From: an uncultured Lachnospiraceae bacterium
GTDB taxonomy: Bacteria; Bacillota; Clostridia; Lachnospirales; Lachnospiraceae
Length of the DNA: 64,000 nucleotides
Assembly: GCA_947571775.1 (NCBI GenBank)
Contig: CANOZK010000001.1
Span: 1 to 64,000, forward strand
Direction: 5' to 3'
Below are positions 1-64,000 of this stretch, piece after piece. Position numbers and translations under genes: made by a program. The notes under the pieces are model-generated. The model ran no database searches, was not told the origin of the DNA, and saw nothing but the letters and a program-made list of their open reading frames with translations. Each line of letters begins with the position of its first letter. Position 1 is the stretch's first letter.

Positions 1-97
1 TGACAATCCTGATGACTGGACGCAGATGGAACAGGAAGGAATGAACAGCAGCGTTACAGACAAGGCTGTCATTACAAAGGAAATCCATGTAGAGTAA
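1..97 (+). CDS. C-terminal end of an unidentified protein (cut by window edge)
   Basis: An open frame enters the window at base 2 and stops at TAA 95-97, giving 31 residues that are acidic and end in HVE. A hairpin with a T-rich tail follows at 161-198, as expected for the end of a gene. I do not recognise the family from so short a piece, and no function is proposed. Confidence 0.5.
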   Translation, partial: DNPDDWTQMEQEGMNSSVTDKAVITKEIHVE

Positions 98-160
98 GTG
101 GGCAGAAGTTTTTAAAGTAAGGAATATATGATACTTAAATGAATTAGGTATTAAGGCGGG

Positions 161-198
161 AAAGCGTTTGTTGGAAAAAAACCAATGAGCGCTTTTCT
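161..198 (+). terminator. Rho-independent terminator after the leftmost gene
   Basis: Arms AAAGCG (161-166) and CGCTTT (190-195) with an inner TTGG/CCAA pairing around an A-rich loop, followed by TTTTCT. Position and polarity fit termination of the plus-strand partial gene ending at 97. Confidence 0.55.
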
Positions 199-384
199 AC
201 ATTTGGAAATAACGATACGCTGCCGTTCCCCGCCAGTCCTTTCCTAGTTTCAGATACACTGATTTTTAGAAACGGAGGACAGGACATTGACAGAAAAAGA
301 AGATGAAGAAGATAAAAAGGTGCGGCAATTTATACTGTTCTGCCTTACTGCACTGAAATATGAAAAGCTGAACTATTGAGATGG

Positions 385-486
385 TCAACCATTTTTGATT
401 TGGTCGTTCCGCTTCAAATTTAATGTTTTCTTGTCCTGCTTCTGCCAATCGGTATATTCCTGCCATGCTTCATTTTCCCATAGCAC
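385..486 (-). pseudogene. YoeB/Txe-type mRNA interferase toxin, truncated remnant
   Basis: Directly downstream of the RelB-type antitoxin, a frame opening at GTG 484-486 reads VLWENEAWQEYTDWQKQDKK and ends at TGA 385-387 after 33 codons. This matches the N-terminal helix of YoeB-family ribosome-dependent RNases (W..AW.DY..WQ..DKK), which are normally about 85 residues. The central and C-terminal catalytic parts are missing, and the following sequence has no continuing homologous frame that I can see. It is a toxin gene that lost its active site while the antitoxin frame stayed open. Assignment rests on the motif and on gene order. Confidence 0.6.
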
Positions 487-495
487 TCCTATATG

Positions 496-756
496 CTATA
501 CCTCAATCAGTTCATGTTCTTTAGGAATGGACTTCCCCGATTCAATGTTTGCGGCACGTTCTTCCAGCACCCTTATATTGGATTCTGAATAAAAATTGTC
601 TGCCGCCACCTCAAACGGTATTCTTCTTTCATTCCCCACCTTGACCGCAAAAATGTTGAAAGCCGTGCTAAGCGACAGCCCCATTTCCTTGCAGGCTGAT
701 TCCATCTTTCGCTTTACATCTTCATCAATTCTAAAATTTACCATTGTCTGTGCCAT
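496..756 (-). CDS. RelB/DinJ-family antitoxin (type II toxin-antitoxin)
   Basis: An 86-residue protein starting at ATG 754-756 (MAQTMVNFRIDEDVKRK), preceded by AAAGGAGCGGTGATAAC; a longer frame upstream has no ribosome binding site. The N-terminus has the ribbon-helix-helix pattern of DinJ/RelB antitoxins (VNFRIDEDVK, then GLSLSTAFNIF). The acidic C-terminal half would wrap the toxin. Family role: bind and neutralise a RelE/YoeB-type ribosome-dependent RNase and repress the operon. Here the partner at 385-486 is only a fragment, so this is probably an orphan antitoxin. It could still regulate its own promoter or counter a toxin encoded elsewhere. Confidence 0.85.
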   Translation of the reverse strand: MAQTMVNFRIDEDVKRKMESACKEMGLSLSTAFNIFAVKVGNERRIPFEVAADNFYSESNIRVLEERAANIESGKSIPKEHELIEV

Positions 757-878
757 GTTATCACCGCTCCTTTTTTCTTTATTGTAATACAATCAATACA
801 CAATGTAAAGCATTTGTTTTTTATAAAAAGGGCAGCAGAATTCTCCGCTGTTTCTTTTCTCAATATTCAGTTGTAACT

Positions 879-951
879 CTACACATAATACGGATTCGGC
901 TTCATTGCAAGCGTGATAATGTCGATAATCCAACCAATACCAAACAATCCC
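879..951 (-). pseudogene. TM2-domain membrane protein, C-terminal remnant
   Basis: One minus frame reads GLFGIGWIIDIITLAMKPNP and ends at TAG 879-881. The GLFGIGWIID(I/L)I pattern is the second transmembrane stretch of TM2-domain proteins. Only about 24 codons remain, joined directly to the BlaI-type fragment in a different frame, so the junction looks like a deletion that fused two dead genes. The assignment rests on a short motif. Confidence 0.4.
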
Positions 952-1128
952 ATTGAGCTTATCAAGCAAAGTTTTGGTTTGCGCCTCTTGATAGTCTGTT
1001 TCTAAAACAATCGCAATGTATTGATTGCGAAAACCCGTTTTACTTGTTTTCAAAAAACCTTTGTTAGCCAGACGCGAGAGCAAAGTTATAATTGTGTTTT
1101 TCGTCCACGGAGTTCCTTTGTACTCTAC
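952..1128 (-). pseudogene. BlaI/MecI-type repressor, internal remnant
   Basis: Between a stop at 1129-1131 and the TM2 junction the minus frame reads VEYKGTPWTKNTIITLLSRL, then ANKGFL, and ends with a run ETDYQEAQTKTLLDKLNG. This is the recognition helix and start of the dimerisation arm of BlaI/MecI/CopY winged-helix repressors (W.K.TI.TLL.RL..KG). The N-terminal helix and the C-terminal dimer domain are absent. No BlaR/MecR sensor or beta-lactamase lies nearby. It appears non-functional. Confidence 0.6.
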
Positions 1129-1218
1129 TTACAGGATAACGTTTTGTACTCCAGACATCAAGCTTATTATATCGTTGTGTTTCTATATGCTCTTGTTAAG
1201 GAAAGATATTATTGTTTA

Positions 1219-3396
1219 TTAAAACAACGTATCGTTGCGCAATGTCTCACTCAAGTCGCTTTGCAAAAGACGCTTTGCACCAATGTAATAAGCAAGTGCG
1301 ACAAAAAATATAATAGCAAACGCAAATATCAAAATGGGCAGAATCGGGGCTTCTGACCAAAATACCGCCGGGTCTAAATAGCTTGCAGTTACAGCGAACT
1401 GTATAAACAGCACAGTAAGGGGCAATGTGATCAACAGCGGTTTCCCTGCAATCACAAATGCCTCCACACAAAATAGTTTCCTCATTTCGTGCAAAGTTAA
1501 GCCGATGGACATATATTGGGCAAATTCCCGCTTTCTCTGGCGCAAGAATCCCAACGTATTTGAGAATACATTCGCAATCCCAATAATGGCAAGCAATACG
1601 CAGAAAGCTCCTAAAATCACTTTCATTCCATATATTAAGCTGTCATTTGAAAGCCTTTCCTGCACTCGGTTTTCGCTTTCCGTTTTATATTCCTGTGAAA
1701 CAAGCTGTACGATTTCTTTTTCCAAGCTGTCCAAATCGTTTTCGTTTGAGAGAATCCGAATATAGCTGTCGGGTTCCGTTTCGCATATCTGTCCCAACGC
1801 TTCCTTCCACATCGTAAGCGGGATAAAGTGTACAAGAGCATAGTCTTCATATTCTTCCCTCAGTACGGGGACTGTCTGCGTATAAGATAAAATAGGAATT
1901 TCTATGTTCAAATCCTCCTTGTAAAGCGTTGTCGTCTGGCTGTCCTCCCTGACAAACGGAATATACTCTTTGTAGCGGAAATTGCTGTTTGCACTGTCCC
2001 AAATTTGATTCAATACGATTGCCCCATCAAGGCTTGGCGTAATTCCAATCTGCGAACAGAAGTTTAAAAAACTTGTATCATCCAAAATGACAATCGGAGC
2101 ACATACTTGGAATTTGTTTTCTGCCTCCTTCGTTCCTGTTAGCGCCCCAATACCGCCAAGCGACAACAATTCCTCACTCTGTAATCCTTCCGTTAGGAAC
2201 GTCGTTGCATCTGCTTTTTGATACACAACGGCGTCTTGTATTCCAGAAATCTCCTGCAATTCTTTTGTCAGGCTGAAATCCGATAATTCTGAATCCTTTA
2301 GGGTTATCATAATGTCCCACGCATCCTGATACCGTTCAAAGTAAGTATATCTGGTACTGATGGCGGCAAGAGTGGTAAAACACAGCATAATAGAAAAACC
2401 CAGAAAAGACAGCGACAATGATAATGTGGATATTCTTAAAGATTTTCTTTGGGCTTTTAATGCGTTTCCCGCAAGTTCGCCTTTTATGCCAAACAGCGCA
2501 GATAAAATCCGGGAATGTTTTCTCTTTTTTAACAGTAAACCGTCTGTATTTCGGATTGCTTCAAGCGGCGTCATTTTGCTTAATTTTCTTGCAGGTATCC
2601 ACGCTGAAAAAAGCACTGTCAAAACAGAAATCAAAATAGTGACTACAAATATGGATAGCCGATAATGAAAAACTGCTTCATGACGTCCCGATACGTCCGC
2701 GGCAAAGATGTTGACTGTCTCTATGAAACAAAAGCTTATAAAAATCCCTAATAAGCTGCCCAGTATCATCGGCAGTACGCTTAAAACTGCCGCTTCTTGC
2801 AGCAGACAGCTTCTGATCTGCCTTGGCGTAGCTCCAACGCTTGAAAAAATGCCAAACTGATGGATTCTGGCATTCATGGACAATTCAAAGGAGTTGCGGA
2901 TAATTAACACCAATGACAGTGCTACAATCATCAATATTACCAGATACAACGTTAAGAGCATTGGTGGATCCGCATCCTCTGGGTCGTGTATCAAATACCG
3001 TGACAAAAACAGCGAGTGGTATTGTATGGAATCTTCTTTCAATCCAAGCTGTGCGGAAATCAACGGCATATCACGATAAATGGTTCGGACATTCTGAAAA
3101 TAAACATCCATCACAGTTTCATCTGGTTTCGATAATTCTTCATTCATAACCGCTTTTTCCACATTGGCAAATTGGCGTATTGTAGAGAGATTGTCTTGCA
3201 CGAATTTTTTGCAGACAATGCGTCCCTGCCAGTCGCCCTCCTCCAAAACGATTTGCTCCACCTCATATATCCAGAAATTATAAGCTATGCTGCACAGCAA
3301 GGATAAAAACATCGTGGCAATCAGAGCCGCCCCCATAATCGATATACTGGATGCACGATTATGTTTTATATAACTCTTGGAGTAGTCTTTCCACAT
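1219..3396 (-). CDS. ABC transporter permease, duplicated FtsX type
   Basis: A 725-residue integral membrane protein starting at ATG 3396 behind GGAGGTGAATAAAA, two bases after the ATPase gene. One transmembrane helix lies near residues 15-40, then an extracytoplasmic stretch of about 100 residues. A three-helix FtsX domain follows (about 150-285, with the SSVGATPRQIR coupling segment), then another helix near 320-350, an extracytoplasmic domain of about 230 residues, and a second FtsX triplet at the C-terminus. This is the layout of MacB/BceB/Vex-like permeases that move or detach peptides and amphiphiles rather than import nutrients. The adjacent ATPase and two-component system suggest a resistance or sensing module for envelope-active peptides. 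The substrate is unknown. Confidence 0.88.
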   Translation of the reverse strand: MWKDYSKSYIKHNRASSISIMGAALIATMFLSLLCSIAYNFWIYEVEQIVLEEGDWQGRIVCKKFVQDNLSTIRQFANVEKAVMNEELSKPDETVMDVYFQNVRTIYRDMPLISAQLGLKEDSIQYHSLFLSRYLIHDPEDADPPMLLTLYLVILMIVALSLVLIIRNSFELSMNARIHQFGIFSSVGATPRQIRSCLLQEAAVLSVLPMILGSLLGIFISFCFIETVNIFAADVSGRHEAVFHYRLSIFVVTILISVLTVLFSAWIPARKLSKMTPLEAIRNTDGLLLKKRKHSRILSALFGIKGELAGNALKAQRKSLRISTLSLSLSFLGFSIMLCFTTLAAISTRYTYFERYQDAWDIMITLKDSELSDFSLTKELQEISGIQDAVVYQKADATTFLTEGLQSEELLSLGGIGALTGTKEAENKFQVCAPIVILDDTSFLNFCSQIGITPSLDGAIVLNQIWDSANSNFRYKEYIPFVREDSQTTTLYKEDLNIEIPILSYTQTVPVLREEYEDYALVHFIPLTMWKEALGQICETEPDSYIRILSNENDLDSLEKEIVQLVSQEYKTESENRVQERLSNDSLIYGMKVILGAFCVLLAIIGIANVFSNTLGFLRQRKREFAQYMSIGLTLHEMRKLFCVEAFVIAGKPLLITLPLTVLFIQFAVTASYLDPAVFWSEAPILPILIFAFAIIFFVALAYYIGAKRLLQSDLSETLRNDTLF

Positions 3397-3398
3397 TT

Positions 3399-4130
3399 TT
3401 ATTCACCTCCGTTGCTTTCGTGTCCCCTGGGACACGCGCGCCATTCGGCCAAATCGCGGAAATAGTCGTTGACTATTTTTCCATCTTCTATGGTCACAAT
3501 GCGATCTGCCTCCAATGCGATTTTCTCATCGTGCGTAATAAGGAGGATCGTCTGTTTCAAATTACGGTTCGACAGCTTTAAGAGGTCGATAATCTCTTTT
3601 GAATTTTTCTGGTCAAGGTTTCCTGTCGGTTCGTCGGCAAGAAGAATAGCCGGACGGTAAATCAAAGACCTTGCGATTGCGACCCTTTGCTGCTGCCCTC
3701 CAGATAGCTGGCTGGGCAGGCTCTTCATTTTATCTGCGATTCCTAACGTCTTTACAATCGTTTCCAAATATTCTGCATCCGGTTTCCTCTTGTCAAGAAG
3801 CATAGGCAGAAGAATATTTTTTTCTACTGTCAGAGTTGGAATCAGGTTATAAAACTGATAAACCAGACCGACCTTTCTTCTCCTGAAAATTGCGGCGTCC
3901 GTAGCATTCAATTCGTTAATGTTGACGCCGTCGATTGTTACCGTGCCTTTTGTCGGCTTATCTACACTGCCCAAAATATGCAGAAGCGTCGATTTTCCAG
4001 AGCCGGACGCCCCAACGATTGCAACAAATTCCCCTTTTTCAATGGACAGATGGATTCCATTTAAAGCGGCAACTGGATTTCCGCCTTCCCCAAACACCTT
4101 TTCTATACCGTTACATCTGAGTATTTCCAT
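3399..4130 (-). CDS. ABC transporter ATPase (MacB/BceA type)
   Basis: A 243-residue ATPase starting at ATG 4130 (MEILRCNGIEK) behind AAAGGAGGATGTGACCGC; a 14-residue upstream extension lacks a binding site. Walker A is GASGSGKST, the signature is [15 protein letters not shown], and Walker B is [12 protein letters not shown] followed by the H-loop ITHDEK. These are typical of the LolD/MacB/BceA subgroup that pairs with FtsX permeases. The C-terminus carries about 15 extra residues (RACPRGHESNGGE) running into the permease ribosome binding site. A promoter-like region with phased direct repeats lies upstream at 4225-4256, so the ATPase-permease pair can be expressed apart from the kinase genes. 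Confidence 0.92.
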   Translation of the reverse strand: MEILRCNGIEKVFGEGGNPVAALNGIHLSIEKGEFVAIVGASGSGKSTLLHILGSVDKPTKGTVTIDGVNINELNATDAAIFRRRKVGLVYQFYNLIPTLTVEKNILLPMLLDKRKPDAEYLETIVKTLGIADKMKSLPSQLSGGQQQRVAIARSLIYRPAILLADEPTGNLDQKNSKEIIDLLKLSNRNLKQTILLITHDEKIALEADRIVTIEDGKIVNDYFRDLAEWRACPRGHESNGGE

Positions 4131-4224
4131 GCGGTCACATCCTCCTTTACGCTCACGCAGGCAATAAGCCAAGCAGATATGTCAGTTTTTTAGGGATCTT
4201 TCTACAAGAACCTTACCATCCTGC

Positions 4225-4256
4225 ATTATAGCAAATGAAAGTGACAACTCAGTGAC
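4225..4256 (-). promoter_or_regulatory. Candidate response-regulator-activated promoter of the first ABC pair
   Basis: On the minus strand two copies of GTCACT (plus-strand AGTGAC at 4240-4245 and 4251-4256) are spaced exactly 11 bp apart. A TATAAT box (4225-4230) follows, with 17 bp separating it from a poor -35 hexamer that overlaps the repeats. One-helical-turn direct repeats over a weak -35 are the usual binding pattern of OmpR-family regulators such as the one encoded at 5464-6135. Role inferred. Confidence 0.5.
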
Positions 4257-4291
4257 TATATCCAAGGGCATCCCATTTTGCCACACGGCAA

Positions 4292-5467
4292 TCATTTCAT
4301 ATAAAAACGAATTTCAAAACAAGCGCCGCTGCCAGAAAGATTGAACGCGCGGATGACTCCATTTTGCATTTCTATGATTGCTTTAGAAAGGGAAAGGCCG
4401 ATTCCAATTCCCGTATCTTTCGCTCTTTTTCCCCGATAGAATCGTTCAAACAGATGAGGCAAGTCCTCTTTTGCAAATCCCTGTCCCTCATCCCATATCC
4501 GTATCTGCACATAGAGCGGATTCTTTTCATAGGAACAATGAATGGCAGCGCCGGATTCAGACGCTTCTATACAATTTTTCATCAGGTTCATGACCGCTTC
4601 CATTGTCCAGTCTAAATCCACAGTAATATGCATTTCTCCCAGTTCTGGAATATCAAGCAAAATGTTTTTTTGCATAAACAGCTCATATAGATTGTCAGCC
4701 GCCAGAGTAAGCAGAGTAAAAACATCTGTAAGTTTTTCGTTAAACGCAAGTGTTCCCGCATCAATGCGGGATAATAACAATAACGCTTCTTCCAAACGCG
4801 TAAGCCTGTTTATCTGCCGTTCTATTTCCATAACGCCGCTCCCCAAACGTTCTTTTGCCATCTGGACAGATAACGAAATGCAAGTAATCGGCGTTTTTAG
4901 CTGATGCGCAATGTTAAAAAGATTTTCTGCAAAATGGTTTCGTGCCGTAAGCGCGGCGTCTCTTGTCTGGTAAAGTGTCGTCACCGTTTTATATATTTCG
5001 TCTTGCAGTCTGGAAAATTCATCTTCCGAGGTATCCAAAAGCAATCCGTGTCCGCCGGTATTGATTTTCTCCAAATACTCCGTTAATGTTCGGATACGGA
5101 TAGCTGATTTTCTATGCCAATACCAAAAGGAGAAAAGAAACAACATACCGCCTGTCAAAAAGCCAAAAACGGCAATCCAGAGGACTGTCGTATCCGCAAT
5201 CCTTAGATTTGACGGATGGTATCCAAAAGCAGATAATGTATTTTCACCGACGCCCATTATATACAAGTCCTGAGTTTTCCATAATTCTAAAATATACTGT
5301 CTGGAATCTGGATATTTCTGGATAATGCTTTCACAAACTCCTCCCAACATCTGAAAACATACAGAACGATAATAAACAGTAAGAGAAAATGTGATTATGG
5401 CCGCAACAATCAAACTGACGGACAATACAAACAGAACCGTCATTTTTCTATTTGATTTTTTGTTCAT
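4292..5467 (-). CDS. Sensor histidine kinase of the first ABC module
   Basis: A 391-residue membrane kinase. Transmembrane helices lie at about residues 9-32 and 92-116, enclosing an extracytoplasmic loop of about 60 residues. A linker, a HisKA domain with phospho-acceptor His188 in NIAHQLKTPIT, and a HATPase_c domain follow (N box NLMKNCIEAS, G boxes DEGQGF and GIGIGLSLSKA). The start overlaps the regulator stop by four bases, so the two are translationally coupled. It probably senses an envelope stress or peptide signal and phosphorylates the partner regulator, which would switch on the ABC genes downstream. The loop is longer than in intramembrane-sensing BceS kinases, so a direct ligand is possible. 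Confidence 0.9.
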   Translation of the reverse strand: MNKKSNRKMTVLFVLSVSLIVAAIITFSLTVYYRSVCFQMLGGVCESIIQKYPDSRQYILELWKTQDLYIMGVGENTLSAFGYHPSNLRIADTTVLWIAVFGFLTGGMLFLFSFWYWHRKSAIRIRTLTEYLEKINTGGHGLLLDTSEDEFSRLQDEIYKTVTTLYQTRDAALTARNHFAENLFNIAHQLKTPITCISLSVQMAKERLGSGVMEIERQINRLTRLEEALLLLSRIDAGTLAFNEKLTDVFTLLTLAADNLYELFMQKNILLDIPELGEMHITVDLDWTMEAVMNLMKNCIEASESGAAIHCSYEKNPLYVQIRIWDEGQGFAKEDLPHLFERFYRGKRAKDTGIGIGLSLSKAIIEMQNGVIRAFNLSGSGACFEIRFYMK

Positions 5468-6135
5468 GGCTCATCCTCCATACGATAACCAAAACTTCGG
5501 ATTGTCTTTAGGCAGAGCGGATGATGGAGCTTTTCCCTCAACCGTTTCATTGTCACAGTCAGCGTATTGTCATTGACGTAATTCCCTTTGTTATCCCATA
5601 TTTGTGCTAATAGACGCTCTCTTGTCACGGTTTTGCCTTTGTTTTCTATCAAAAGCTGCAAAAGCTGATATTCCGTCTGGCTGACCGCGATTTCTTCTTC
5701 GCCGCAAAACACCGCCATCTTGTTTTTGTCAATCGAAATGGAACCGCAGGAAAGATACTGGCTTTGTATGTTTCCTGCTCTGCGGAGCAACGCGTGAATC
5801 CGGGAATACAAGACCTCCAGTACAAAAGGTTTTGTCACATAATCGTCTGCCCCGTCCTCAAACCCAGAGATAATATCATGGGGATCATCCCGGATAGTCA
5901 GAAAAATAATCGGCAATTCTCTCCATTTTGAACGTATCCATCTGCAAAATCCGTCTCCCTTGCCATCCGGCATATTCCAGTCAATCAGTGCAATACTTGG
6001 AATATGATGCTCAAATGCCTTCCTTGCACTTCCCAACGTCTCAAATATAAAAACCGAATATCCTTTCTGGTTCAAATATTCTTTTACAGTCGTTGCAATG
6101 CTTTCATCATCTTCTATATAATAGATTTCTATCAT
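5464..6135 (-). CDS. OmpR-family response regulator of the first ABC module
   Basis: A 223-residue regulator starting at ATG 6135 (MIEIYYIEDDES), preceded by GAGGAGACGAAAGA; the longer frame to 6198 runs into a repeat element and is not used. The receiver domain has the acidic pair E8-D9/D10, phospho-acceptor Asp52 (IDWNMPDGKG), Thr80 and Lys102 (TKPF). A C-terminal winged helix (about 130-220, with LREKLHHPLCLKTIRSFGYR) binds DNA. It is first in a regulator-kinase-ATPase-permease series. The 11-bp direct repeats at 4240-4256 are a likely target. Confidence 0.92.
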   Translation of the reverse strand: MIEIYYIEDDESIATTVKEYLNQKGYSVFIFETLGSARKAFEHHIPSIALIDWNMPDGKGDGFCRWIRSKWRELPIIFLTIRDDPHDIISGFEDGADDYVTKPFVLEVLYSRIHALLRRAGNIQSQYLSCGSISIDKNKMAVFCGEEEIAVSQTEYQLLQLLIENKGKTVTRERLLAQIWDNKGNYVNDNTLTVTMKRLREKLHHPLCLKTIRSFGYRMEDEP

Positions 6136-6176
6136 TCTTTCGTCTCCTCGTGATTTCTCCGCCGCATATTCGTTGG

Positions 6177-6245
6177 TTTTTCTGCGAGAAAAGTACAAAA
6201 AGCGCCGGGGAATTACGATTTCCCCCGGCCCCCTTTAAACGCTGT
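6177..6245. repeat. Dispersed palindrome plus GC hairpin, copy 1
   Basis: TTTTCT-GCG-AGAAAAGTAC (6178-6196) lies beside a GC-rich hairpin (GCCGGGG 6204-6210 with CCCCGGC 6223-6229) and the tail AAACGCTGTTCTT. Nearly the same 70-bp block occurs at 29854-29932; related copies lie at 23014-23075, 23310-23332 and 58167-58188. Read on the minus strand, the hairpin is followed by CGCTTTTTG, so it can terminate transcription coming toward the regulator gene. Confidence 0.75.
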
Positions 6246-6361
6246 TCTTCAAAGAAAAGTCTTCTGTGATTTTTATTTTAACTAATGCATCGGCAGTGAA
6301 CAATAATAAGTGTTTGTTGAACTCACGTATATTAATCAAAGGCAGGATGTCCTTGCTTTAT

Positions 6362-6591
6362 TTACGAATGCTCTTCTAGTCAACGAACGGCGCAGTGCGC
6401 CAGACAGGCGGAACCGATTGGACAGGCATCCTCATTAAACCCAACTTTCGGATTGTGGGCAGGAGCGTCGGCACCTCGGAAATCTTTTCAATCTCCGCCA
6501 ATCTCCCAAATACCTTCGCGTTTCTATGCATCCAGCGACGGTGGGTAACTGTCTCCTCACACAGTTCCAGTGCCCGTTCATAAAAATTCAT
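6362..6591 (-). pseudogene. M20-family amidohydrolase/peptidase, deletion remnant
   Basis: The ATG at 6591 has a good upstream AGGAGGT-like site and opens a frame reading MNFYERALELCEETVTHRRW and then a M20-like HRNA segment. After about 45 residues the reading shifts. Another minus frame continues with AHNPKVGFNEDACPIGSACL and AHCAVR, then an in-frame TGA (where family members have Trp), then LEEHS and TAA at 6362-6364. These are the first and last segments of a M20 metallo-amidohydrolase of roughly 390 residues. About 1 kb from the middle, including the metal-site segments, is gone. Clearly dead. Confidence 0.65.
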
Positions 6592-6778
6592 AATCGTACC
6601 TCCTTATGTTGAGTAGCTTTGACACAGTCAACAACGTTTATAGCTTGCCCATTGATTTCCAAATTCCATTGTTTTCTTTGCTAAAACTTCATTGGCAATC
6701 ACCTTTTTAACGATGAGAAAATTATACCATACATTATCTTGGAAATATATAGGCTACTTATTTAATTGTCTTTATACT

Positions 6779-6809
6779 ACAAAATCAGCGGCCATAAAGA
6801 CCGCTGATT
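6779..6809 (-). terminator. Terminator of the reductase-flavodoxin operon
   Basis: A perfect 9-bp stem AATCAGCGG (6783-6791) / CCGCTGATT (6801-6809). On the minus strand it is followed by a short T-rich stretch (ATTTTGTAG). It sits just past the flavodoxin stop at 6825. Confidence 0.75.
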
Positions 6810-6824
6810 GACGATTCCAATTTA

Positions 6825-7448
6825 TCAGTATTGCAATGTTTTGATCCATTTATTCACCGTTTTCTGTGATGGTGCATTGTAGAAGTTACGTCCCTTCAGC
6901 CACTTTGTCTGATTATTGATGAGTGCATTTTTCCTCAGATTGCTTGCGCTGCTCCCAATGCCGCTGCTCAAAGAAGTGCAGAACGGAACTACTGTTTTCT
7001 TTTTGAGGCTAACGTTTTCTACAAGACTATACACGATATGGGGCGCTTGTCCCCACCAGATCGGATAACCGATGTAAACAACGTCTGCTTTTTTTACCGC
7101 TTTTTTGATTGCGCTTAAGTTCTTGATTTTTGGCCTTACTGTGCTGACTGCCGGGGAGCTTGCGCTTTCGTGCTCTTCTGTTACACGGCTGCCGTTGTCA
7201 GTCCAGTCGAGATCGGCTTCCGTATAGGGATCGGACGCTTTTATCTCAAGCATCTGTCCCTTTGTGTTCTTTTGAATTCTCTTCGCCGCTGTTTCCGTTG
7301 TTCCCGTTGCGCTGAAATACAAAATCACTACATTTTTCTTTGCCTTTGCCTGTACGACGGTGCTGCCCAGGTTTGCACATGTAAATGCCAGAACAAATGT
7401 CAGAACCAGAGAGAACACGCAAAAGCTTCTTTTTTTCCATCTCTTCAT
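6825..7448 (-). CDS. Exported flavodoxin-like protein
   Basis: A 207-residue protein starting at ATG 7448 (MKRWKKRSFCVFS) behind AAAGGGGAAAACCT. Residues 1-35 form a signal peptide: a basic N-region, a hydrophobic core, then VVQAKA. The flavodoxin fold follows, with the FMN phosphate loop YFSATGTTETAA near residue 45. YIGYPIWWGQAPHIVYSLVE is the typical central strand and aromatic stacking segment of flavodoxin_4/WrbA-like proteins. Exported flavodoxins are common in gut Clostridia, and their redox partner is usually unknown. It lies 50 bp downstream of the aldo/keto reductase and is probably co-transcribed with it. Confidence 0.88.
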   Translation of the reverse strand: MKRWKKRSFCVFSLVLTFVLAFTCANLGSTVVQAKAKKNVVILYFSATGTTETAAKRIQKNTKGQMLEIKASDPYTEADLDWTDNGSRVTEEHESASSPAVSTVRPKIKNLSAIKKAVKKADVVYIGYPIWWGQAPHIVYSLVENVSLKKKTVVPFCTSLSSGIGSSASNLRKNALINNQTKWLKGRNFYNAPSQKTVNKWIKTLQY

Positions 7449-7498
7449 AGGTTTTCCCCTTTCTTTTTCGTAAAATATGTCGGCTCGCACAGACTTCA

Positions 7499-8350
7499 CT
7501 ATTCATGGATTTTCATACTGTGCAGAAGCTTTACAAAGGCCGGATTATAATGATCTACAATCTCGCTGTGTCCAACGTCCAACTCAGATATTTCTTTCAT
7601 GTCTTCTTCGGAAAGGACAAAATCCCAGATATCCATATTTTGTTCCATCCGTTCTTTGTGAACAGATTTTGGGATAACCACAACGCCGCGCTGGATGTTC
7701 CAGCGGAGCGCGACCTGAGCGGCGCTTTTTCCATATTTCTCGCCGATACCAGTCAATACTGGATGTGTAAATATCCCATATTTTCCTTCTGCAAAAGGCC
7801 CCCACGCTTCCGGCCAAACGCCGTATTCTTTCATCTGTTTTAGAGCATCCTCCTGCTGGAAGAACGGGTGCAGCTCTACCTGATTGACAGCCGGAATCAC
7901 CTCCACTGTCTCGCACAGATCGGTTAGTACATGGGGATAAAAATTGCAGACGCCGATTGCACGGAGTACGCCTTCTTTATACAACTCCTCTAACACACGG
8001 TATGCGCCGTAATAATCACCCATGGGCTGATGGATCAGGTACAGATCTAGATATTCCAAGCCCAGTTTTTTTAGAGAAGTCTCCACCGCGGCCTTTGCGC
8101 TCTTGGCGCTGGCATCCTGTACCCAGAGCTTCGTTGTGATAAATAATTCCTCGCGGGGAATCCCGCACTTTTTAATAGCGGCTCCCACTGCCTCCTCATT
8201 TCCGTAGGCGGCGGCCGTGTCGATCAGGCGGTATCCGCTGGCAATGGCCTCCAAGACAGCTTTCTCGCATACCTGCGGATCGGGCACCTGAAAGACGCCG
8301 AAGCCTTCCAAAGGCATTTTGATTCCGTTGTTCAATGTTACAAACTCCAT
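7499..8350 (-). CDS. Aldo/keto reductase
   Basis: A 283-residue cytosolic NADPH-type reductase, full length for the family. The catalytic tetrad is visible: Asp in [13 protein letters not shown] with its Tyr, Lys in LFITTKLWV, and His in [14 protein letters not shown]. The NADP-binding segment [16 protein letters not shown] is near residue 225. Ribosome binding site AAGGAAGAAAGTCGTT precedes ATG 8350. Such enzymes reduce aldehydes and ketones, including methylglyoxal-type electrophiles; the physiological substrate here is unknown. Upstream (about 8464-8490) is an imperfect dyad around TTATAA reminiscent of MerR-type operators, but no MerR gene is adjacent. Confidence 0.92.
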
Positions 8351-8580
8351 AACGACTTTCTTCCTTTCTTAAATCTTGTACAGAAAATGATTTCCAAACT
8401 TGATGTACTAAGTATAAAAGCATCTGGATATTTACGGAAGTCTCGTTTTGTTCATCAGTTTATACCCAAAGGTTATAACTTTACAGAAAATCTGTGCAGA
8501 CGTTATGGGCAGAGTAGCGCTTTGGATTGCAATGGGTCAATTTTAAAGGCAAGTAAGCATAACGATTACAAATAGCGCTG

Positions 8581-9210
8581 TCACATCTGGGTCAAATCCA
8601 CCACTTTTGTGCACAGCCTGTCCACTAAGATTTTTTCATGGCTGATGACTACAACGCCCATTCGATGTTCTGATGCATAGGTAAGAACCAAGTTCCATAT
8701 CTGTGCCTGTGTGATGGCATCCAGCATAGTTGTCATCTCATCCGCAATTAAAAACCTTGTCTGCTCATTTAAAGCACGCAGCACACAGAACCTTTGCAGT
8801 TCCCCGCCGGACAATTCGGCGGGCCACCGCTCCAGCCATTCCTCCTTTATGCCCGCTGCTTTCAGCATTTGCGCAGAGGGCATCCCGACTTCTGAGATAA
8901 CTTTTCTCATTTTCCATTTGGGATTTATCGCTTTTTCGGGATGCTGAAAGATAAGCTGCACGGGATTGTATCCCATACTGAACGGTTCCCGTTTGTATCC
9001 GCTTTCTGCTTTTTCCGGTTTCTCCAGAAAGACTTCTCCCTGCTCTGGCTTTATAAAGCCGGCCAGGATCTTGGCCAGCGTGGATTTCCCATAACCGCTG
9101 GGGGCTGTCAGACCCACAACCTCTCCTTCTTCTACCGTAAAATTTACATTTTCTAGAATCTTCCTGCCTTTTGCATATCCGTAAGTAATATTGTGGGCTC
9201 TAAGTCGCAT
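8581..9210 (-). CDS. Nickel/peptide-type ABC importer ATPase 2 (NikE/OppF-like)
   Basis: A 209-residue ATPase. Walker A is TAPSGYGKST (Cys/Gly changed to Tyr but GKST kept), the signature is LSGGELQRFCVLRAL, and Walker B is FLIADEMTTMLD. It lacks the C-terminal oligopeptide-transporter extension and is shorter than typical OppF (about 320 residues), as in NikE-like subunits. It is last in the five-gene operon, overlapping the preceding ATPase by 11 bases. It would pair with the 9200-10141 product on the cytosolic face to drive import. Confidence 0.88.
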   Translation of the reverse strand: MRLRAHNITYGYAKGRKILENVNFTVEEGEVVGLTAPSGYGKSTLAKILAGFIKPEQGEVFLEKPEKAESGYKREPFSMGYNPVQLIFQHPEKAINPKWKMRKVISEVGMPSAQMLKAAGIKEEWLERWPAELSGGELQRFCVLRALNEQTRFLIADEMTTMLDAITQAQIWNLVLTYASEHRMGVVVISHEKILVDRLCTKVVDLTQM

Positions 9211-10141
9211 GAATACACCTTGCCTTTCCTCCTCGGATCATCCGGTAATCTGGACGCTGCCGGGTACATTCTTCTGTGCAGAGCTGGCATCTGTCCGAAA
9301 ACAGGCAGCCTTGTGGCAATTCACTGGGAAGAGGCTGTCTCCCCTCGATGGCTTCAAAGTCTTCCCCTGGCAGCGCCCTGCACAATGCTTTGGTATATGG
9401 ATGACGCAGCCCTTGCCCGCCGTGGGCAAAATCGATCCCAGCCGCTAATTCCAAAGTTGCGCCGGCGTAGAAAATAGCAATTTTATCCGCTATTTTTAAC
9501 GCTGCCTGGATATCATGAGTAATCATCAAGATTGCTTTTCCGCTGTCAGAAAGGTTCCGGAAATCTTTTAAAACTTCCCCAAGAGACTCGTCGTCCAGAC
9601 CCGGGGTGGGTTCGTCTGCGATAATCACCTTTGCCGATGAGGTTAGCGCAGTAGCCAGCAATACTTTTCTGGCCATGCCGCCGGATAGCTGGAACGGATA
9701 ATATTGTTTTACAGCAAGATCCAGTCCGTATCTATGTAAAATCTCATTGTTCATTTTCTCTTTCTGCTCTTTGGTTTTGTTTTGTAAAGAAATGCCAATC
9801 TGCTGTTCCACCTGCAACAGCGGATCCAGATAGTTGACGGACTGGGGAACCAGTACAATTTCCTGTCCCCGCAGCCGCTCTTTCTCCCTCTGGGACAGCA
9901 CCTTTCCCTTATATAGAATCTTTCCCCTTGTTCTCGCGTTATAGGGAAGGATTCCCAGGATGGCATGTGCCAAAAGACTTTTGCCGGAACCGCTGGAACC
10001 CACCACGGCCAGAATTTCCCCTTCGGCAAGTTCCAAATCCAGATTGGTGATTACGGTAAGTTCCCGCTTTTTTAGCCCTTGGATATATTGGGAAAAAGAC
10101 AGTTCCAGATTTTCTATTTTCAAGATCGGTTCTCGCTTCAT
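9200..10141 (-). CDS. Nickel/peptide-type ABC importer ATPase 1 (NikD/OppD-like)
   Basis: A 313-residue ATPase. Walker A is GSSGSGKSLLAHAILG, the signature is LSGGMARKVLLATAL, and Walker B is VIIADEPTPGLDDE with the H-loop MITHD. The C-terminus has the oligopeptide/dipeptide-transporter extension (RHPYTKALCRALPG, then a four-Cys segment CLFSDRCQLCTEEC), which in OppD/OppF/DppD proteins can bind an iron-sulfur cluster. Operon order is SBP, two permeases, this gene, second ATPase. Substrate not defined by the sequence. Confidence 0.9.
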   Translation of the reverse strand: MKREPILKIENLELSFSQYIQGLKKRELTVITNLDLELAEGEILAVVGSSGSGKSLLAHAILGILPYNARTRGKILYKGKVLSQREKERLRGQEIVLVPQSVNYLDPLLQVEQQIGISLQNKTKEQKEKMNNEILHRYGLDLAVKQYYPFQLSGGMARKVLLATALTSSAKVIIADEPTPGLDDESLGEVLKDFRNLSDSGKAILMITHDIQAALKIADKIAIFYAGATLELAAGIDFAHGGQGLRHPYTKALCRALPGEDFEAIEGRQPLPSELPQGCLFSDRCQLCTEECTRQRPDYRMIRGGKARCIHAT

Positions 10142-10153
10142 GATTTTTCTTCC

Positions 10154-10996
10154 TCAATCGTGTGCAGTGTTGGGATTCCATAACTTTTCCAGATTATTTC
10201 CAATTTTATCCACCATCAGAGAGAGCAGCACCAGGCAAAGCCCTGGGAAAAACGCCAGCCACCATTTACCGCTGGTGAGATATTTCATTGATTCGGACAG
10301 AATAACCCCGATTGCCGGTTCATGAGCCGGAAGTCCGAATCCCAAAAAGGTAATGGACGCCTCGTGGAGAATCGCATGGGGAAAGACCAGCACAACCCCC
10401 ACTACAAGCTGTGGAACGATATGGGGAAACATATGCTCCTTGGCAATATACCATTTGCTTTTGCCAAAGCGACGGGATAACTGTGTATATTCCACATGTA
10501 AGATCTGCAAAACCTCCGCTCGGATGACACGGGTCAGGGACGTCCAATGTGTACAGGCGATCCCCACCACAATTCCTTTTAAACCGCCGCCGCAGGCCAG
10601 AGAGATCAGAATAATGATGATCGTATGAGGCACCGACAGCACAAAGTCGATCAGCCAAGAGATACATCTATCCGCCGCTCCGCCGAACACCGGCCCGATA
10701 ATGCCAAACAAAACGGCTACGGCAGCGCTGATCAGGGAGGACAACAGTCCTATGCGCATACTGATGCTCAATCCTTTCAAAGTGCGCAGCAGCATATCTC
10801 TTCCCACCCAGTCGCTTCCAAACAGATGATCCATACCTGGTTTTGAAAATGTCTGCTCCAAATCCACCATCAATGCATCTTCCGCAATGAAGATCCCCGC
10901 CGCCATCACCCAGACAAAAAGAAGCAAAAACAGGCCGGTTGAGAAAATAGTCTTTTTTCGGATGCCCAGTGCGAAAAGTGTATACTTTTTTCTCAT
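10154..10996 (-). CDS. ABC importer permease 2 (NikC/OppC-like)
   Basis: A 280-residue inner-membrane permease with an N-terminal helix at about 18-40. A periplasmic-loop motif HLFGSDWVGRDMLLRTLKG is typical of OppC/DppC/NikC, followed by a five-helix BPD_transp_1 core. The ATPase-docking EAA loop lies around RAEVLQILHVEYTQLSRRFG. The gene starts two bases after the other permease ends, so the two are tightly coupled. It would form the second half of the channel. Confidence 0.9.
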   Translation of the reverse strand: MRKKYTLFALGIRKKTIFSTGLFLLLFVWVMAAGIFIAEDALMVDLEQTFSKPGMDHLFGSDWVGRDMLLRTLKGLSISMRIGLLSSLISAAVAVLFGIIGPVFGGAADRCISWLIDFVLSVPHTIIIILISLACGGGLKGIVVGIACTHWTSLTRVIRAEVLQILHVEYTQLSRRFGKSKWYIAKEHMFPHIVPQLVVGVVLVFPHAILHEASITFLGFGLPAHEPAIGVILSESMKYLTSGKWWLAFFPGLCLVLLSLMVDKIGNNLEKLWNPNTAHD

Positions 10997-10998
10997 AG

Positions 10999-11979
10999 CT
11001 ACCCCTCCTTCATCCTTGGATCTATCCAGACGTACAATAGATCTGCAATAAAATTTCCTGTATATACAAATAATAGGCTAATCATCACAATACCCATCAG
11101 CAAAGGAGCATCCCCCTTCAGTCCGGCCTGAACCGTGGCCTGCCCCAGTCCGGGATAGGAAAACACCTGCTCCACAAAAACTGCGCCGCCAAACAGTTCA
11201 CTAAAAGATAAAAACTGCAATGTAATCGCCGGGAGGGAAACGTTTCGGATCACATGATGCCGGATGATGCTGCCTCTGCTCTCTCCTCTGGCTTTCGCAA
11301 AAAGAACATACTCAGAATGCATCACTTCACAGACTTTTTCACGGGTATGCATACAGATATTGGCCACGCTGAGAATGCTTAAAGTCAGCGCAGGCAATAG
11401 GATATGCTGCACTTTGTCCCAGAGGGTTACTTCCGACTGGATTACCCCGATGGGAACACTCAGCGCCACAGGAAACCATCCCAATTTCACAGAGAACAGC
11501 ATGACGAATACGATTCCAAGCCAGAATGTCGGCGTGGAAATCAGAATGTGGCAGTAGACGCGCGCCGCCCTGTCCAGCCAGCTTCCCTCCATCACCCCTG
11601 ATAAAATCCCTAAGAAAAATCCGAAAATCCCCGAAAGCACCCAGGCCGTCATCATTAACACAATCGAGGAAACAAATTTTTCCCCTATCACTTCCAGAAC
11701 TGGCCTTCTGTATATCATGGAAGTCCCCCAATCCCCCTGGACAACAGAAGAAAACCACGCCCAAAACCGTTCTGCCGGGCGCTTATTCAGACCCCAATGT
11801 TTTGCGATCAGCTCCCGCTGCTGGGCACTGACTTTGGTGTCGGCGCCCACATAAGCCGTAACCGGGTCAATCGGAGACAACTCCAACAGCACAAACGTCA
11901 CAATACAAAGCGCTACCAGCAATGTAACCAATTTCATCAACCGATAAAGTACAAATTTGCCTAATGTATGTTTCTTCAT
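10999..11979 (-). CDS. ABC importer permease 1 (NikB/OppB-like)
   Basis: A 326-residue permease. The N-terminal helix carries the OppB-type motif LVTLLVALCIVTFVLLELSP, followed by a periplasmic loop (GLNKRPAERFWAWFSSVVQGD) and a BPD_transp_1 core. The EAA segment is TREKVCEVMHSEYVLFAKARG. It begins three bases after the substrate-binding protein gene and is followed immediately by the second permease. Membrane-embedded and heterodimeric with the 10154-10996 product. Confidence 0.9.
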   Translation of the reverse strand: MKKHTLGKFVLYRLMKLVTLLVALCIVTFVLLELSPIDPVTAYVGADTKVSAQQRELIAKHWGLNKRPAERFWAWFSSVVQGDWGTSMIYRRPVLEVIGEKFVSSIVLMMTAWVLSGIFGFFLGILSGVMEGSWLDRAARVYCHILISTPTFWLGIVFVMLFSVKLGWFPVALSVPIGVIQSEVTLWDKVQHILLPALTLSILSVANICMHTREKVCEVMHSEYVLFAKARGESRGSIIRHHVIRNVSLPAITLQFLSFSELFGGAVFVEQVFSYPGLGQATVQAGLKGDAPLLMGIVMISLLFVYTGNFIADLLYVWIDPRMKEG

Positions 11980-11982
11980 CTT

Positions 11983-13638
11983 CTATTCCCAGTCCCATTC
12001 TGCCACGTTGTCGAAAATCCTTCCGCCATGAGGCTGAACCACCGGCTGCCCGAAAGTAAAACCGTCTGCGCAAAGGTATACATGGTTCGCATTCACAAGC
12101 CAGCAGTAAGGCGCATCTCCCACAGCCGAAGCGTATTGCTGCACGGCTTTCCAATGCTCGATGGCCTCTGCTTCATCTGTGGAATTGAGCGCTTCATCAA
12201 TCTGTTTGTCCACTTCATCATTCTGGTAACACCCTGCATTGTCCCAGGCCACGACGCCGCCCGCATTGTCCCCATAATACAAATTAAACAGTTCGGAAGG
12301 GTCGCCGGAACCGAAGCCAAAGAACACCGCTTCTTTATGTATCCGCTCCACAATGGTATCCCATGTCACCTTTTCCAGTGTGACTTCTATCCCCATCGCT
12401 TTGGCCACATTTACAAATTCCAGGGCCATCTCTTGGCGGTAAACGCCATCCGTATACAGCAGCGTGAATCTTGCCTCTGTTCCGTTCTTGTCAATGGTGC
12501 CGTTGCCGTTGGTGTCTTTCCATCCTCCGGCTTCTAATATTTTCTTAGCGCCTTCGATGTCTGCATATTCCGAAGGTTCCAGAACCGTATCTTCATTGAG
12601 CCACGGCATTTTTTCCAGCCCTGTGGTGGAAACGGTTCCGTATCCGTTTAACACACCAGAGACAATCCGCTTTCTGTCCACCGCTCTGTTAAATGCCTGA
12701 CGGACGGCCAAATCACAAGTGACATCGTTTCCCATTTCCGCTCCATCCTGCGCTTTTTCGCCTTCATCTGGAATCATCGGGAAGCATACGCCGTAACACT
12801 CAATGCTGTCGATATTTTCTACATAAGTGCCGTCCAACTGCTGTTCTGCAAGAATCCCATCAATGGAAGCTACGTCCACATCGCCGTTTTGAACGGCCGC
12901 AAAAGCAGCATCTTTATCCAAAAATACCATTGTCAACTGTTTGATGTGCGGCGCCTGTCCATAATAATTTTCATTGGCAACTGCTATCACCTGCTGCCCT
13001 TTGTCCCATTGCACAAACCGAAAAGGCCCGGAACCGACAGGAGCGTCTTTGAAATTCTCATCGTAAGCCGCCTCCGGTACAATTCCCAAGTATGCCAGAC
13101 GTTCGATAAACGCAGAATATGTCCGGTTCAGTTTAAACTTTACGGTTACCTCATCTATTGCCTGAATCTTTTCAATCATGGTCAAATCAATATCCGAACC
13201 GGATTCTTTTGCCGCAGAATAGGTAAAAGCCACATCCTGTGCGGTCACTTTGCCGCCGTCGGAAAATACGGCATCGTCGCGTATCGTGACCGTCCAAGTA
13301 AGCTTGTCGTCGGATACCCGATAGCCCGTGGCCAAATCGTTGGTCCATCCCAGCTCTTTGTCCCTCATAAACAGTGTGGAAAAGAAAACTTTTGTAATGG
13401 AGCCATGACCTCCTGTGGACGGGTCAAACCCGGTTTCCGGTTCTTCCCCAATGGCCACAATCACTTCCCCGTTTTCTTTTCTAGCATTTCTCCCGTCTGA
13501 ACCGGCCGCCTCCTGTATTTGTGCCGGACTGCTTTTAGCCGAATCACGTTCCCGTTGCGTAACAGAATTTCCACAGCCAGACAAAAGCGCCGTTATCAGA
13601 ACCGCCAGCCAAATCCATGCAGCTGCTTTTTGCTTCAT
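11983..13638 (-). CDS. Substrate-binding lipoprotein of the importer (SBP family 5, NikA/OppA-like)
   Basis: A 551-residue lipoprotein. A hydrophobic signal ends in the lipobox LLSGC, so Cys22 would be lipidated and anchored outside the membrane. SBP_bac_5 features follow: FDPSTGGHGSITKVFFSTLF, LTWTVTIRDDAVFSDGGKVTAQDV, and a GSGPFRFVQWDKG hinge segment. First gene of a five-gene importer; ATG at 13638 behind AAGGAGGAAATCTT. Its promoter carries the same G-rich motif as the promoter of the neighbouring CsoR-family regulator operon, so import probably responds to that sensor. Nickel, another metal complex or a sulfur/peptide ligand are all possible; sequence alone does not decide. Confidence 0.88.
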   Translation of the reverse strand: MKQKAAAWIWLAVLITALLSGCGNSVTQRERDSAKSSPAQIQEAAGSDGRNARKENGEVIVAIGEEPETGFDPSTGGHGSITKVFFSTLFMRDKELGWTNDLATGYRVSDDKLTWTVTIRDDAVFSDGGKVTAQDVAFTYSAAKESGSDIDLTMIEKIQAIDEVTVKFKLNRTYSAFIERLAYLGIVPEAAYDENFKDAPVGSGPFRFVQWDKGQQVIAVANENYYGQAPHIKQLTMVFLDKDAAFAAVQNGDVDVASIDGILAEQQLDGTYVENIDSIECYGVCFPMIPDEGEKAQDGAEMGNDVTCDLAVRQAFNRAVDRKRIVSGVLNGYGTVSTTGLEKMPWLNEDTVLEPSEYADIEGAKKILEAGGWKDTNGNGTIDKNGTEARFTLLYTDGVYRQEMALEFVNVAKAMGIEVTLEKVTWDTIVERIHKEAVFFGFGSGDPSELFNLYYGDNAGGVVAWDNAGCYQNDEVDKQIDEALNSTDEAEAIEHWKAVQQYASAVGDAPYCWLVNANHVYLCADGFTFGQPVVQPHGGRIFDNVAEWDWE

Positions 13639-13673
13639 AAGATTTCCTCCTTGTATTTGCTCTTATTGCTGAC

Positions 13674-13722
13674 ATACTAACATCTGGCGGAACCTGCCAC
13701 AAGCCCCGGTGGGGGTTATTTT
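13674..13722 (-). promoter_or_regulatory. Importer promoter with CsoR-type operator
   Basis: On the minus strand the -35 is TTGTGG (13697-13702), then a 17-bp spacer and -10 TAGTAT (13674-13679). Immediately upstream of the -35 is a C/G-tract motif, on the plus strand ACAAGCCCCGGTGGGGGTTA, then TTTT. The same arrangement and motif recur at 14761-14811. CsoR/RcnR-family repressors bind G-tract dyads of this kind. Confidence 0.6.
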
Positions 13723-13746
13723 CAGATAAATTTTTAAAAAACAAAA

Positions 13747-13780
13747 TAAAAAAAGACACTTCTGTTTAAAGCGTCTTTTT
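13747..13780 (-). terminator. Terminator after the CsoR-family gene
   Basis: Inverted AAAAGAC/GTCTTTT arms flank a short loop; on the minus strand the stem is followed by a run of T. It separates the PfpI-CsoR operon from the importer promoter. Confidence 0.6.
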
Positions 13781-13783
13781 GTC

Positions 13784-14089
13784 TTACTTTATAAACATAT
13801 TGATGATCCGATCCATCTCCCGTTTCTTCTCCTGCTGTTGGGTATGTCCATGATTTTTTCCGTTTTCTACGATTTCATGGACACAATCTTTGATATAATC
13901 TTGAAGCAGGATTTTCCCCGCGCTGTTGATGGCGGACTTACATGCGGCAAGCTGGATCAGGACTTCGCTGCAATCGCGGCCATTTTCCACCATGGACTGG
14001 ACCGCTTTCAGATGTCCGATAATTTTCGCTATACGGTTGATGACTGCTTTCTCTTCTTTCGATAGTACATATTCCTCTATTCCTGCCAT
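13784..14089 (-). CDS. CsoR/RcnR/CstR-family transcriptional repressor with atypical ligand set
   Basis: A 101-residue all-helical regulator starting at ATG 14089 (MAGIEEYVLSKEE). It has the family core NRIAKIIGHLKAV, MVENGRDCSEVLIQLAA, SAINSAGKILLQDYI. Copper sensors use Cys-His-Cys; here the equivalent positions are Cys40, Tyr65 and Cys69, so the His is missing. Two cysteines without the His resembles persulfide-sensing CstR more than copper CsoR, although the C-terminal HGH tail could bind metal. It lies 60 bp after the DJ-1/PfpI gene in the same direction and is probably co-transcribed with it from the 14761-14811 promoter. Likely represses its own operon and the adjacent importer. Effector unknown. 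Confidence 0.85.
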   Translation of the reverse strand: MAGIEEYVLSKEEKAVINRIAKIIGHLKAVQSMVENGRDCSEVLIQLAACKSAINSAGKILLQDYIKDCVHEIVENGKNHGHTQQQEKKREMDRIINMFIK

Positions 14090-14149
14090 ATGCAAACTTC
14101 TTTCTTTTGTCGGTTCCCGCCAGGCTCCCCATTTTTTGCTTAGAAGGTT

Positions 14150-14731
14150 CTAATAGTAACCCGTTTCATCCAATTCCCACTGGTAATTTATGCTTTCGGC
14201 TATCTGCGCCGCCACGTCCACGTCTACCAAATCTGAGACTGCTCCCAAGGACATATCCAGAGCCGCCATGGCATCCCGACAGGAATAGATTTTTCCATCT
14301 GCCACCCATGACACGTCTGAAATCCAGTTAATACCCGCCGTAAACATCCGCTTCCAATTCTCTCCTCCGGTATAAGCCGCCACATTTCTGCGGTACAAAA
14401 GCCCTGTCTGGGCGAGAATCCCCGCTCCATTTGCCACCAGCAGACAGGCGTCTGATCTGGCCATACATTTTTTCAGAGTATCCACATATTTTTCATTTTG
14501 GTGAATCAGTCTTCTGGCGCCCCGTCCCCCCGGAAGTACCCAAACCCCGTCTATCTCCTCCACGTCCAAAGGCTCCGTCCACACCTTTACTCCCTGGGTG
14601 CTGTTTATCATATCGCCGGACACCGATAAATAATTTAAATGAAACTTCTTCTGAAAACTGCCAAACACCGACGCCGGGCCTGCTAAGTGCATAATATCAA
14701 AATCGTCATATAATAAAATATTCACATTCAT
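14150..14731 (-). CDS. DJ-1/PfpI-family protein lacking the nucleophilic cysteine
   Basis: A 193-residue flavodoxin-like DJ-1/PfpI protein. It has the family pattern ILLYDDFDIMHLAGPASVFG at the N-terminus and VLPGGRGARRL near residue 65. The nucleophile elbow normally reads VCTGA..LA..GLL; here it is VANGAGILAQTGLL, with Ala at the Cys position (about residue 100). Hydratase, chaperone or glyoxalase chemistry using that Cys is therefore unlikely, and a binding role is more plausible. First gene of a short operon with the CsoR-family regulator, behind a promoter sharing its operator motif with the importer. Confidence 0.85.
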   Translation of the reverse strand: MNVNILLYDDFDIMHLAGPASVFGSFQKKFHLNYLSVSGDMINSTQGVKVWTEPLDVEEIDGVWVLPGGRGARRLIHQNEKYVDTLKKCMARSDACLLVANGAGILAQTGLLYRRNVAAYTGGENWKRMFTAGINWISDVSWVADGKIYSCRDAMAALDMSLGAVSDLVDVDVAAQIAESINYQWELDETGYY

Positions 14732-14760
14732 CGCTTATTCCCCCATAGAATTTCTCTATT

Positions 14761-14811
14761 AGTATATCGGTAATCCACAGCCGATACAAGCCACCTGGGG
14801 GGATATTTTTT
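14761..14811 (-). promoter_or_regulatory. PfpI-CsoR operon promoter with matching operator
   Basis: On the minus strand the -35 is TTGTAT (14784-14789), the spacer is 17 bp and the -10 is TATACT (14761-14766). The sequence upstream of the -35 reads on the plus strand ACAAGCCACCTGGGGGGATA, then TTTT. It aligns without gaps to the importer site at 13699-13722, including its position relative to the -35. Confidence 0.6.
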
Positions 14812-14823
14812 ACACATTTTTTA

Positions 14824-14858
14824 TAAAAATGAGGACGGCACGCAAGGCACCGTCCTCC
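14824..14858 (-). terminator. Terminator of the second ABC module
   Basis: Arms GAGGACGG (14831-14838) and CCGTCCTC (14850-14857) with an 11-nt loop; on the minus strand followed by ATTTTTAT. It lies just after the permease stop at 14875. Confidence 0.8.
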
Positions 14859-14874
14859 ATATTTTGTAAAACCC

Positions 14875-17289
14875 CTACAATTCATTAATTGTTTCCGTGA
14901 CCGCCAAATTCCGAATCCGTTTGGACGGAGCATGAACCGAAGCGACGGTTGCCGCCAGGACAAACAGCAGGATAATCAGAAGAGAGCGCACTGGCAGGCT
15001 CCATGGATAATAGGGGAAATGCGCCGCAATCAGTTTTTCATACATCAGCCTGTTCAGCGGCAGACCGATGATGCAGCCGCTTACACAGCCCACAAACGCA
15101 TAAGTTGCCGCCTCCATAGCAATCATCCTGGTAAGCTGCTGCCCGTCCATCCCCACGGCCCGCATGGCTCCGTACTGTTTGGTTCTGGCGGAAACGCTCA
15201 TGGAAATGCTGTTGACAATATTCAACATCGTAATTAAGGCGATGATGATCAAAAAACCATAGATAAACAGTCCAAACGCCCAGTACAAACTTCGATCGCC
15301 CTCCTCGCGCCGGTCGCGGAAGGTATCGGTTCCTTTTACCAGATCGCGGACGGTTCGCATCTCTGCGTCGCCCGCATCTTTTTCCATCTGGATATCAATG
15401 ATTGCAAAATCTTCATCCCCGGTCAGCCGGGTAAAGGTTTGCTCCGAGCAAATCAGGATAATATCGCCGTCCGTTCCGCCGCTGTTGGAAAAGGGATTGT
15501 ATTTCATAATACCGCTGATCTCCACCTCAAAGCCGCAGAGTTCTATCCGATCTCCTATACCCAGAGGAACGTTTTGGTCCCAGATAACCAATACCTGGCC
15601 ATTGTCTCCGTATACGCCCGACAGGTCGCTTCCTGGTCTTAACTCGTCGTCTTTTAGAATGCAATCCAGTTCAAAGTTATCATAGGAAATCAGATCCACC
15701 GTCGTCTGTTCGGCTTCTACGCTGAATTTTGCCGGAATGGCCGTCGCTGACATTCTCCCAAAGGCCCGTTTCACTCCCGGCATCCCGGCGATTTTGGAAA
15801 CCAGCGTATGGTCTATGGTGTTGGTATATTCGCTGCTCTGGATCGAAAGATCCGGGGCATATGATTTTACCGGAAACATATAGTTCAGCAGTTGCACCAT
15901 TACCGAAAAACACAGAAACAGGATAATACTTAGAGCAAACGACCCAGCCATCAAAAATAGATTTTTCTTTGCTGATATGGCATGGGAAATACCCAGAGCC
16001 GTCTCTATGTTCAAAAGGCCCGCCTTTGTCCTGTGGCGTATCCTCTGCGCGCTGTCCAAACTGCCGGACACTGCCGCTACGGGCGATACTTTCGCGGCAC
16101 GCTTCGCCGGAGACCGGGCCGCCAGAAGCACCGTCAAAACACCTAACAGCGCGCCGCTTAAAATGCCGACGACACTCACCCCGACGACCGGCATATCCGC
16201 AAATTCGCCGCCCACTCCGTACCGCATCACCGCGCAGGCGGCCCAGGAGGCTATCGTTCCCAGCACAACGCCTGCGGGAATGGCCGTCTTACACCAGTTC
16301 AGAGCTTCCATCCTGACAAAACGGATGATCTGCTGTCTGCTCATGCCAATGCACCGCATCATGCCAAAAAACTGCGACCGCTGGGCAATGGTGCTGTTTA
16401 GGCTGCCCGAAATCATCAGGACGCCCGCCAGCAAAATCAGCAAAAATAACACTGCCACAACCGGATAGAGGTTTCGCAGCGTGGAATTATCGCTCAGCCC
16501 CATCATTGCCATGACAAGGGTATTTTGTGTTACATCGCCGTCAGACAGTCCGTACTGTTCCCGGATTTCGGCAACCGCTTTTTTGATATCTGCATGCGCC
16601 CGAAACTGGATATAATAAACCGGACTGCCCTTATCTTGATTTTCCGCAAGAATCCGATTCAGCAGCGCAATGTCCATAAAAACACCGACCTGTCCCTCCT
16701 GCATCAAAAGCGCCGTCGTTTCTCCCGTGTTGCTGTCCTCATACTTGAGATCGCTGCTACGAAAACCGATTACACGCAATGGATAACGGCCGGCCGGGGT
16801 ATCCAGCGTAATGCTTCCTCCCACATCCACGCCCAAAAGCTCCCTGGCGTCGGGTGTGAGAATCACGCCGTCTTCTCCCAGTGGAGAGAAATCCCCAGTA
16901 AAATAGCTCATAATCTCTGTTCGGAAATCTTCCTCAATGCCGCACAGCGCGGTCTGCTTCCCATCGATAAAATACTCTCGATCCATATCCAAATTTACCA
17001 CATCGTACCAGGAAGCGGCGGCGACGTCTGGGCGGGCGGCAATCTGTTCGGCTTCGTCCTTTGAGATGTTTTTGAGCTGAATATGCCAGTTTCCATGCAC
17101 CTCCTTTGTATGGGTGCTTTCCATTCGGACCAGCATATCGGCCATGCCAAAAATCGCTGTTACGAGAAATACCGCAAAAATAATGCACAAAAGCGTCATA
17201 CGGTTCTGCCGCCTGCGCACCTTCGCGGAAATCGGGATCAGACTCAGATAGCTTTTCATAATCGAACTTTCCCTGACAGAACGTTTCAT
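14875..17289 (-). CDS. ABC transporter permease, duplicated FtsX type (second module)
   Basis: An 804-residue permease. The ATG at 17289 lies within the ATGA overlap with the ATPase stop and is preceded by GGGGAGGTGCCGCGA, so translation is coupled. An N-terminal helix (about 25-45) leads into a MacB-like extracytoplasmic domain (about 50-260) and a first FtsX triplet with the [20 protein letters not shown] coupling segment. A helix near 440, a second extracytoplasmic domain and a second FtsX triplet ([20 protein letters not shown]) follow. Both coupling helices are well conserved. With its ATPase and two-component partners it probably exports or displaces an amphiphile or peptide; substrate unknown. 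Confidence 0.88.
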
Positions 17290-17969
17290 TCGCGGCACCT
17301 CCCCAAATCACTGAGCGCCCCGTCGGATACCTGCAACACCCGGTCTGCGCTCTGGGCAATGCTGCGGTTATGCGTAATCATGATGATGGTCTGCTCATAT
17401 TTCTTGGACGCCTCTTTCAGCAGTGCAATCACCTCGCTGCTGTTCTGGGAATCCAGATTTCCGGTCGGCTCGTCCGCCAGAATCAGCGCCGGATGTGTGA
17501 TCAGCGCACGCCCGATGGCCACCCGCTGCTGCTGTCCGCCGGACAACTGACTGGGCAGATGCGTGCGCCGTTCCCTTAAGTTCAGCACCGCGAGAAGCTC
17601 CTCCAGATATTTCCGGTCGGGCTTCTGATAATCCAGCAGCACCGGGAAGATGATATTCTGCTCCACCGTCAGCTCTGGAATCAGGTTAAACGCCTGGAAA
17701 ATAAACCCGATATTCCTGCGGCGGAAAACGGTTAGCTTCTGCTCTTTCATGGAGAACGTATCCTTGCCGTCAATCAGCACCCGACCCGATGTAGGCGTAT
17801 CCAGCGCGCCAATCATATTGAGCAGTGTGCTTTTTCCAGAACCGGATTCCCCGACGATGGCTACATACTCTCCTCTGGGGACGGAAAAGCTGACGTTTTT
17901 TAACGCGTGTACGGCGGCCTCGCCGCTGCCGTAAGTCTTACAAATCTGCCTGACTTCTAATAAATTCAT
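17286..17969 (-). CDS. ABC transporter ATPase (MacB/LolD type, second module)
   Basis: A 227-residue ATPase starting at ATG 17969 ([14 protein letters not shown]) behind AGAGGTGCGGACACT; the frame extends 20 codons further upstream without a usable site. Walker A is GESGSGKST, the signature is [15 protein letters not shown], and Walker B is [16 protein letters not shown] with H-loop ITHN. Length is normal for the family. It sits between the kinase and the permease, with phased repeats just upstream at 18031-18048. Confidence 0.92.
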
Positions 17970-18030
17970 AGTGTCCGCACCTCTTTTCTCATTCTTTCTT
18001 TGAAATAATAGCACGGAAACACTACACACA

Positions 18031-18048
18031 GGCTACAATTCGGTTACA
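18031..18048 (-). promoter_or_regulatory. Candidate response-regulator repeats of the second ABC pair
   Basis: On the minus strand TGTAACC and TGTAGCC (plus 18042-18048 and 18031-18037) repeat directly with an 11-bp period. They overlap the kinase stop codon and lie about 60 bp upstream of the ATPase start. A TATTAT box lies further down at about 18005-18010. Same phasing and relative position as in the first ABC module. Confidence 0.45.
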
Positions 18049-19078
18049 GTTTTGTAGGAATCCGAAAATGGATAACGAAAGTAGTTTCAACGCCCAACTG
18101 GCTGTCAACTTCCACTGTGCCGTTATGAGCCTCGATCACGGATTTTGCCAGCGGCAGGCCCAGTCCGATGCCCTTCGTGTCCTTAGAATACCTGCTGCGG
18201 TAAAATCTTTTGAAAACGTGGTGCAGGTCTTCTGGGTGAATCCCACTTCCGTTATCCCGGACGGCAATCCGCAGCATAGACGCAGACTGCCCCCAGTCTA
18301 TCCAGACGCAGTCTCCCTTTTTCGTATGGTCAAGCGCGTTTTTGACCAGATTGCCGACAGCCTCCGTCATCCAGCTTCGGTCGCACAAAAAGGTGAGGGA
18401 TTCGCTGCCAGAGAGGAAAATCTCCTTTCCCTCCTGCCCGGCGCGAAACGAAAAATGATTCTTCACCTCGTTCATCAGCTCCCAAAGATTTTCCGGGCTT
18501 TTCTCTATCTGGATCGTCCCGGCGTCAAACTTGGCGATTTTCAGAAGATTCTGCACGAGCGTCTCGATCCGATCCAGCTCCAGCTCTGATAAATTGGAAA
18601 ATTCCCGGATATCCGGCAAATCTTTCGTCTCCGCTTCCTCCTGTATAATGCCATTATAGATATTGAGAGCAGCCAGAGGAGTCTTTAACTGATGCGAAAT
18701 ATCCGATATGGTATTCTGAAGAAATTTTCTTGCCTTCTCCTCGTCTTTCGCGTGGGCGTTTAAAATAGCAGCCAGAGAATTCACTTCATGAAATAGCCGG
18801 TATACCTCTCCCTCCTCGCTGCACTCGATCCGGGCGTCTCGGTTGCCGTAAATATACGCCTGAATCTGCGCCACCGCATCCTCCAGCATCCGATTCTGTT
18901 CTTGGAAATATCGGTAACAGATGACAAGCACCACGATTCCCATCCCCAGAAAACACAAGGGCGCATAAATTTTTTTCTGAAAAGACGCTGCCGCCGCGGA
19001 AAAGGAAACGAATGCCAGGATACACAGCACAATCCGAAGAAACAACGTTTTTATTTTTTGATTCGTCAAAATCTTCAT
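18044..19078 (-). CDS. Sensor histidine kinase of the second ABC module
   Basis: A 344-residue kinase. I chose ATG 19078 (MKILTNQKIKTLFL) because TTGAGGAAAACG precedes it; an ATG nine codons upstream has no site. Two transmembrane helices (about 12-31 and 40-57) are separated by only about 8 residues, so there is almost no external sensor domain. This is typical of intramembrane-sensing kinases that read the state of a partner ABC transporter. HisKA has His129 in DISHQLKTPLAAL; HATPase_c has NLVKNALDH, DNGSGI and GIGLGLPLAKS. Likely phosphorylates the regulator at 19087-19773. Confidence 0.92.
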   Translation of the reverse strand: MKILTNQKIKTLFLRIVLCILAFVSFSAAAASFQKKIYAPLCFLGMGIVVLVICYRYFQEQNRMLEDAVAQIQAYIYGNRDARIECSEEGEVYRLFHEVNSLAAILNAHAKDEEKARKFLQNTISDISHQLKTPLAALNIYNGIIQEEAETKDLPDIREFSNLSELELDRIETLVQNLLKIAKFDAGTIQIEKSPENLWELMNEVKNHFSFRAGQEGKEIFLSGSESLTFLCDRSWMTEAVGNLVKNALDHTKKGDCVWIDWGQSASMLRIAVRDNGSGIHPEDLHHVFKRFYRSRYSKDTKGIGLGLPLAKSVIEAHNGTVEVDSQLGVETTFVIHFRIPTKL

Positions 19079-19086
19079 CGTTTTCC

Positions 19087-19773
19087 TCAATCTGAAGTTT
19101 TCCATTTGTAGCCCATGCCGCGTACCGTCACAATCCGGCGGGGTTCTCCGGGATTGTCCTCGATTTTCATACGCAGCCGACGGATATAGACTGTGAGCGC
19201 CTTGTTGTCGATATAATTCCCGTTACAGTCCCACAGGCTGCCCAGGATCTGTTCTGGAGACAGCACCACATCGAGATTTTCCATAAACAGGCACAACAGC
19301 TTGTACTCACCGGACGTCAGCTCCAGAGGCTCCCCGTCTTTGTAAGCTTTCCCTTTCAGCAGCAGCACCGTAATACCGTTGGAATCCAACTTGGTATCCG
19401 GCTGACTGAAATTATCGCTTCTGCGAAGCAGCGCATGAATCCTGGATAAAAACACCGCCAGTTTAAACGGTTTCGTGATGTAATCATCTGCACCGATATC
19501 AAGCCCCATAATGATATCTGTCTCTTCATCGGCAGCCGTGAGAAACATAACAGGCACCTTGGAGGTCTGGCGAATCTTTCTGCATAAATCAAAGCCGGAA
19601 CCGTCCGGCAGCGATACATCCAGAATCACCAGGTCATATTTGCCATTGAGCCATAGCTGCTCCGCCTCCAGGCGCGTGCGGGCGATGTCGATCTCATACC
19701 CCTGCTTTTGGATAGCAAAGGATAGGCCGTTGATTAGGCTTAAATCGTCCTCCACGAAGAAAATCCGTTTCAT
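19087..19773 (-). CDS. OmpR-family response regulator of the second ABC module
   Basis: A 228-residue regulator starting at ATG 19773 (MKRIFFVEDDLS); a GTG four codons upstream is an alternative start. The receiver has the acidic cluster E8-D10, phospho-acceptor Asp52 in LDVSLPDGSGFD, and Lys in ITKPFKLA. The C-terminal winged helix ends RRIVTVRGMGYKWKTSD. First gene of a regulator-kinase-ATPase-permease series that parallels 1219-6135. The 11-bp repeats at 18031-18048 are a plausible target. Confidence 0.92.
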   Translation of the reverse strand: MKRIFFVEDDLSLINGLSFAIQKQGYEIDIARTRLEAEQLWLNGKYDLVILDVSLPDGSGFDLCRKIRQTSKVPVMFLTAADEETDIIMGLDIGADDYITKPFKLAVFLSRIHALLRRSDNFSQPDTKLDSNGITVLLLKGKAYKDGEPLELTSGEYKLLCLFMENLDVVLSPEQILGSLWDCNGNYIDNKALTVYIRRLRMKIEDNPGEPRRIVTVRGMGYKWKTSD

Positions 19774-19943
19774 CTTTTTTTGCACCGTCCTTTTTTGAAA
19801 ATTTTGTCCATTTTATTATATGCGAACGATTAGAGAACATCAAGTCCAATCGGGAACAGGCTTCCATCCTCCTGTATGTTTGATCTGTTTTTCAAGCGGC
19901 TTTCTGTTGGATACAGAGAACTATCTAAGCTTTCCGATAAAAG

Positions 19944-20078
19944 CTACCAGGAAATTCCATTCATTTCAAGGATTTTATAGGAAATCAATAACTCCAGCCT
20001 GACGTCCGGGTCCTCCAGATCCATATCCACAATGTCTTTGATTTTTTCAATCCGATACAAAAAGGTATTCCTGATATG
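19944..20078 (-). pseudogene. PucR/CdaR-type regulator, C-terminal remnant
   Basis: The minus frame ending at TAG 19944-19946 reads HIRNTFLYRIEKIKDIVDMD, then LEDPDVRLELLISYKILEMN. This is the C-terminal helix-turn-helix (HRNTL.YRIEKI) of PucR/CdaR regulators, usually 350-550 residues long. The upstream end coincides exactly with the left end of the IS3-type remnant. The rest of the gene is absent on the far side, so the element or a later deletion removed it. Confidence 0.7.
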
Positions 20079-20338
20079 CTCCCCTTAAAGTAGACAGACA
20101 AAATAATAAAACTGTCACTGTAAGGAGGAGCATATTTCAAACATATGAGGAACTAAAGGAGGCCATATCTGATTACATAGATTATTATAATAATCATCGG
20201 TATCAGAAGCGCTTAAACTGTATGACACCGATAGAATATAGAAACTATTTGAAAGATGCTGCATAAAAACTCTGCCAGTCCTCTTTGTGACTGGCAGGCA
20301 AAAATTTTTATTTTTTAACTGTCTACTTGACAGGGAGC
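20078..20338 (+). mobile_element. IS3-family element reduced to 261 bp
   Basis: Imperfect terminal inverted repeats are present. The left end starts GCTCCCCTTAAAGTAGACAG (20078) and the right end, read inward, starts GCTCCCTGTCAAGTAGACAG (20338). Inside, a plus frame ending at TAA 20266-20268 reads FQTYEELKEAISDYIDYYNN followed by HRYQKRLNCMTPIEYRNYL. This is the end of the DDE integrase domain of IS3/IS150 transposases. OrfA and most of OrfB are missing, so it cannot move by itself but might be mobilised by a complete relative. Confidence 0.75.
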
Positions 20339-20348
20339 GGTTCAAGTC

Positions 20349-22679
20349 TCAATTTACCGTCGGTTTTATTATCTCCCATAAAAGCTCCAGTAACTTGGAA
20401 ACGTCAACAGGCTTTGCAATATGACCGTTCATCCCGGCCTCCATCGCCATTTTTTTATCTTCCGAAAAAGCGTTGGCTGTCATGGCAATAATCGGGATAT
20501 TGGCAATATCGGGATCCTCCATCGCCCGGATCTGTTTTGTCGCTTCATAACCGTCCATAACCGGCATCTGAATATCCATCAAAATCAGATCATACTGGCC
20601 GGGTTCCGCCTCACTCATTCGTTTTACCGCAACGGCGCCGTCGTCGGCAACATCCACTTCAAAGCTCGCTTCCTGAAGAATCTCCTCGGCAATCTCCTGG
20701 TTCAGTTCATTATCCTCCACCAGAAGAATCTTCTTTCCATGGAAAGAAAACGCGTCCTGCAAAGCTTTTTCCGAATCTTCAGCGGTAAACGGCGACTCCA
20801 AGATCTCTCTGAGTTCCGATAAAAAGATTGGTTTGGAACAGAAAGCCGTAACGCCCGCTTCTCTCGCCTCTTCTTCAATATCTGACCAATCATAGGCAGT
20901 CAGAATGATAATTGGCGTAGCTTCCCCGATAAGTCCTCGAATCCGCCTTACCACCTCGATTCCATTCATGTCCGGCATGATCCAGTCTATGACGTACGCG
21001 GCATACTTGTCATTCTGTTCTTCAGCAAGTTTTACCCGAAGCACCGCCTCCTTGCCGGACGTCGTCCAATCCGGGCGCATACCGATGGAGGACAACATCT
21101 TCGTTACGCTGGAACAGGTATTGAAATCATCGTCTACCACAAGCGCCCGAAGTCCTTGCAGTTCAGGAATGGTTTCCTGCCTCACCGGACCGGAACAGGT
21201 TCTAAATTGCAGGGATACTGTAAATGTGCTTCCCTTTCCTACCTCGCTTTCCACAGAAACCGTACCGCCCATCATATCCACAATATTCCTGGTAATCGCC
21301 ATGCCAAGCCCGGTTCCCTGTATTCCGCTGACCGTACTTGTCCTTTCACGCTCGAAAGGTTCAAACACATGCTGTAAAAACTCCGGGCTCATTCCGATTC
21401 CCGTATCCTTTACCTGGAACTCATAAGCGGCGTAACCATCCGGCGCATTTCTCTTCTGCCGAATCCGAACGCTTACCATACCGCCCGGCTTTGTAAACTT
21501 CATAGCATTGCTCAGAAGATTCAGCAAAATCTGGTTCAGCCTGAGCCTGTCGCACAAAACATGTTCGTTTACCACGTCCACGGTATCAATATAGAAATCC
21601 AACTGCTTTGACATGATATCTGCCTGTACAATGGTCTTTAAGTCATGCACAATTTCTGGAAGGGAGCTTTCCTTTTCCTCAATTTTTACCTTTCCGCTTT
21701 CAATACGGCTCATATCCAGCACGTCATTAATCAGGCTCAACAGATGATTGCTGGAGGTGGCAATCTTTGTCAGATAGTCCCGCACCTGATCCGTATTGTC
21801 GATATGCGCGGCGGCAAGCGATGTAAAGCCTATGATGGCGTTCATGGGAGTCCGAATATCATGAGACATATTGTTGAGGAACGTGGTTTTTGCCCGGTTG
21901 GCATGCTGCGCCGTGGCCAGAGCGTCCTGAAGATCCGCCCGCTGCGCTTCCAACTGCGCCTCCATCCGCTTCTCATCATCAATATCTACAAAAAAACCTA
22001 CAAAGGTAATTGGAGAGCCGTCCTCCCTCCTGGACAGCCGGCCCGCTGCATGGAACCATCTCCACCCTGCATTTCTGGTGAGAAGACGGTATCTCACATC
22101 ATAGGTTTTCTGACCGGTATAATCCATTACCGTATCCCAGTACTCTTTCATCCCATACTCTTTATCCTCTTCGTGCAGCAAATTCGACCAGGAATCCAAT
22201 TCGTTTGGAAAGTCTGATTCGTCCTTGTATCCCAGCATCTTCCGAAACATATCGGTTCAGATACAAGAGGTTATCTCCGCACGTTCGTTAAATTCCATGC
22301 TCCAGGGGCCCGAACCTAATGCCGCCTGAATATTTTCCATCGCGGTCCGCTCCCGCTTAATCTGGTCAAGCGCCTCTCTGAACTGGTTGTTATCTTCTTT
22401 TTCCTGACTCAGAAGAACCTTTGCATTCTTTCTGGACTGATGAACCAGTATCAAAAACGTCGAAAATATCAAAAACAGCATAGCTATCACAACGATAGTC
22501 CGAATCAGAAGCTTGTACAAAACCTCCACAGATCCCACACCTATCTTTTCCAGTATGTAAGCGCTGGCTGTCGCGTCTTCTGTCACCCATAATATCGCAA
22601 TAAGAAGAAGCGCTGCCAGCACAATTCCGCCCACTATGATAAAAACAGTAATCTGCTTCTTCTGTTTTTTTGGTTGCAT
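20349..22679 (-). pseudogene. Hybrid sensor kinase (TM-PAS-HisKA-HATPase-REC-REC) with in-frame TGA
   Basis: One continuous frame of about 776 codons from ATG 22679 to the stop at 20349-20351 is interrupted only by TGA at 22257-22259. N-terminal part (140 residues): two helices (about 10-31 and 61-82) and a coiled linker. After the TGA: a PAS-like domain (to about residue 95 of that part), HisKA with NNMSHDIRTPMNAIIGF, HATPase_c (DTGIGMS, GTGLGMAITRN), receiver 1 (ALVVDDD, VIDWIMPDMNG) and receiver 2 (ILLVEDNELNQ, LILMDIQMPVMDG). The TGA falls inside the PAS entry, where relatives as I recall them have Trp (TGG), so a single nonsense change is likely. The downstream part has an internal ATG (22250) but no clear binding site; it might make a soluble kinase. 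Confidence 0.8.
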
Positions 22680-22850
22680 CGTTTTCCTCCCTCTGTGGTT
22701 TTATTTAATTTTTCTGCCAACATTTCTAGCCCCGAGGAACTATTAATATCTTACCATATTTGTATACTTTTTTCTATTCCTATTTCAAAAAAGAAATACT
22801 CTTATCAAAAATGTGTTTGTTTTATGCAAATTTAAAAGAGTAAAATTACA

Positions 22851-22949
22851 GTGACACATCATAAAGATGAAGATGATGTGAATTATTCTAAACTTTTTCA
22901 GAATGCTCTTATGGAATATTTAGAGGCAAAAAAACAGATAGCAAAATAA
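22851..22949 (+). pseudogene. Short frame, possible remnant of an antitoxin-like protein
   Basis: A GTG-initiated frame of 32 codons reads VTHHKDEDDVNYSKLFQNAL and then MEYLEAKKQIAK before TAA. The text looks protein-like (an acidic stretch, then an amphipathic helix, as at the C-terminus of small ribbon-helix-helix antitoxins), but there is no clear ribosome binding site. The rest of 22680-23104 holds no other gene that I can support. Confidence 0.2.
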
Positions 22950-23013
22950 AATCCTTGTGAAGTTTTGAGAAATTTGTGACGAACGAAATGCAAACGTATA
23001 AATTTGGATTGTG

Positions 23014-23075
23014 TTTTTCTATGAGAAAAGTGCCAAAAGGGTCTAGGGGATTATGGATTTCCCCCGGACCCTTTT
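23014..23075. repeat. Dispersed palindrome plus terminator hairpin, copy 2 (diverged)
   Basis: TTTTTCTATGAGAAAAGTG is followed by AAAGGGTC and its complement GACCCTTTTTT around a GGGGATTATGGATTTCCCCC core. This is the palindrome-plus-hairpin order seen at 6177-6245 and 29854-29932, with A or T runs on both sides so it could terminate in either direction. Confidence 0.65.
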
Positions 23076-23104
23076 TTAATAAATCTTGTGATTTCAAAAA
23101 ACGG

Positions 23105-23185
23105 TTATTTGTGTTTGTGGCCTGTATAGATTGCTAGAACCATACATACGACTGCTGCCCATGCCCAAAATTTATGATGCTTCAT
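23105..23185 (-). CDS. 26-residue membrane peptide
   Basis: ATG 23185 with GGAGGGATATCATT in front encodes MKHHKFWAWAAVVCMVLAIY and then TGHKHK. The layout is a basic N-terminus, one hydrophobic helix and a basic His/Lys tail. Strong ribosome binding and a protein-like pattern argue that it is translated. It resembles small uncharacterised single-span proteins of gut Clostridia. No function is proposed; a membrane-active or regulatory peptide is possible. Confidence 0.6.
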   Translation of the reverse strand: MKHHKFWAWAAVVCMVLAIYTGHKHK

Positions 23186-23309
23186 AATGATATCCCTCCT
23201 TTGTTTTCTTGTGTGTATCTAAGTTTTTCGATTGCAGCTTTTATTATACTGTTCGCAATCTTGGATTTCCATCAAATTCGATGTTTTGATAAATTTTATC
23301 ATTTATTTC

Positions 23310-23332
23310 GTACTTTTCTCGCAGAAAAGTAC
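23310..23332. repeat. Dispersed palindrome, copy 3 (perfect)
   Basis: GTACTTTTCT-CGC-AGAAAAGTAC, a perfect 10-bp inverted repeat with a 3-nt loop and no GC hairpin attached. It lies in the 345-bp stretch 23186-23530, in which I see no gene. Confidence 0.7.
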
Positions 23333-23530
23333 AAACTCAAAATCCTGAAGCTTAAATAACGTTTGCCGCAAACCAATAAAAGCGCCCCTTGAATTTTAGG
23401 ACGGTTTATGGTATTCTCTAAATAAAGAAGGACACCTGCTCCAACAGACGTCCCCCAGGAACTACCGATAGACGGTCAGCCCAACTATATGATCAACAAA
23501 ATAGCTGCTCAGTTTGTCAGACAAGGGCGG

Positions 23531-23629
23531 CTATTTCTGTATCTTATTACTATCTTTGCCAATGGTATATCCAATACCGAAGCAAGTCAAGCCAAAGCTT
23601 AGTACTGCAATCACTCCCAAAATATCCAC
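23531..23629 (-). CDS. 32-residue hydrophobic peptide, candidate type I toxin
   Basis: GTG 23629 opens a frame reading VDILGVIAVLSFGLTCFGIG, then YTIGKDSNKIQK and TAG. One transmembrane helix followed by a charged tail is the form of TxpA/BsrG/Fst-like type I toxins and related small membrane peptides. The 3' side (23500-23535) holds a hairpin pairing AATAGC with GCTATT. Start uncertain: no obvious ribosome binding site precedes the GTG, so the N-terminus may have been lost. An antisense RNA has not been identified. Confidence 0.4.
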   Translation of the reverse strand: MDILGVIAVLSFGLTCFGIGYTIGKDSNKIQK

Positions 23630-23653
23630 TAAAAAGCCAAAAGGAGTGATACA

Positions 23654-23833
23654 ATGTCCACACAAAGCATTATAAAAAATATCGTTATCGATGAATCAAA
23701 TGCTGCTGAAATTTTTATCAACGCTTTGGAAGAAGCTTCCAAGGCTTCCGAAACTTCTGTCCCCAATCCTATCGAATACGAAGATGTCAAACGGGAAGAT
23801 ATTAAAAAATTTTTAGGAGCTTTTGTAAAATAA
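23654..23833 (+). CDS. Small acidic protein, likely antitoxin of a GNAT-type pair
   Basis: A 59-residue protein with the strong site AAAAGGAGTGATACA before ATG 23654. It reads MSTQSIIKNIVIDESNAAEI and ends REDIKKFLGAFVK, with an acidic middle. The TAA overlaps the ATG of the next frame (TAATG). That frame begins like acetyltransferase-fold toxin partners, and the small-first, overlapping gene order is usual for antitoxin-toxin pairs. Assignment is by context. Confidence 0.5.
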   Translation: MSTQSIIKNIVIDESNAAEIFINALEEASKASETSVPNPIEYEDVKREDIKKFLGAFVK

Positions 23834-24039
23834 TGTCAAAAATAAAGCAGATCAACATTCTGGATATGTATGGAGAGGATTCATGTCAAGCAATTCTCTC
23901 CACCTTTATCTGTCCCATTCACATAGATATCGCCGAAAAAGGAGTGAAAAACCATGATTGTAGAAGGCGCAACCATGACCATAAATCAGACCAAATTTTC
24001 CATCGTAAAAGTAAAACCTGCTGTTTTGAGAAGCCCTGA
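23833..24039 (+). pseudogene. GNAT-like toxin, N-terminal remnant
   Basis: Starts by TAATG overlap with the preceding small gene and reads MSKIKQINILDMYGEDSCQA, then ILSTFICPIHIDIAEKG. The F(I/V)CP..D(I/V)E pattern near residue 30 is, as I recall, the start of GNAT-type proteins found after small antitoxin-like genes. Homology stops there; the remaining 30 residues are basic and Cys/His-rich out-of-frame text overlapping the next gene. The acetyltransferase core is missing. Confidence 0.4.
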
Positions 24040-24211
24040 CATTGAGCTTACCCGTCAGAGCTTTCAAATGGTTTTCGGCAAGATGCCGATTATCCTCACA
24101 GCGCCGGACTCCCACGGCAATATCCAGTATCACGGGCGCAGCGATATTGTAAACTTTCTGGCAGCCTATCCGCCGTCCAAGATTCCGTGGACCCGGTATT
24201 CTGTGGTCTGA
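23954..24211 (+). CDS. Uncharacterised 85-residue protein
   Basis: AAAAAGGAGTGAAAAACC precedes ATG 23954 (MIVEGATMTINQTKFSIVKV); a second ATG seven codons later is an alternative start. The protein has a globular, mixed composition, with a Pro-rich PDSHGNIQYHGRSDIV stretch and PPSKIPWTRYSVV at the end. I do not recognise the family. It follows toxin-antitoxin debris on the same strand and ends two bases before the convergent aldolase gene. Confidence 0.55.
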   Translation: MIVEGATMTINQTKFSIVKVKPAVLRSPDIELTRQSFQMVFGKMPIILTAPDSHGNIQYHGRSDIVNFLAAYPPSKIPWTRYSVV

Positions 24212-24212
24212 A

Positions 24213-25487
24213 TTACTTTAGATGAAAACCTGCCTGGATCTCCTCTAAGCCCTTTTCATCAATGGGAATCATCTCCCCCAGACTTCTTGCCATCACCATG
24301 GCCATCGCGCTGTTCTCCGTGACCTCCAGCCGGTCGAAGGCTTGCAGCATACTCTGCCCGGTCACCAGGATACCGTCATTTTCTATTAGAACAATCGGCG
24401 TGCTCTCGCCAAACAGTTCCGCAAGTTTTCGCGGATCGGCAAGCTTTGCCGCCCCCTCAAACCGCAAGATCTCCCGCATCATCACATAGCTCTCCGGTAT
24501 GATTCTAGAATCCAGAACTTCTTTTGTAACTGCAAAAGCCATGGTATACGGAGGCTGGCAGTAAAGAATGCTGTTGATATTCGGATGCGCCTGGTAAATC
24601 GCCTGATGCACCGCGGCCATCCAATCCATCTCTTTTCCCTTTTCTATGAGTAGCAAATCCTCCGGTTTCAGATAAAACCGATCCCGCTGCCAAGGCGTGA
24701 GCACAAACTTTCCCTGGGTAATCCGCTGTGAAAAAGAACCCTGCATACAGGTAATCAAACCCTGTCGGTAAGCTCGCGCCGCAAAAGAACAGACTTCGCT
24801 GCGCGCCGCTTTTTCCTCGTCGGATGCTTCTTCCAAGTCAAACTTCGCCGTCGGAAAAACTTTTCGCTCGCTGTATGCTTCCAGCAGTTCTTTATCCAGG
24901 CTGTTTACGTTTCCGATTGCCGCCGCATGGATCTGGATTCTGGCAGCCGTTTCCAGCGCTTCAAATTTTCCAAATGCTTCCAGAAGATTCTCTGCGCCGA
25001 TCACAACTCCATGATTCTCCATAATCGCCGCATCGCAGCCCTGCCGAAAAACTTCTGCAATCCGCTCTCCCAGCTGGCGACTGCCAGTCATCGCATATTG
25101 CGCCAGCCCGATTTTGCCGCATTCCAGATAAGCCGACGGCAGAATAGCAGTATCCGGGATTTTTCGGACGCTGGAGAAGGCCACCAGCGCAGGCGAGTGC
25201 GCATGTAAAACCGCATGCAGGTCTTTTCTGGTTTCGTAGATTCTCAGATGAAACGGATATTCGCTGCTGGGTTTGTGCGGGCCGCAGACGGTTCCATCTG
25301 CCCGAATACAGACCATATCTTCTTTGGTCAGCGTCCCCTTGTCCGTCCCGCCCGGCGTGATCCAAAGATTGCCGTCCTCGTCTTTGATGGATAAATTGCC
25401 GCCGGAAGTAGTGGTCAGCCTCCGTGCATAGATCCGCTTCATAATTTCCATTAACTGTTCTGCCGGATGTAGTGCATTGTAATTCAT
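24213..25487 (-). CDS. Tandem class II aldolase/adducin-domain protein, second domain degenerate
   Basis: A 424-residue protein made of two aldolase_II domains (about 1-205 and 220-424), while typical L-fuculose-phosphate aldolases are about 215 residues. Domain 1 keeps the fold marks and zinc ligands: TTSGGNLSIKDEDG, HAVLHAHSPA (the HxH pair) and MENHGVVIGA. In domain 2 the same places read NSILYCQPPY and IENDGILVTG, so the HxH pair and the third His are all lost. One active and one structural domain is the likely arrangement. Probable reaction: retro-aldol cleavage or epimerisation of a phosphorylated deoxysugar; substrate unknown. Next to a MATE transporter, same strand. Confidence 0.85.
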   Translation of the reverse strand: MNYNALHPAEQLMEIMKRIYARRLTTTSGGNLSIKDEDGNLWITPGGTDKGTLTKEDMVCIRADGTVCGPHKPSSEYPFHLRIYETRKDLHAVLHAHSPALVAFSSVRKIPDTAILPSAYLECGKIGLAQYAMTGSRQLGERIAEVFRQGCDAAIMENHGVVIGAENLLEAFGKFEALETAARIQIHAAAIGNVNSLDKELLEAYSERKVFPTAKFDLEEASDEEKAARSEVCSFAARAYRQGLITCMQGSFSQRITQGKFVLTPWQRDRFYLKPEDLLLIEKGKEMDWMAAVHQAIYQAHPNINSILYCQPPYTMAFAVTKEVLDSRIIPESYVMMREILRFEGAAKLADPRKLAELFGESTPIVLIENDGILVTGQSMLQAFDRLEVTENSAMAMVMARSLGEMIPIDEKGLEEIQAGFHLK

Positions 25488-25513
25488 AATCAGCCATTCC
25501 TTTTTTTGATTTT

Positions 25514-26854
25514 TTATCTGGTTACGTTTCGCAGCCAGCGGTAAGATTTGTAGCGCCGCACAGCAAACGGAATCTTCAAAATCTCATCGCAGCAGAGCAC
25601 CACATACAACCACGGCATGGGAATATGTAACACAAACGCGCACACAATTCCCAGCAGGATAGAGCCGCACCACAGGGAGCAGCCGTCCAGATACAGTCCA
25701 TATTTGGTATCTCCGCCAGAGCGGAAGATTCCCACAATCCACACACAGTTTAGAGACTGACACACCGTCAGGATTGCCATCACCAACATCATAAAGCCCA
25801 GATAGGATCTGGCCTGATCCGATAAATTCAAAAGCGCTCTTGCCACCGGGGAAATCAGCAAAATCAGCACTCCTCCGGCGAGTCCCAGGCCAGCGGCAAG
25901 CCTGGTGAACCAGGACGCATAAGTCCTGGCCAAATCCTCTTTTTGCTCCCCGATGGCTTTTCCGCACACGATAGCCGAGGACGCGGCCACACCCATGCTC
26001 ACCACCATAGCGAGCTGGCGGCTCACCTGTGTAACCGAATGGGCGGCCACCGCCGCGCTGCCCAGATGCCCTACGATGGCCGTAATCGCCGCCATACCTG
26101 CGCCCCAGAGCAGCTCATTAAACATCACTGGCATGGAATATTTGAGGAAATCTTTATGCAGATCTGGATTCTTTTCAAACATATCCCTCCAGTGAAACCG
26201 CACCGTATCGTTGAATTTCCATCCATACACCACGACTACGCACACCTCAAAAATCCGCGCGATCAGCGTTCCCAGAGCCGCTCCTTGAATCCCCATGGCC
26301 GGAAGCCCCAAAAGCCCGAAAATAAAGATGGCATTACAGACCACATTGATCAGCAGGGAAACGCCATAGGTCACTGTGGCGATCACTACCCGCTCCACGC
26401 TGCGCATAACGTTAAAATATACCAGGGTAATCCCGGAAAGGATATAAGAGCAGGAAATGATTTTCAGATATTTCACGCCCAATCCAATAACCTCTGGATC
26501 CGAGGTGAATAACTGCATCAAAAGTTCCGGCGCGATCCACACAGCGAGCGTAAACCCCACCGCTACCAAAATTCCGATGCGCAGGGTAATACCCAGCACC
26601 TTTTCAATGGTTCGGGTATCCCCTTTTCCCCAATATTGGGCCGTGAGCACGGCGGCTCCCGACGTCAGCCCAAAGAAAATCAGGGTCATAATAAAATAAA
26701 TCTGCCCGGCCAAAGAGGAGGCGGATAACACCGTCTCCCCTACTTTGCCAAGCATAATCACGTCTGCGGAGGTCACCCCCACATTGATCAGGTTTTGGAT
26801 TGCAATGGGCAAAACCAATGCAGCCACAGTCCTGTAAAATTGCTTTTTTTCCAC
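25514..26854 (-). CDS. MATE-family multidrug/Na+ antiporter
   Basis: A 446-residue, 12-helix membrane protein of normal length in two MatE repeats (about 10-215 and 230-440). N-terminal pattern ALVLPIAIQNLINVGVTSAD; the second repeat begins SMPVMFNELLWGAGMAAITA. Family role: export of cationic drugs or metabolites coupled to Na+ or H+. It lies 26 bp upstream of the aldolase and downstream of gatB. The exported compound cannot be deduced. Confidence 0.9.
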   Translation of the reverse strand: MEKKQFYRTVAALVLPIAIQNLINVGVTSADVIMLGKVGETVLSASSLAGQIYFIMTLIFFGLTSGAAVLTAQYWGKGDTRTIEKVLGITLRIGILVAVGFTLAVWIAPELLMQLFTSDPEVIGLGVKYLKIISCSYILSGITLVYFNVMRSVERVVIATVTYGVSLLINVVCNAIFIFGLLGLPAMGIQGAALGTLIARIFEVCVVVVYGWKFNDTVRFHWRDMFEKNPDLHKDFLKYSMPVMFNELLWGAGMAAITAIVGHLGSAAVAAHSVTQVSRQLAMVVSMGVAASSAIVCGKAIGEQKEDLARTYASWFTRLAAGLGLAGGVLILLISPVARALLNLSDQARSYLGFMMLVMAILTVCQSLNCVWIVGIFRSGGDTKYGLYLDGCSLWCGSILLGIVCAFVLHIPMPWLYVVLCCDEILKIPFAVRRYKSYRWLRNVTR

Positions 26855-26880
26855 GTGTTCACCTATTTCTTGTAATTCTT

Positions 26881-28314
26881 TTATTGTAACATTTCCTGAA
26901 GGATCTGATTGACCGCTCCCGGATCGGCTTTGCCTTTCATAGCTTTCATGGTCTGTCCCACCAAAAATCCGATGGCTTTCTTCTTACCGCTCTTGTAGTC
27001 TGCAACAGACTGTGGATTTGCCGCCACAATTTCTTCAATGACACCGCGCAGCTCGCCCTCGTCGCTGACCGATTTCAAGCCGTGCTCTTCCACATAGCGT
27101 TCTGGATCGGTATCCTCTGTGAAAATCTGCTCGAATACCTCTTTTGCCACCTTATTGTTGATCACACCCTCTTCGGTCAACTGAATCAGCTTCGCCAGAT
27201 TTTCGGGAGAGAAGGATAGATTCTCCGGCTCCTGGTTGTGCTCTTTTAACAAACGCAGCGCTTCTCCCATCAGCCAGTTGGAAACCTTCTTGGGCTTCTG
27301 GCAGATGGCTGTGGTGGCTTCAAAGATGTCCGCCAGCTTCTTGGAGCCGGTCAAGATCTCCGCATCGTACTGAGGAATGTCAAACTCTTTCTTATAGCGT
27401 TCCAATTTTTCCGTGCGCAGCTCCGGCTGACGGTTGCGGATGTCCTCCAACCATTCGTCGCTGATGATAATCGGCACCAGATCCGGATCTGGGAAATACC
27501 GATAATCCTGGGCGTCCTCTTTGGAGCGCATCGGATAGGAGCATTCCTTGTTATCGTCCCATCTTCGCGTCTCCTGAATGACGGGCTGACCATCTTCCAG
27601 CAAATCCATCTGGCGGTTTTTCTCCCCCTCGATCGCCCGCGCAATGGCTTTGAAAGAGTTCAGATTCTTCATCTCGGTACGGGTTCCGAATGTGTCGCTT
27701 CCTTTTTCCCGGATGGAGAGGTTTACGTCCGCGCGCATGGAGCCTTCCTGCAACTTACAGTCCGACGCGCCCAGATACTGGATAATCAGGCGCAGCTTGT
27801 CCAGATAGGCAATGACTTCCTGGGCGCTGCGCATATCCGGCTCCGATACAATCTCGATCAGAGGCACGCCGCTGCGGTTGAAATCCACCAAAGAGCAGTC
27901 TCCCCATTCGTCGTGAATGAGTTTTCCCGCATCCTCCTCCATATGGATCTCATGGATGCCCACCTTCTTGGCGCCGTCTTCCGTCTCAATCTCTACCCAG
28001 CCGTCGTGGCAAATAGGCAGATACAACTGGGAGATCTGATAATTCTGCGGGTTATCCGGGTAAAAATAATTCTTCCGGTCAAATTTGCACTTCTGATGAA
28101 TCTGGCAGTTGGTAGCCAAACCCACGGCCATCGCGTATTCCACTACCTGTTTGTTCAGCACCGGGAGAGAACCCGGCATTCCCGTACACACCGGGCAGGT
28201 ATGCGTATTTGGCTCGCCCCCGAATTCTGTGGAACAGCCGCAGAATATCTTGGTCTTGGTGGCCAGCTCCACATGCACCTCCAGTCCGATGACGGTTTCG
28301 TATTCCTTAGCCAT
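26881..28314 (-). CDS. gatB: Asp-tRNA(Asn)/Glu-tRNA(Gln) amidotransferase subunit B
   Basis: A 477-residue, full-length GatB. It has an N-terminal kinase-like catalytic cradle (EVHVELATKTKIFCGCSTEFG; HTCPVCTGMPGSLPVLN) and GSMRADVNLSIR. The C-terminal helical plus YqeY-like tail binds tRNA (ends AMKGKADPGAVNQILQEMLQ). It phosphorylates and amidates Glu or Asp on misacylated tRNA with ammonia from GatA, and is needed where GlnRS or AsnRS is absent. Start overlaps the gatA stop by 8 bases. Confidence 0.97.
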   Translation of the reverse strand: MAKEYETVIGLEVHVELATKTKIFCGCSTEFGGEPNTHTCPVCTGMPGSLPVLNKQVVEYAMAVGLATNCQIHQKCKFDRKNYFYPDNPQNYQISQLYLPICHDGWVEIETEDGAKKVGIHEIHMEEDAGKLIHDEWGDCSLVDFNRSGVPLIEIVSEPDMRSAQEVIAYLDKLRLIIQYLGASDCKLQEGSMRADVNLSIREKGSDTFGTRTEMKNLNSFKAIARAIEGEKNRQMDLLEDGQPVIQETRRWDDNKECSYPMRSKEDAQDYRYFPDPDLVPIIISDEWLEDIRNRQPELRTEKLERYKKEFDIPQYDAEILTGSKKLADIFEATTAICQKPKKVSNWLMGEALRLLKEHNQEPENLSFSPENLAKLIQLTEEGVINNKVAKEVFEQIFTEDTDPERYVEEHGLKSVSDEGELRGVIEEIVAANPQSVADYKSGKKKAIGFLVGQTMKAMKGKADPGAVNQILQEMLQ

Positions 28315-29785
28315 TGTTCTGCCCCCTTTCTCTTGTATCCGGCATCTGCCATTCTCTGGTTTGTTCCAGCGTATATCCGGCGCGGATCACCGTCTTTTCC
28401 TGGAAAGAATTCCCAATTATCTGCACGCCGATAGGCAGATTTTGGTTGTCTATTCCATAGGGCAGACTGATAGCCGGAAGCCCCGCCAGATTGACGGAGA
28501 CGGTGTAAATATCTCCGAGGTACATTTTCAATGGATCTTTTAAGCTTTCCCCAAGCTTCGGTGCCGTGGACGGAGCCGTGGGGCCTAAAATCACATCGTA
28601 TTTTTCAAACGCCCGGTCAAACGCCTGCTTGATCAACGCCTTGGTGCGCAGGGCCTTCAAATAGTACGCGTCGTAATACCCAGAGCTTAGTACAAACGAG
28701 CCGAGCATAATCCGGCGTTTGACTTCCTGGCCAAAGCCCTCGGAACGGGTCTTTTTGTACATATTATGCAGACCTTGGTATTCCTCGGTGCGGTAACCAT
28801 ATTTTACCCCGTCAAACCGCGATAAATTGGAGCTTGCCTCTGCGGACGCAATGACATAGTAAGCTGGAATGGCATATTCTACCAAGCTGAGATCAAATTC
28901 CTCTACGATGGCTCCCTGCTCCTCCAATGCCTTCGCCGCAAGTTCGACGGACGCTTTCACCTGCAAATCCAGCCCTTCCCCCAGATAATCCCTGGGGATA
29001 CCGATGCGCATGCCCTTGACATCGTTTGTCAGTGCAGAGGTAAAATCCGTGTCCTCTCTTTTTACCGAAGTGCTGTCTCTGGGGTCGTAGACTGCAAGGA
29101 TTTCCAGAATCGCCGCGCAGTCTGTCACGTCTTTTGCCACCGGGCCGATCTGATCCAGGGAAGATCCGTAGGCGATCAGTCCGTACCGGGATACGGTTCC
29201 ATAGGTTGGCTTCATGCCTGTCACGCCGCAAAAAGCGCTGGGCTGACGGATAGAGCCGCCGGTATCCGAGCCGAGGGCGTAAAAGCATTCCTCTGCCGCT
29301 ACTGCCGCGCAGGAACCGCCGGAGGAACCGCCGGGTACATGCTCCGGGTTCCAGGGATTTCTGGTCACCCCGTAATAAGAAGTCTCTGTGGTGCTGCCCA
29401 TGGCAAATTCATCCATATTGGTCTTGCCCAGAACCACGGCTCCCTCTTTTTCCAGGGCTTCGGCGGCGCCTGCCGTATAGGTGGGTACAAAATTGCCCAG
29501 TATCCGGGAGCTGCATGTGGTGCGCATCCCTTTTGTGCATATATTGTCTTTGATGGCGACCGGCACGCCTGCCAGCGGGCCAGTTAATTCTCCCGATTCG
29601 ATCCGTTTTTGCACCTGTTTGGCCTGTTCCCTGGCTTTTTCCTCCTCCACGGTTACATAACAGTGGTAGGTGCTTTCACAGGACGCGATCTGTTTTAAGA
29701 CAGCCTCTGTGGCTTCTATGGCTGTCAAATCGTTGTTCTTGATTTTTTCACTCAGCCGGACGGCTGTCAGGTTCAATATGTCCAT
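28307..29785 (-). CDS. gatA: Asp-tRNA(Asn)/Glu-tRNA(Gln) amidotransferase subunit A
   Basis: A 492-residue amidase starting at ATG 29785 (MDILNLTAVRLSEKI) behind GGAGGAAAATC. The Ser-cisSer-Lys triad is visible: Lys in VAIKDNICTKGMRTTC, the cis-Ser in GGSSGGSCAAVAA, and the nucleophile Ser in GSDTGGSIRQPSAFCG. It hydrolyses glutamine and channels ammonia to GatB. The usual small gatC is not directly upstream; that space (29786-29942) holds only a dispersed repeat and terminator, so gatC must lie elsewhere. Confidence 0.97.
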   Translation of the reverse strand: MDILNLTAVRLSEKIKNNDLTAIEATEAVLKQIASCESTYHCYVTVEEEKAREQAKQVQKRIESGELTGPLAGVPVAIKDNICTKGMRTTCSSRILGNFVPTYTAGAAEALEKEGAVVLGKTNMDEFAMGSTTETSYYGVTRNPWNPEHVPGGSSGGSCAAVAAEECFYALGSDTGGSIRQPSAFCGVTGMKPTYGTVSRYGLIAYGSSLDQIGPVAKDVTDCAAILEILAVYDPRDSTSVKREDTDFTSALTNDVKGMRIGIPRDYLGEGLDLQVKASVELAAKALEEQGAIVEEFDLSLVEYAIPAYYVIASAEASSNLSRFDGVKYGYRTEEYQGLHNMYKKTRSEGFGQEVKRRIMLGSFVLSSGYYDAYYLKALRTKALIKQAFDRAFEKYDVILGPTAPSTAPKLGESLKDPLKMYLGDIYTVSVNLAGLPAISLPYGIDNQNLPIGVQIIGNSFQEKTVIRAGYTLEQTREWQMPDTRERGQNNG

Positions 29786-29853
29786 GATTTTCCTCCGTAT
29801 CATTTCAACTGCCATCCATTATACCATATTTTTTCCACTTGAAAAGCCTTCTT

Positions 29854-29932
29854 GTACTTTTCTGCAAGAAAAGTATAAGAAAGCGCCGAGGGATTGTGAT
29901 TTCCCCCGGCTCCCTTAAAACGCTGTTCTTTT
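29854..29932. repeat. Dispersed palindrome plus GC hairpin, copy 4
   Basis: GTACTTTTCT-GCA-AGAAAAGTAT is followed by AAGCGCC and the pairing CCGAGGGATT/TTTCCCCCGG, then AAAACGCTGTTCTT. This is nearly identical in order and content to copy 1 at 6177-6245. On the minus strand the hairpin ends in CGCTTTCTT and would terminate the Opp-type operon that ends at 29943. Confidence 0.75.
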
Positions 29933-29942
29933 AAAATATTTT

Positions 29943-30668
29943 TTAAAAGGAAGATTCCAGCAAGATTTTGGTATACGGATGCTGCGGTTCCCGGAAAATC
30001 TGCTCCGCCGGCCCGGACTCCACGATCCGCCCCTTCTCCATAACCATCACCCGGTCGCACATCTGGTAAATCACATCCAGGTCATGGGAGATGAACAGAT
30101 ACGACAGATTGAGTTCTTCTTGCAGCTTTAGCATCAGCTCCATAATCTGCCGCTGGATGGTCACGTCCAGCGCGGATACTGGTTCGTCCGCCAGAATCAG
30201 GCTGGAACCCTGAATCAAAGAGATGGCGATGCTGACCCGCTGCCGCTGGCCTCCGCTCAAATCCCTGGGATATCGGGCAAGGAGTTCCCGATCCAGTCCT
30301 ACCCTTTCGGCAAAAGCTTCCACTCGCTCCTTTCGTTCGGAAGCCGACATTTTCTCTTTTTGCATCCGAAGCGGTTCTTCCAGAATCCAGCCCACCTTTT
30401 TTCCGGGATTTAAGGAGCTGAATGGATCCTGAAAAATCATCTGCGGACGGCTGGTGTGATGAACGACTCGCCCGCTTTTGGCAGGAACAAATCCCAGGAT
30501 GGTTTTACTCAACGTGGACTTTCCGCACCCGCTCTCGCCTACCAGTCCTAAGATCTCCCCCCGGTTCAGACAGAAATCTACGTCAAACAAAACCTGACGG
30601 TATTTCCTTCGGTTCCCGTATCCGGCGCATAGATGCTGTACCTCCAATACCGGTTCTTCTTTTAACAT
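29943..30668 (-). CDS. Opp/Dpp-type ABC importer ATPase 2 (OppF-like)
   Basis: A 241-residue ATPase. The true start is ATG 30668 ([18 protein letters not shown]) with AGGAAAGAATAGAGTC before it; the longer open frame upstream is the shadow of the previous gene. Walker A is GESGCGKSTLSKTILG, the signature is LSGGQRQRVSIAISL, and Walker B is LILADEPVSALDVT with FISHD. The C-terminus retains the peptide-transporter tail (PQHPYTKILLESSF) but without the Cys cluster. Start overlaps the stop of the other ATPase; it is the last gene of the operon. Confidence 0.9.
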   Translation of the reverse strand: MLKEEPVLEVQHLCAGYGNRRKYRQVLFDVDFCLNRGEILGLVGESGCGKSTLSKTILGFVPAKSGRVVHHTSRPQMIFQDPFSSLNPGKKVGWILEEPLRMQKEKMSASERKERVEAFAERVGLDRELLARYPRDLSGGQRQRVSIAISLIQGSSLILADEPVSALDVTIQRQIMELMLKLQEELNLSYLFISHDLDVIYQMCDRVMVMEKGRIVESGPAEQIFREPQHPYTKILLESSF

Positions 30669-31483
30669 GACTCTATTCTTTCCTTTCTGTCCCTGCGCAG
30701 GCTGTATGCTCGGTTTGGGATGGCCGAGAGCAGCTTCTTGGTATACGCCTGCTGCGGAGAGCGCAGCACAGTCTGCACCGGCCCGGACTCCACAATCTTC
30801 CCCTGGTACATCACCACCACGCGACTGCAGATGGACTGAATCACCCGCAGATCGTGAGAGATAAATAAAATGGCCGTCCCGTGCTCTTGGTTCATTTTTT
30901 TTAGCAGCGATAAAATCTGCGCTTGAATCGTTACATCCAAAGCGGTGGTCGGCTCGTCGGCAATCATCAGCTTGGGATTGCCGATCAGAGCCGAACCAAT
31001 CATCACCCGCTGGCGCATCCCGCCGGATAGCTGATGGGGATAACAGCGATACAGCTTTTCCGGCTGGGCAAGGCCGACCTGACTCATCATATCCAGAGCC
31101 TTTTTTTTGCGCTCTTTTGCCTCCATCTTCGTATGCAGGCGAAGGCTTTCCTCCATCTGCCTGCCGATGGTCAGCACTGGGTTTAACGAGGTCATCGGCT
31201 CCTGAAAAATCATGCTGATTTCTTTTCCCCGCAATGCCTGCCACTCTTTTTGACTTTTGCTCAGCAAATCCTCTCCCAGAAACATCATGCTCCCGGATGT
31301 AATCTTAGCCTGGCGTTTCAAAAGCCCCATCAAAGCCAGGGAGGTCATCGTTTTGCCCGACCCAGATTCTCCCACGATACCGACGATTTCCCCTGAATTC
31401 ATAGATAGGAAAAAGTCCTGCACTGCCAAAAAAGGCGGATTTACGTCCTGAAATTCAATGGACAATCCTTGTATCTCTAACAT
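30662..31483 (-). CDS. Opp/Dpp-type ABC importer ATPase 1 (OppD-like)
   Basis: A 273-residue ATPase from ATG 31483 ([12 protein letters not shown]), site GAGGTGACAGG. Walker A is [16 protein letters not shown], the signature is [15 protein letters not shown], and Walker B is [14 protein letters not shown] with H-loop FISHD. The C-terminal oligopeptide-transporter segment ([15 protein letters not shown]) is shorter than in classical OppD. Overlaps the following ATPase gene. Together they energise the 31506-33271 permeases. Confidence 0.9.
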
Positions 31484-31505
31484 CCTGTCACCTCTGTTTT
31501 CTATG

Positions 31506-32327
31506 CTACACACTGCAGCCGTCGCTGAGAAGCCCGAACCCCAGAACCATTAGAATCATCACCAGCCCCGGAAACAGCACACTCCCCGGAGCGGCAAAAA
31601 TATAGGCCTGCGCCTCGGACATCATCCGGCCGATGCTGGCGTCTGGAGGCTGCACCCCGATTCCCAGATAGCTCATGCCCGCCTCAGACAGCACCGCATT
31701 GTTAAATCCAATGGCCAGCGCGGAAAACAGAGTCCCCTTGATATTGGGCAAAATATGCACAAACAAAATACGCAGATGGCTGCCCCCCATCAGTCGGACG
31801 CTTTTCACATAATCCATATCTCTGTGGACAATCACCTCGCTGCGCACAAGCCTGGCAAAGCTGGGAATAAAAACAATGCCCAAAGCCAGAATCACATTGT
31901 ATTTACCAGGCCCCAAAATGCTGATAAAAATCAGGGCCAGCAAAATATTTGGAAACGCCACCACCAGGTCATTGAACCGCATGAGCACTTCGTCCGGCCA
32001 GCCGCCAAAATATCCCGTAAACAAGCCCAAAAGTGTTCCCAGTCCGCCGCCGATAATCAGAGTTCCGGCGGCCACCAGGAAAGTAGTTCCGCTGCCCTTT
32101 AGCACGCGGCTGAACACATCCCGGCCAAACTGGTCGCACCCGAATGGATGAGCAAGGGTAAACGGCGCGAATTTTAACGACAGATCCATCGCCTCCGAGT
32201 CATAGGGCGTGTAAAACAGCCCCACCAGCATAAACACCGTCACAACCGTTACCAGAATCCCGCCGGAAATGAAGTAGTAATTTTTTTCTTTTTTCACCTT
32301 TTTAAAATCCCCCTTCTTTGGCCGCAC
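31506..32327 (-). CDS. Opp/Dpp-type ABC importer permease 2 (OppC-like)
   Basis: A 273-residue permease. It starts with GTG 32327, whose G overlaps the TAG stop of the previous permease; a second GTG about 10 codons inside is an alternative start. An N-terminal helix (about 17-38), the OppC-type motif HPFGCDQFGRDVFSRVLKG and a five-helix core follow. The EAA loop is RSEVIVHRDMDYVKSVRLMG. It forms the translocation channel with the OppB-like partner. Confidence 0.9.
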   Translation of the reverse strand: MRPKKGDFKKVKKEKNYYFISGGILVTVVTVFMLVGLFYTPYDSEAMDLSLKFAPFTLAHPFGCDQFGRDVFSRVLKGSGTTFLVAAGTLIIGGGLGTLLGLFTGYFGGWPDEVLMRFNDLVVAFPNILLALIFISILGPGKYNVILALGIVFIPSFARLVRSEVIVHRDMDYVKSVRLMGGSHLRILFVHILPNIKGTLFSALAIGFNNAVLSEAGMSYLGIGVQPPDASIGRMMSEAQAYIFAAPGSVLFPGLVMILMVLGFGLLSDGCSV

Positions 32328-33271
32328 TACCCGCGAAGCTCGATCCGGGGGTCAATGATTCCATATAACAGATCCACCAAAAAATTGATGGTCACCACCA
32401 GCCCGGCAATCAAAACAATAATTGCCTGTACTACCGGATAATCCCGGTTGGAAATGGACTGCACCAAAAGTGTTCCCAGCCCTGGAATCGTAAAAACCTG
32501 CTCCAGAATCACGCTTGAAGCCACAATATCCGCAATGGCCAGCGCCCAGAAAGTCAGAATCGGAAGCAGGGAATTTTTCAGCACATGGCTCAATAATACC
32601 TGCGCCTGACTGTTTCCCCGGCTGTAAGCCGTCCGCACATAATCCTGGCCCAGCTCTCCAATTACGGAGCTGCGCAGAAGCTTTACGCCCATAGCGCATT
32701 TTGGCAGCGCGATGGCTATGGATGGAAAGATCAGATAGCCAAAAAATCCGCTCCAACTCTCCTGATACGAAACATAGCCTCCCGGCGTAAACCAATGAAG
32801 TGCCAGGCCAAATACACAGGTGATCAAAATCCCCATGAAAAAGCCCGGCACCGCCATAACAAACTGATTGCAGACTGTTAGAATCCTGTCCGGTATCCTG
32901 CCGGCATATCTTCCCGCCAAAAGCCCCAGAGGGATGGATACCGCCAGCATCATCAGAAAAGACATCGCTGTAATCGCCAGATTTGCCGGCATTTTTTCCC
33001 GAATCATCTCAGAAACCGGCAGTGAATAGGTATAGGATTCCCCCATGTTTCCTTGTCCAAAATTTTTCAGCCAAATACCATACTGCTCTAACACCGGCCT
33101 ATCCAGGCCCATCTCCCGGCGCAGCTTCTCGCGCTTTTGCTCCGTCGCCCCTGTTCCAAGCTTAGAGAGGGCCGCGTCTCCGGGAATGACCTGAAAAGCC
33201 AGGAAAGACAGCAGCGATATGAAAAACAATGTTATAATGAGAGTGCAAAATTTTTTTATCAAATATTTCAA
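32327..33271 (-). CDS. Opp/Dpp-type ABC importer permease 1 (OppB-like)
   Basis: A 314-residue permease with the OppB signature at the N-terminus (LITLFFISLLSFLAFQVIPGD) and the loop EKLRREMGLDRPVLEQYGIW. A six-helix body follows with EAA segment RSSVIGELGQDYVRTAYSRG. Length is typical. It begins 27 bp after the binding-protein gene and is coupled to the next permease by a TAGTG overlap. Confidence 0.9.
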   Translation of the reverse strand: MKYLIKKFCTLIITLFFISLLSFLAFQVIPGDAALSKLGTGATEQKREKLRREMGLDRPVLEQYGIWLKNFGQGNMGESYTYSLPVSEMIREKMPANLAITAMSFLMMLAVSIPLGLLAGRYAGRIPDRILTVCNQFVMAVPGFFMGILITCVFGLALHWFTPGGYVSYQESWSGFFGYLIFPSIAIALPKCAMGVKLLRSSVIGELGQDYVRTAYSRGNSQAQVLLSHVLKNSLLPILTFWALAIADIVASSVILEQVFTIPGLGTLLVQSISNRDYPVVQAIIVLIAGLVVTINFLVDLLYGIIDPRIELRG

Positions 33272-33298
33272 CGCTGCGTCCTCCTGCCTAATCTTTCC

Positions 33299-34858
33299 TT
33301 AGTTTACCTGGTATACCTTTGACATATCCAGCGCATACAGCGGATAAAATTCGTATCCGTCGTAATTCTGCGTCATGGCCACAAAATCCGCCATATCCTG
33401 GATATAGACATTGGCCGCGTCTTCCGCCAGGATTTCCTCCATCCGCTGATAGCATTTGATCTGTTCAGCGTCGTCTGCTGTGCTGATGGCCTGTTCGTAC
33501 ATCTCGTCATATTCTTCATTGCTAAAATTAATGAAATTGCTTCCGTTATCCGAGACAAAACGCTCCAGCATCGCCCGTGCCGTCAGCACCGAGGCGTCCA
33601 CGCCCACCACGGTAGACTGGAATTCACGCCCTAAGTATGTGTCGCTGAGCCAGCTATCCCATTCGACGAGCTCGATTTTGGCGTCAACGGAGATAGCCTT
33701 GAGCTGTTCCACCAGGATCTGGGCAGCGTCCACATGCTGCTGATAATTGGAGGGCACTGTAATCGTCATCTCAAAACCATCTTCATAGCCGGCTTCCTTT
33801 AAAAGCTCTTTTGCCTTCTCCACATCCTGGTTGTACATATCCGCAAGCTCAGGTATATCGTATTTGGAAAAAGCCGGGAACATACTGGTTCCCACAATGG
33901 TACCTTTGCCGTTAGAGTTCATGTCCAGGACTTCCTGGGGATTGATCGCATAGCACAGAGCCTGGCGGACTTTGACGTCGTTTAGCGGCTCCTCCTGATT
34001 ATTCAGATACAATGCCTGCACCAGATTCATGCTGCCCTCAAAAATGCGGAAAGCGTCGCTCAACTGGCTAATCTGGGTAGCATTGAGATGGAAGCACATG
34101 TCCACGGAACCGCCTTTTAAATTGGTCAAAATGGCATTGCCGTCCGTCAGCACCTTAAACGTGACCTTATCCAAATAGGCTGTCTCTCCCCAGTAATCGT
34201 CAAACCTCTCTATGACGATATTATCCTGCGGTGTACGGGATACATAAGCAAAAGGACCTGTCCCTACCGGATGGGTATTCTGATCCTCGTAGTCCTTTGG
34301 GATAATCGCCGTAGTCAGATAGGCCAAAAATTCCGTATTCGGCTCCTTTAATTCAATTTCCACAGTCTTTTCATCGGGGGTGGTTACTTTCTGGATAACA
34401 GAAAACGCGGATACCAGAGGTTCCCCTTCTGATGTATCCGCGCACCGCTCAATCGAATATTTTACATCGTCCACCGTAACATCCGCCCCATTGTGGAATT
34501 TTACGCCGTCACGCAGCGTAAAGGTGTAAGTCTTATGATCTTCCGAAATGGTATGGGAACTGGCAACGGCGTCGATGAAATTGCCTTGTGTATCCGGCTT
34601 TACCAAGCCTTCAAAAATGTTAAAAAAGATTTCTCTAGTTCCTGCCATCTCTGTTTTGTGAGGGTCAAGACTATCCTCAAGATCTTGAGGGATTCCTACT
34701 ACAATGGAGCCTCCCTGGGAAGGTCCCGTAGAACTGCTTTGAGAACTACTGTCTGTCTGGGAATCATCCCCTGTTGCCTTCCCGCCTGAACAGCCGCTCA
34801 GTGCAAGAGTCAAGGTCAATACAAGCGCACAAACGATACGTGCCTGAAACTTTTTCAT
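33299..34858 (-). CDS. Peptide-type substrate-binding lipoprotein (SBP family 5)
   Basis: A 519-residue lipoprotein from ATG 34858 (MKKFQARIVCALVLTLTLAL) behind GGAGGAAATC. The lipobox LALSGC puts the lipid on Cys23, and a Ser/Thr/Gln-rich linker follows. SBP_bac_5 features include EDSLDPHKTEMAGTREIFF, KTYTFTLRDGVKFHNGADVT and TGPFAYVSR. First gene of a complete five-gene importer. It differs from the 11983 protein in lacking any nearby metal-type regulator, which favours oligopeptide import, though the ligand is not proven. Confidence 0.9.
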   Translation of the reverse strand: MKKFQARIVCALVLTLTLALSGCSGGKATGDDSQTDSSSQSSSTGPSQGGSIVVGIPQDLEDSLDPHKTEMAGTREIFFNIFEGLVKPDTQGNFIDAVASSHTISEDHKTYTFTLRDGVKFHNGADVTVDDVKYSIERCADTSEGEPLVSAFSVIQKVTTPDEKTVEIELKEPNTEFLAYLTTAIIPKDYEDQNTHPVGTGPFAYVSRTPQDNIVIERFDDYWGETAYLDKVTFKVLTDGNAILTNLKGGSVDMCFHLNATQISQLSDAFRIFEGSMNLVQALYLNNQEEPLNDVKVRQALCYAINPQEVLDMNSNGKGTIVGTSMFPAFSKYDIPELADMYNQDVEKAKELLKEAGYEDGFEMTITVPSNYQQHVDAAQILVEQLKAISVDAKIELVEWDSWLSDTYLGREFQSTVVGVDASVLTARAMLERFVSDNGSNFINFSNEEYDEMYEQAISTADDAEQIKCYQRMEEILAEDAANVYIQDMADFVAMTQNYDGYEFYPLYALDMSKVYQVN

Positions 34859-35030
34859 GATTTCCTCCATTCTGCCGCGCTTAGTTTTTGTTATTTGGAT
34901 TTTGTAAAAAAGACACGCGGCACATACAGATTCATTCTCTCATTATATAATTGTCCTACTCATTGTACCCGGAAAGGGATTTTTATGCAAGTATTATTTT
35001 GGAATTTTGTCCGAATTTCAAAAACCGGTA

Positions 35031-35480
35031 TCAATCCATCATTTTTTTCAGCTCATCCATAAATGTACTAACATCCTTGAATTCCCGGTACACGGAGGCA
35101 AAGCGCACATACGCCACTCCATCCAGAGTTTTCAGATGTTCCATCACAACCTCTCCGATCTGGGAGCTGGGAATCTCCCGCTCACTCTCGTTGAAAATCC
35201 TAGTTTCGATGGCATCTACAACCTCATCCACTTGTTCCGCAGAAATCGGCCGTTTGTAACAGGCGCGCAGCACACCAGCCTCTAGCTTTGCACGATTATA
35301 CTGCTCCCGGCTCATATCCTTCTTAATTACACTCAACGGAATTGACTCCACCTTCTCATACGTAGTAAAGCGCCTGCCGCACACATCGCAGAGCCTCCTG
35401 CGTCGAATGGAATGATTTTCCTCCACCGGTCTGGAATCCACGACTCTGGTATTTTCCTGGTTGCAAAAAGGACACCTCAT
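35031..35480 (-). CDS. nrdR: Ribonucleotide reductase repressor NrdR
   Basis: A 149-residue protein of exact family length. The N-terminal zinc ribbon is [20 protein letters not shown] and [12 protein letters not shown]. An ATP-cone domain follows (about 47-137, with [20 protein letters not shown]). It senses dATP/ATP and represses ribonucleotide reductase genes. No nrd gene lies in the window. Confidence 0.97.
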
Positions 35481-35561
35481 GCCTTACCTCCCTGTATCAA
35501 TCAAGTACTCTTTTCTCAGTTGAACTCATACAATTACTAAAAAGGGTATTTTTCAAAATAT

Positions 35562-35819
35562 ATGCGGCTATGCGAATTAAAGCAAAAAGAAGTCATCAAT
35601 ACCTGTACCTGCAAAAGCCTGGGCTGCCCCATCGATGCAGAGTTTCAGCCAAAAACCGGAACTTTGACCGCCCTGATCCTGCCCGGCCCCGGACGCATCT
35701 GCGGTTTTCTTGGACGAGACAGCGAATATGTGATTCCCTGGGACTGCATCTGCCAGATTGGCGAGGATATCATCCTAGTCCAAATCAAGGAAGACCAATG
35801 CCTAAAAGACAAATCCTGA
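35562..35819 (+). CDS. YlmC/YmxH-family PRC-barrel protein
   Basis: An 85-residue protein reading MRLCELKQKEVINTCTCKSL, then GCPIDAEFQ and ALILPGPGRICGFLGRD, then a YVIPWDCICQIGEDIILV strand. This is the compact PRC-barrel of the YlmC/YmxH family, widespread in endospore formers and often linked to sporulation. The internal CTCKSLGC differs from most relatives, which have fewer cysteines. Convergent with the phosphopantetheinyl transferase, 4 bp between stops. Exact role unknown. Confidence 0.88.
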   Translation: MRLCELKQKEVINTCTCKSLGCPIDAEFQPKTGTLTALILPGPGRICGFLGRDSEYVIPWDCICQIGEDIILVQIKEDQCLKDKS

Positions 35820-35823
35820 GATT

Positions 35824-36477
35824 TTAGAAATTTACCCAATACAGCGTCTCCTCAATCTCTGGGTCTGTCGAGCACACGGCTGCCCGGTAAGATTCCAGCG
35901 CAAATTCCCGGAAAAAATAATCCTCTTTCTGATAGGGAGCCGGACAGCGCTCCAAAACCGGATATTTTCCTTCTTTTACCATAAAAGAAAACGAATCCAG
36001 TTCCATCGCCATCCCCCGGCGCGTGGCCTTGATAAAACTCTCCTTGAGCACCCAATATCGGAAAAACATCTGCTCTTTGTCGGCCGGGTTCTCCTGTTTC
36101 TGAATCCGGCTGTATTCCTCTGGACAAAAAAATCTTCTGGCAATTTTTTCCCGATAATCGGAAATCCGCTGCACATCGCATCCTACCTGGATCTGTTTTT
36201 GAGTCTGTTGAAAAATGCGTCCATCCGGCGGTATCTGCGCCGAGCACAGAGCATAGTAGCCGGAATGGGACAAGTTAAAAACCGTTTCCTTGGAGAGCTG
36301 ATACGTTTCCTTCGCCTGCTGCCACAGAATCCAAACTCCTACACTCAATGCACGCCCCATGGGAAAACAACATTTTTCCGCCTTCTTTTGCCGAAAATGC
36401 GGAAGCTGCCGCCAGTACTTTTGGTAACAAGATTCCTCCAAAAGCGGGCGTACATCCCCAATCCATGTCAAAATCAT
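35824..36477 (-). CDS. 4'-phosphopantetheinyl transferase (Sfp superfamily)
   Basis: A 217-residue Sfp-type enzyme in two pseudo-repeats. Motifs: VFNLSHSGYYALCS (substrate/CoA side), GCDVQRI where the family has G(I/V)D(I/V)E, FCPEEY, and RYWVLKESFIKATRRGM (W..KE...K..G). The third acidic Mg ligand of the GxDxE motif is Gln here, as in some family members that use two acidic ligands. It transfers phosphopantetheine from CoA to carrier proteins. No NRPS or PKS gene is present in the window. Confidence 0.9.
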   Translation of the reverse strand: MILTWIGDVRPLLEESCYQKYWRQLPHFRQKKAEKCCFPMGRALSVGVWILWQQAKETYQLSKETVFNLSHSGYYALCSAQIPPDGRIFQQTQKQIQVGCDVQRISDYREKIARRFFCPEEYSRIQKQENPADKEQMFFRYWVLKESFIKATRRGMAMELDSFSFMVKEGKYPVLERCPAPYQKEDYFFREFALESYRAAVCSTDPEIEETLYWVNF

Positions 36478-36565
36478 TCTTTTCTCCCAAATTAATCTAT
36501 TTTAATTATAGTAGATATCCCTATTTTTGTAAAGTTATTGAGTGAAAAATTGTTAAAAAACGCCC

Positions 36566-36592
36566 TTAACTTTTTTGAATTTCTGTCGATAT
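36566..36592 (+). promoter_or_regulatory. SigD (sigma-28)-like promoter of the first chemoreceptor
   Basis: TAAC (36567-36570), a 15-bp spacer, then GTCGATAT (36585-36592). This is close to the flagellar/chemotaxis consensus TAAA-N15-GCCGATAT. It lies about 60 bp upstream of the chemoreceptor ATG at 36654. Confidence 0.55.
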
Positions 36593-36653
36593 AAGCACTG
36601 TAACTACGTAAACCTACTATATTATACAACACGAACAAAGGCAGGTATCAATT

Positions 36654-38624
36654 ATGTTAAAGAAAATGGATCTAAAAAGAAAACTGATTACCGCATTTCT
36701 GGTAGTCACTCTCCTGGGCGCTCTGTGCGGAATTGAGGGAATTATCAGCACCCGGCACTTAAATTCCGTTTATTCGTTCGCCCTGAATCAGTACGGTCTT
36801 CCTCTGGCCGATCTGGGATATGGAGCCGTGGCGTTCACTTCTACCCGGCGCATTATCCACGATATGGTAAGCACAACCAATGCAGAAAAGAAGGCCGAGC
36901 TAGAAACAGAACTGAACGAAAAATTTGCGGATACTGCCAAATATCTAAATAATGTAGAAGCAACTTTGCAGCTTCAAGACAGTAAGGACGCATTTGCAGA
37001 CTGGCAGACCCACCTGAAAGAATATCAGGAAACCGCTGAACGCTATGTAGATCTGGCCAAAAAATCCACCAGCAGCAACACCCAGCAGTTATTGGAACAG
37101 TGCCAGCAGGATGTTGACCCTTATTATGAGCTGGCTTACCACGATTTGTCTATTATCATGGACTCCAAAGCTCAGGCAGCCAGCGCAAACACCCAGAGCT
37201 GCTCAAATTTGGCAAGGAATTCCATTGCTCTGACCATCGGAGTCGCTGTGATTGCCATCCTTTTGTCTTTATTTATCGCTATCCGGGTATCCCGCGCCCT
37301 CTCTATTCCCATTAAGCAGTGCGCAGAACGGCTGGCGCTTTTGTCAAAAGGAGATCTCTCCTCCCCGGTTCCTGTCGTACGGAACCATGATGAGACAGAG
37401 CTTCTGGCAACTTCCACAAAAGAAATTGTGGACTCCTTGCAGGCCATCATTCATGACGAAGACCGGATTCTGCGCAACATGGCAAAAGGAAACTTCGATG
37501 TACATAGCACCTGTCATGAATTATATCTGGGGGATTTTGCACCTTTGCTGGATGCCCTGAGATCTATCTCCCATGGACTGAACGATACGTTAACCCAGAT
37601 CAGTTCCGCTACGGAACAGGTAGATTCCAGCGCCGACCAGGTTTCCGGCGGTTCTCAGGCATTGTCTCAGGGTGCCACCGAACAGGCAAGTTCTGTACAA
37701 GAGCTGGCAGCTACGATTAACGGCATTTCTCAAAATGTCAACAACAACGCAAAAAGCGCAGAAGATGCTAGTACACGTGCAAACCGTATGGGCGCTAAGT
37801 TAACCGAAAGCAATGAGCAGATGACTCAAATGATTCAGGCAATGGATAACATCAGCGAAGCTTCCAACGAGATTGGCAAAATTATCAAAACAATTGAAGA
37901 TATCGCATTCCAGACCAATATCCTGGCCCTAAACGCTGCTGTGGAAGCTGCCAGAGCAGGCACCGCTGGAAAAGGCTTTGCCGTTGTAGCAGACGAAGTG
38001 CGCAGCCTGGCAGGAAAGAGCGCCGAGGCCGCCAACAACACAACTGCTTTGATTGAAAGCGCTATCCAGGCAGTAGAAAATGGTACGAAGATTGCCAGCG
38101 AAACGGCTGCTTCTGTTCAGGAAGCCGTAGCCGATTCCAAGGAAGTGGTACAAATCATTGATGATATCTCCAAGGCGTCCTCCTCGCAGGCAGAATCCAT
38201 TTCCCAGATCACTGTGGGAATCGATCAGATTGCAAGTGTTGTACAGACAAACTCCGCTACTGCTGAACAGAGCGCTGCTACCAGTGAAGAACTTTCTGGA
38301 CAGGCCCGATTGCTGAATAGCCTGCTTTCCAGATTTACGTTCCGTAATGACTCAGAAGACAGCAAAGGAATGCTCGGATCTACACCCACTCCTTCCCACA
38401 GGAGAGAATCCGCTGCCCCGAAACCGGCGAAATCCATTTTTCAGGCATCTGCTCCCACAAGTTTTTCATCAAAAGCAGAGCCCAGCCCAGCGGCAAACCA
38501 GTGGAGCACCTCGGAACCTGCCCAAGAATATGAAGTCGATCCCAATATCGAAGCTACTCTGAGTCCAGACATTCGGAACCAGGTAGGGGAAATCCAGTTC
38601 CAGGACGATTTCTCAAAATATTAA
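36654..38624 (+). CDS. Methyl-accepting chemotaxis protein with 4HB-type sensor
   Basis: A 656-residue transmembrane chemoreceptor. Layout: helix 1 (about 12-32), four-helix-bundle ligand domain (about 33-190), helix 2 (about 192-212), HAMP (about 213-265), a second HAMP-like linker, then the coiled-coil signalling domain. The hairpin tip reads [33 protein letters not shown], shown here only as a landmark around residues 420-450. The tail after about residue 570 is Ser/Pro/Ala-rich and ends [18 protein letters not shown]. It signals to CheA/CheW (not in the window). A SigD-like promoter upstream suggests co-regulation with motility. Confidence 0.93.
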
Positions 38625-38640
38625 TATAGAAGTGCATTCA

Positions 38641-38692
38641 AAAGCCAGGCTTCTCAGCAAGATTATGTTGAGAAGCCTGGCTTTTTTCTTTA
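38641..38692. terminator. Bidirectional terminator between chemoreceptor and transglycosylase
   Basis: AAAGCCAGGCTTCTCA pairs perfectly with TGAGAAGCCTGGCTTT over a 12-nt loop (GCAAGATTATGT). T-run on the plus strand after the stem, A-run before it. It serves the two convergent genes ending at 38624 and 38690. Confidence 0.9.
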
Positions 38693-39457
38693 AATGGTCT
38701 GTGCCTGTACCCGAATCCGCTCAACCGCGTCCGAGAGAAAATTCACTCCGCTTTGTGTATCGCCGCTAGAATCGCCCGTATTTCGCGCCTGGCTGCTGGG
38801 AGTTGTCACAGTAGTCTGCACCGTTTTCCCGGTATTCAAATCCATGCCCATATACTGCTTTACTTTTACTACATAATTCTGCGTTTCCGCGAAAGGCGGA
38901 ATTCCTCCGTAGGCCGCCACATTTCCCGGCCCGGCATTATAGGCCGCCAGCGCCAAATCCACATTTCCGCCGTACATGGACAAGTTCTGCGCCAACAGCT
39001 TGGCCCCTCCCATAATATTCTGACGCACGTCAAACGAATTTGTCACTCCCAGACTTGCAGCCGTGGCGGGCATTAGCTGCATAACACCCTGAGCGCCGGC
39101 CCCGGACTGAGCGTACTGGTTAAAGTTCGACTCCGCCATTCCCACCGCTTTTAGCAGATTGACCGGTACTCCGTATGTATTGGATGCTTCCTGAAAAATG
39201 GCATCCATGCTCTCTGACATCTGGAAATTAACCGAAGACCCGCTGCTGGCGGCGACTGTATTTTTTTGTGCCGCTGCCTCCTGCTTCTTCTCGTATTTGG
39301 CAATGGAATCTGCGAAACAACGGCTGATGGCTTTAGCCAGAAGATTGCCGAAACCGCTGTCTTCTTTTGAAGAACCGCTGGAAGAACTGCTGGAGGCAGC
39401 CTGATTGTTTCTGTAAATCTCACCATTGCTGGCCACACTGTTTATATCGTAACTCAT
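38690..39457 (-). CDS. SLT-domain lytic transglycosylase
   Basis: A 255-residue protein from ATG 39457 (MSYDINSVASNGEIYRNN), site AAAGGTGGGGAAA. A Ser-rich N-terminal half leads to an SLT_1 domain (about 105-215). The catalytic Glu is in LLKAVGMAESNFNQYAQSGA, followed by GVMQLMPATAASLGV and LALAAYNAGPGNVAAYGGIP. The domain cleaves peptidoglycan glycan strands. There is no ordinary signal peptide, so export may be non-classical or use a flagellar or other specialised route; the N-terminal form resembles flagellar-rod-type muramidases. The chemoreceptor neighbour would fit but does not prove it. Confidence 0.85.
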   Translation of the reverse strand: MSYDINSVASNGEIYRNNQAASSSSSSGSSKEDSGFGNLLAKAISRCFADSIAKYEKKQEAAAQKNTVAASSGSSVNFQMSESMDAIFQEASNTYGVPVNLLKAVGMAESNFNQYAQSGAGAQGVMQLMPATAASLGVTNSFDVRQNIMGGAKLLAQNLSMYGGNVDLALAAYNAGPGNVAAYGGIPPFAETQNYVVKVKQYMGMDLNTGKTVQTTVTTPSSQARNTGDSSGDTQSGVNFLSDAVERIRVQAQTI

Positions 39458-39557
39458 TTTCCCCACCTTTCTAGTTTGCATAGTCTCGGTTCCAAGGCTA
39501 CACATTTCTTTCTACAATGATTATACACCGAAACCGCTGTTGATTACAAGAAAGAAT

Positions 39558-40967
39558 CTACCGGGCGCCGGCCGCGCAGATGATCGTCCATATGGTTTTT
39601 CCAATAATCTTGATGTCCTGCCATATCGACCAGTTGTCTATGTATTGCAGATCCAGCTTTACCACCTCGTCAAAATCCGTAATATCGCTGCGACCGCTGA
39701 CCTGCCAAAGACCAGTAATGCCCGGCTTCAGGCTTAACCGCCGCTTCTGCTCGTTGGTATAGTGCAGAAATTCATCCTCCGTGGGGGGCCGTGTACCTAC
39801 CAGACTCATATCCCCCTTCAATACATTGTAAAACTGCGGAAACTCATCAATACTGGCGCGCCGGATAAAAGCCCCCACCTTTGTCACCCGCGGGTCGTTG
39901 GCCATTTTGAACATCTGGCCCTTCATCTCGTTTTGCTCCATCAGTTCTTTCTTGCGTTCCTCGGCGTCCATATACATGGAACGAAATTTGTAGATTTTAA
40001 ACCGCCTGCCGTTTTTCCCAATCCGAATCTGGGAAAAAAAGATCGGCCCTGGAGATTCCAGAAATATCATCGGCCCAATGATGATAGTCAGCACCCCTGT
40101 AATCGCCAACCCTACCAGGCTCCCAATCAGATCCAGCGCCCTTTTCAAAAACAGAGATGTATTGTCAAACAGATTGGTGCTGTATGTCAGCACCGAATGT
40201 TGGCCAAACTCCCGCAGAGCCTTTTCCCTGGTCTTTAATCCAAAGGTCTGGATATTCACATTTACCACAATGCCCATATGCTGGAGCGTCAGAATGACGT
40301 CCTCAATTTCATGCACTGGATAGTTGCTGACGCTGATAAACACCTCGTCCACCGCTCCCTGGCGGATATAATCATACATGCATTCCCGATCCGCCACTAC
40401 CTTTTCCTGAAGCCTGCCGGATACTGCCTCCCGATCGCCGTCCAGCAGCACCATCCCCGCCAGACTATAATCCACAGGCACGGACTGCGTTAGTTCTCCG
40501 TAAACCTGATCCGCCGCATCCCCAGTTGTCAGAATCAAAAATCGTCTGGAAAATTTTTCCACAGAGAAATATTTTCGCAGCAGCTTTTTATACAAGCAGC
40601 GAAAAGCCGTCATCAAACTGATGTTCGCCACAAAAATTCCTCCATAAAATATACGGGAATAATCCCCTGCAATATGCAAGAAATAAAGCACCAGAGCCAA
40701 AGAAACTGCAAGCACACAGTTTATCTGAAAGACTAGGAAAAACTCTTTTGGATAGCTGCGTTCCATCAGATTTTCCAGATATCCCATGCTCAACGCCGTG
40801 CATATATAGATCAAAAGCAGACATACAATACCAACCCGGTAAAGCTGCTCCTCAAAAATCCCTTCTAATGTCCGAAACCGCACGTAATACCCAATCATAT
40901 AGGATAGTACAAGGGCTGTCATATCCAATGCCACCAACCCAGGCGTGCTTTCGTATTTTTTTCCCAT
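39558..40967 (-). CDS. Polyprenyl-phosphate sugar-1-phosphate transferase (WbaP/exopolysaccharide type)
   Basis: A 469-residue membrane enzyme from ATG 40967 (MGKKYESTPGLVALD), site GAGAGGTACAA. Four N-terminal helices (about 10-115) lead to a CoA-binding-like domain (about 135-240) and a membrane-anchored helix (about 270-300). The C-terminal bacterial sugar transferase domain has KIYKFRSMYMDAEERK, RRASIDEFPQFYNVLKGDMSLVGTRP and LKPGITGLWQVSGRS, the last two given only as landmarks. It loads the first sugar phosphate onto undecaprenyl phosphate for exopolysaccharide or glycan synthesis. No full polysaccharide cluster is adjacent. Confidence 0.93.
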   Translation of the reverse strand: MGKKYESTPGLVALDMTALVLSYMIGYYVRFRTLEGIFEEQLYRVGIVCLLLIYICTALSMGYLENLMERSYPKEFFLVFQINCVLAVSLALVLYFLHIAGDYSRIFYGGIFVANISLMTAFRCLYKKLLRKYFSVEKFSRRFLILTTGDAADQVYGELTQSVPVDYSLAGMVLLDGDREAVSGRLQEKVVADRECMYDYIRQGAVDEVFISVSNYPVHEIEDVILTLQHMGIVVNVNIQTFGLKTREKALREFGQHSVLTYSTNLFDNTSLFLKRALDLIGSLVGLAITGVLTIIIGPMIFLESPGPIFFSQIRIGKNGRRFKIYKFRSMYMDAEERKKELMEQNEMKGQMFKMANDPRVTKVGAFIRRASIDEFPQFYNVLKGDMSLVGTRPPTEDEFLHYTNEQKRRLSLKPGITGLWQVSGRSDITDFDEVVKLDLQYIDNWSIWQDIKIIGKTIWTIICAAGAR

Positions 40968-41049
40968 TTGTACCTCTCTCTTTCTTGACAATCCCCTTCA
41001 AATCCCCCAAAATAGAAGTTAGCAATTTTTCAAAAAGGAGAAAACATCC

Positions 41050-42048
41050 ATGATCACCATCAGCGTATGTATGATTGTAAAAAATGAAGAAAAACACCTG
41101 GCACGGTGCTTAGACTCTCTACGGGACTTGTGGGATGAACTGATTATCGTGGATACCGGCTCCACCGACAACACCAGGAAAATCGCCGCAGAATATACCA
41201 GTCATGTTTACGATTACCAATGGAGGGACGACTTCGCACATGCCCGCAACTATGCTTTTTCCCTGGCACAGTGCGATTATATCTATGCCCCGGATGCAGA
41301 CGAAGTGCTGGATACCCAAAACCTCCGGAAATTCTCCCAGTTAAAACAAACTCTCCCGCCCGAAATTGAAATTGTCCAAATGATTTATGTCAATCGGCAC
41401 AATTATAAGACCACAGAGAACTTTGAAAAAGACTACCGCCCCAAACTGTTCAAACGTCTGCGTACATTCCAGTGGATCGACCCCGTACACGAGACGATAC
41501 GTCTGCAACCTGTGGTTTACGACAGTGAAATTGAAATCTTTCATATGCCAGACAGCAGCCACGCCAGCCGGGATCTGCAGATTTTCAAAAAGACGGCTCA
41601 AAGAGGCGTCCGTCTGTCTTCACGGCTGCACAACATGTACGCCCGCGAGCTGTTCATCGCCGGAACTTCCCAGGATTTTCAGGATGCAGAGAGCTTTTTT
41701 ACCCATTCTCTCAAAGACCCTGCACGCAGCGACGACGAACACTTAGAAGCCTTATGTGTGCTGGCGCGCGCCGCCCGGATAAAAAAAGACTACCCGGAAT
41801 TTCTCAGCCTGTGCCTAAACGGCGTTGCCGCCTGCCCCTGTGCCGAGCTGTGCCTGGAAGCCGGAGACTACTACATGGAAATCCAGGACTCCCAAAACGC
41901 CCAGGACTGGTACGAAAACGCCCGCAACACCCCGGCCATTCTTGATATCCGCAGCCAGGAAGTTTTTCCGCTGGAAAGACTTAAGGCTCTAAAGAAACAT
42001 TTTGCGCAAGGATCCTCTGAAACCGTTCCAGATCCGCCTGTGTCGTAA
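41050..42048 (+). CDS. Family 2 glycosyltransferase with TPR-like tail
   Basis: A 332-residue protein. The GT-A domain (about 1-190) starts ITISVCMIVKNEEKHLARCL, has VDTGSTDNT, and uses APDADEV as the metal-binding DxD; the C-terminal half is helical and TPR-like. It is a clear paralogue of the 59859-60935 protein, which sits among collagen-like spore proteins. Such SunT/TPR-type transferases often glycosylate proteins. RBS AAAAAGGAGAAAACATCC. The 3' end overlaps the convergent cytidylyltransferase by 68 bases. Confidence 0.88.
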   Translation: MITISVCMIVKNEEKHLARCLDSLRDLWDELIIVDTGSTDNTRKIAAEYTSHVYDYQWRDDFAHARNYAFSLAQCDYIYAPDADEVLDTQNLRKFSQLKQTLPPEIEIVQMIYVNRHNYKTTENFEKDYRPKLFKRLRTFQWIDPVHETIRLQPVVYDSEIEIFHMPDSSHASRDLQIFKKTAQRGVRLSSRLHNMYARELFIAGTSQDFQDAESFFTHSLKDPARSDDEHLEALCVLARAARIKKDYPEFLSLCLNGVAACPCAELCLEAGDYYMEIQDSQNAQDWYENARNTPAILDIRSQEVFPLERLKALKKHFAQGSSETVPDPPVS

Positions 42049-42691
42049 TTTTAAAATTGCCCTCATCGCCGGGAAACATGGCAATATCCATTCCCGCCAG
42101 GATAGCCGGTTCCGTGGAACCGTTGATTTCCAGGATTTTATCTGGCAAAAGGCGTCTGTTCGCCTCATAATAGGCCCCCAGCCGGAACACTTCCGGCGCC
42201 TGTCCTGCAAAAATTTGACTTCTATTCAGCAGTGCCGAGATGGTGTTTCCGTCTTCGCTTAGATATACCGTATCCTTCATCGGCAACACTGGAATCGCCC
42301 CGTCATGTCCGACTGCCGCTTTCAGACAATCAAAAAGCTGCCGCTCCGATAACAGCGGACGGGCGGCATCGTGTATCAATACATAATCTGAGACGTCGGC
42401 ATACTCCCGAATATCTTCCAGTCCGTGCAGAATCGAAAGCTGCCGATTTCTGCCGGGTTTGGAAAACCCTCGAAACTTTTTTCCCAAATCCTCCCTGCGC
42501 AGCCATTCCCCGATTCGCCCCTGCCAGGACGGATCGGCCACAATCTGAAGTCCGTCAATCCCGCTGTGGCTAGACAGTCTTCGGATACAATAAGAGATAA
42601 TCGGTTTGCCTCCTGCCTCGATATACTGCTTTGGGATGTCCGAAGCTAGCCTTGTGCCAACACCCCCGGATAAAAGCAAAGCGATCTGCAT
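41981..42691 (-). CDS. IspD/TarI-family cytidylyltransferase
   Basis: A 236-residue nucleotidyltransferase. The nucleotide loop is LLLSGGVGTRLASDIPKQYI; other motifs are NRQLSILHGLED, VLIHDAARPLLSE, QAPEVFRLGAY and GDEGNFKITTQADLERF. It transfers CMP to methylerythritol phosphate (IspD) or ribitol phosphate (TarI); the sequence does not separate the two with certainty. It is followed downstream by nothing on the same strand, and 16 bp upstream sits an Rpe-like gene, so a CDP-polyol pathway is as likely as isoprenoid synthesis. Confidence 0.85.
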   Translation of the reverse strand: MQIALLLSGGVGTRLASDIPKQYIEAGGKPIISYCIRRLSSHSGIDGLQIVADPSWQGRIGEWLRREDLGKKFRGFSKPGRNRQLSILHGLEDIREYADVSDYVLIHDAARPLLSERQLFDCLKAAVGHDGAIPVLPMKDTVYLSEDGNTISALLNRSQIFAGQAPEVFRLGAYYEANRRLLPDKILEINGSTEPAILAGMDIAMFPGDEGNFKITTQADLERFQRILAQNVSLEP

Positions 42692-42706
42692 ACCATCCTC
42701 CCGTTA

Positions 42707-43369
42707 TCAAAACCGCAGCCTGCGGATGTTTTTCAAAGTATCCCCGTAGGGCTTCTCCTTGCCGAACAAAAGTGTCGTCCCAAGGACAAACCCTTTTACC
42801 CCTTTCGGCGCATATTCCAGAATCTTATCTGCACTGCACGCCCCATCCCAATAAATCTCAAAGCCCATGTCTTCTTTCATGGAGAGCAGCTTTGTAATCT
42901 TCTTGCCCACATAGGGCAAGTACATTTGTCCCGCATTGCCCGGATTCACCGACATGACCAGCACCTTTTTCACAATGCGCAGCATCTCCATCACCGTTTC
43001 CACGGAAGTTCCCGGATTGATTGCAATGCCTGGTATCATCCCTGCGTCAATGATGCTCTGCAAGGTCGTGGACGGGTGGTATTCTGCCTCTGGATGAATG
43101 TAAACCGTATCGCCTGGTCTTAGATTTCTCAAAAACAAGCCGATATGATTGTTTGGGTGCTCAATCATCAGATGAACGTCCAAAGGTTTTGACGCAGCAC
43201 TTGCTATGTAGCGCATATCATTCAAAGACATGGCAAAATTCGGCACATATCTTCCATCCATAATATCAATGTGGTAAGAATCAATGCCGCCTTCCTCTAA
43301 ATCCCGGACTTCCTTTTCCAAGTTTCCATAATCTGCACACATCATAGATGCCATTAATTCAAACTGCAT
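42707..43369 (-). CDS. Ribulose-phosphate 3-epimerase family protein
   Basis: A 220-residue TIM barrel from ATG 43369 (MQFELMASMMCADYGNLE), site AAGGAGAGAGAAGGGGCAGGA. Motifs: YHIDIMDGRYVPNFAMS (metal His and catalytic Asp), LDVHLMIEHPNNHI (second His), VNPGNAGQ, and YWDGACS in place of the usual VDGGI, with the catalytic Asp kept. Known reaction of the family: epimerise ribulose-5-P or allulose-6-P. Pairing with a CDP-forming enzyme 16 bp downstream suggests a dedicated biosynthetic role rather than the housekeeping pentose-phosphate copy. Confidence 0.85.
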   Translation of the reverse strand: MQFELMASMMCADYGNLEKEVRDLEEGGIDSYHIDIMDGRYVPNFAMSLNDMRYIASAASKPLDVHLMIEHPNNHIGLFLRNLRPGDTVYIHPEAEYHPSTTLQSIIDAGMIPGIAINPGTSVETVMEMLRIVKKVLVMSVNPGNAGQMYLPYVGKKITKLLSMKEDMGFEIYWDGACSADKILEYAPKGVKGFVLGTTLLFGKEKPYGDTLKNIRRLRF

Positions 43370-43515
43370 TCCTGCCCCTTCTCTCTCCTTTTTCGCTTTT
43401 CTGAGATTATTATAACATGATTTTTCCGGGCCTTCAATGTAATTCATTTGTAATTCAATTCTAATTATTCCCGGATTTGCATAAAGTGTAAAAACAGTTG
43501 ATTTAGGGGATTTTC

Positions 43516-43782
43516 TTGAAAGATTATATTGAAGAACGTGCGGTAAAAATCGCTCATTATATTATTGATTCTAAGGCAACGGTAAGACAAACCGCAAAGA
43601 AATTCGGAATAAGCAAGAGTACGGTACATAAGGACATGGTCGATCGTCTGGTGCAAATCAATCCAGAATTGGCCGGGGAGGTCCGCCGAGTTTTAGATGT
43701 GAATAAACAAGAGCGGCACATCCGCGGGGGCCTCGCCACAAAAGAAAAATACCTCCACCAATCCCATAAAACATATTTCTGA
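43516..43782 (+). CDS. spoIIID: Sporulation transcription factor SpoIIID
   Basis: An 88-residue helix-turn-helix regulator starting with TTG at 43516, after AGGGGATTTTC. It reads MKDYIEERAVKIAHYIIDSK, with the HTH TVRQTAKKFGISKSTVHKDM and the family segment HIRGGLATKEKY. In endospore formers it is made in the mother cell under SigE, and it switches the programme toward SigK. This supports late mother-cell expression of the collagen-like genes at the right end. A perfect terminator follows. Confidence 0.96.
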   Translation: MKDYIEERAVKIAHYIIDSKATVRQTAKKFGISKSTVHKDMVDRLVQINPELAGEVRRVLDVNKQERHIRGGLATKEKYLHQSHKTYF

Positions 43783-43808
43783 AATTTTCTAATTTGTCAA
43801 TTCAGATT

Positions 43809-43842
43809 GCCTCCTATTTTCAAATAGGAGGCTTGTCTTTAT
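43809..43842 (+). terminator. Terminator after spoIIID
   Basis: A perfect 11-bp stem GCCTCCTATTT / AAATAGGAGGC with a two-base loop region, then TTGTCTTTATT on the plus strand. Confidence 0.85.
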
Positions 43843-45827
43843 TGCTTCGCTTCTTCCAGGTTCTTTTTCAGTTCTACCATTTTGTCGCGTAGCTCCGCCG
43901 CCATTTCAAAGTTCAGCTCTGCCGCCGCCGCTTTCATCTGTTTCTCTACCTTCGCAATCAGTTTTTCCAGCTCTTTTTGACTCATGGATTCTGGAGCCTT
44001 TAACATGGTGTCTTCCATCTCCGCCACAGATTTGGATATGCTGATCCGATCGCGGACAGCTTTCTGAATGGTTTTCGGCGTAATGCCATGTTCTTTGTTA
44101 TAGGCTTCCTGTACGGCTCTGCGCCTCTGCGTCTCGTCGATGGCAATGCGCATAGAATCGGTGATCGTATCCGCATACATAATCACATGGCCTTCCGAAT
44201 TGCGGGCGGCCCGTCCGATTGTCTGGATCAGGGACGTCTCGGAGCGCAGGAATCCCTCTTTGTCCGCATCTAAGATGGCGACCATGGAAATTTCCGGTAT
44301 ATCCAGGCCCTCCCGGAGCAGGTTGATGCCGACCAACACGTCAAATACATCCAGCCGCATATCCCGTATGATCTCTGTCCGCTCCAGTGTATCAATATCT
44401 GAATGGAGATATTTTACCCGGACCCCCACATCTTTCATATAATCGGTTAAATCCTCCGCCATCCGTTTTGTTAAGGTAGTAATCAAGATTTTGTTGCCCT
44501 TCTCCGTCTCCTTGTTCACCTCTCCGATCAAATCGTCTATCTGCCCCTCCACTGGACGAACCTCTACTTGGGGATCCAAAAGACCCGTAGGCCGAATAAT
44601 CTGTTCCGCCCGAAGCATCTCGTGCCCTTCTTCGTACTCTCCCGGTGTGGCAGAGACAAACAGCACCTGATCGATTTTTCCCTCAAATTCCTCGAAATTC
44701 AAAGGGCGGTTATCCTTGGCGGACGGAAGGCGGAAACCATAGTCAACCAGCGTCTGCTTCCGGGACTGATCTCCCGCATACATGCCGCGCACCTGAGGAA
44801 GCGTCTTATGGGATTCGTCAATAATCAGCAAAAACTCATCACCAAAATAATCCATCAGGGTATACGGCGGCTGTCCTGGTGCAAGGCCCGATAAATGCCT
44901 GGAATAATTTTCGATACCAGAGCAAAAACCAGTCTCTTTCATCATCTCCACGTCGAAATTCGTCCGCTCTGCAATCCTCTGCGCCTCAATCAGCTTGTCT
45001 TCACTTTTAAAATAATCCACCTGCGCCTTTAATTCCACTTCAATATTGTCCGCCGCCTTTATAATCTGCTCCATCGGCACCACATAATGCGAAGCAGGGA
45101 AAATGGCAATGTGATTCAGGCTCTTTTTCTGTTCGCCGGTCAGGATATCCACTTCTGTAATTCGCTCGATCTCATCTCCAAAAAATTCCACCCTAACCGC
45201 AGATTCCGAATAATCCGCCGGAAAAATCTCCACCACATCGCCCCGCACCCGGAACGTCCCCCGGTGAAAATCCATCTCGTTTCGGTCATACTGAATATCA
45301 ATCAACTGACGCACCACATCGTCCCGATCCACTTCCATTCCCGGCCGAAGGGAAATCATCATATTCTGGTAATCTTTTGGACTTCCAATGCCATAAATAC
45401 AAGAAACGCTGGATATAATGATCACATCCCTGCGCTCACTAAGCGCCGCTGTGGCAGAAAGACGCAGTTTTTCAATCTCATCGTTGATTGCAGAATCTTT
45501 TGCGATATACGTATCGCTGGAAGGGACATATGCCTCTGGCTGGTAATAATCATAATAGGAGACAAAATATTCGACTGCGTTATTTGGGAAAAACTCTTTG
45601 AATTCGCCATATAATTGGGCTGCTAATGTTTTATTATGCGCTATGACAAGCGTTGGTTTATTTAATTGTTGGATGACATTTGCCATTGTAAAGGTTTTGC
45701 CCGAACCCGTCACGCCAAGAAGAGTCTGACACTGGTTTCCTTCCTGAAAACCTTTCACCAATGTCTCAATGGCCTGCGGCTGATCCCCAGTGGGGGCGTA
45801 CTGTGATACCAATTCAAAACGATCCAT
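43839..45827 (-). CDS. uvrB: Excinuclease ABC subunit B
   Basis: A 662-residue UvrB from ATG 45827 ([17 protein letters not shown]) behind AAAAGGAGAGATTT. Walker A is [15 protein letters not shown]; the beta-hairpin is [25 protein letters not shown]; helicase motifs include [19 protein letters not shown] and QTIGRAARN. The C-terminal UVR motif ([20 protein letters not shown]) contacts UvrC. It verifies DNA damage in nucleotide excision repair. uvrA and uvrC are not in the window. Confidence 0.97.
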
Positions 45828-45919
45828 AAATCTCTCCTTTTTAAAAGACCAGAAAAACAACGTTTTCTGGTCTCTGGTCTGTTTTCTCGTCTTATGTATG
45901 ATAAAAGAATTTTGTCAGC

Positions 45920-47590
45920 TTATACTTCCAACTTGAAAGAACTCATCAGATGCTTGAGCATACTTGCCTGAGAAGACAGCGTCTCACTGGCGGCGGCGCA
46001 TTCTTCACTGGTAGCGGAGTTGTTCTGGACTACGGCAGATATCTGATTGATACCCTCTGTAACCTGAACAAGCGCCGTCGTCTGCTTCTCCACTGCTTCC
46101 ACGACAACAGACATTTTTGTCGTCACATTGCCTGCAAAACGGGCTGTCTGCTGTAAGGAATCGGTAACTTTATCCACCACATGACTGCCCTCTGTGACAG
46201 CGGCAATCGAGCTTCCAATTAGTTCCTTAGTCGCCTTGGCGGCTTCGTCAGACTTAGCGGCCAGATTGCCCACTTCATCGGCTACCACGGCAAATCCCTT
46301 GCCGGCGGCGCCGGCCCGTGCAGCCTCCACAGCGGCATTCAATGCCAGGATATTGATCTGGAACGCGATATTCTCAATCGTATCAATAATCACGCCGATT
46401 TTCTTTGAGGAATTGGATATATTTTCCATGGCGGCATTCAATTCCTTGACATACTCCATACTAATGTTCAACTGATTGCCCGCCTGATTTACAAAATGGC
46501 CGACCTCTGAAGCAGCCGTGGATGTCTGCTGGGCATTCTCAGAAATCTCAGCAGTCGTAGCGGAAATCTCCTGAACCGAGCTTGCCTGTTCGGTAGCTCC
46601 CTGAGACATAGTCTGGACACTGTTGGATACTTGGTCAGATTCATCGGATACCTGACCGGCACTGGTCACAATCTGACTGATCGTCATATTCAATCCTGCT
46701 TGGATGCTGTCCATCGAACCTTTAATATACTGGAAATCCCCCAAATAATCCTGGCTGGTGCTGACGGTCAGATCTCCCTGTGCAATAGAATCCAGCACAT
46801 CGGCAATTTCGCTGATATAAACTTGCAGATGCCGACTGGTATTTTCAAGTATCTGACTCAACCCGCCAATCTCATCATTGGAATGAACGCTTGCCTTGAC
46901 TTTCTCACCGCTGGCAAGACCAAAATCTCCCTGTTCCAGCCGCTCGGCCATCTGCGTAATCTCGCCCAGAGGGTCAGAAACCCTCTTTTTGCAATAAACA
47001 GCCAGCATCATCACACAGAGGATAATCGCAATAAAGCCTACCACAATGCCCGCCACGATAACAACCGAAAATTCATGCCTTGCATCCGCTTTGGATATCC
47101 CGGCAAAAATCACACCGTCAATCGCTCCATCTTCGTCCGTTTTCGGAACATAGGAACCCAGAAATTTGTTGCCCCCGATATCCGCTTCGCCCACATAGTC
47201 TTTTCCTTCCTGGAGAACAGCGCGTTTCACATCGGAAGAGAGCGCGGTGCCTGCCGCTCTGTTTCCATTTTGAGTTACCGTACTATAAGCTTTGACATCG
47301 CCTTCGTAGATCGCAAACTCGCAGCCCATACGTTTTTTCAAATCGTTTAGGAACTGATTGATATCTTCATCATCGGAGATTTGGCCAAGTTCATGAGCCA
47401 ATACGTTCGTCCCGCTGACACAACGCTCCTCCAACATTTTTGTAACCAGGGAATTTGATGTGAAAATACAGACGGCCATTATCAACAAGACAGAAACCAC
47501 CTGCATAATTGCCACAACCTGGCTGACTTTCAATCCGATACTCCTGTAATTTTCGCTCTTTCTGCCTTTGAATATCTGGACTTTCTCCAT
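45920..47590 (-). CDS. Methyl-accepting chemotaxis protein with single Cache-type sensor
   Basis: A 556-residue chemoreceptor from ATG 47590 (MEKVQIFKGRKSENYRS) behind GGAGGGATTAAAA. Helix 1 at about 25-47; a sensor domain of about 140 residues whose DVKAYSTVTQNGNRAAGTAL and FLGSYVPKTDEDGAIDGVIF segments look like a small Cache/sCache fold; helix 2 (about 180-205); HAMP; then the signalling coiled coil with tip [17 protein letters not shown] text around residue 415. No SigD-like promoter was evident here, unlike for 36654. Confidence 0.9.
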   Translation of the reverse strand: MEKVQIFKGRKSENYRSIGLKVSQVVAIMQVVSVLLIMAVCIFTSNSLVTKMLEERCVSGTNVLAHELGQISDDEDINQFLNDLKKRMGCEFAIYEGDVKAYSTVTQNGNRAAGTALSSDVKRAVLQEGKDYVGEADIGGNKFLGSYVPKTDEDGAIDGVIFAGISKADARHEFSVVIVAGIVVGFIAIILCVMMLAVYCKKRVSDPLGEITQMAERLEQGDFGLASGEKVKASVHSNDEIGGLSQILENTSRHLQVYISEIADVLDSIAQGDLTVSTSQDYLGDFQYIKGSMDSIQAGLNMTISQIVTSAGQVSDESDQVSNSVQTMSQGATEQASSVQEISATTAEISENAQQTSTAASEVGHFVNQAGNQLNISMEYVKELNAAMENISNSSKKIGVIIDTIENIAFQINILALNAAVEAARAGAAGKGFAVVADEVGNLAAKSDEAAKATKELIGSSIAAVTEGSHVVDKVTDSLQQTARFAGNVTTKMSVVVEAVEKQTTALVQVTEGINQISAVVQNNSATSEECAAASETLSSQASMLKHLMSSFKLEV

Positions 47591-47725
47591 TTTTAATCCC
47601 TCCATTATTCTTAAAAATGCTAATTATATACTTTTTATCATAGCATGGTTGAAGAAAATATAAAAGACTATTTTTCGCATTTTTATTTTATGGTAAAAGT
47701 TATATGCTGTTATTTCAATTTTTCG

Positions 47726-47754
47726 TTGACATTTCAGACCAGATATGCTATATT
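47726..47754 (+). promoter_or_regulatory. Strong SigA promoter
   Basis: TTGACA (47726-47731), exactly 17 bp, TATATT (47749-47754). A transcript starting near 47761 would carry a leader of about 170 nt before the oxidase gene at 47934. Confidence 0.75.
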
Positions 47755-47756
47755 TA

Positions 47757-47880
47757 TTCCATTAAATGGATTGCCGCCGGGTAACGCTTTGTTCCATTCC
47801 ATTAGGCCATAGAAGGGATGGAGGACAAGGCGTTTTTTTATCTTAGCCGGAATAAACTTCCATTTTGCAGAAAACCGGCA
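47757..47880 (+). promoter_or_regulatory. Structured 5' leader with intrinsic terminator (candidate attenuator)
   Basis: After the promoter comes TCCATTAAATGGA (a small perfect hairpin). It is followed by a long stem CGCTTTGTTC...GGACAAGGCG (47785-47832) with a run of seven T (47833-47839), which is a complete terminator inside the leader. TCCATT recurs at 47792-47797 and 47797-47802, so AATGGA can pair in competing ways. A further hairpin GCCGG...CCGGC (47846-47878) precedes the gene. No riboswitch class was recognised. Confidence 0.5.
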
Positions 47881-47933
47881 TATGACAGGAGTGAGGCAAT
47901 ATAAGCAAACATGACCATTCAGGAGGTATCTGT

Positions 47934-48404
47934 ATGTTTCGACAAATGAGAAGAAAAAAACAGGCTTTAAGCAGAGAAGAATGTGAAGAGATCTTACAGC
48001 AGGGGACATCCGGCGTACTCGCCGTGTCTGGCGATGACAACTATCCTTATGCCGTTCCTATGAGTTATGTCTTCTGTGAAAACAAGATTTATTTCCATTG
48101 TGCAAAATCCGGGCACAAATTAGATGCAGTCTCCAGAAATGAAAAAGTTTCCTTCTGCGTCATTGGCCAAGACCATATTGTTCCAGAACAATACACAACA
48201 CACTATAAGAGCGTAATTGTATTTGGCAAAATACGAATTCTGGAGGATGACACAGAAAAAAGAACCGCGATAGAGAAACTGGCCATAAAGTATGCCCCCA
48301 ATGACACCGAATCCAACCGGCAAAAAGAAATTGAAAAGGACTGGAAACCTCTGTGCATGCTGGAAATGGCAATCGATCACATGAGCGGAAAGAAACGCAA
48401 ATAG
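47934..48404 (+). CDS. Pyridoxamine 5'-phosphate oxidase-family flavoprotein (NimA-like)
   Basis: A 156-residue split-barrel flavin-binding protein. N-terminal pattern REECEEILQQGTSGVLAVSG, then YPYAVPMSYVFCENKIYFHC and AKSGHKLDAVSRNEKVSFCV. It matches the nitroimidazole-resistance/NimA-like branch rather than true PdxH (about 210 residues). Probable FMN-dependent reductase or oxidase of unknown substrate. Ribosome binding site CAGGAGGTATCTGT. Transcription probably passes through the attenuator-like leader upstream. Confidence 0.88.
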   Translation: MFRQMRRKKQALSREECEEILQQGTSGVLAVSGDDNYPYAVPMSYVFCENKIYFHCAKSGHKLDAVSRNEKVSFCVIGQDHIVPEQYTTHYKSVIVFGKIRILEDDTEKRTAIEKLAIKYAPNDTESNRQKEIEKDWKPLCMLEMAIDHMSGKKRK

Positions 48405-48517
48405 CAGACGAAGAGAATATGCAGATCCGGAAAAAATGTACAGCTTTCTTAGAATGATTTGAAAATTGCACGCTTTTTTCGGATCTGTCCACTTGCCGCG
48501 GCAACTGCTGTAACCGT

Positions 48518-49096
48518 TCAAATACCTCCGCTGTGACGGCAAATTTCCAAAAAATATTCATGCAGTCTGGTACATGCCGTGACTTCCGGGTGAAAGGATA
48601 CTCCTATCTGGTTGCGGTATTTCACACCCACAATATTTTCGTCCACCCTGGCGATCACTTCTGTACCGGCTCCCACGCTTTCTACCAACGGAGCGCGGAT
48701 AAACGCCATCGGGATTTTCCCTACCTTTGCCACCTCTCCTTCTGCATAAAAGCTGCCAAGCTGCCTTCCATACGCATTGCGCCTTACGGTAACGGGGAGC
48801 GTTCCAAAATAGACATGCTCGTCATTGGACAGCTTTTGTGCCAGAAGAATCAGCCCGGCGCAGGTTCCCAGTACCGGAAGCCCTTCTTGGATTTTATTTT
48901 GCAAAATCTCAAACAAATCCAGCTCCTTTAACAGCTTGCCCATCACGGTACTTTCTCCGCCCGGCAAAATCAAGCCGTCAAATTCCTGCTCCAAGTCTTT
49001 TTTCTGCCGTATTTCAAAACTCTGTGCGCCTGACAGGGAGAGCATTTTTTCATGCTCTATAAACGCCCCCTGCACAGACAGTACCGCTATTTTCAT
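48518..49096 (-). CDS. pdxT: Pyridoxal 5'-phosphate synthase glutaminase subunit
   Basis: A 192-residue class I glutaminase. It has LILPGGESTVMGKL, the nucleophile Cys in VLGTCAGLILLAQ and the His/Glu pair in GVSFHPEVT. It supplies ammonia to PdxS in the DXP-independent vitamin B6 pathway. It starts 3 bp after pdxS. Confidence 0.96.
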   Translation of the reverse strand: MKIAVLSVQGAFIEHEKMLSLSGAQSFEIRQKKDLEQEFDGLILPGGESTVMGKLLKELDLFEILQNKIQEGLPVLGTCAGLILLAQKLSNDEHVYFGTLPVTVRRNAYGRQLGSFYAEGEVAKVGKIPMAFIRAPLVESVGAGTEVIARVDENIVGVKYRNQIGVSFHPEVTACTRLHEYFLEICRHSGGI

Positions 49097-49099
49097 TTG

Positions 49100-49975
49100 T
49101 TATTTTCCCCTTTCGGCCATGAGAAGCGCAATCTCCTGCTCATTGATCCCAACCATGGCCTCCCCTAAGTCCTCGGACAGCTCGGCCAAAAGCTTGGCGT
49201 CCCGATAATTGGTAACCGCCTTTACAATGGCTGCGGCCCGTTTCTTCGGATCGCCCGACTTGAAAATCCCGGAGCCTACAAATACGCCCTCCGCTCCAAG
49301 CTGCATCATCAGGGCGGCGTCCGCCGGCGTGGCGACTCCTCCCGCGGCAAAGTTGACTACTGGGAGCCTGCCGTTTTCGTGGACGCTCTTTACCAGTTCA
49401 TACGAAACCTCCAGCTCCTTTGCCGCTTGGAAAAGCTCATCCTTCCTCGTCGACACAAGCTTTGCGATTTCCTGATTCATCCTGCGCATATGGCGCACAG
49501 CCTGCACCACGTCCCCGGTTCCCGGTTCTCCCTTGGTGCGGATCATAGAAGCCCCTTCGCTGATTCTGCGCAGCGCTTCTCCCAAATCCTTCGCCCCGCA
49601 CACAAAAGGAACCCGAAACGCCGTTTTATCAATGTGATAAACATCATCCGCCGGGGAGAGGACCTCGCTCTCATCAATGTAATCAATCTCAATCGCTTCC
49701 AGAATCTGTGCCTCTGCAAAATGTCCAATGCGGCACTTTGCCATAACCGGAATGGAAACGGCTTTCTGAATTCCCTTGATCATTTTCGGATCGCTCATTC
49801 GGGAAACGCCTCCCGCGGCCCGGATATCCGCCGGTATCCGCTCTAACGCCATGACGGCGCAGGCTCCCGCTTCCTCCGCAATTTTTGCCTGCTCTGGCGT
49901 TGTCACATCCATAATGACCCCGCCTTTTAACATCTGTGCCAACTCTTTGTTTAATTCATATTGATTTCGATCCAT
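49100..49975 (-). CDS. pdxS: Pyridoxal 5'-phosphate synthase subunit PdxS
   Basis: A 291-residue TIM barrel, highly conserved. It has the Schiff-base Lys in [33 protein letters not shown] and [20 protein letters not shown]. It makes PLP from ribose-5-P, glyceraldehyde-3-P and ammonia in a 12+12 complex with PdxT. Confidence 0.97.
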
Positions 49976-50078
49976 CTTTTTACTTCCCTATTTTTCCTAT
50001 TTATTTAATATGTTATTAAATCATACCATACTTTTCCAGGAAAGACAACCTCTTAACAAAAAAATTTTTTAGGATGGG

Positions 50079-50125
50079 AAAAGGCGGTCAGACAACTATC
50101 TCATAGGCCGATCCGACCGCCTTTT
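50079..50125 (-). terminator. Terminator after asnB
   Basis: AAAAGGCGGTC (50079-50089) and GACCGCCTTTT (50115-50125) are perfectly complementary over a 25-nt loop; T-runs exist in both directions. It lies between asnB and pdxS. Confidence 0.8.
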
Positions 50126-50219
50126 CTCAAAACCTAAAACCATTAGCCATTTTCTGTCACTTGCCGCATTTTTTGCCAATGGCTTTCAAAAAGTTCTCCG
50201 CGGCCTCCCGATTAGATTC

Positions 50220-52052
50220 CTATTTTTCAAAATTAATTTCATACCACAGCAAAAACATATAGACAGTCCAGATCTTCCGGCTGTAATTTTTCTTTCCAGA
50301 TTTGTGTACTTTTAACAGGCGCAGCAGTTCGGATGTATTAAAGTATCTCTCCGCGGCCTTCGATGTAAATGCCTGGTAGACTCTCTGATAGTACTTTTCC
50401 TCCCGCAGCCATTTTACAATGGGAACCGGGAAGCCCAGCTTTTTGCGTTTCGCATTTTTCTCTGGGAGATAATCTCTGGATACCTTCCGAAACAGGATCT
50501 TGGTGTTCTCGTCTGTGACCCGCATTTCCGGGGGCAAAGATAAGGCTACCTTGGCGACCTCCATATCCAGAAACGGCACCCGAACCTCCAGGGAATGGGC
50601 CATGCTCATATGATCGGATTTGCGCAGGATGTCCCCTCTCAGCCAGAAGCAGAGATCGATATACTGCATTTTCGTCACATCGTCGAGATCGGCCGCCTCC
50701 TCATAATACGGCTTAGTCAACTGTTGCGGCGTTACATAACCGCGGCTTTTCTTCAACAGCTTGCGCACCTGACTGGGATAAAAAATATAAGCATTCCCGA
50801 TAAAGCGTTCCTCGATGTCCTGCCCAGCCCGGATCAGATACTGTTTTCCTTTGAAATCAAAGGGGCATTTCAGAAAGATTTTGCTGACAATGCGGCGGAT
50901 TCCTCTGGGAATCATTTTCACAGGACGCAGGGAAAGGGGAGTATGGTAAATGGTATACCCGCCGAACAGTTCGTCGGATCCCTCCCCGGACACCACTACT
51001 TTCACATGGCCGGAGGCCAGCTTGCACAGATAATACAGCGGAATGATGGATGGGTCTGCAACCGGCTCGTCCAGATATTTCTGTACCTTTGGCACAGCAT
51101 CCCAATATTCTTCTGTTGTGATGATTTTATCGTAATTTTCGATTCCCAGCTCGGCGCTGAGTTCTTTGGCCAGATTGACCTCGTTCCACTCGTCCCACTC
51201 AAATCCCACGCTGAAGCTTTTCTTGAACCCGCTGGCTGCGGTCAGGAAAGAGGAATCGATACCGCCGGATAAGAAAGAGGCCATCTCCACATCGCTGATT
51301 TTATGAGCTTCCACGGAATTTTCCAGAGCGGCCTTGAGCCTGGCAGACGCCTCCGCTTCCGTCAAATCCTCCTGGATGTGGAACTGGGGCCGCCAATAGC
51401 GGCGAACTGTGATCTCCCCGTCTTTCCAGTACATATAATGCCCCGGCAATAGCTGATAAACCCCTTTGAAAAAAGTCTCTTCCATGGCATTGTACTGGAA
51501 GGAAAGGTAATTGCCCAGCGCCGCCTCATTAAATTCCTTTTCCATCTCTGGATGGGCAAAAATGGCTTTGATTTCCGAACCATAGAACAAATCGGTTCCT
51601 TTTTTTCCGTAAAATAACGGTTTGATCCCAAACATATCCCGCGCCAGGAACATGGTCTTTTTCTCTTTATTCCAGATGGAAAAGGCAAACATCCCCCGCA
51701 GCCGGTTCAGCAGATCCGGCCCGTATTCCTCATAGCCATGCAAAACAACCTCGGAGTCCGTGTCCGTGGTAAAGATATGCCCTTTTTCGATCAGATCCTT
51801 TTTCAGCTCTGGATAATTGTAAATCTCGCCATTGTACACCAGCACCAGCGTGTGATCCTCGTTCTCAATGGGCTGCTTTCCGTTATCCAGTCCGATAATA
51901 CTCAAACGCCTCATTCCCAGACACGCCATGTCGTCGCAGTAAAACCCCGCTTCATCCGGCCCTCTGGAATAGATGCACTGCATCATGTCGTTGACTGCCT
52001 TTTCCCGGTCATACGTATTATTTTTTGAGATAAAACCTGTTATTCCACACAT
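50220..52052 (-). CDS. asnB: Asparagine synthase (glutamine-hydrolysing)
   Basis: A 610-residue two-domain enzyme. Met1-Cys2 gives the N-terminal nucleophile Cys (MCGITGFISKNNTYDRE). The glutaminase domain spans about 2-210 (SRGPDEAG, VYNGEIYNY, TDTDSEVVLHGYEEYG). The synthetase domain has the pyrophosphate loop SFLSGGIDSSFLTA and GEGSDELFGGY. It converts aspartate plus glutamine to asparagine with ATP. After the TAG the same frame stays open for 20 more codons, which may be an old C-terminal extension. Confidence 0.96.
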   Translation of the reverse strand: MCGITGFISKNNTYDREKAVNDMMQCIYSRGPDEAGFYCDDMACLGMRRLSIIGLDNGKQPIENEDHTLVLVYNGEIYNYPELKKDLIEKGHIFTTDTDSEVVLHGYEEYGPDLLNRLRGMFAFSIWNKEKKTMFLARDMFGIKPLFYGKKGTDLFYGSEIKAIFAHPEMEKEFNEAALGNYLSFQYNAMEETFFKGVYQLLPGHYMYWKDGEITVRRYWRPQFHIQEDLTEAEASARLKAALENSVEAHKISDVEMASFLSGGIDSSFLTAASGFKKSFSVGFEWDEWNEVNLAKELSAELGIENYDKIITTEEYWDAVPKVQKYLDEPVADPSIIPLYYLCKLASGHVKVVVSGEGSDELFGGYTIYHTPLSLRPVKMIPRGIRRIVSKIFLKCPFDFKGKQYLIRAGQDIEERFIGNAYIFYPSQVRKLLKKSRGYVTPQQLTKPYYEEAADLDDVTKMQYIDLCFWLRGDILRKSDHMSMAHSLEVRVPFLDMEVAKVALSLPPEMRVTDENTKILFRKVSRDYLPEKNAKRKKLGFPVPIVKWLREEKYYQRVYQAFTSKAAERYFNTSELLRLLKVHKSGKKNYSRKIWTVYMFLLWYEINFEK

Positions 52053-52085
52053 TTTTCTAAAAGTATCCCCCTGACTTTTTCATAA

Positions 52086-52982
52086 TTATGGCAGTGGATA
52101 AACCACATTCCCCTTGGAGTCAAAAACCTTGTATCCATCCTCACACGCGTCTTTTGCATTTTCCAGCACGCTGAAAGCCCCTTTCTGGCTCTTGAAATTT
52201 GTCCAGCTTTTGCGCACCCGGTAATAGCCGTCCCGATAAGTCAGTCCAAAAGTCTCGGAAGACTCCCCTGTCTCTTTTGTGGAAGCGCGTTCCTCCACTT
52301 GTACGTCCTTAATATCGTCAAACCGGGTCAGATCGTAACGCTCTATAATGGCGCATACCTTGTCCACATAAGAGCTGTCCGTGGCATAACCGCCGTCTTT
52401 GATAATCTGTACGGCCTCCCGGTAATCTTCCTCCCCCTTTAACCCGGCATACCGCAGGTCGTCCCCGGACTTTGCTCCCAGCAGATATGCGGAATGGTCG
52501 GCTAAAGAATCCTCGATACTGCTGTACTGCCGGAAATCCGCTTCGATGGTTACCACCTGACCGCCATATTCTTCTCTGGTTTCCTTGGTATAAATAGAAC
52601 TTCCGTCCCAAGAGCTGTTCTCCCAGTCGTTGTTGGACAGCATCGCCTTCATGCCAAAGCAGTTGTTGGCCTGGGAAGCCAGTTCTGAGGTCAGATAGCC
52701 GGACTCCAGCATACACTGGGCAGCCGTCACGCTGGCCAAAACCCCGGACTTGGCATAATCCAGACGGCACATCTCCCCAATCCGTTCAATCCGTTCCTCT
52801 TGAACCAAATCTATCAGATCCAAAGCCTGTGTCATGGTGCCGGGAACCGTCACCGCAGCCTCCTCGGCATACCATTGATTCTGAGATACCGAAGGCTTCT
52901 CAATCTGTGTGCCGTAAACAGGCACGCTGCCCGCTGTCAAAGCGGCACAGCACAAAAAGAGAAACACTTTGTTTTTTTTCAT
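52086..52982 (-). CDS. Secreted glucosaminidase (peptidoglycan hydrolase)
   Basis: A 298-residue exported enzyme starting at ATG 52982 (MKKNKVFLFLCCAALTAGS) 10 nt after AAAGGTG; a GTG four codons upstream is an alternative. Signal peptide about 1-28. The glucosaminidase (LytG/FlgJ-like) domain has GVLASVTAAQCMLESGYLTS with the catalytic Glu, NNCFGMKAML and GGQVVTIEADFRQYSSIEDS. A C-terminal SPOR-like segment (YYRVRKSWTNFKSQKGAFSV) may bind glycan. It cleaves between GlcNAc and MurNAc. It lies 33 bp upstream of asnB. Confidence 0.9.
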   Translation of the reverse strand: MKKNKVFLFLCCAALTAGSVPVYGTQIEKPSVSQNQWYAEEAAVTVPGTMTQALDLIDLVQEERIERIGEMCRLDYAKSGVLASVTAAQCMLESGYLTSELASQANNCFGMKAMLSNNDWENSSWDGSSIYTKETREEYGGQVVTIEADFRQYSSIEDSLADHSAYLLGAKSGDDLRYAGLKGEEDYREAVQIIKDGGYATDSSYVDKVCAIIERYDLTRFDDIKDVQVEERASTKETGESSETFGLTYRDGYYRVRKSWTNFKSQKGAFSVLENAKDACEDGYKVFDSKGNVVYPLP

Positions 52983-53169
52983 AATCGTTTTCACCTTTGC
53001 TTTCTGTCACATTTTCTTCCAATGCTAATATTCCCATTATACAAAAAAAATTTCATGAAAACAAGTGCCTGATTTTTCTGTTTTCTATTCCAGAGCTTTA
53101 TGCTATAATCAAAGCAAAAGAATCTTTTATCCATTACATAGAATAACCAAATATCAGGAGGTTTCCAAA

Positions 53170-53808
53170 ATGGAAAGAAATATGTTTAAAATCAATTCCC
53201 GCCACGACAAAGATATTGTTTTGAAAGTAATTCCGGGGCACTTTGCCACAACCCAGTCCCACGTTACCCATCATCTGGATATCGCCACCATGAAATCCCG
53301 TTATTCCGAGGCCAACCGGATTGCCCACGCTCTGGCGCAGAAATACGAATCCTCTACTCCGGTGGATACCATTGTATGCCTGGACGGGCTGGACGTTGTG
53401 GGCGGATTGCTGGCCCAGTCCTTGACCAAAGCCGGAATACTCTCTATGAACGCCCACAAGACCATGTATGTGATCCACCCGGAATTCAAGGGCGATATGA
53501 TGATGTTCCGCGACAATATGCAGCCTATGATTAAGGGCAAAAACGTTATCATCCTGATTGGGACGATTACCACCGGAACGACTCTGAAAAGCTGTATCCA
53601 GTGTATCCGTTACTATGAAGGTATGCTCCAGGGCGTTTCCGCGATTTTCAGCGAAATCTCAAAAGTTGGTTCCATTACCGTAAATGCCCTCTTTACCGGA
53701 AAGGACCTGCCTGGATACGAGAGCTATAAGCCCAACGAATGCCCATGCTGCCAGAGAGGACAAAAAATCGACGCCATGGTCAACAGCCATGGTTATTCCA
53801 AAATGTAG
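53170..53808 (+). CDS. Type I phosphoribosyltransferase-like protein
   Basis: A 212-residue protein with CAGGAGGTTTCCAAA before ATG 53170. The PRT fold shows in the IVCLDGLDVVGGLLAQSLTK strand-helix and the NVIILIGTITTGTTLKSCIQ PRPP loop, where the usual acidic pair before the loop is replaced (ILIG). A C-terminal CPCCQRG cysteine cluster may bind zinc. Similar to orotate-type PRTases but diverged; a regulatory or catalytically altered role is possible. 17 bp upstream of a glycosyltransferase gene. Confidence 0.75.
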   Translation: MERNMFKINSRHDKDIVLKVIPGHFATTQSHVTHHLDIATMKSRYSEANRIAHALAQKYESSTPVDTIVCLDGLDVVGGLLAQSLTKAGILSMNAHKTMYVIHPEFKGDMMMFRDNMQPMIKGKNVIILIGTITTGTTLKSCIQCIRYYEGMLQGVSAIFSEISKVGSITVNALFTGKDLPGYESYKPNECPCCQRGQKIDAMVNSHGYSKM

Positions 53809-53825
53809 TCATTTGGTAGCTAAAA

Positions 53826-54785
53826 ATGTCGAATACCTCGATTAAAATATCGCTGATCGTTCCCTGTTACAACGAGCAGGCCGCGCTGCCTGTTTTTTGC
53901 CGGGAAACCATGGAAGTCCTGAAACATATGGACTGTGACTTTGAACTGATTTTTATCAACGACGGCTCCACCGATGATACGCTGCCTCTTCTGAGAAAAT
54001 TTGCCAAAGACAACCCTCATGTGACGTATCTTTCTTTTTCCAGAAATTTCGGAAAAGAAGCCGCCATGTACGCCGGCTTTGCCAACGCTGGCGGCGATTA
54101 CGTCGCAGTCATGGATGCGGACATGCAGGACCCTCCGTCTCTGCTTCCGCAAATGCTGGAGATTTTGCAGGGCGGCGAGTATGACAGCGTGGCCACCTGC
54201 CGCGCCACCAGAAAGGGCGAGCCGAAGATTCGGAGTTGGTTTGCCAGAAAATTTTATCGGATTATCAATAAAATCTCCGATGCGGACATTGTGGACGGGG
54301 CCAGGGACTTCCGGCTGATGAAACGGGAAATGGCGGATGTGATTGTCTCCATGAGCGAATACAACCGCTTTTCCAAAGGGATTTTCGGGTGGATTGGATT
54401 TCGGACCTACTGGCTGCACTATGACAACGTGGAGCGCGTGGCGGGACAAACCAAGTGGAATTTCTGGAAATTATTCAAATATGCCGTCAGCGGAATCATT
54501 AATTTTTCACAGGTGCCTTTAAGCATCGCTTCCTGGTTCGGGATTTTGATGACCCTTTGCTCCTTCTTTTTTCTGTTGGTGATCATTGTGCGCAAGCTGG
54601 CGTTTGGAGATCCGGTGGCAGGATGGGCCTCAACGATCTGCGTGATTATCTTTATCGGCGGAATCCAACTTTTCTGCCTGGGCGTGATGGGGCAGTATAT
54701 CGCCAAAACCTATATGGAAACCAAGCGGCGGCCTCATTATATCATCTCCGAATCCAACCGGGAAGACATTCGGAAAGTGAAGTAG
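53826..54785 (+). CDS. GtrB/DPM1-type polyprenyl-phosphate glycosyltransferase
   Basis: A 319-residue membrane enzyme. The GT2 catalytic domain (about 1-230) has LIVPCYNEQAALPVF, FINDGSTDDTLPLL and VMDADMQDPPSLLPQML. Two C-terminal helices (about 235-258 and 270-298) anchor it. It transfers glucose (or a similar sugar) from a nucleotide to undecaprenyl phosphate for wall or lipoglycan decoration. It starts 17 bp after the PRT-like gene, likely in the same operon. Confidence 0.92.
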   Translation: MSNTSIKISLIVPCYNEQAALPVFCRETMEVLKHMDCDFELIFINDGSTDDTLPLLRKFAKDNPHVTYLSFSRNFGKEAAMYAGFANAGGDYVAVMDADMQDPPSLLPQMLEILQGGEYDSVATCRATRKGEPKIRSWFARKFYRIINKISDADIVDGARDFRLMKREMADVIVSMSEYNRFSKGIFGWIGFRTYWLHYDNVERVAGQTKWNFWKLFKYAVSGIINFSQVPLSIASWFGILMTLCSFFFLLVIIVRKLAFGDPVAGWASTICVIIFIGGIQLFCLGVMGQYIAKTYMETKRRPHYIISESNREDIRKVK

Positions 54786-54936
54786 CCAAGACAGACTGGC
54801 ACTTTTTCTATTTCGTCATTCTGCCAAGAGACTTTGAAAAACTTTGTCTGATTCTACCATGGTTTTTTCTCCTTATCTCTTATATACTGATAAGCAGATA
54901 AAAGAACGGAACAAATAGGAAATCGGAGGAGATAAA

Positions 54937-56049
54937 ATGGCAAGTTTATCATTACAACATATCAATAAAACATATAGCAACGGGTATGAAGCCGTAAAAG
55001 ATTTCAACCTGGAAATTGAAGATAAAGAGTTTATTATTTTTGTAGGCCCGTCTGGATGCGGAAAATCCACCACCCTGCGTATGGTTGCCGGACTGGAGGA
55101 AATCAGCGGCGGAAAACTGTTGATCGACGGCAAGCTGATGAACGATGTGGAGCCAAAGGATCGGGATATCGCTATGGTATTTCAGAACTATGCCTTGTAT
55201 CCGCATATGACTGTATACGACAATATGGCATTCGGACTGAAGCTGCGCAAAGTTCCCAAAGACCAGATCGACAAGATGGTAAAAGAGGCTGCCCGCGTAC
55301 TGGATTTGGACAAACTGCTGGATCGGAAGCCGAAAGCGCTCTCCGGCGGCCAGCGTCAGCGTGTCGCCATGGGGCGTGCCATTGTGCGTGAGCCAAAGGT
55401 TTTCCTGATGGACGAACCTCTGTCCAACCTGGATGCCAAGCTGCGCGTACAGATGCGTATTGAGATTTCCAAGCTGCATCAGAGACTGGGTTCCACCATC
55501 ATTTACGTAACCCATGACCAAACCGAAGCTATGACCCTGGGAACCCGGATCGTTGTTATGAAAGACGGCATTGTACAGCAAGTGGACTCTCCCTCCAAGC
55601 TGTATTCTGAGCCATCCAATAAATTCGTAGCCGGATTTATCGGATCTCCTCAGATGAATTTCCTGGATGGCGATATTGTAGAAGAAGACGGAGAACTGAA
55701 ATTCAGGATTCTCAATTATAAGCTTTCTATCCCCGCTTCCAAGGCAAAAGTTCTGAAAGAAAAAGGCTATGTGGGCAAAAAAGTATGCCTGGGCATCCGT
55801 CCAGAAGACATTTACGATTCCCAGATGTTTATCGAATCCTCTCCAGGGAGCGTAATGGATTCCACCATCAAAGTTTACGAGCTGTTGGGCGCAGAAGTTT
55901 ACCTGTATTTCGATCTTGGCGACACACAGATTACGGCCAGAGTAGACCCAAGAACCAACGCCAGAACCGGCGATCCAATCAAATTCGCGTTGGATATGGA
56001 AAAGACTCATTTCTTCGATACAGAAACAGAAATAACGATTGTAAATTAA
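54937..56049 (+). CDS. Multi-sugar ABC transporter ATPase (MsmX/UgpC-like)
   Basis: A 370-residue ATPase of full MsmX length. Walker A is GPSGCGKSTTLRMVAG, the signature is LSGGQRQRVAMGRAI, and Walker B is VFLMDEPLSNLDAKLR. The C-terminal MalK-type OB/TOBE regulatory domain runs from about residue 240 to the end. It has no permease or binding protein beside it, as for MsmX in Bacillus, so it may energise several sugar importers. RBS CGGAGGAGATAAA. Ends in a compact terminator at 56069-56090. Confidence 0.93.
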   Translation: MASLSLQHINKTYSNGYEAVKDFNLEIEDKEFIIFVGPSGCGKSTTLRMVAGLEEISGGKLLIDGKLMNDVEPKDRDIAMVFQNYALYPHMTVYDNMAFGLKLRKVPKDQIDKMVKEAARVLDLDKLLDRKPKALSGGQRQRVAMGRAIVREPKVFLMDEPLSNLDAKLRVQMRIEISKLHQRLGSTIIYVTHDQTEAMTLGTRIVVMKDGIVQQVDSPSKLYSEPSNKFVAGFIGSPQMNFLDGDIVEEDGELKFRILNYKLSIPASKAKVLKEKGYVGKKVCLGIRPEDIYDSQMFIESSPGSVMDSTIKVYELLGAEVYLYFDLGDTQITARVDPRTNARTGDPIKFALDMEKTHFFDTETEITIVN

Positions 56050-56068
56050 TGATAACGATTCACCAGAC

Positions 56069-56090
56069 GGCGGGGTTCTCCCCGCCTTTT
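56069..56090 (+). terminator. Terminator after the MsmX-like gene
   Basis: GGCGGGG (56069-56075), loop TTCT, CCCCGCC (56080-56086) then TTTT. It lies inside the longest open frame of the next gene, which argues against the far upstream start of that gene. Confidence 0.85.
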
Positions 56091-56111
56091 GGATTTAGGA
56101 AAGGAAAGCCT

Positions 56112-57197
56112 TTGACAGCTCATCATTCTATCGAAAAATCATTACACAAATGGAAAGAGATCAGCGGCCTGGACTTTGCGTTGCTGACCCCTGAGGGAAA
56201 AGAATCCGTAAATACCGGCGCAAGAAAACTGCCGGCCAGCCAGAAACTAAAGGAATTTCTGGAACAGCCCGCCGTCTCCAAAGCCGTAAGAGATCTGCAT
56301 TATTTTAAAGTATACCAGCAGGACAGCGTAATTTATGTGCTTCTGGTTTGGGGAAAGGACATTTCTGCCCATACCATCGGGGAGCTGGCTGTCTGCCAGA
56401 TTGAAGAACTGTCCGAGGCGTATCGGCAGCGCCTGGACAAGAATACGTATATGCAGAATCTGTTACTGGGAAATTACAGTTCGTTAGACGCTTTTAACTG
56501 GGCAAAGAAGCTGCACATCCCCCATCAATGCCCACGCGCAATCCTCCTGGTTCAGACCAAGCAGCCCAGAGATGAAAATGCCCTGGCCATGGTAAAAAAC
56601 CTGTTCACCGCCAGAACCGGACATTCTGTCACTTCCACCGACGACAGCCGGATTGTTGTCATCAAGGAATTGTCTCCTGGGGAAACCCCAGATTCCCTGG
56701 AGAGCACCGCCAGAACCCTGGTGGATATGCTGAATACGGAAGCCATGACCCAGGCATGGGTGGGATACAGCAGCATTGCCGACGATCTGAGCCAGCTCCC
56801 CGGCGCATTCCAGGAAGCTCAAACTGCCCTCACCGTAGGCAAAATTTTTTACAGCGCGCACAATACCTTTGGCTATAATCGCCTGGGTATTGGCAATCTG
56901 ATCTATCAGCTTTCGCTGCCTGTCTGTGAAAAATTTATCGCGGAAGTCTTTCGCGGAGAAACTCTGGATACATTAGACGAGGAAACCTTTACAATCATCC
57001 GCTCTTTTTTTGAAAACAACTTAAACCTCTCTGAGACGGCCCGGCAGCTTTACGTCCACCGGAACACTCTAGTCTACCGTTTTGAAAAAATCCAGAAAAA
57101 ATACGGGCTGGATCTGCGCACCTTCCAGGACGCCCTGACTTTCCAGCTTGCTATCTTCGTCAGCGATTACCTCAAATACCAGAAATCATTGCTCTGA
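56112..57197 (+). CDS. PucR/CdaR-family transcriptional regulator
   Basis: A 361-residue regulator. I prefer TTG 56112 (after AAAGGAAAGCC) because the terminator hairpin at 56069-56090 lies upstream of it; an in-frame ATG at 56049 would have to read through that hairpin. The N-terminal half resembles sugar-diacid/GGDEF-like sensor modules; the C-terminus has the PucR HTH: NLNLSETARQLYVHRNTLVY followed by RFEKIQKKYGLDLRTF. Members control sugar-acid or purine use, and the sugar ATPase just upstream suggests carbohydrate control. It overlaps the convergent coiled-coil gene by 12 bases. Confidence 0.88.
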   Translation: MTAHHSIEKSLHKWKEISGLDFALLTPEGKESVNTGARKLPASQKLKEFLEQPAVSKAVRDLHYFKVYQQDSVIYVLLVWGKDISAHTIGELAVCQIEELSEAYRQRLDKNTYMQNLLLGNYSSLDAFNWAKKLHIPHQCPRAILLVQTKQPRDENALAMVKNLFTARTGHSVTSTDDSRIVVIKELSPGETPDSLESTARTLVDMLNTEAMTQAWVGYSSIADDLSQLPGAFQEAQTALTVGKIFYSAHNTFGYNRLGIGNLIYQLSLPVCEKFIAEVFRGETLDTLDEETFTIIRSFFENNLNLSETARQLYVHRNTLVYRFEKIQKKYGLDLRTFQDALTFQLAIFVSDYLKYQKSLL

Positions 57198-57938
57198 TTG
57201 CTCTTGCTGCTCCTCCTCGGCCTTCGCTTCCTCTTCGTTCTCCAACTCATGACGATGGGAAGCCTCTTCGGCCGTCTCTTTCAGGGAAACATTCAGATCT
57301 ACATATCCTTTCATCGCATCCGTGTAAAGCTCATCGGCTTCTTGCAGTAATTCGCTCAGCCGCTCCTGTTTTCCGGGAGCTGCTCCTCCTCGGCCGCCAT
57401 CCAGCTCAATCTCCGAAGCCAGCGTACTGGCCGCTCTTTTCTTTTCCAGATGCGCGCTGTAAATCTGATTGGCCCGCTCATAATCCATCGAAGCGCTGTT
57501 CAGCTCATTCATCTGTTTCCTTTGCAGTTCTTCTTCCGTTTCCGGTGCCTTCTCTTGTCTTTCCTCTTCTGCCTTGTCAAGCTGTTCCTCTACCATATCT
57601 TTCATCGTCTGTGAAATCTGTGAATCCAGATTCCTAACCTGCTCCTCATACAGCGAAATCAAAGACTTGATAGAATTTACATCGCCTCCGGCGTCTAAAG
57701 TATCCGCGATCAACTGATTCTTCTGCTCAATAATATTCTGCTTCTGAGCCATCAGATTCTCCAGACGACTCTGCATCTGGTTCATCGGAGTTAATTGCAC
57801 CCGATCCTGCCTGCGGTCGTCTCCCGCTTTCTGGCCTTGCCCTGCGTTGCGTCTGGCGCTCTGATTCAGCGACTGCGTTGCCATCTGCACTCGATTCCAA
57901 GAACTGTTCATTCCAATTCCTTGTAATGGTATACCCAT
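57186..57938 (-). CDS. Coiled-coil protein of unknown function
   Basis: A 250-residue protein from ATG 57938 (MGIPLQGIGMNSSWNRVQ), site GAAAGGAGTGAAAAAGCTT. No signal peptide or membrane helix. Most of residues 50-140 is predicted coil by heptad pattern (MQSRLENLMAQKQNIIEQKN, LYEEQVRNLDSQISQTMKDM). A second coil lies at about 150-235, with a very acidic Glu-rich tail. Gln/Asn-rich N-terminus. The form recalls flagellar or spore-associated scaffold proteins, but I do not recognise a family. Confidence 0.6.
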   Translation of the reverse strand: MGIPLQGIGMNSSWNRVQMATQSLNQSARRNAGQGQKAGDDRRQDRVQLTPMNQMQSRLENLMAQKQNIIEQKNQLIADTLDAGGDVNSIKSLISLYEEQVRNLDSQISQTMKDMVEEQLDKAEEERQEKAPETEEELQRKQMNELNSASMDYERANQIYSAHLEKKRAASTLASEIELDGGRGGAAPGKQERLSELLQEADELYTDAMKGYVDLNVSLKETAEEASHRHELENEEEAKAEEEQQEQSEQ

Positions 57939-58166
57939 AAGCTTTTTCACTCCTTTCTCACTATTCTGCTGCAAAGATTCTGTTATAATGATTATCGTCT
58001 AAAAAAAGGAATTCTTAAGGTATACGAGTGTTCTATTTTCATTGATTATATTACTTAATTAACGTGAATTTGACGAAGAATTTTGGGAATAAACGTTTGT
58101 TACTGCTCATACACAATGTCGTTTACTTAAAGAAAGAGGAAATCCGCAATCTCCCGACGTTTCTAC

Positions 58167-58188
58167 TACTTTTCTCGCAGAAAAGTAC
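58167..58188. repeat. Dispersed palindrome, copy 5
   Basis: TACTTTTCT-CGC-AGAAAAGTA, differing from the 23310 copy only at the outer base pair. No GC hairpin adjoins it. Confidence 0.7.
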
Positions 58189-58263
58189 ATAATTGTCTAT
58201 ACATCTGCAAAAAATGCATAATTATTATCAAAATTGATTTCTATGGTTTCGTGAAAAAATCAT

Positions 58264-58304
58264 CCCAGAGGTCCCAAACACGGAAACCTCTGGGCGTCAT
58301 TTTT
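58264..58304 (-). terminator. Terminator after the first collagen-like gene
   Basis: CCCAGAGGT (58264-58272) pairs with ACCTCTGGG (58286-58294); on the minus strand it is followed by ATGATTTTTTC, on the plus strand by CGTCATTTTT. Confidence 0.75.
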
Positions 58305-58315
58305 ACCTCATGTCA

Positions 58316-59566
58316 TTAATTAATGCTTAAACCAGCGCTTGCATATCCTACAACTGTATTGAGCAGAGACAATCCACTGGCTGTCGCTGAAAATACCAGC
58401 ATCAATCGGGTTTGAGCTGTTACCGGGATATTCAGCCCTGTAAGAGAACCATTTAAGAGCGTACCAATAGATACCACTCCAGAAAGTGATGGCGTCAGAT
58501 TTATCAGGGTTCCAGCAATCGGAGAAAATACATTATCCGGCGTTGTAGACTGATAAATTTGCGCCCTTACTGCAACAGTGGAACCTATCAAAGAAAGTGA
58601 CACTGTTGTACTAAAGAATGCGCTGAATGAAGTGATAATGCCAGCACGCGGAACCTGGAATGCAAAGTTAGAAAGCGTTCCACTGGCATTTGTAATATTA
58701 ATCGTTGATCCCAAAAGTGTAAGACCTTGCGCACTGCTTCCGAAGCCAACAAAAGCAGGAAGTCCCGCAAGCCCTCCGGCAATTGTCGTCAAGGAAACTG
58801 GAAGCCCTGATGCAAACGGGATAATCGCTCCTGTACCCGCAACCCCTGTGGGACCTGTCGAACCCGTTGCGCCAGTTGCTCCCGTTGGGCCGGTCGCTCC
58901 ATCTGCTCCCGTTGCCCCAGTCGGGCCGGTTGCTCCATCTGCTCCTGTTGCCCCAGTCGGGCCGGTCGCTCCATCTGCTCCCGTTGCTCCAGTTGGGCCG
59001 GTCGCTCCGACTGCTCCCGTTGGACCAGTAGGTCCCGTCGGGCCGTCATCCCCTGGGCATCCTTTCGGCCCCTGGGTTCCGATCGGACCGGTCACACCCT
59101 GAATACCTTGTGGACCGGTTACGCCTTGCGGTCCCATTGGGCCGGTTGGGCCAGTTGGGCCGGTCGGTCCCGGAACACCTCTGGGTCCCTGAAGCCCGAT
59201 ATCTCCCTGTGGACCCGCTGGTCCCACCGGACCTATTGGGCCTGCTGGTCCTTGGGAACCGACATCACCTTTCGGGCCTTCACACCCCGGATCACCCTTC
59301 GGGCCAATATCGCCCCGGACACCCTGGATACCCTGAATACCCTGCGGGCCCGCGTATCCTCTCGGCCCTGCAAAGCCTCTCGGCCCCGTGTTTCCAGTAG
59401 GTCCTACCGAACCTGTATTTCCCCTCGGTCCTCTCGCTCCAGGAGCGCCAGGAATACCCTGTGGCCCCATAGGCCCCTGATCGCCCTTGGGTCCCGCTGG
59501 CCCACGTTCACAACAGGAAGGCCGACATTGATTTTGACAGTTGCTATATAAATTTCTATTATCCAT
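58316..59566 (-). CDS. Collagen-like exosporium-type glycoprotein (BclA/BclB-like)
   Basis: A 416-residue protein from ATG 59566 ([20 protein letters not shown]); AAAGGATATG lies 10 nt upstream. A Cys-rich N-terminal tag precedes a collagen block of about 220 residues of Gly-X-Y (about 22-245), at first varied and charged, then [12 protein letters not shown] repeats rich in Thr, a usual site of O-glycosylation. The C-terminal domain of about 170 residues, starting [20 protein letters not shown], is the beta-rich BclA/BclB-type trimerisation head. There is no signal peptide, as expected for mother-cell-made spore surface proteins. A SigK-like promoter (59628-59656) supports that timing. Confidence 0.92.
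58881..59024 (-). repeat. 36-bp tandem repeat in the collagen region
   Basis: Four near-identical 36-bp units (GGGCCGG starts at 58887, 58923, 58959 and 58995) encode [12 protein letters not shown]. Units differ mainly at silent T/C positions. Copy number is likely to vary by slippage, changing stalk length. Confidence 0.85.
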
Positions 59567-59627
59567 AAAAATCATATCCTTTCTAAATTATCTGAAAATA
59601 TGCTCAAAAAGCATGTTTTTCTACAAA

Positions 59628-59656
59628 TACCTTATGCTTATCCGAAATATTTGTTA
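59628..59656 (-). promoter_or_regulatory. SigK-like promoter of the first collagen-like gene
   Basis: On the minus strand AAC (at 59653-59656), a 16-bp spacer, CATAAGGTA (59628-59636). The SigK consensus is AC-N16/17-CATANNNTA. The predicted start is about 55 bp before ATG 59566. A MITE sits directly upstream (59673-59861). Confidence 0.5.
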
Positions 59657-59672
59657 CATATTTTCAAAAAAA

Positions 59673-59861
59673 TAGAACGTGCCTAGAGATTGCTTGAAAA
59701 CCGCTTTACGTCATCTATGCATCACAATTTGTGGAAGATTTTCCTCAAATGAGGGAGGCGTAGCAGGAGGCTACGCTGACTGAAAATGGGGAAATCTTCT
59801 GCAAAGTCGGACATATAGTTGGCGTGAATGAGTTTTCAAACAGACTCTAAAACACGTTCTA
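59673..59861. mobile_element. 189-bp MITE with TA ends
   Basis: Terminal inverted repeats of about 30 bp: left TAGAACGTGCCTAGAGATTG, then CTTGAAAAC; right end read inward TAGAACGTGTTTTAGAGTCT, then GTTTGAAAAC. The outer TA at each end may be a target duplication, as for IS630/Tc1-type elements. Inside are a perfect hairpin GCGTAGC...GCTACGC (59758-59776) and an outer GAAGATTT/AAATCTTC stem. No coding capacity. The right end contributes TAG, the stop of the glycosyltransferase gene. Confidence 0.75.
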
Positions 59862-60935
59862 AGAAATTTGCAGATTGTCAAAATACTGTTTGTTATAAAG
59901 ATATGCTTTGGAATAGGGTTTACAGGCTCCTGCTCTCTCATTGTATTCTTTTGCCTTTTTTTGGTCTCCTATTTTGTCAAAACACACACATAACTGCAAA
60001 AGGGGAACATAATCATAACAATCCGGCAGGACAAATCCGCTTGCACATTCATTTCTGGGTCTGCTCAACGCCGTTTCATACCAATAGACGGCAAGATGAT
60101 AATTCCCATGCTCCAAAAAATATTTCCCGATTTCACAGCACAACTCAGCCCTTGGCAAATCATAGCTCATGCTGCGCAAAAGAACATTTAATGCAGATTG
60201 TTCCTGCCCCAGGCAATTATAACAGTTGGCACAAATGAAACATGCTTCTATTTTATTTTCAATCCATCCCTCCTTTAAGAGCAAGAATTGTTCCAGCACA
60301 GAAATAGCTTCTTCGTATTGTTTGTGATAGTATAATTCCCGCCCATAATAATATTGATGCCGCGGATCTAAAACCTTTCCCTCTGCCAGTATTTTCCGGT
60401 ATATGTTTAGATTCCGGTCAGGATCTCCGGCATTCATTTTCTTATGGGAAATCGCAATATCAGAGTAAACGATACTGCCGCTTGGAGGAATCACTTCATG
60501 GACAGCACCGATCCAGCGATATTGCGAGCAGTTTCTGATCCATCTTTCCCGAAAATAAGAAAAGGAAGGTTTGCCAGCTTCATCAAAAGAAGTATGATAT
60601 TTCATCATTACAATATCCACATCCTTTGACAATGTCTGCTTTAGCTGCAGAAACTTATCCTTTTGCGTTTCTTCTAGAATATCATCTGCATCCATCCACA
60701 TACAGTAATCCATAGACGCTTTGGAAAAAGAATAGTTTCTGGCATCAGCAAAATCATCTTTCCATGGATACGAATAGATCTTCGATGTGTAATCGGACAC
60801 TATTTTCACCGTCCGGTCCACCGAACCTGTATCTACAACAATTATCTCATCTACAAGTTCCGCTACGCTGTCAAGGCAGAGCGCAATATGCATCTCCTCA
60901 TTTTTGACGATCATGCAAAGACTTATTGTCGCCAT
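59859..60935 (-). CDS. Family 2 glycosyltransferase with TPR tail, collagen-locus
   Basis: A 358-residue protein. The GT-A domain (about 1-190) begins ATISLCMIVKNEEMHIALCL, has VDTGSVDRTVKIV, and MWMDADDILEE as the DxD region. The helical C-terminal half is TPR-like (YYYGRELYYHKQYEEAISVL). Paralogue of 41050-42048. It begins 24 bp after the second collagen-like gene ends and is upstream of the first, so it is a good candidate for O-glycosylating their Thr-rich collagen stalks. The stop codon TAG (59859-59861) belongs to the end of a MITE, so the natural C-terminus may be shortened. Confidence 0.85.
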   Translation of the reverse strand: MATISLCMIVKNEEMHIALCLDSVAELVDEIIVVDTGSVDRTVKIVSDYTSKIYSYPWKDDFADARNYSFSKASMDYCMWMDADDILEETQKDKFLQLKQTLSKDVDIVMMKYHTSFDEAGKPSFSYFRERWIRNCSQYRWIGAVHEVIPPSGSIVYSDIAISHKKMNAGDPDRNLNIYRKILAEGKVLDPRHQYYYGRELYYHKQYEEAISVLEQFLLLKEGWIENKIEACFICANCYNCLGQEQSALNVLLRSMSYDLPRAELCCEIGKYFLEHGNYHLAVYWYETALSRPRNECASGFVLPDCYDYVPLLQLCVCFDKIGDQKKAKEYNERAGACKPYSKAYLYNKQYFDNLQIS

Positions 60936-60959
60936 ATTGTATCCTCCCTCTCCTTTGGA

Positions 60960-61862
60960 TTATTGTCTGCTAAGCTTTTCTATACTCAGGTTCATATTGA
61001 TTTTGGAAGCGCCTGCTGAAGAAACCCATGCAAAGAACAGTGTGGAGGCACTGGGTATTTTGATAATAAAATATCTTGATATTACAAGTATCTTTTTTCG
61101 TTTTGTCGCCTCCGCATATGCGGTATACGCCGTCTGCACACAATCATTAAATATTGGCGTAAGCTTTATAAAACCATGCCTTTTCATCACCGTGGATATA
61201 TAATAATAGATAGCATAGCATCCAGGAGTCAACAGTACGGAATAATCATTGCAAAGAGAGATATTTTGGGTTATATCGGGTATGTCTATTTTAAGCGGAA
61301 GGCTGGCTTTCTCCGGTAAAATAAGCGCCTTTCCTAAAAACGATGCAAATATACTGTTTTGCGGATAGCCGGGAGGTCCTGCTGGACCACGCGCGCCAGG
61401 TTCTCCTCTTGGTCCCTGAGGCCCTGTTGCGCCCTGAGGCCCTTGCGGTCCTGTGACTCCCTGTGGGCCGATCTCTCCGCGTTCACCAGGACAGCCCGGC
61501 GGACCTGGCTCTCCTCTTGGTCCTTGCGGCCCTGTTTCTCCACGTTTAGCGGGCCAGCCTGGCAGAGCGGATTCTCCTCTTGGCTCCTGTGGGTCGAACT
61601 CCTTGCATTCATCGGGACAGTTTGATGGTTCTGGTTCCTCTACTAGCTCCATCAGCCCAGACTCACAACAACAAGAAGAATCATCTTCCACCGATTCAGT
61701 GGTGTTTGTATGCTGAGAAGAATCTGATACAACCGTGTTTGCCTCAAGTACACAATTGGATGAAGGTTGAGCGGTGCTTGGATTATAGTTTCTATTGAAA
61801 TTCCTTCTCATGCCAAACAGATTCGGCGGATTAAACATCCCATTAGTATTAAAATTATTCAA
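60960..61862 (-). CDS. Second collagen-like spore-surface protein
   Basis: A 300-residue protein starting at TTG 61862 ([18 protein letters not shown]) after GGTGGTTTTA. An Asn/Phe-rich N-terminus (1-35) is followed by an acidic Ser/Thr linker with CCC and a [15 protein letters not shown] segment. The collagen block is short, about 75 residues (about 96-170, [20 protein letters not shown]). The globular C-terminal domain of about 130 residues ([20 protein letters not shown] onward) is unlike the BclA head of its neighbour. No signal peptide. Probably a second exosporium filament or its adaptor, in one operon with the glycosyltransferase. Confidence 0.82.
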
Positions 61863-62088
61863 TTAAAACCACCTCATTCATATTTGGTTTTGAGTGATAA
61901 TTATTTATTCTAACTCTTACAATCGCTCCTAAAAATACACCATATTGGAATTTTCTGGAGGACATAATAAATTATATGCACAAAACATAATTTTGTTTTT
62001 GGAAATTGTCCGGCTCGTCTGTATCATAGGCGGCGATATGATATAATAATGATGTGACAGCAAGCAGAAAATAAATCCTAGAATCAAT

Positions 62089-62114
62089 AAAAAAGGAGGG
62101 AGCGATTCACTCCC
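62089..62114 (-). terminator. Terminator after the reverse transcriptase gene
   Basis: GGGAG (62098-62102) and CTCCC (62110-62114); on the minus strand the stem is followed by TCCTTTTTT. It lies 30 bp past the RT stop. The rest of 61863-62145 is AT-rich; I searched it by eye for long inverted repeats of an msr-msd RNA and found none convincing. Confidence 0.65.
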
Positions 62115-62145
62115 ATCCAGATTCATTTATGTGGCAATACAAAAA

Positions 62146-63615
62146 TTAAGTTAAGCTTTTTAAAAATTCTGTACCTTGGCTTATGATTTTTTCGTACCTT
62201 TTTGCGTTCACGCTTTTCAGCCATGCAATTTTTCCTGAGATTTCATGTACGGTTTTGCTAGATACAGAACCGCCGGAATCTTTTAATTTCTGTGCGTTAT
62301 GTATAGAAGCTTTTAATATTTTTACCCATTTCTTAGGAACGCCGATCTCTTCGTTGTTAATGACAATGCCCGTAATATACTGCCGGTTGTTCTTTCTCAA
62401 TATATGGGTTTTTTCTTTTTTCATATGAAAGCCTTCTGCCTCTATAATTTTATTTATGCTGTTTAAAAAGCTTCCTATGGAGAAATCAGCGACGTCGCCC
62501 ATATAGCTAAAACTCATATCATCGGCATATCTCGTATAAGTAATCCCCAGCTTTTTACATAAACCATTGATACGCTTATCCATGTTTCGGCATATAATAT
62601 TTGTAATCATAGGACTTGCCGGAGAACCCTGCGGCAATATTCGATCCGATGTCTTGATGTATTTGATCTCTCCTTTTATTTCAAGCGGCATTCTTTCGCA
62701 GTAGGTGCAAAGCATCGCAAGCAGTGACGCTATATAGCCAGAGTAACCAAAAGATTGATATAAACCTCTTACGCGTTCAAATGTAATGGTTGGAAAAAAG
62801 TTTTCCAAATCAATGTTTATCAATAAATCAGGACTTGTTTGATGCACTTTTGCACCTGTAAGGATAGACCGGTATTTGATAAACCCATGAGATAAATCAG
62901 AGATTTCTACCTTTTGCAGGATCTGATCCAATATCCGTCTCTGAACAGCTTTCAATTGCGTTTTAGGCGCGGCGATATGACGTGTTCCGCCGCTTTTTTT
63001 CGGGATATCGAAACGGTAATAATTGTCAAAGGTAATGACATCCCTATGGTATGTCAGATAACGCAAAGTACTATACTCTATCTGCAAAAAGTCGGCGAGT
63101 TCTCTGTCTGTTTCTATCACAGGCATCTGTTTTTTTTCTAGTTTTTGTACATCTGTTTCTTTCTTTCCTAATAGGTTAGAATAACCTTTTCCAATAAATA
63201 GAATAGTTTCTGCTTTTCGTTTGTTCCACGCTTCCGATTTTAACTGTTTTTGCCGTTCCCTCTCTGCTTTTTTCTCCGCTCGTCTGGCTATGGATTCTTT
63301 CATAATTTCCTGAGCAACCGCGGAACGAATTTTTTCATAATCCCAAGTATCCTGGTATTCTTTTTTTAAATGAGAAAGCTTTTTTTCTATTTCCTGTTTT
63401 TCCTGATAAACATTCGATATTTTCTCGGAAAGTTTTTGAAATTCATCCAACAGCTTTTTTCTGTTTTCAAAGTCTTCTGCTGTCTCATTTTGCTGGCGTT
63501 CATATGGCGTTGGAAGATCGCTGGGCCAAAACCCGTATTCCTGCATTTTTAGAAAGGTAAATTCTTTTTTACCCATATTGTTTACTAGCTCTCTATATTC
63601 GGCTTTTGTATCCAT
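62146..63615 (-). CDS. Retron-type reverse transcriptase with long coiled-coil N-terminal extension
   Basis: A 489-residue protein. Residues 1-190 form an unusual charged, coiled extension (AEKKAERERQKQLKSEAWNK). The RT follows: DIPKKSGGTRHIAAPK, LSHGFIKYRSILTGAKVHQT, LINIDLENFFPTIT (first catalytic Asp), ILPQGSPASPMITN and YTRYADDMSFS (catalytic YADD, about 363-366). Retron marks are the NAxxH-like TGAKVH (253-258) and the VTG-like QYITG (412-416). There is no maturase or endonuclease domain, so it is not a group II intron protein. ATG 63615 overlaps the stop of the SWIM gene (TAATG). Likely copies part of a structured RNA into msDNA for phage defence. Confidence 0.9.
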   Translation of the reverse strand: MDTKAEYRELVNNMGKKEFTFLKMQEYGFWPSDLPTPYERQQNETAEDFENRKKLLDEFQKLSEKISNVYQEKQEIEKKLSHLKKEYQDTWDYEKIRSAVAQEIMKESIARRAEKKAERERQKQLKSEAWNKRKAETILFIGKGYSNLLGKKETDVQKLEKKQMPVIETDRELADFLQIEYSTLRYLTYHRDVITFDNYYRFDIPKKSGGTRHIAAPKTQLKAVQRRILDQILQKVEISDLSHGFIKYRSILTGAKVHQTSPDLLINIDLENFFPTITFERVRGLYQSFGYSGYIASLLAMLCTYCERMPLEIKGEIKYIKTSDRILPQGSPASPMITNIICRNMDKRINGLCKKLGITYTRYADDMSFSYMGDVADFSIGSFLNSINKIIEAEGFHMKKEKTHILRKNNRQYITGIVINNEEIGVPKKWVKILKASIHNAQKLKDSGGSVSSKTVHEISGKIAWLKSVNAKRYEKIISQGTEFLKSLT

Positions 63616-64000
63616 TATAACAACATCTCCATAATATCATTGATTTTATATTCTTTTTCGTATTCCAAATTTTTTAGCTTTAACAACTTATAAGAAGCGA
63701 CGTAAAGCGCAAGAATATGAGCGCACGGATCCGAAAGATTTCTCTCGCCTCTTTTAAATTTTGGACAGCTACAATCTATCTTGGTAATTTGTCCATCCTG
63801 GTCAATGACAATTTCCGCAGAGGATGATCTCGCGTCTTCCTTGTATGTTGTCGTGAATAGAAACTCCTGTTGGCGGGAGTATCGCACCTTCATATTGTCA
63901 AATGTAAGTTTGCTGATTTTTTGTACATCCATTTCAATATCAGAAACTTCATAAAGTTCTTCTGGAATTGGAGCATTGCATAAATGGCGGAAACGCACTT
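63615..64000 (-). CDS. SWIM zinc-finger protein, cut by window edge
   Basis: The last 127 codons of a gene entering from the right. The stop TAA (63615-63617) overlaps the RT start. The visible part holds a SWIM motif CSCPKFKRGERNLSDPCAH (CxC...CxH) preceded by EIVIDQDGQITKID, and a mixed N-side resembling the strand-rich lead-in of SWIM proteins. SWIM fingers bind DNA or protein. Translational coupling to a retron RT makes it a dedicated partner. As I recall, type XIII retrons combine an RT with a winged-helix-SWIM protein and an ARM-repeat protein; the latter would lie beyond 64000. N-terminus unknown. Confidence 0.75.
   Translation of the reverse strand, partial: VRFRHLCNAPIPEELYEVSDIEMDVQKISKLTFDNMKVRYSRQQEFLFTTTYKEDARSSSAEIVIDQDGQITKIDCSCPKFKRGERNLSDPCAHILALYVASYKLLKLKNLEYEKEYKINDIMEMLL

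Follow-up and report, generated by a model that had tools for sequence, protein, structure and literature searches.

We consider it about 75% probable that the right edge of the window, meaning the whole stretch of 64,000 nucleotides analyzed here (the beginning of a contig of 307,568 bases), contains part of a type XIII-like retron operon whose predicted RNA lies on the opposite strand before the operon and would be copied by the reverse transcriptase (RT) into msDNA, the partner proteins likely being restrained until phage infection. In the literature, retrons are described as a single msr-msd-RT transcript (PMC8867640) and as toxin/antitoxin defense systems (PMC12262390), and retron type XIII is named as a PADLOC match in Variovorax (PMC11953036). 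Among the literature matches listed, titles and abstract openings mentioned neither type XIII RNAs nor msr-msd arrays. The system described here is of a known kind; its RNA organization was not found in the literature searched and may have been mentioned earlier.

Organization of the operon

The operon crosses the window's edge and was read on past position 64000. The minus strand carries genes for an alpha-solenoid protein, a SWIM protein and an RT, whose ends overlap (Table 1). A sequence-only reading of the window had proposed an RT gene starting within the stop codon of a SWIM gene and had recommended a search beyond 64000 for a repeat-protein gene. The RT frame is indeed open over 489 codons, its ATG shares one base with the SWIM stop codon (TAATG), the SWIM frame continues past 64000 to a protein of 585 residues, and a long alpha-solenoid gene was found next to it, the two overlapping by 4 bases. 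The solenoid ORF extends upstream to a GTG (945 aa, contig 65369-68206); its real start is most likely the conserved ATG at contig 68152, giving 927 aa, where a AGAAAGGA-type ribosome site common to the relatives is present. Beyond the solenoid gene follow tsf and rpsB (identified by eye).

Table 1. Features of the retron locus (window and contig coordinates are identical)
Feature	Position	Strand	Basis
Retron-type RT, 489 aa, with conserved N-terminal extension (about residues 1-160)	62146..63615	-	RVT_1 91 bits, RT_XIII 518 bits, Ec86 RTs nearest
SWIM_XIII gene, 585 aa	contig 63615-65372 (in window: 3′ part, 63615..64000)	-	SWIM_XIII, Pfam SWIM
Alpha-solenoid gene	contig 65369-68152	-	ORF, predicted fold
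Operon promoter-like site	contig 68317-68345	-	promoter scan
RNA promoter-like site	contig 68376-68403	+	promoter scan
msr-msd-like RNA	contig 68413-68612	+	conserved 200-nt covarying element
Terminator-like hairpin	contig 68629-68670	+	by eye

Just below the retron, two collagen-like Gly-X-Y proteins (window 58316-59575 and 60960-61862) are encoded around a glycosyltransferase-like gene (59859-60935); all three look like ordinary surface genes. The leader of the window's solenoid gene contains three GAATCCC/GGGATTC pieces with two pairing options (L002:10207-10310), which were not found in the solenoid leader of the relative L005.

Assignment of the reverse transcriptase and its relatives

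Sequence comparisons support a grouping of the RT with retrons, as the earlier reading had assumed. None of the observations that this reading had named as refuting a retron was made, a SWIM partner, a long alpha-solenoid partner and, in relatives, a covarying RNA all being present. Pfam RVT_1 matched residues 204-412 with 91 bits, and among the PADLOC models RT_XIII scored 518 bits over residues 4-485, compared to 265 bits for the runner-up. The best PDB matches were retron Ec86 RTs with 203 bits; the highest-scoring chain with a group II name reached 57 bits, and Drt2 36 bits. The NCBIfam group II score was only 64.5 bits, and none of the NCBIfam retron models passed its cut-off (best, 227 of 450 bits). 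The active-site motif YADD was confirmed at residues 363-366, and the RT motifs named NAxxH and VTG read GAKVH and ITG, respectively, in this protein. The N-terminal extension ahead of the RT core, also noted before, measures about 160 to 200 residues, is helix-rich by eye, and contains residues that are invariant across 27 aligned RTs (window included). As it lies inside the RT_XIII profile, it belongs to type XIII rather than being a clostridial oddity. The host genome contains a single RT of this kind at E 1e-3.

A scan of genome contigs for the RT yielded 79 loci, drawn from 80 of 114 relatives. The gene order solenoid-SWIM-RT was conserved in 54 loci (L005-L058, RT identity 53-91%); within this set, SWIM was found in 53 and the solenoid in 51, the exceptions being cut by contig ends. 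The other 25 loci, with an RT identity below 40%, had neither SWIM nor solenoid at E 1e-5. On the basis of identity and the RT tree, we distinguished clade A (RT identity 74-91%), whose branch had a support of 93/99, from clade B (53-63%). L059 was dropped from this tree, the placement of its Methylobacterium row is unsure (branch 4.87), and its "divergent_upstream" group comprises 12 rows with RNA plus L013, where no RNA copy was found.

A predicted msr-msd RNA before the operon

Because the SWIM gene occupies the usual place of the RNA, the sequence-only reading had concluded that a retron RNA must lie elsewhere. The 645-bp gap before the solenoid ORF contains a conserved element of 200 nt. 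It precedes the whole operon on the other strand, and 4.8 kb separate it from the RT. Iterated nhmmer searches found 57 copies in the clade loci and none in the 25 outside loci. A covariance model was built from 53 of the 57 copies, leaving out two contig-cut copies (L007, L027), a near-copy of L009 (L026) and one degenerate copy of L041. It gave 58 matches above 100 bits, i.e., 57 distinct copies after removal of a duplicate (L004, identical to L032). These copies are spread over 45 of 55 loci of the clade, counting the window, and the next match had 16.9 bits. None of the 25 outside loci appeared among the matches listed, and none had an RNA match above 20 bits. As most copies had been used to build the model, independent support comes from the left-out copies, from those detected in whole-genome searches and from the lack of matches in the outside loci. 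In the window's genome, the only strong match is the one at contig 68413, the next being one of 15.3 bits inside the RT gene, which rules out an RNA downstream of the RT in this locus. Rfam gave no match at gathering score, and its weak matches correspond to chance.

Retron RNAs are characterized by an a1/a2 helix, a G after a1, an msr stem-loop and a long msd hairpin. The fold of the element consists of a closing 13-bp a1/a2 helix, an msr-type stem-loop of 9 bp and a long hairpin, and 26 of the 35 consensus pairs change on both sides. In the alignment, 97.4% of the cells were paired. Shuffles gave 83.0%, none of 500 reaching the observed value, and sliding the structure gave 35-48%. The window's RNA has a folding energy of −86.4 kcal/mol (z = −7.97). 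All 53 distal hairpins fold, with 20 to 30 pairs and z values of −2.9 to −11.0 against letter shuffles. The G directly after a1 (G18) is invariant and is inferred to be the branching G, i.e., the priming site. By sequence and fold, the element thus has the a1/a2 helix, msr stem-loop and msd hairpin expected of an msr-msd RNA cognate to the RT, and the same covarying fold recurs in the relatives.

Both the UNCG tetraloop in RNA and the C-GNA-G loop in DNA are stable loop types. C-UNCG-G was present at the tip of the distal hairpin in 47 of the 53 copies; in RNA form this CUNCGG tip is a UNCG tetraloop, whereas in DNA form its complement would be a C-GNA-G loop.

Strand and promoter-like site of the RNA

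The fold alone does not give the orientation, since the opposite strand folds nearly as well (z = −7.76 versus −7.97). Before the window's RNA, the plus strand contains TTGACA-16-TATAAT (12 of 12 positions), 9 nt from the RNA 5′ end. In clade A, all 20 loci had a promoter score of at least 11 ahead of the first or only RNA copy; in clade B, 13 of 22 did, and the other 9 first copies had no promoter of that score. On the opposite strand the corresponding numbers were 1/20 and 0/22. L007 and L027 (clade A) and L041 (clade B) are excluded from these counts. Retron RNAs have the order a1-msr-msd-a2, which the element shows on the plus strand only. Because of the promoters, the position in clade B (see below) and the canonical retron order, the RNA was assigned to the plus strand. 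An RNA on the operon strand, considered for a T run after a2, is contradicted by the promoter direction and by the sense placement in clade B. The hairpin following a2 (68629-68670) was absent from the terminator-scan listing.

Placement of the RNA in relation to the RT gene

A local RNA copy was present in 44 of the 54 loci, in two arrangements. In all 22 Lachnospiraceae-type loci with a copy (window included), the RNA is located upstream, with the opposite orientation. In all 23 Clostridium-type loci with a copy, it is located downstream of the RT in sense orientation. Measured from the end of the RT alignment, the median distance there is 101 bp; 19 of the 23 copies start within 300 bp and the rest at 0.8 to 3.2 kb. 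In L022, about 2.6 kb separate the RNA from the solenoid gene, which it precedes. No local RNA was found in the clade A loci L006, L013, L017, L020 and L025 or in the contig-cut loci L018 and L021.

Searches of the whole assemblies for the ten loci lacking a local copy showed contig breaks in three cases, an RNA on a different contig in three and no copy in four (L006, L013, L047 and L051). The three assemblies with a promoter-bearing RNA on a different contig (G418, G420 and G422) are all MAGs, for which mis-binning is possible, and they occupy separate places among the divergent-type loci on the RT tree. The operon contig of G422 agrees in length and positions with that of G212 and is the same one; the stated completeness of G212 is 98% and its contamination 1%. 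In G419, G421 and G432, the RNA only seemed to be in trans: the contigs are broken, and it has the solenoid gene or the RT as its neighbor (genes by eye). The usual layout with msr-msd and RT in one transcript was not encountered, the RNA being on the opposite strand, downstream or on another contig. The RNA thus placed appears, from its sequence context, to be detached from the RT and to have its own promoter-like site.

Tandem RNA arrays

In some relatives the RNA is repeated in tandem: six units are present in L024, four in Clostridium sp. ASF356 (L057, a complete chromosome), three in L041, and two each in L019 and L029. Further copies were found in G420, whose distant contig has two, and in G421, where a short contig has one complete and one cut copy. 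A clear promoter (score 12-13) precedes the first unit alone in L024, L057, L019 and L029, later units scoring 8.75 to 10 with shuffle p values of 0.24 to 0.98, and each of these four arrays is therefore likely to be transcribed as one RNA. The L041 units scored 9, 10 and 11 and the G420 copies 12 and 11.

The distal msd was the most variable segment in four of the five array loci. By alignment columns, it was 38% identical among the ASF356 units (other segments, 76-94%), 48% in L024 (81-92%), 49% in L019 (76-100%), and 67% between two units of L041 (78-100%); the exception was the L029 pair, with 83% in the distal msd and a lower value of 78% in the linker. When the ASF356 units were realigned pairwise, the distal stems were 45-62% and the cores 83-94% identical. 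The RT genes of ASF356 and L024 are 94% identical, and their RNA units match in order with best distal identities of 90, 75, 98 and 80%, L024 having extra copies of the first and the last unit.

The arrays could alternatively consist of one active unit each and of neutral tandem duplicates that are decaying. Two L024 units are near-copies of their neighbors (86% and 91% distal identity) and one L041 copy is degenerate (107 bits versus 158 and 160), as would be expected for such duplicates. However, the aligned array units retain a1/a2 and the fold, the stems vary with maintained pairing around a constant core, and unit order and identity were kept between ASF356 and L024. We therefore regard decay as doubtful, although less so than the alternatives discussed below; the conserved order and the variation of the distal msd argue that units are kept and that their stems diversify in most arrays.

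The SWIM and solenoid proteins

The whole SWIM protein matched SWIM_XIII with 594 bits, compared to 61 bits for the piece in the window, and Pfam SWIM was also matched. Structure modeling predicted a two-domain PCNA-like clamp fold, with low Foldseek TM-scores among the matches listed (up to 0.27 for the query and 0.57 for the target). Sequence profiles gave no support for PCNA homology, the hhalign probability being below 2% and level with scrambled controls, in a comparison of low profile diversity with 27 PCNAs from genomes related to a Lokiarchaeota MAG. Compared to sliding clamps (PCNA, DnaN and 9-1-1), the predicted structure differs by a coiled coil inserted in the first domain and by an additional C-terminal winged helix plus SWIM.

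The third protein is an alpha-solenoid by predicted fold and, with 29-79% identity among the relatives, the product of the fastest-evolving gene of the operon. It matched WGR_XIII with 37 bits over residues 416-867 only, and three relatives reached 63-82 bits. Pfam WGR did not match it, no Pfam domain was above cut-off in the solenoid proteins, and VIA-align found nothing above the level usual for helical repeats. The type XIII plan named in the sequence-only reading thus held for the RT and the SWIM protein, whereas the third component shows this weak match. Because the solenoid protein matches WGR_XIII over its middle only, the clostridial lineage appears as a divergent branch of type XIII rather than a textbook member. 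Pfam, NCBIfam and PADLOC revealed no catalytic domain in either partner protein, so that any effector activity assigned to them is a guess.

Comparison with known retrons

With type XIII retrons (PADLOC-DB RT_XIII, SWIM_XIII and WGR_XIII) the system shares the RT and SWIM families and the RNA layout of a1, stem-loop, long hairpin and a2. The locus of Methylobacterium bullatum (NZ_LR743510.1; WGR_XIII 836, SWIM_XIII 706 and RT_XIII 584 bits) also has the same order solenoid-SWIM-RT. It differs in its strong WGR_XIII partner, where the solenoid protein described here has a 37-bit match and no Pfam WGR match, and in the spacing of SWIM and RT, which are about 317 bp apart there but overlap here with the RNA detached. 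The clostridial RNA model found no match in the Methylobacterium locus.

In addition, 347 genomes of the order around Salinarimonas rosea were searched for RT and SWIM by BLAST. A close RT (E 1e-90) was present in six genomes, and five of the six fetched stretches contained SWIM (none in L178), with SWIM-RT gaps of about 300 to 780 bp. Five gap sequences, from four Salinarimonas-order genomes (L176 left out) and Methylobacterium, were aligned. All contain an RNA on the RT strand that is bounded by a1/a2 and has a long hairpin; for 29 of 93 pairs, one or more rows had both sides changed. One of the gaps is nearly identical to that of Methylobacterium. As these canonical loci hold the RNA between SWIM and RT, detachment appears to be characteristic of the clostridial branch.

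The classical retron Ec86 shares with the system RT homology (203 bits) and an RNA of the msr-msd type. Classical retrons of this kind are not known to have arrays or a SWIM or solenoid partner. They also differ by carrying msr-msd and RT in one transcript (PMC8867640), whereas the RNA is detached here.

Proposed mechanism and its alternatives

By analogy with known retrons, the system is likely an anti-phage retron. The RT would copy the detached msr-msd RNA into msDNA, primed from the invariant G after a1. From what is known of retron biology, the msDNA would assemble with the SWIM and solenoid proteins and likely hold both in check; disturbance by a phage would free the partner proteins, and the outcome would be abortive infection. 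In relatives with arrays, one transcript would contain two to six msr-msd units that have their core in common and differ in the distal msd stem, and one RT would make several msDNAs from it, each possibly tuned to a different trigger. As the SWIM protein has a predicted PCNA-like clamp fold, the effector step likely acts on DNA, e.g., by loading on msDNA or replicating DNA. A broader version, a modular retron in which independently transcribed arrays serve one RT and several msDNA sensors report to a clamp-fold SWIM protein coupled to replicating DNA, may hold or fail with even odds.

An RNA that is an RT template for a product other than classical branched msDNA, e.g., a DRT-like protein-primed or repeat product, would make the system a retron relative with another chemistry. 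The separate placement of RNA and RT and the promoter-like site of the RNA would suit this view, given that retrons are described as a single msr-msd-RT transcript (PMC8867640). Nevertheless we consider it improbable, as a1/a2 helix, invariant G, msr stem-loop and long msd hairpin fit the retron layout and the RT is nearest to Ec86 and not to Drt2. That the RNA regulates the operon, as an antisense RNA or an attenuator, instead of being a template is very improbable: in the window's clade it diverges from the operon promoter, the −35 boxes of the two promoter-like sites of the window being about 31 bp apart, but the downstream position in clade B and the location on another contig in three MAGs make a fixed cis role unlikely, and the layout is that of msr-msd.

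If the system is a retron with detached RNA, as we favor, it departs from the usual picture of one RNA beside one RT, since the RNA is loose and in some relatives arrayed with variable stems. What the msd stem senses becomes directly testable, because related units use a common RT and differ mainly in the stem. For making multiple DNA donors with retrons, an RT able to use several natural templates from a single transcript would be of interest, and a true clamp fold of the SWIM partner would give a structural hint as to how type XIII might touch DNA.

Distribution and further observations

Among 397 genomes of the family, the RT was found in five (E 1e-60); the RNA, searched at E 1e-5 in a second draw with the same listed handles, was found in the same five. 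Viral contigs contained no full-length RT relative, only 11 partial matches, and phage records no RT relative at E 1e-40. The RNA model gave nothing above 14 bits in viral loci, and it confirmed none of 13 viral-contig matches from a pattern scan. On plasmids, the only RT relative at E 1e-60 was the Methylobacterium locus.

In L030 and L035, an inverted repeat of the CTATGTTTTA/TAAAACATAG kind is located upstream of the solenoid gene, with arms about 70-80 bp apart; it was missing from 11 other clade B loci checked. The contigs of L041 and L046 are filed as Lokiarchaeota and bear clostridial-type retrons, which may reflect mis-binning or transfer; PCNA_N had no match in the L041 assembly and one in the L046 assembly. 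In Oceanirhabdus seepicola (L036:4434-5822), a TnpB-like ORF, recognized by eye, splits the operon between the solenoid and SWIM genes.
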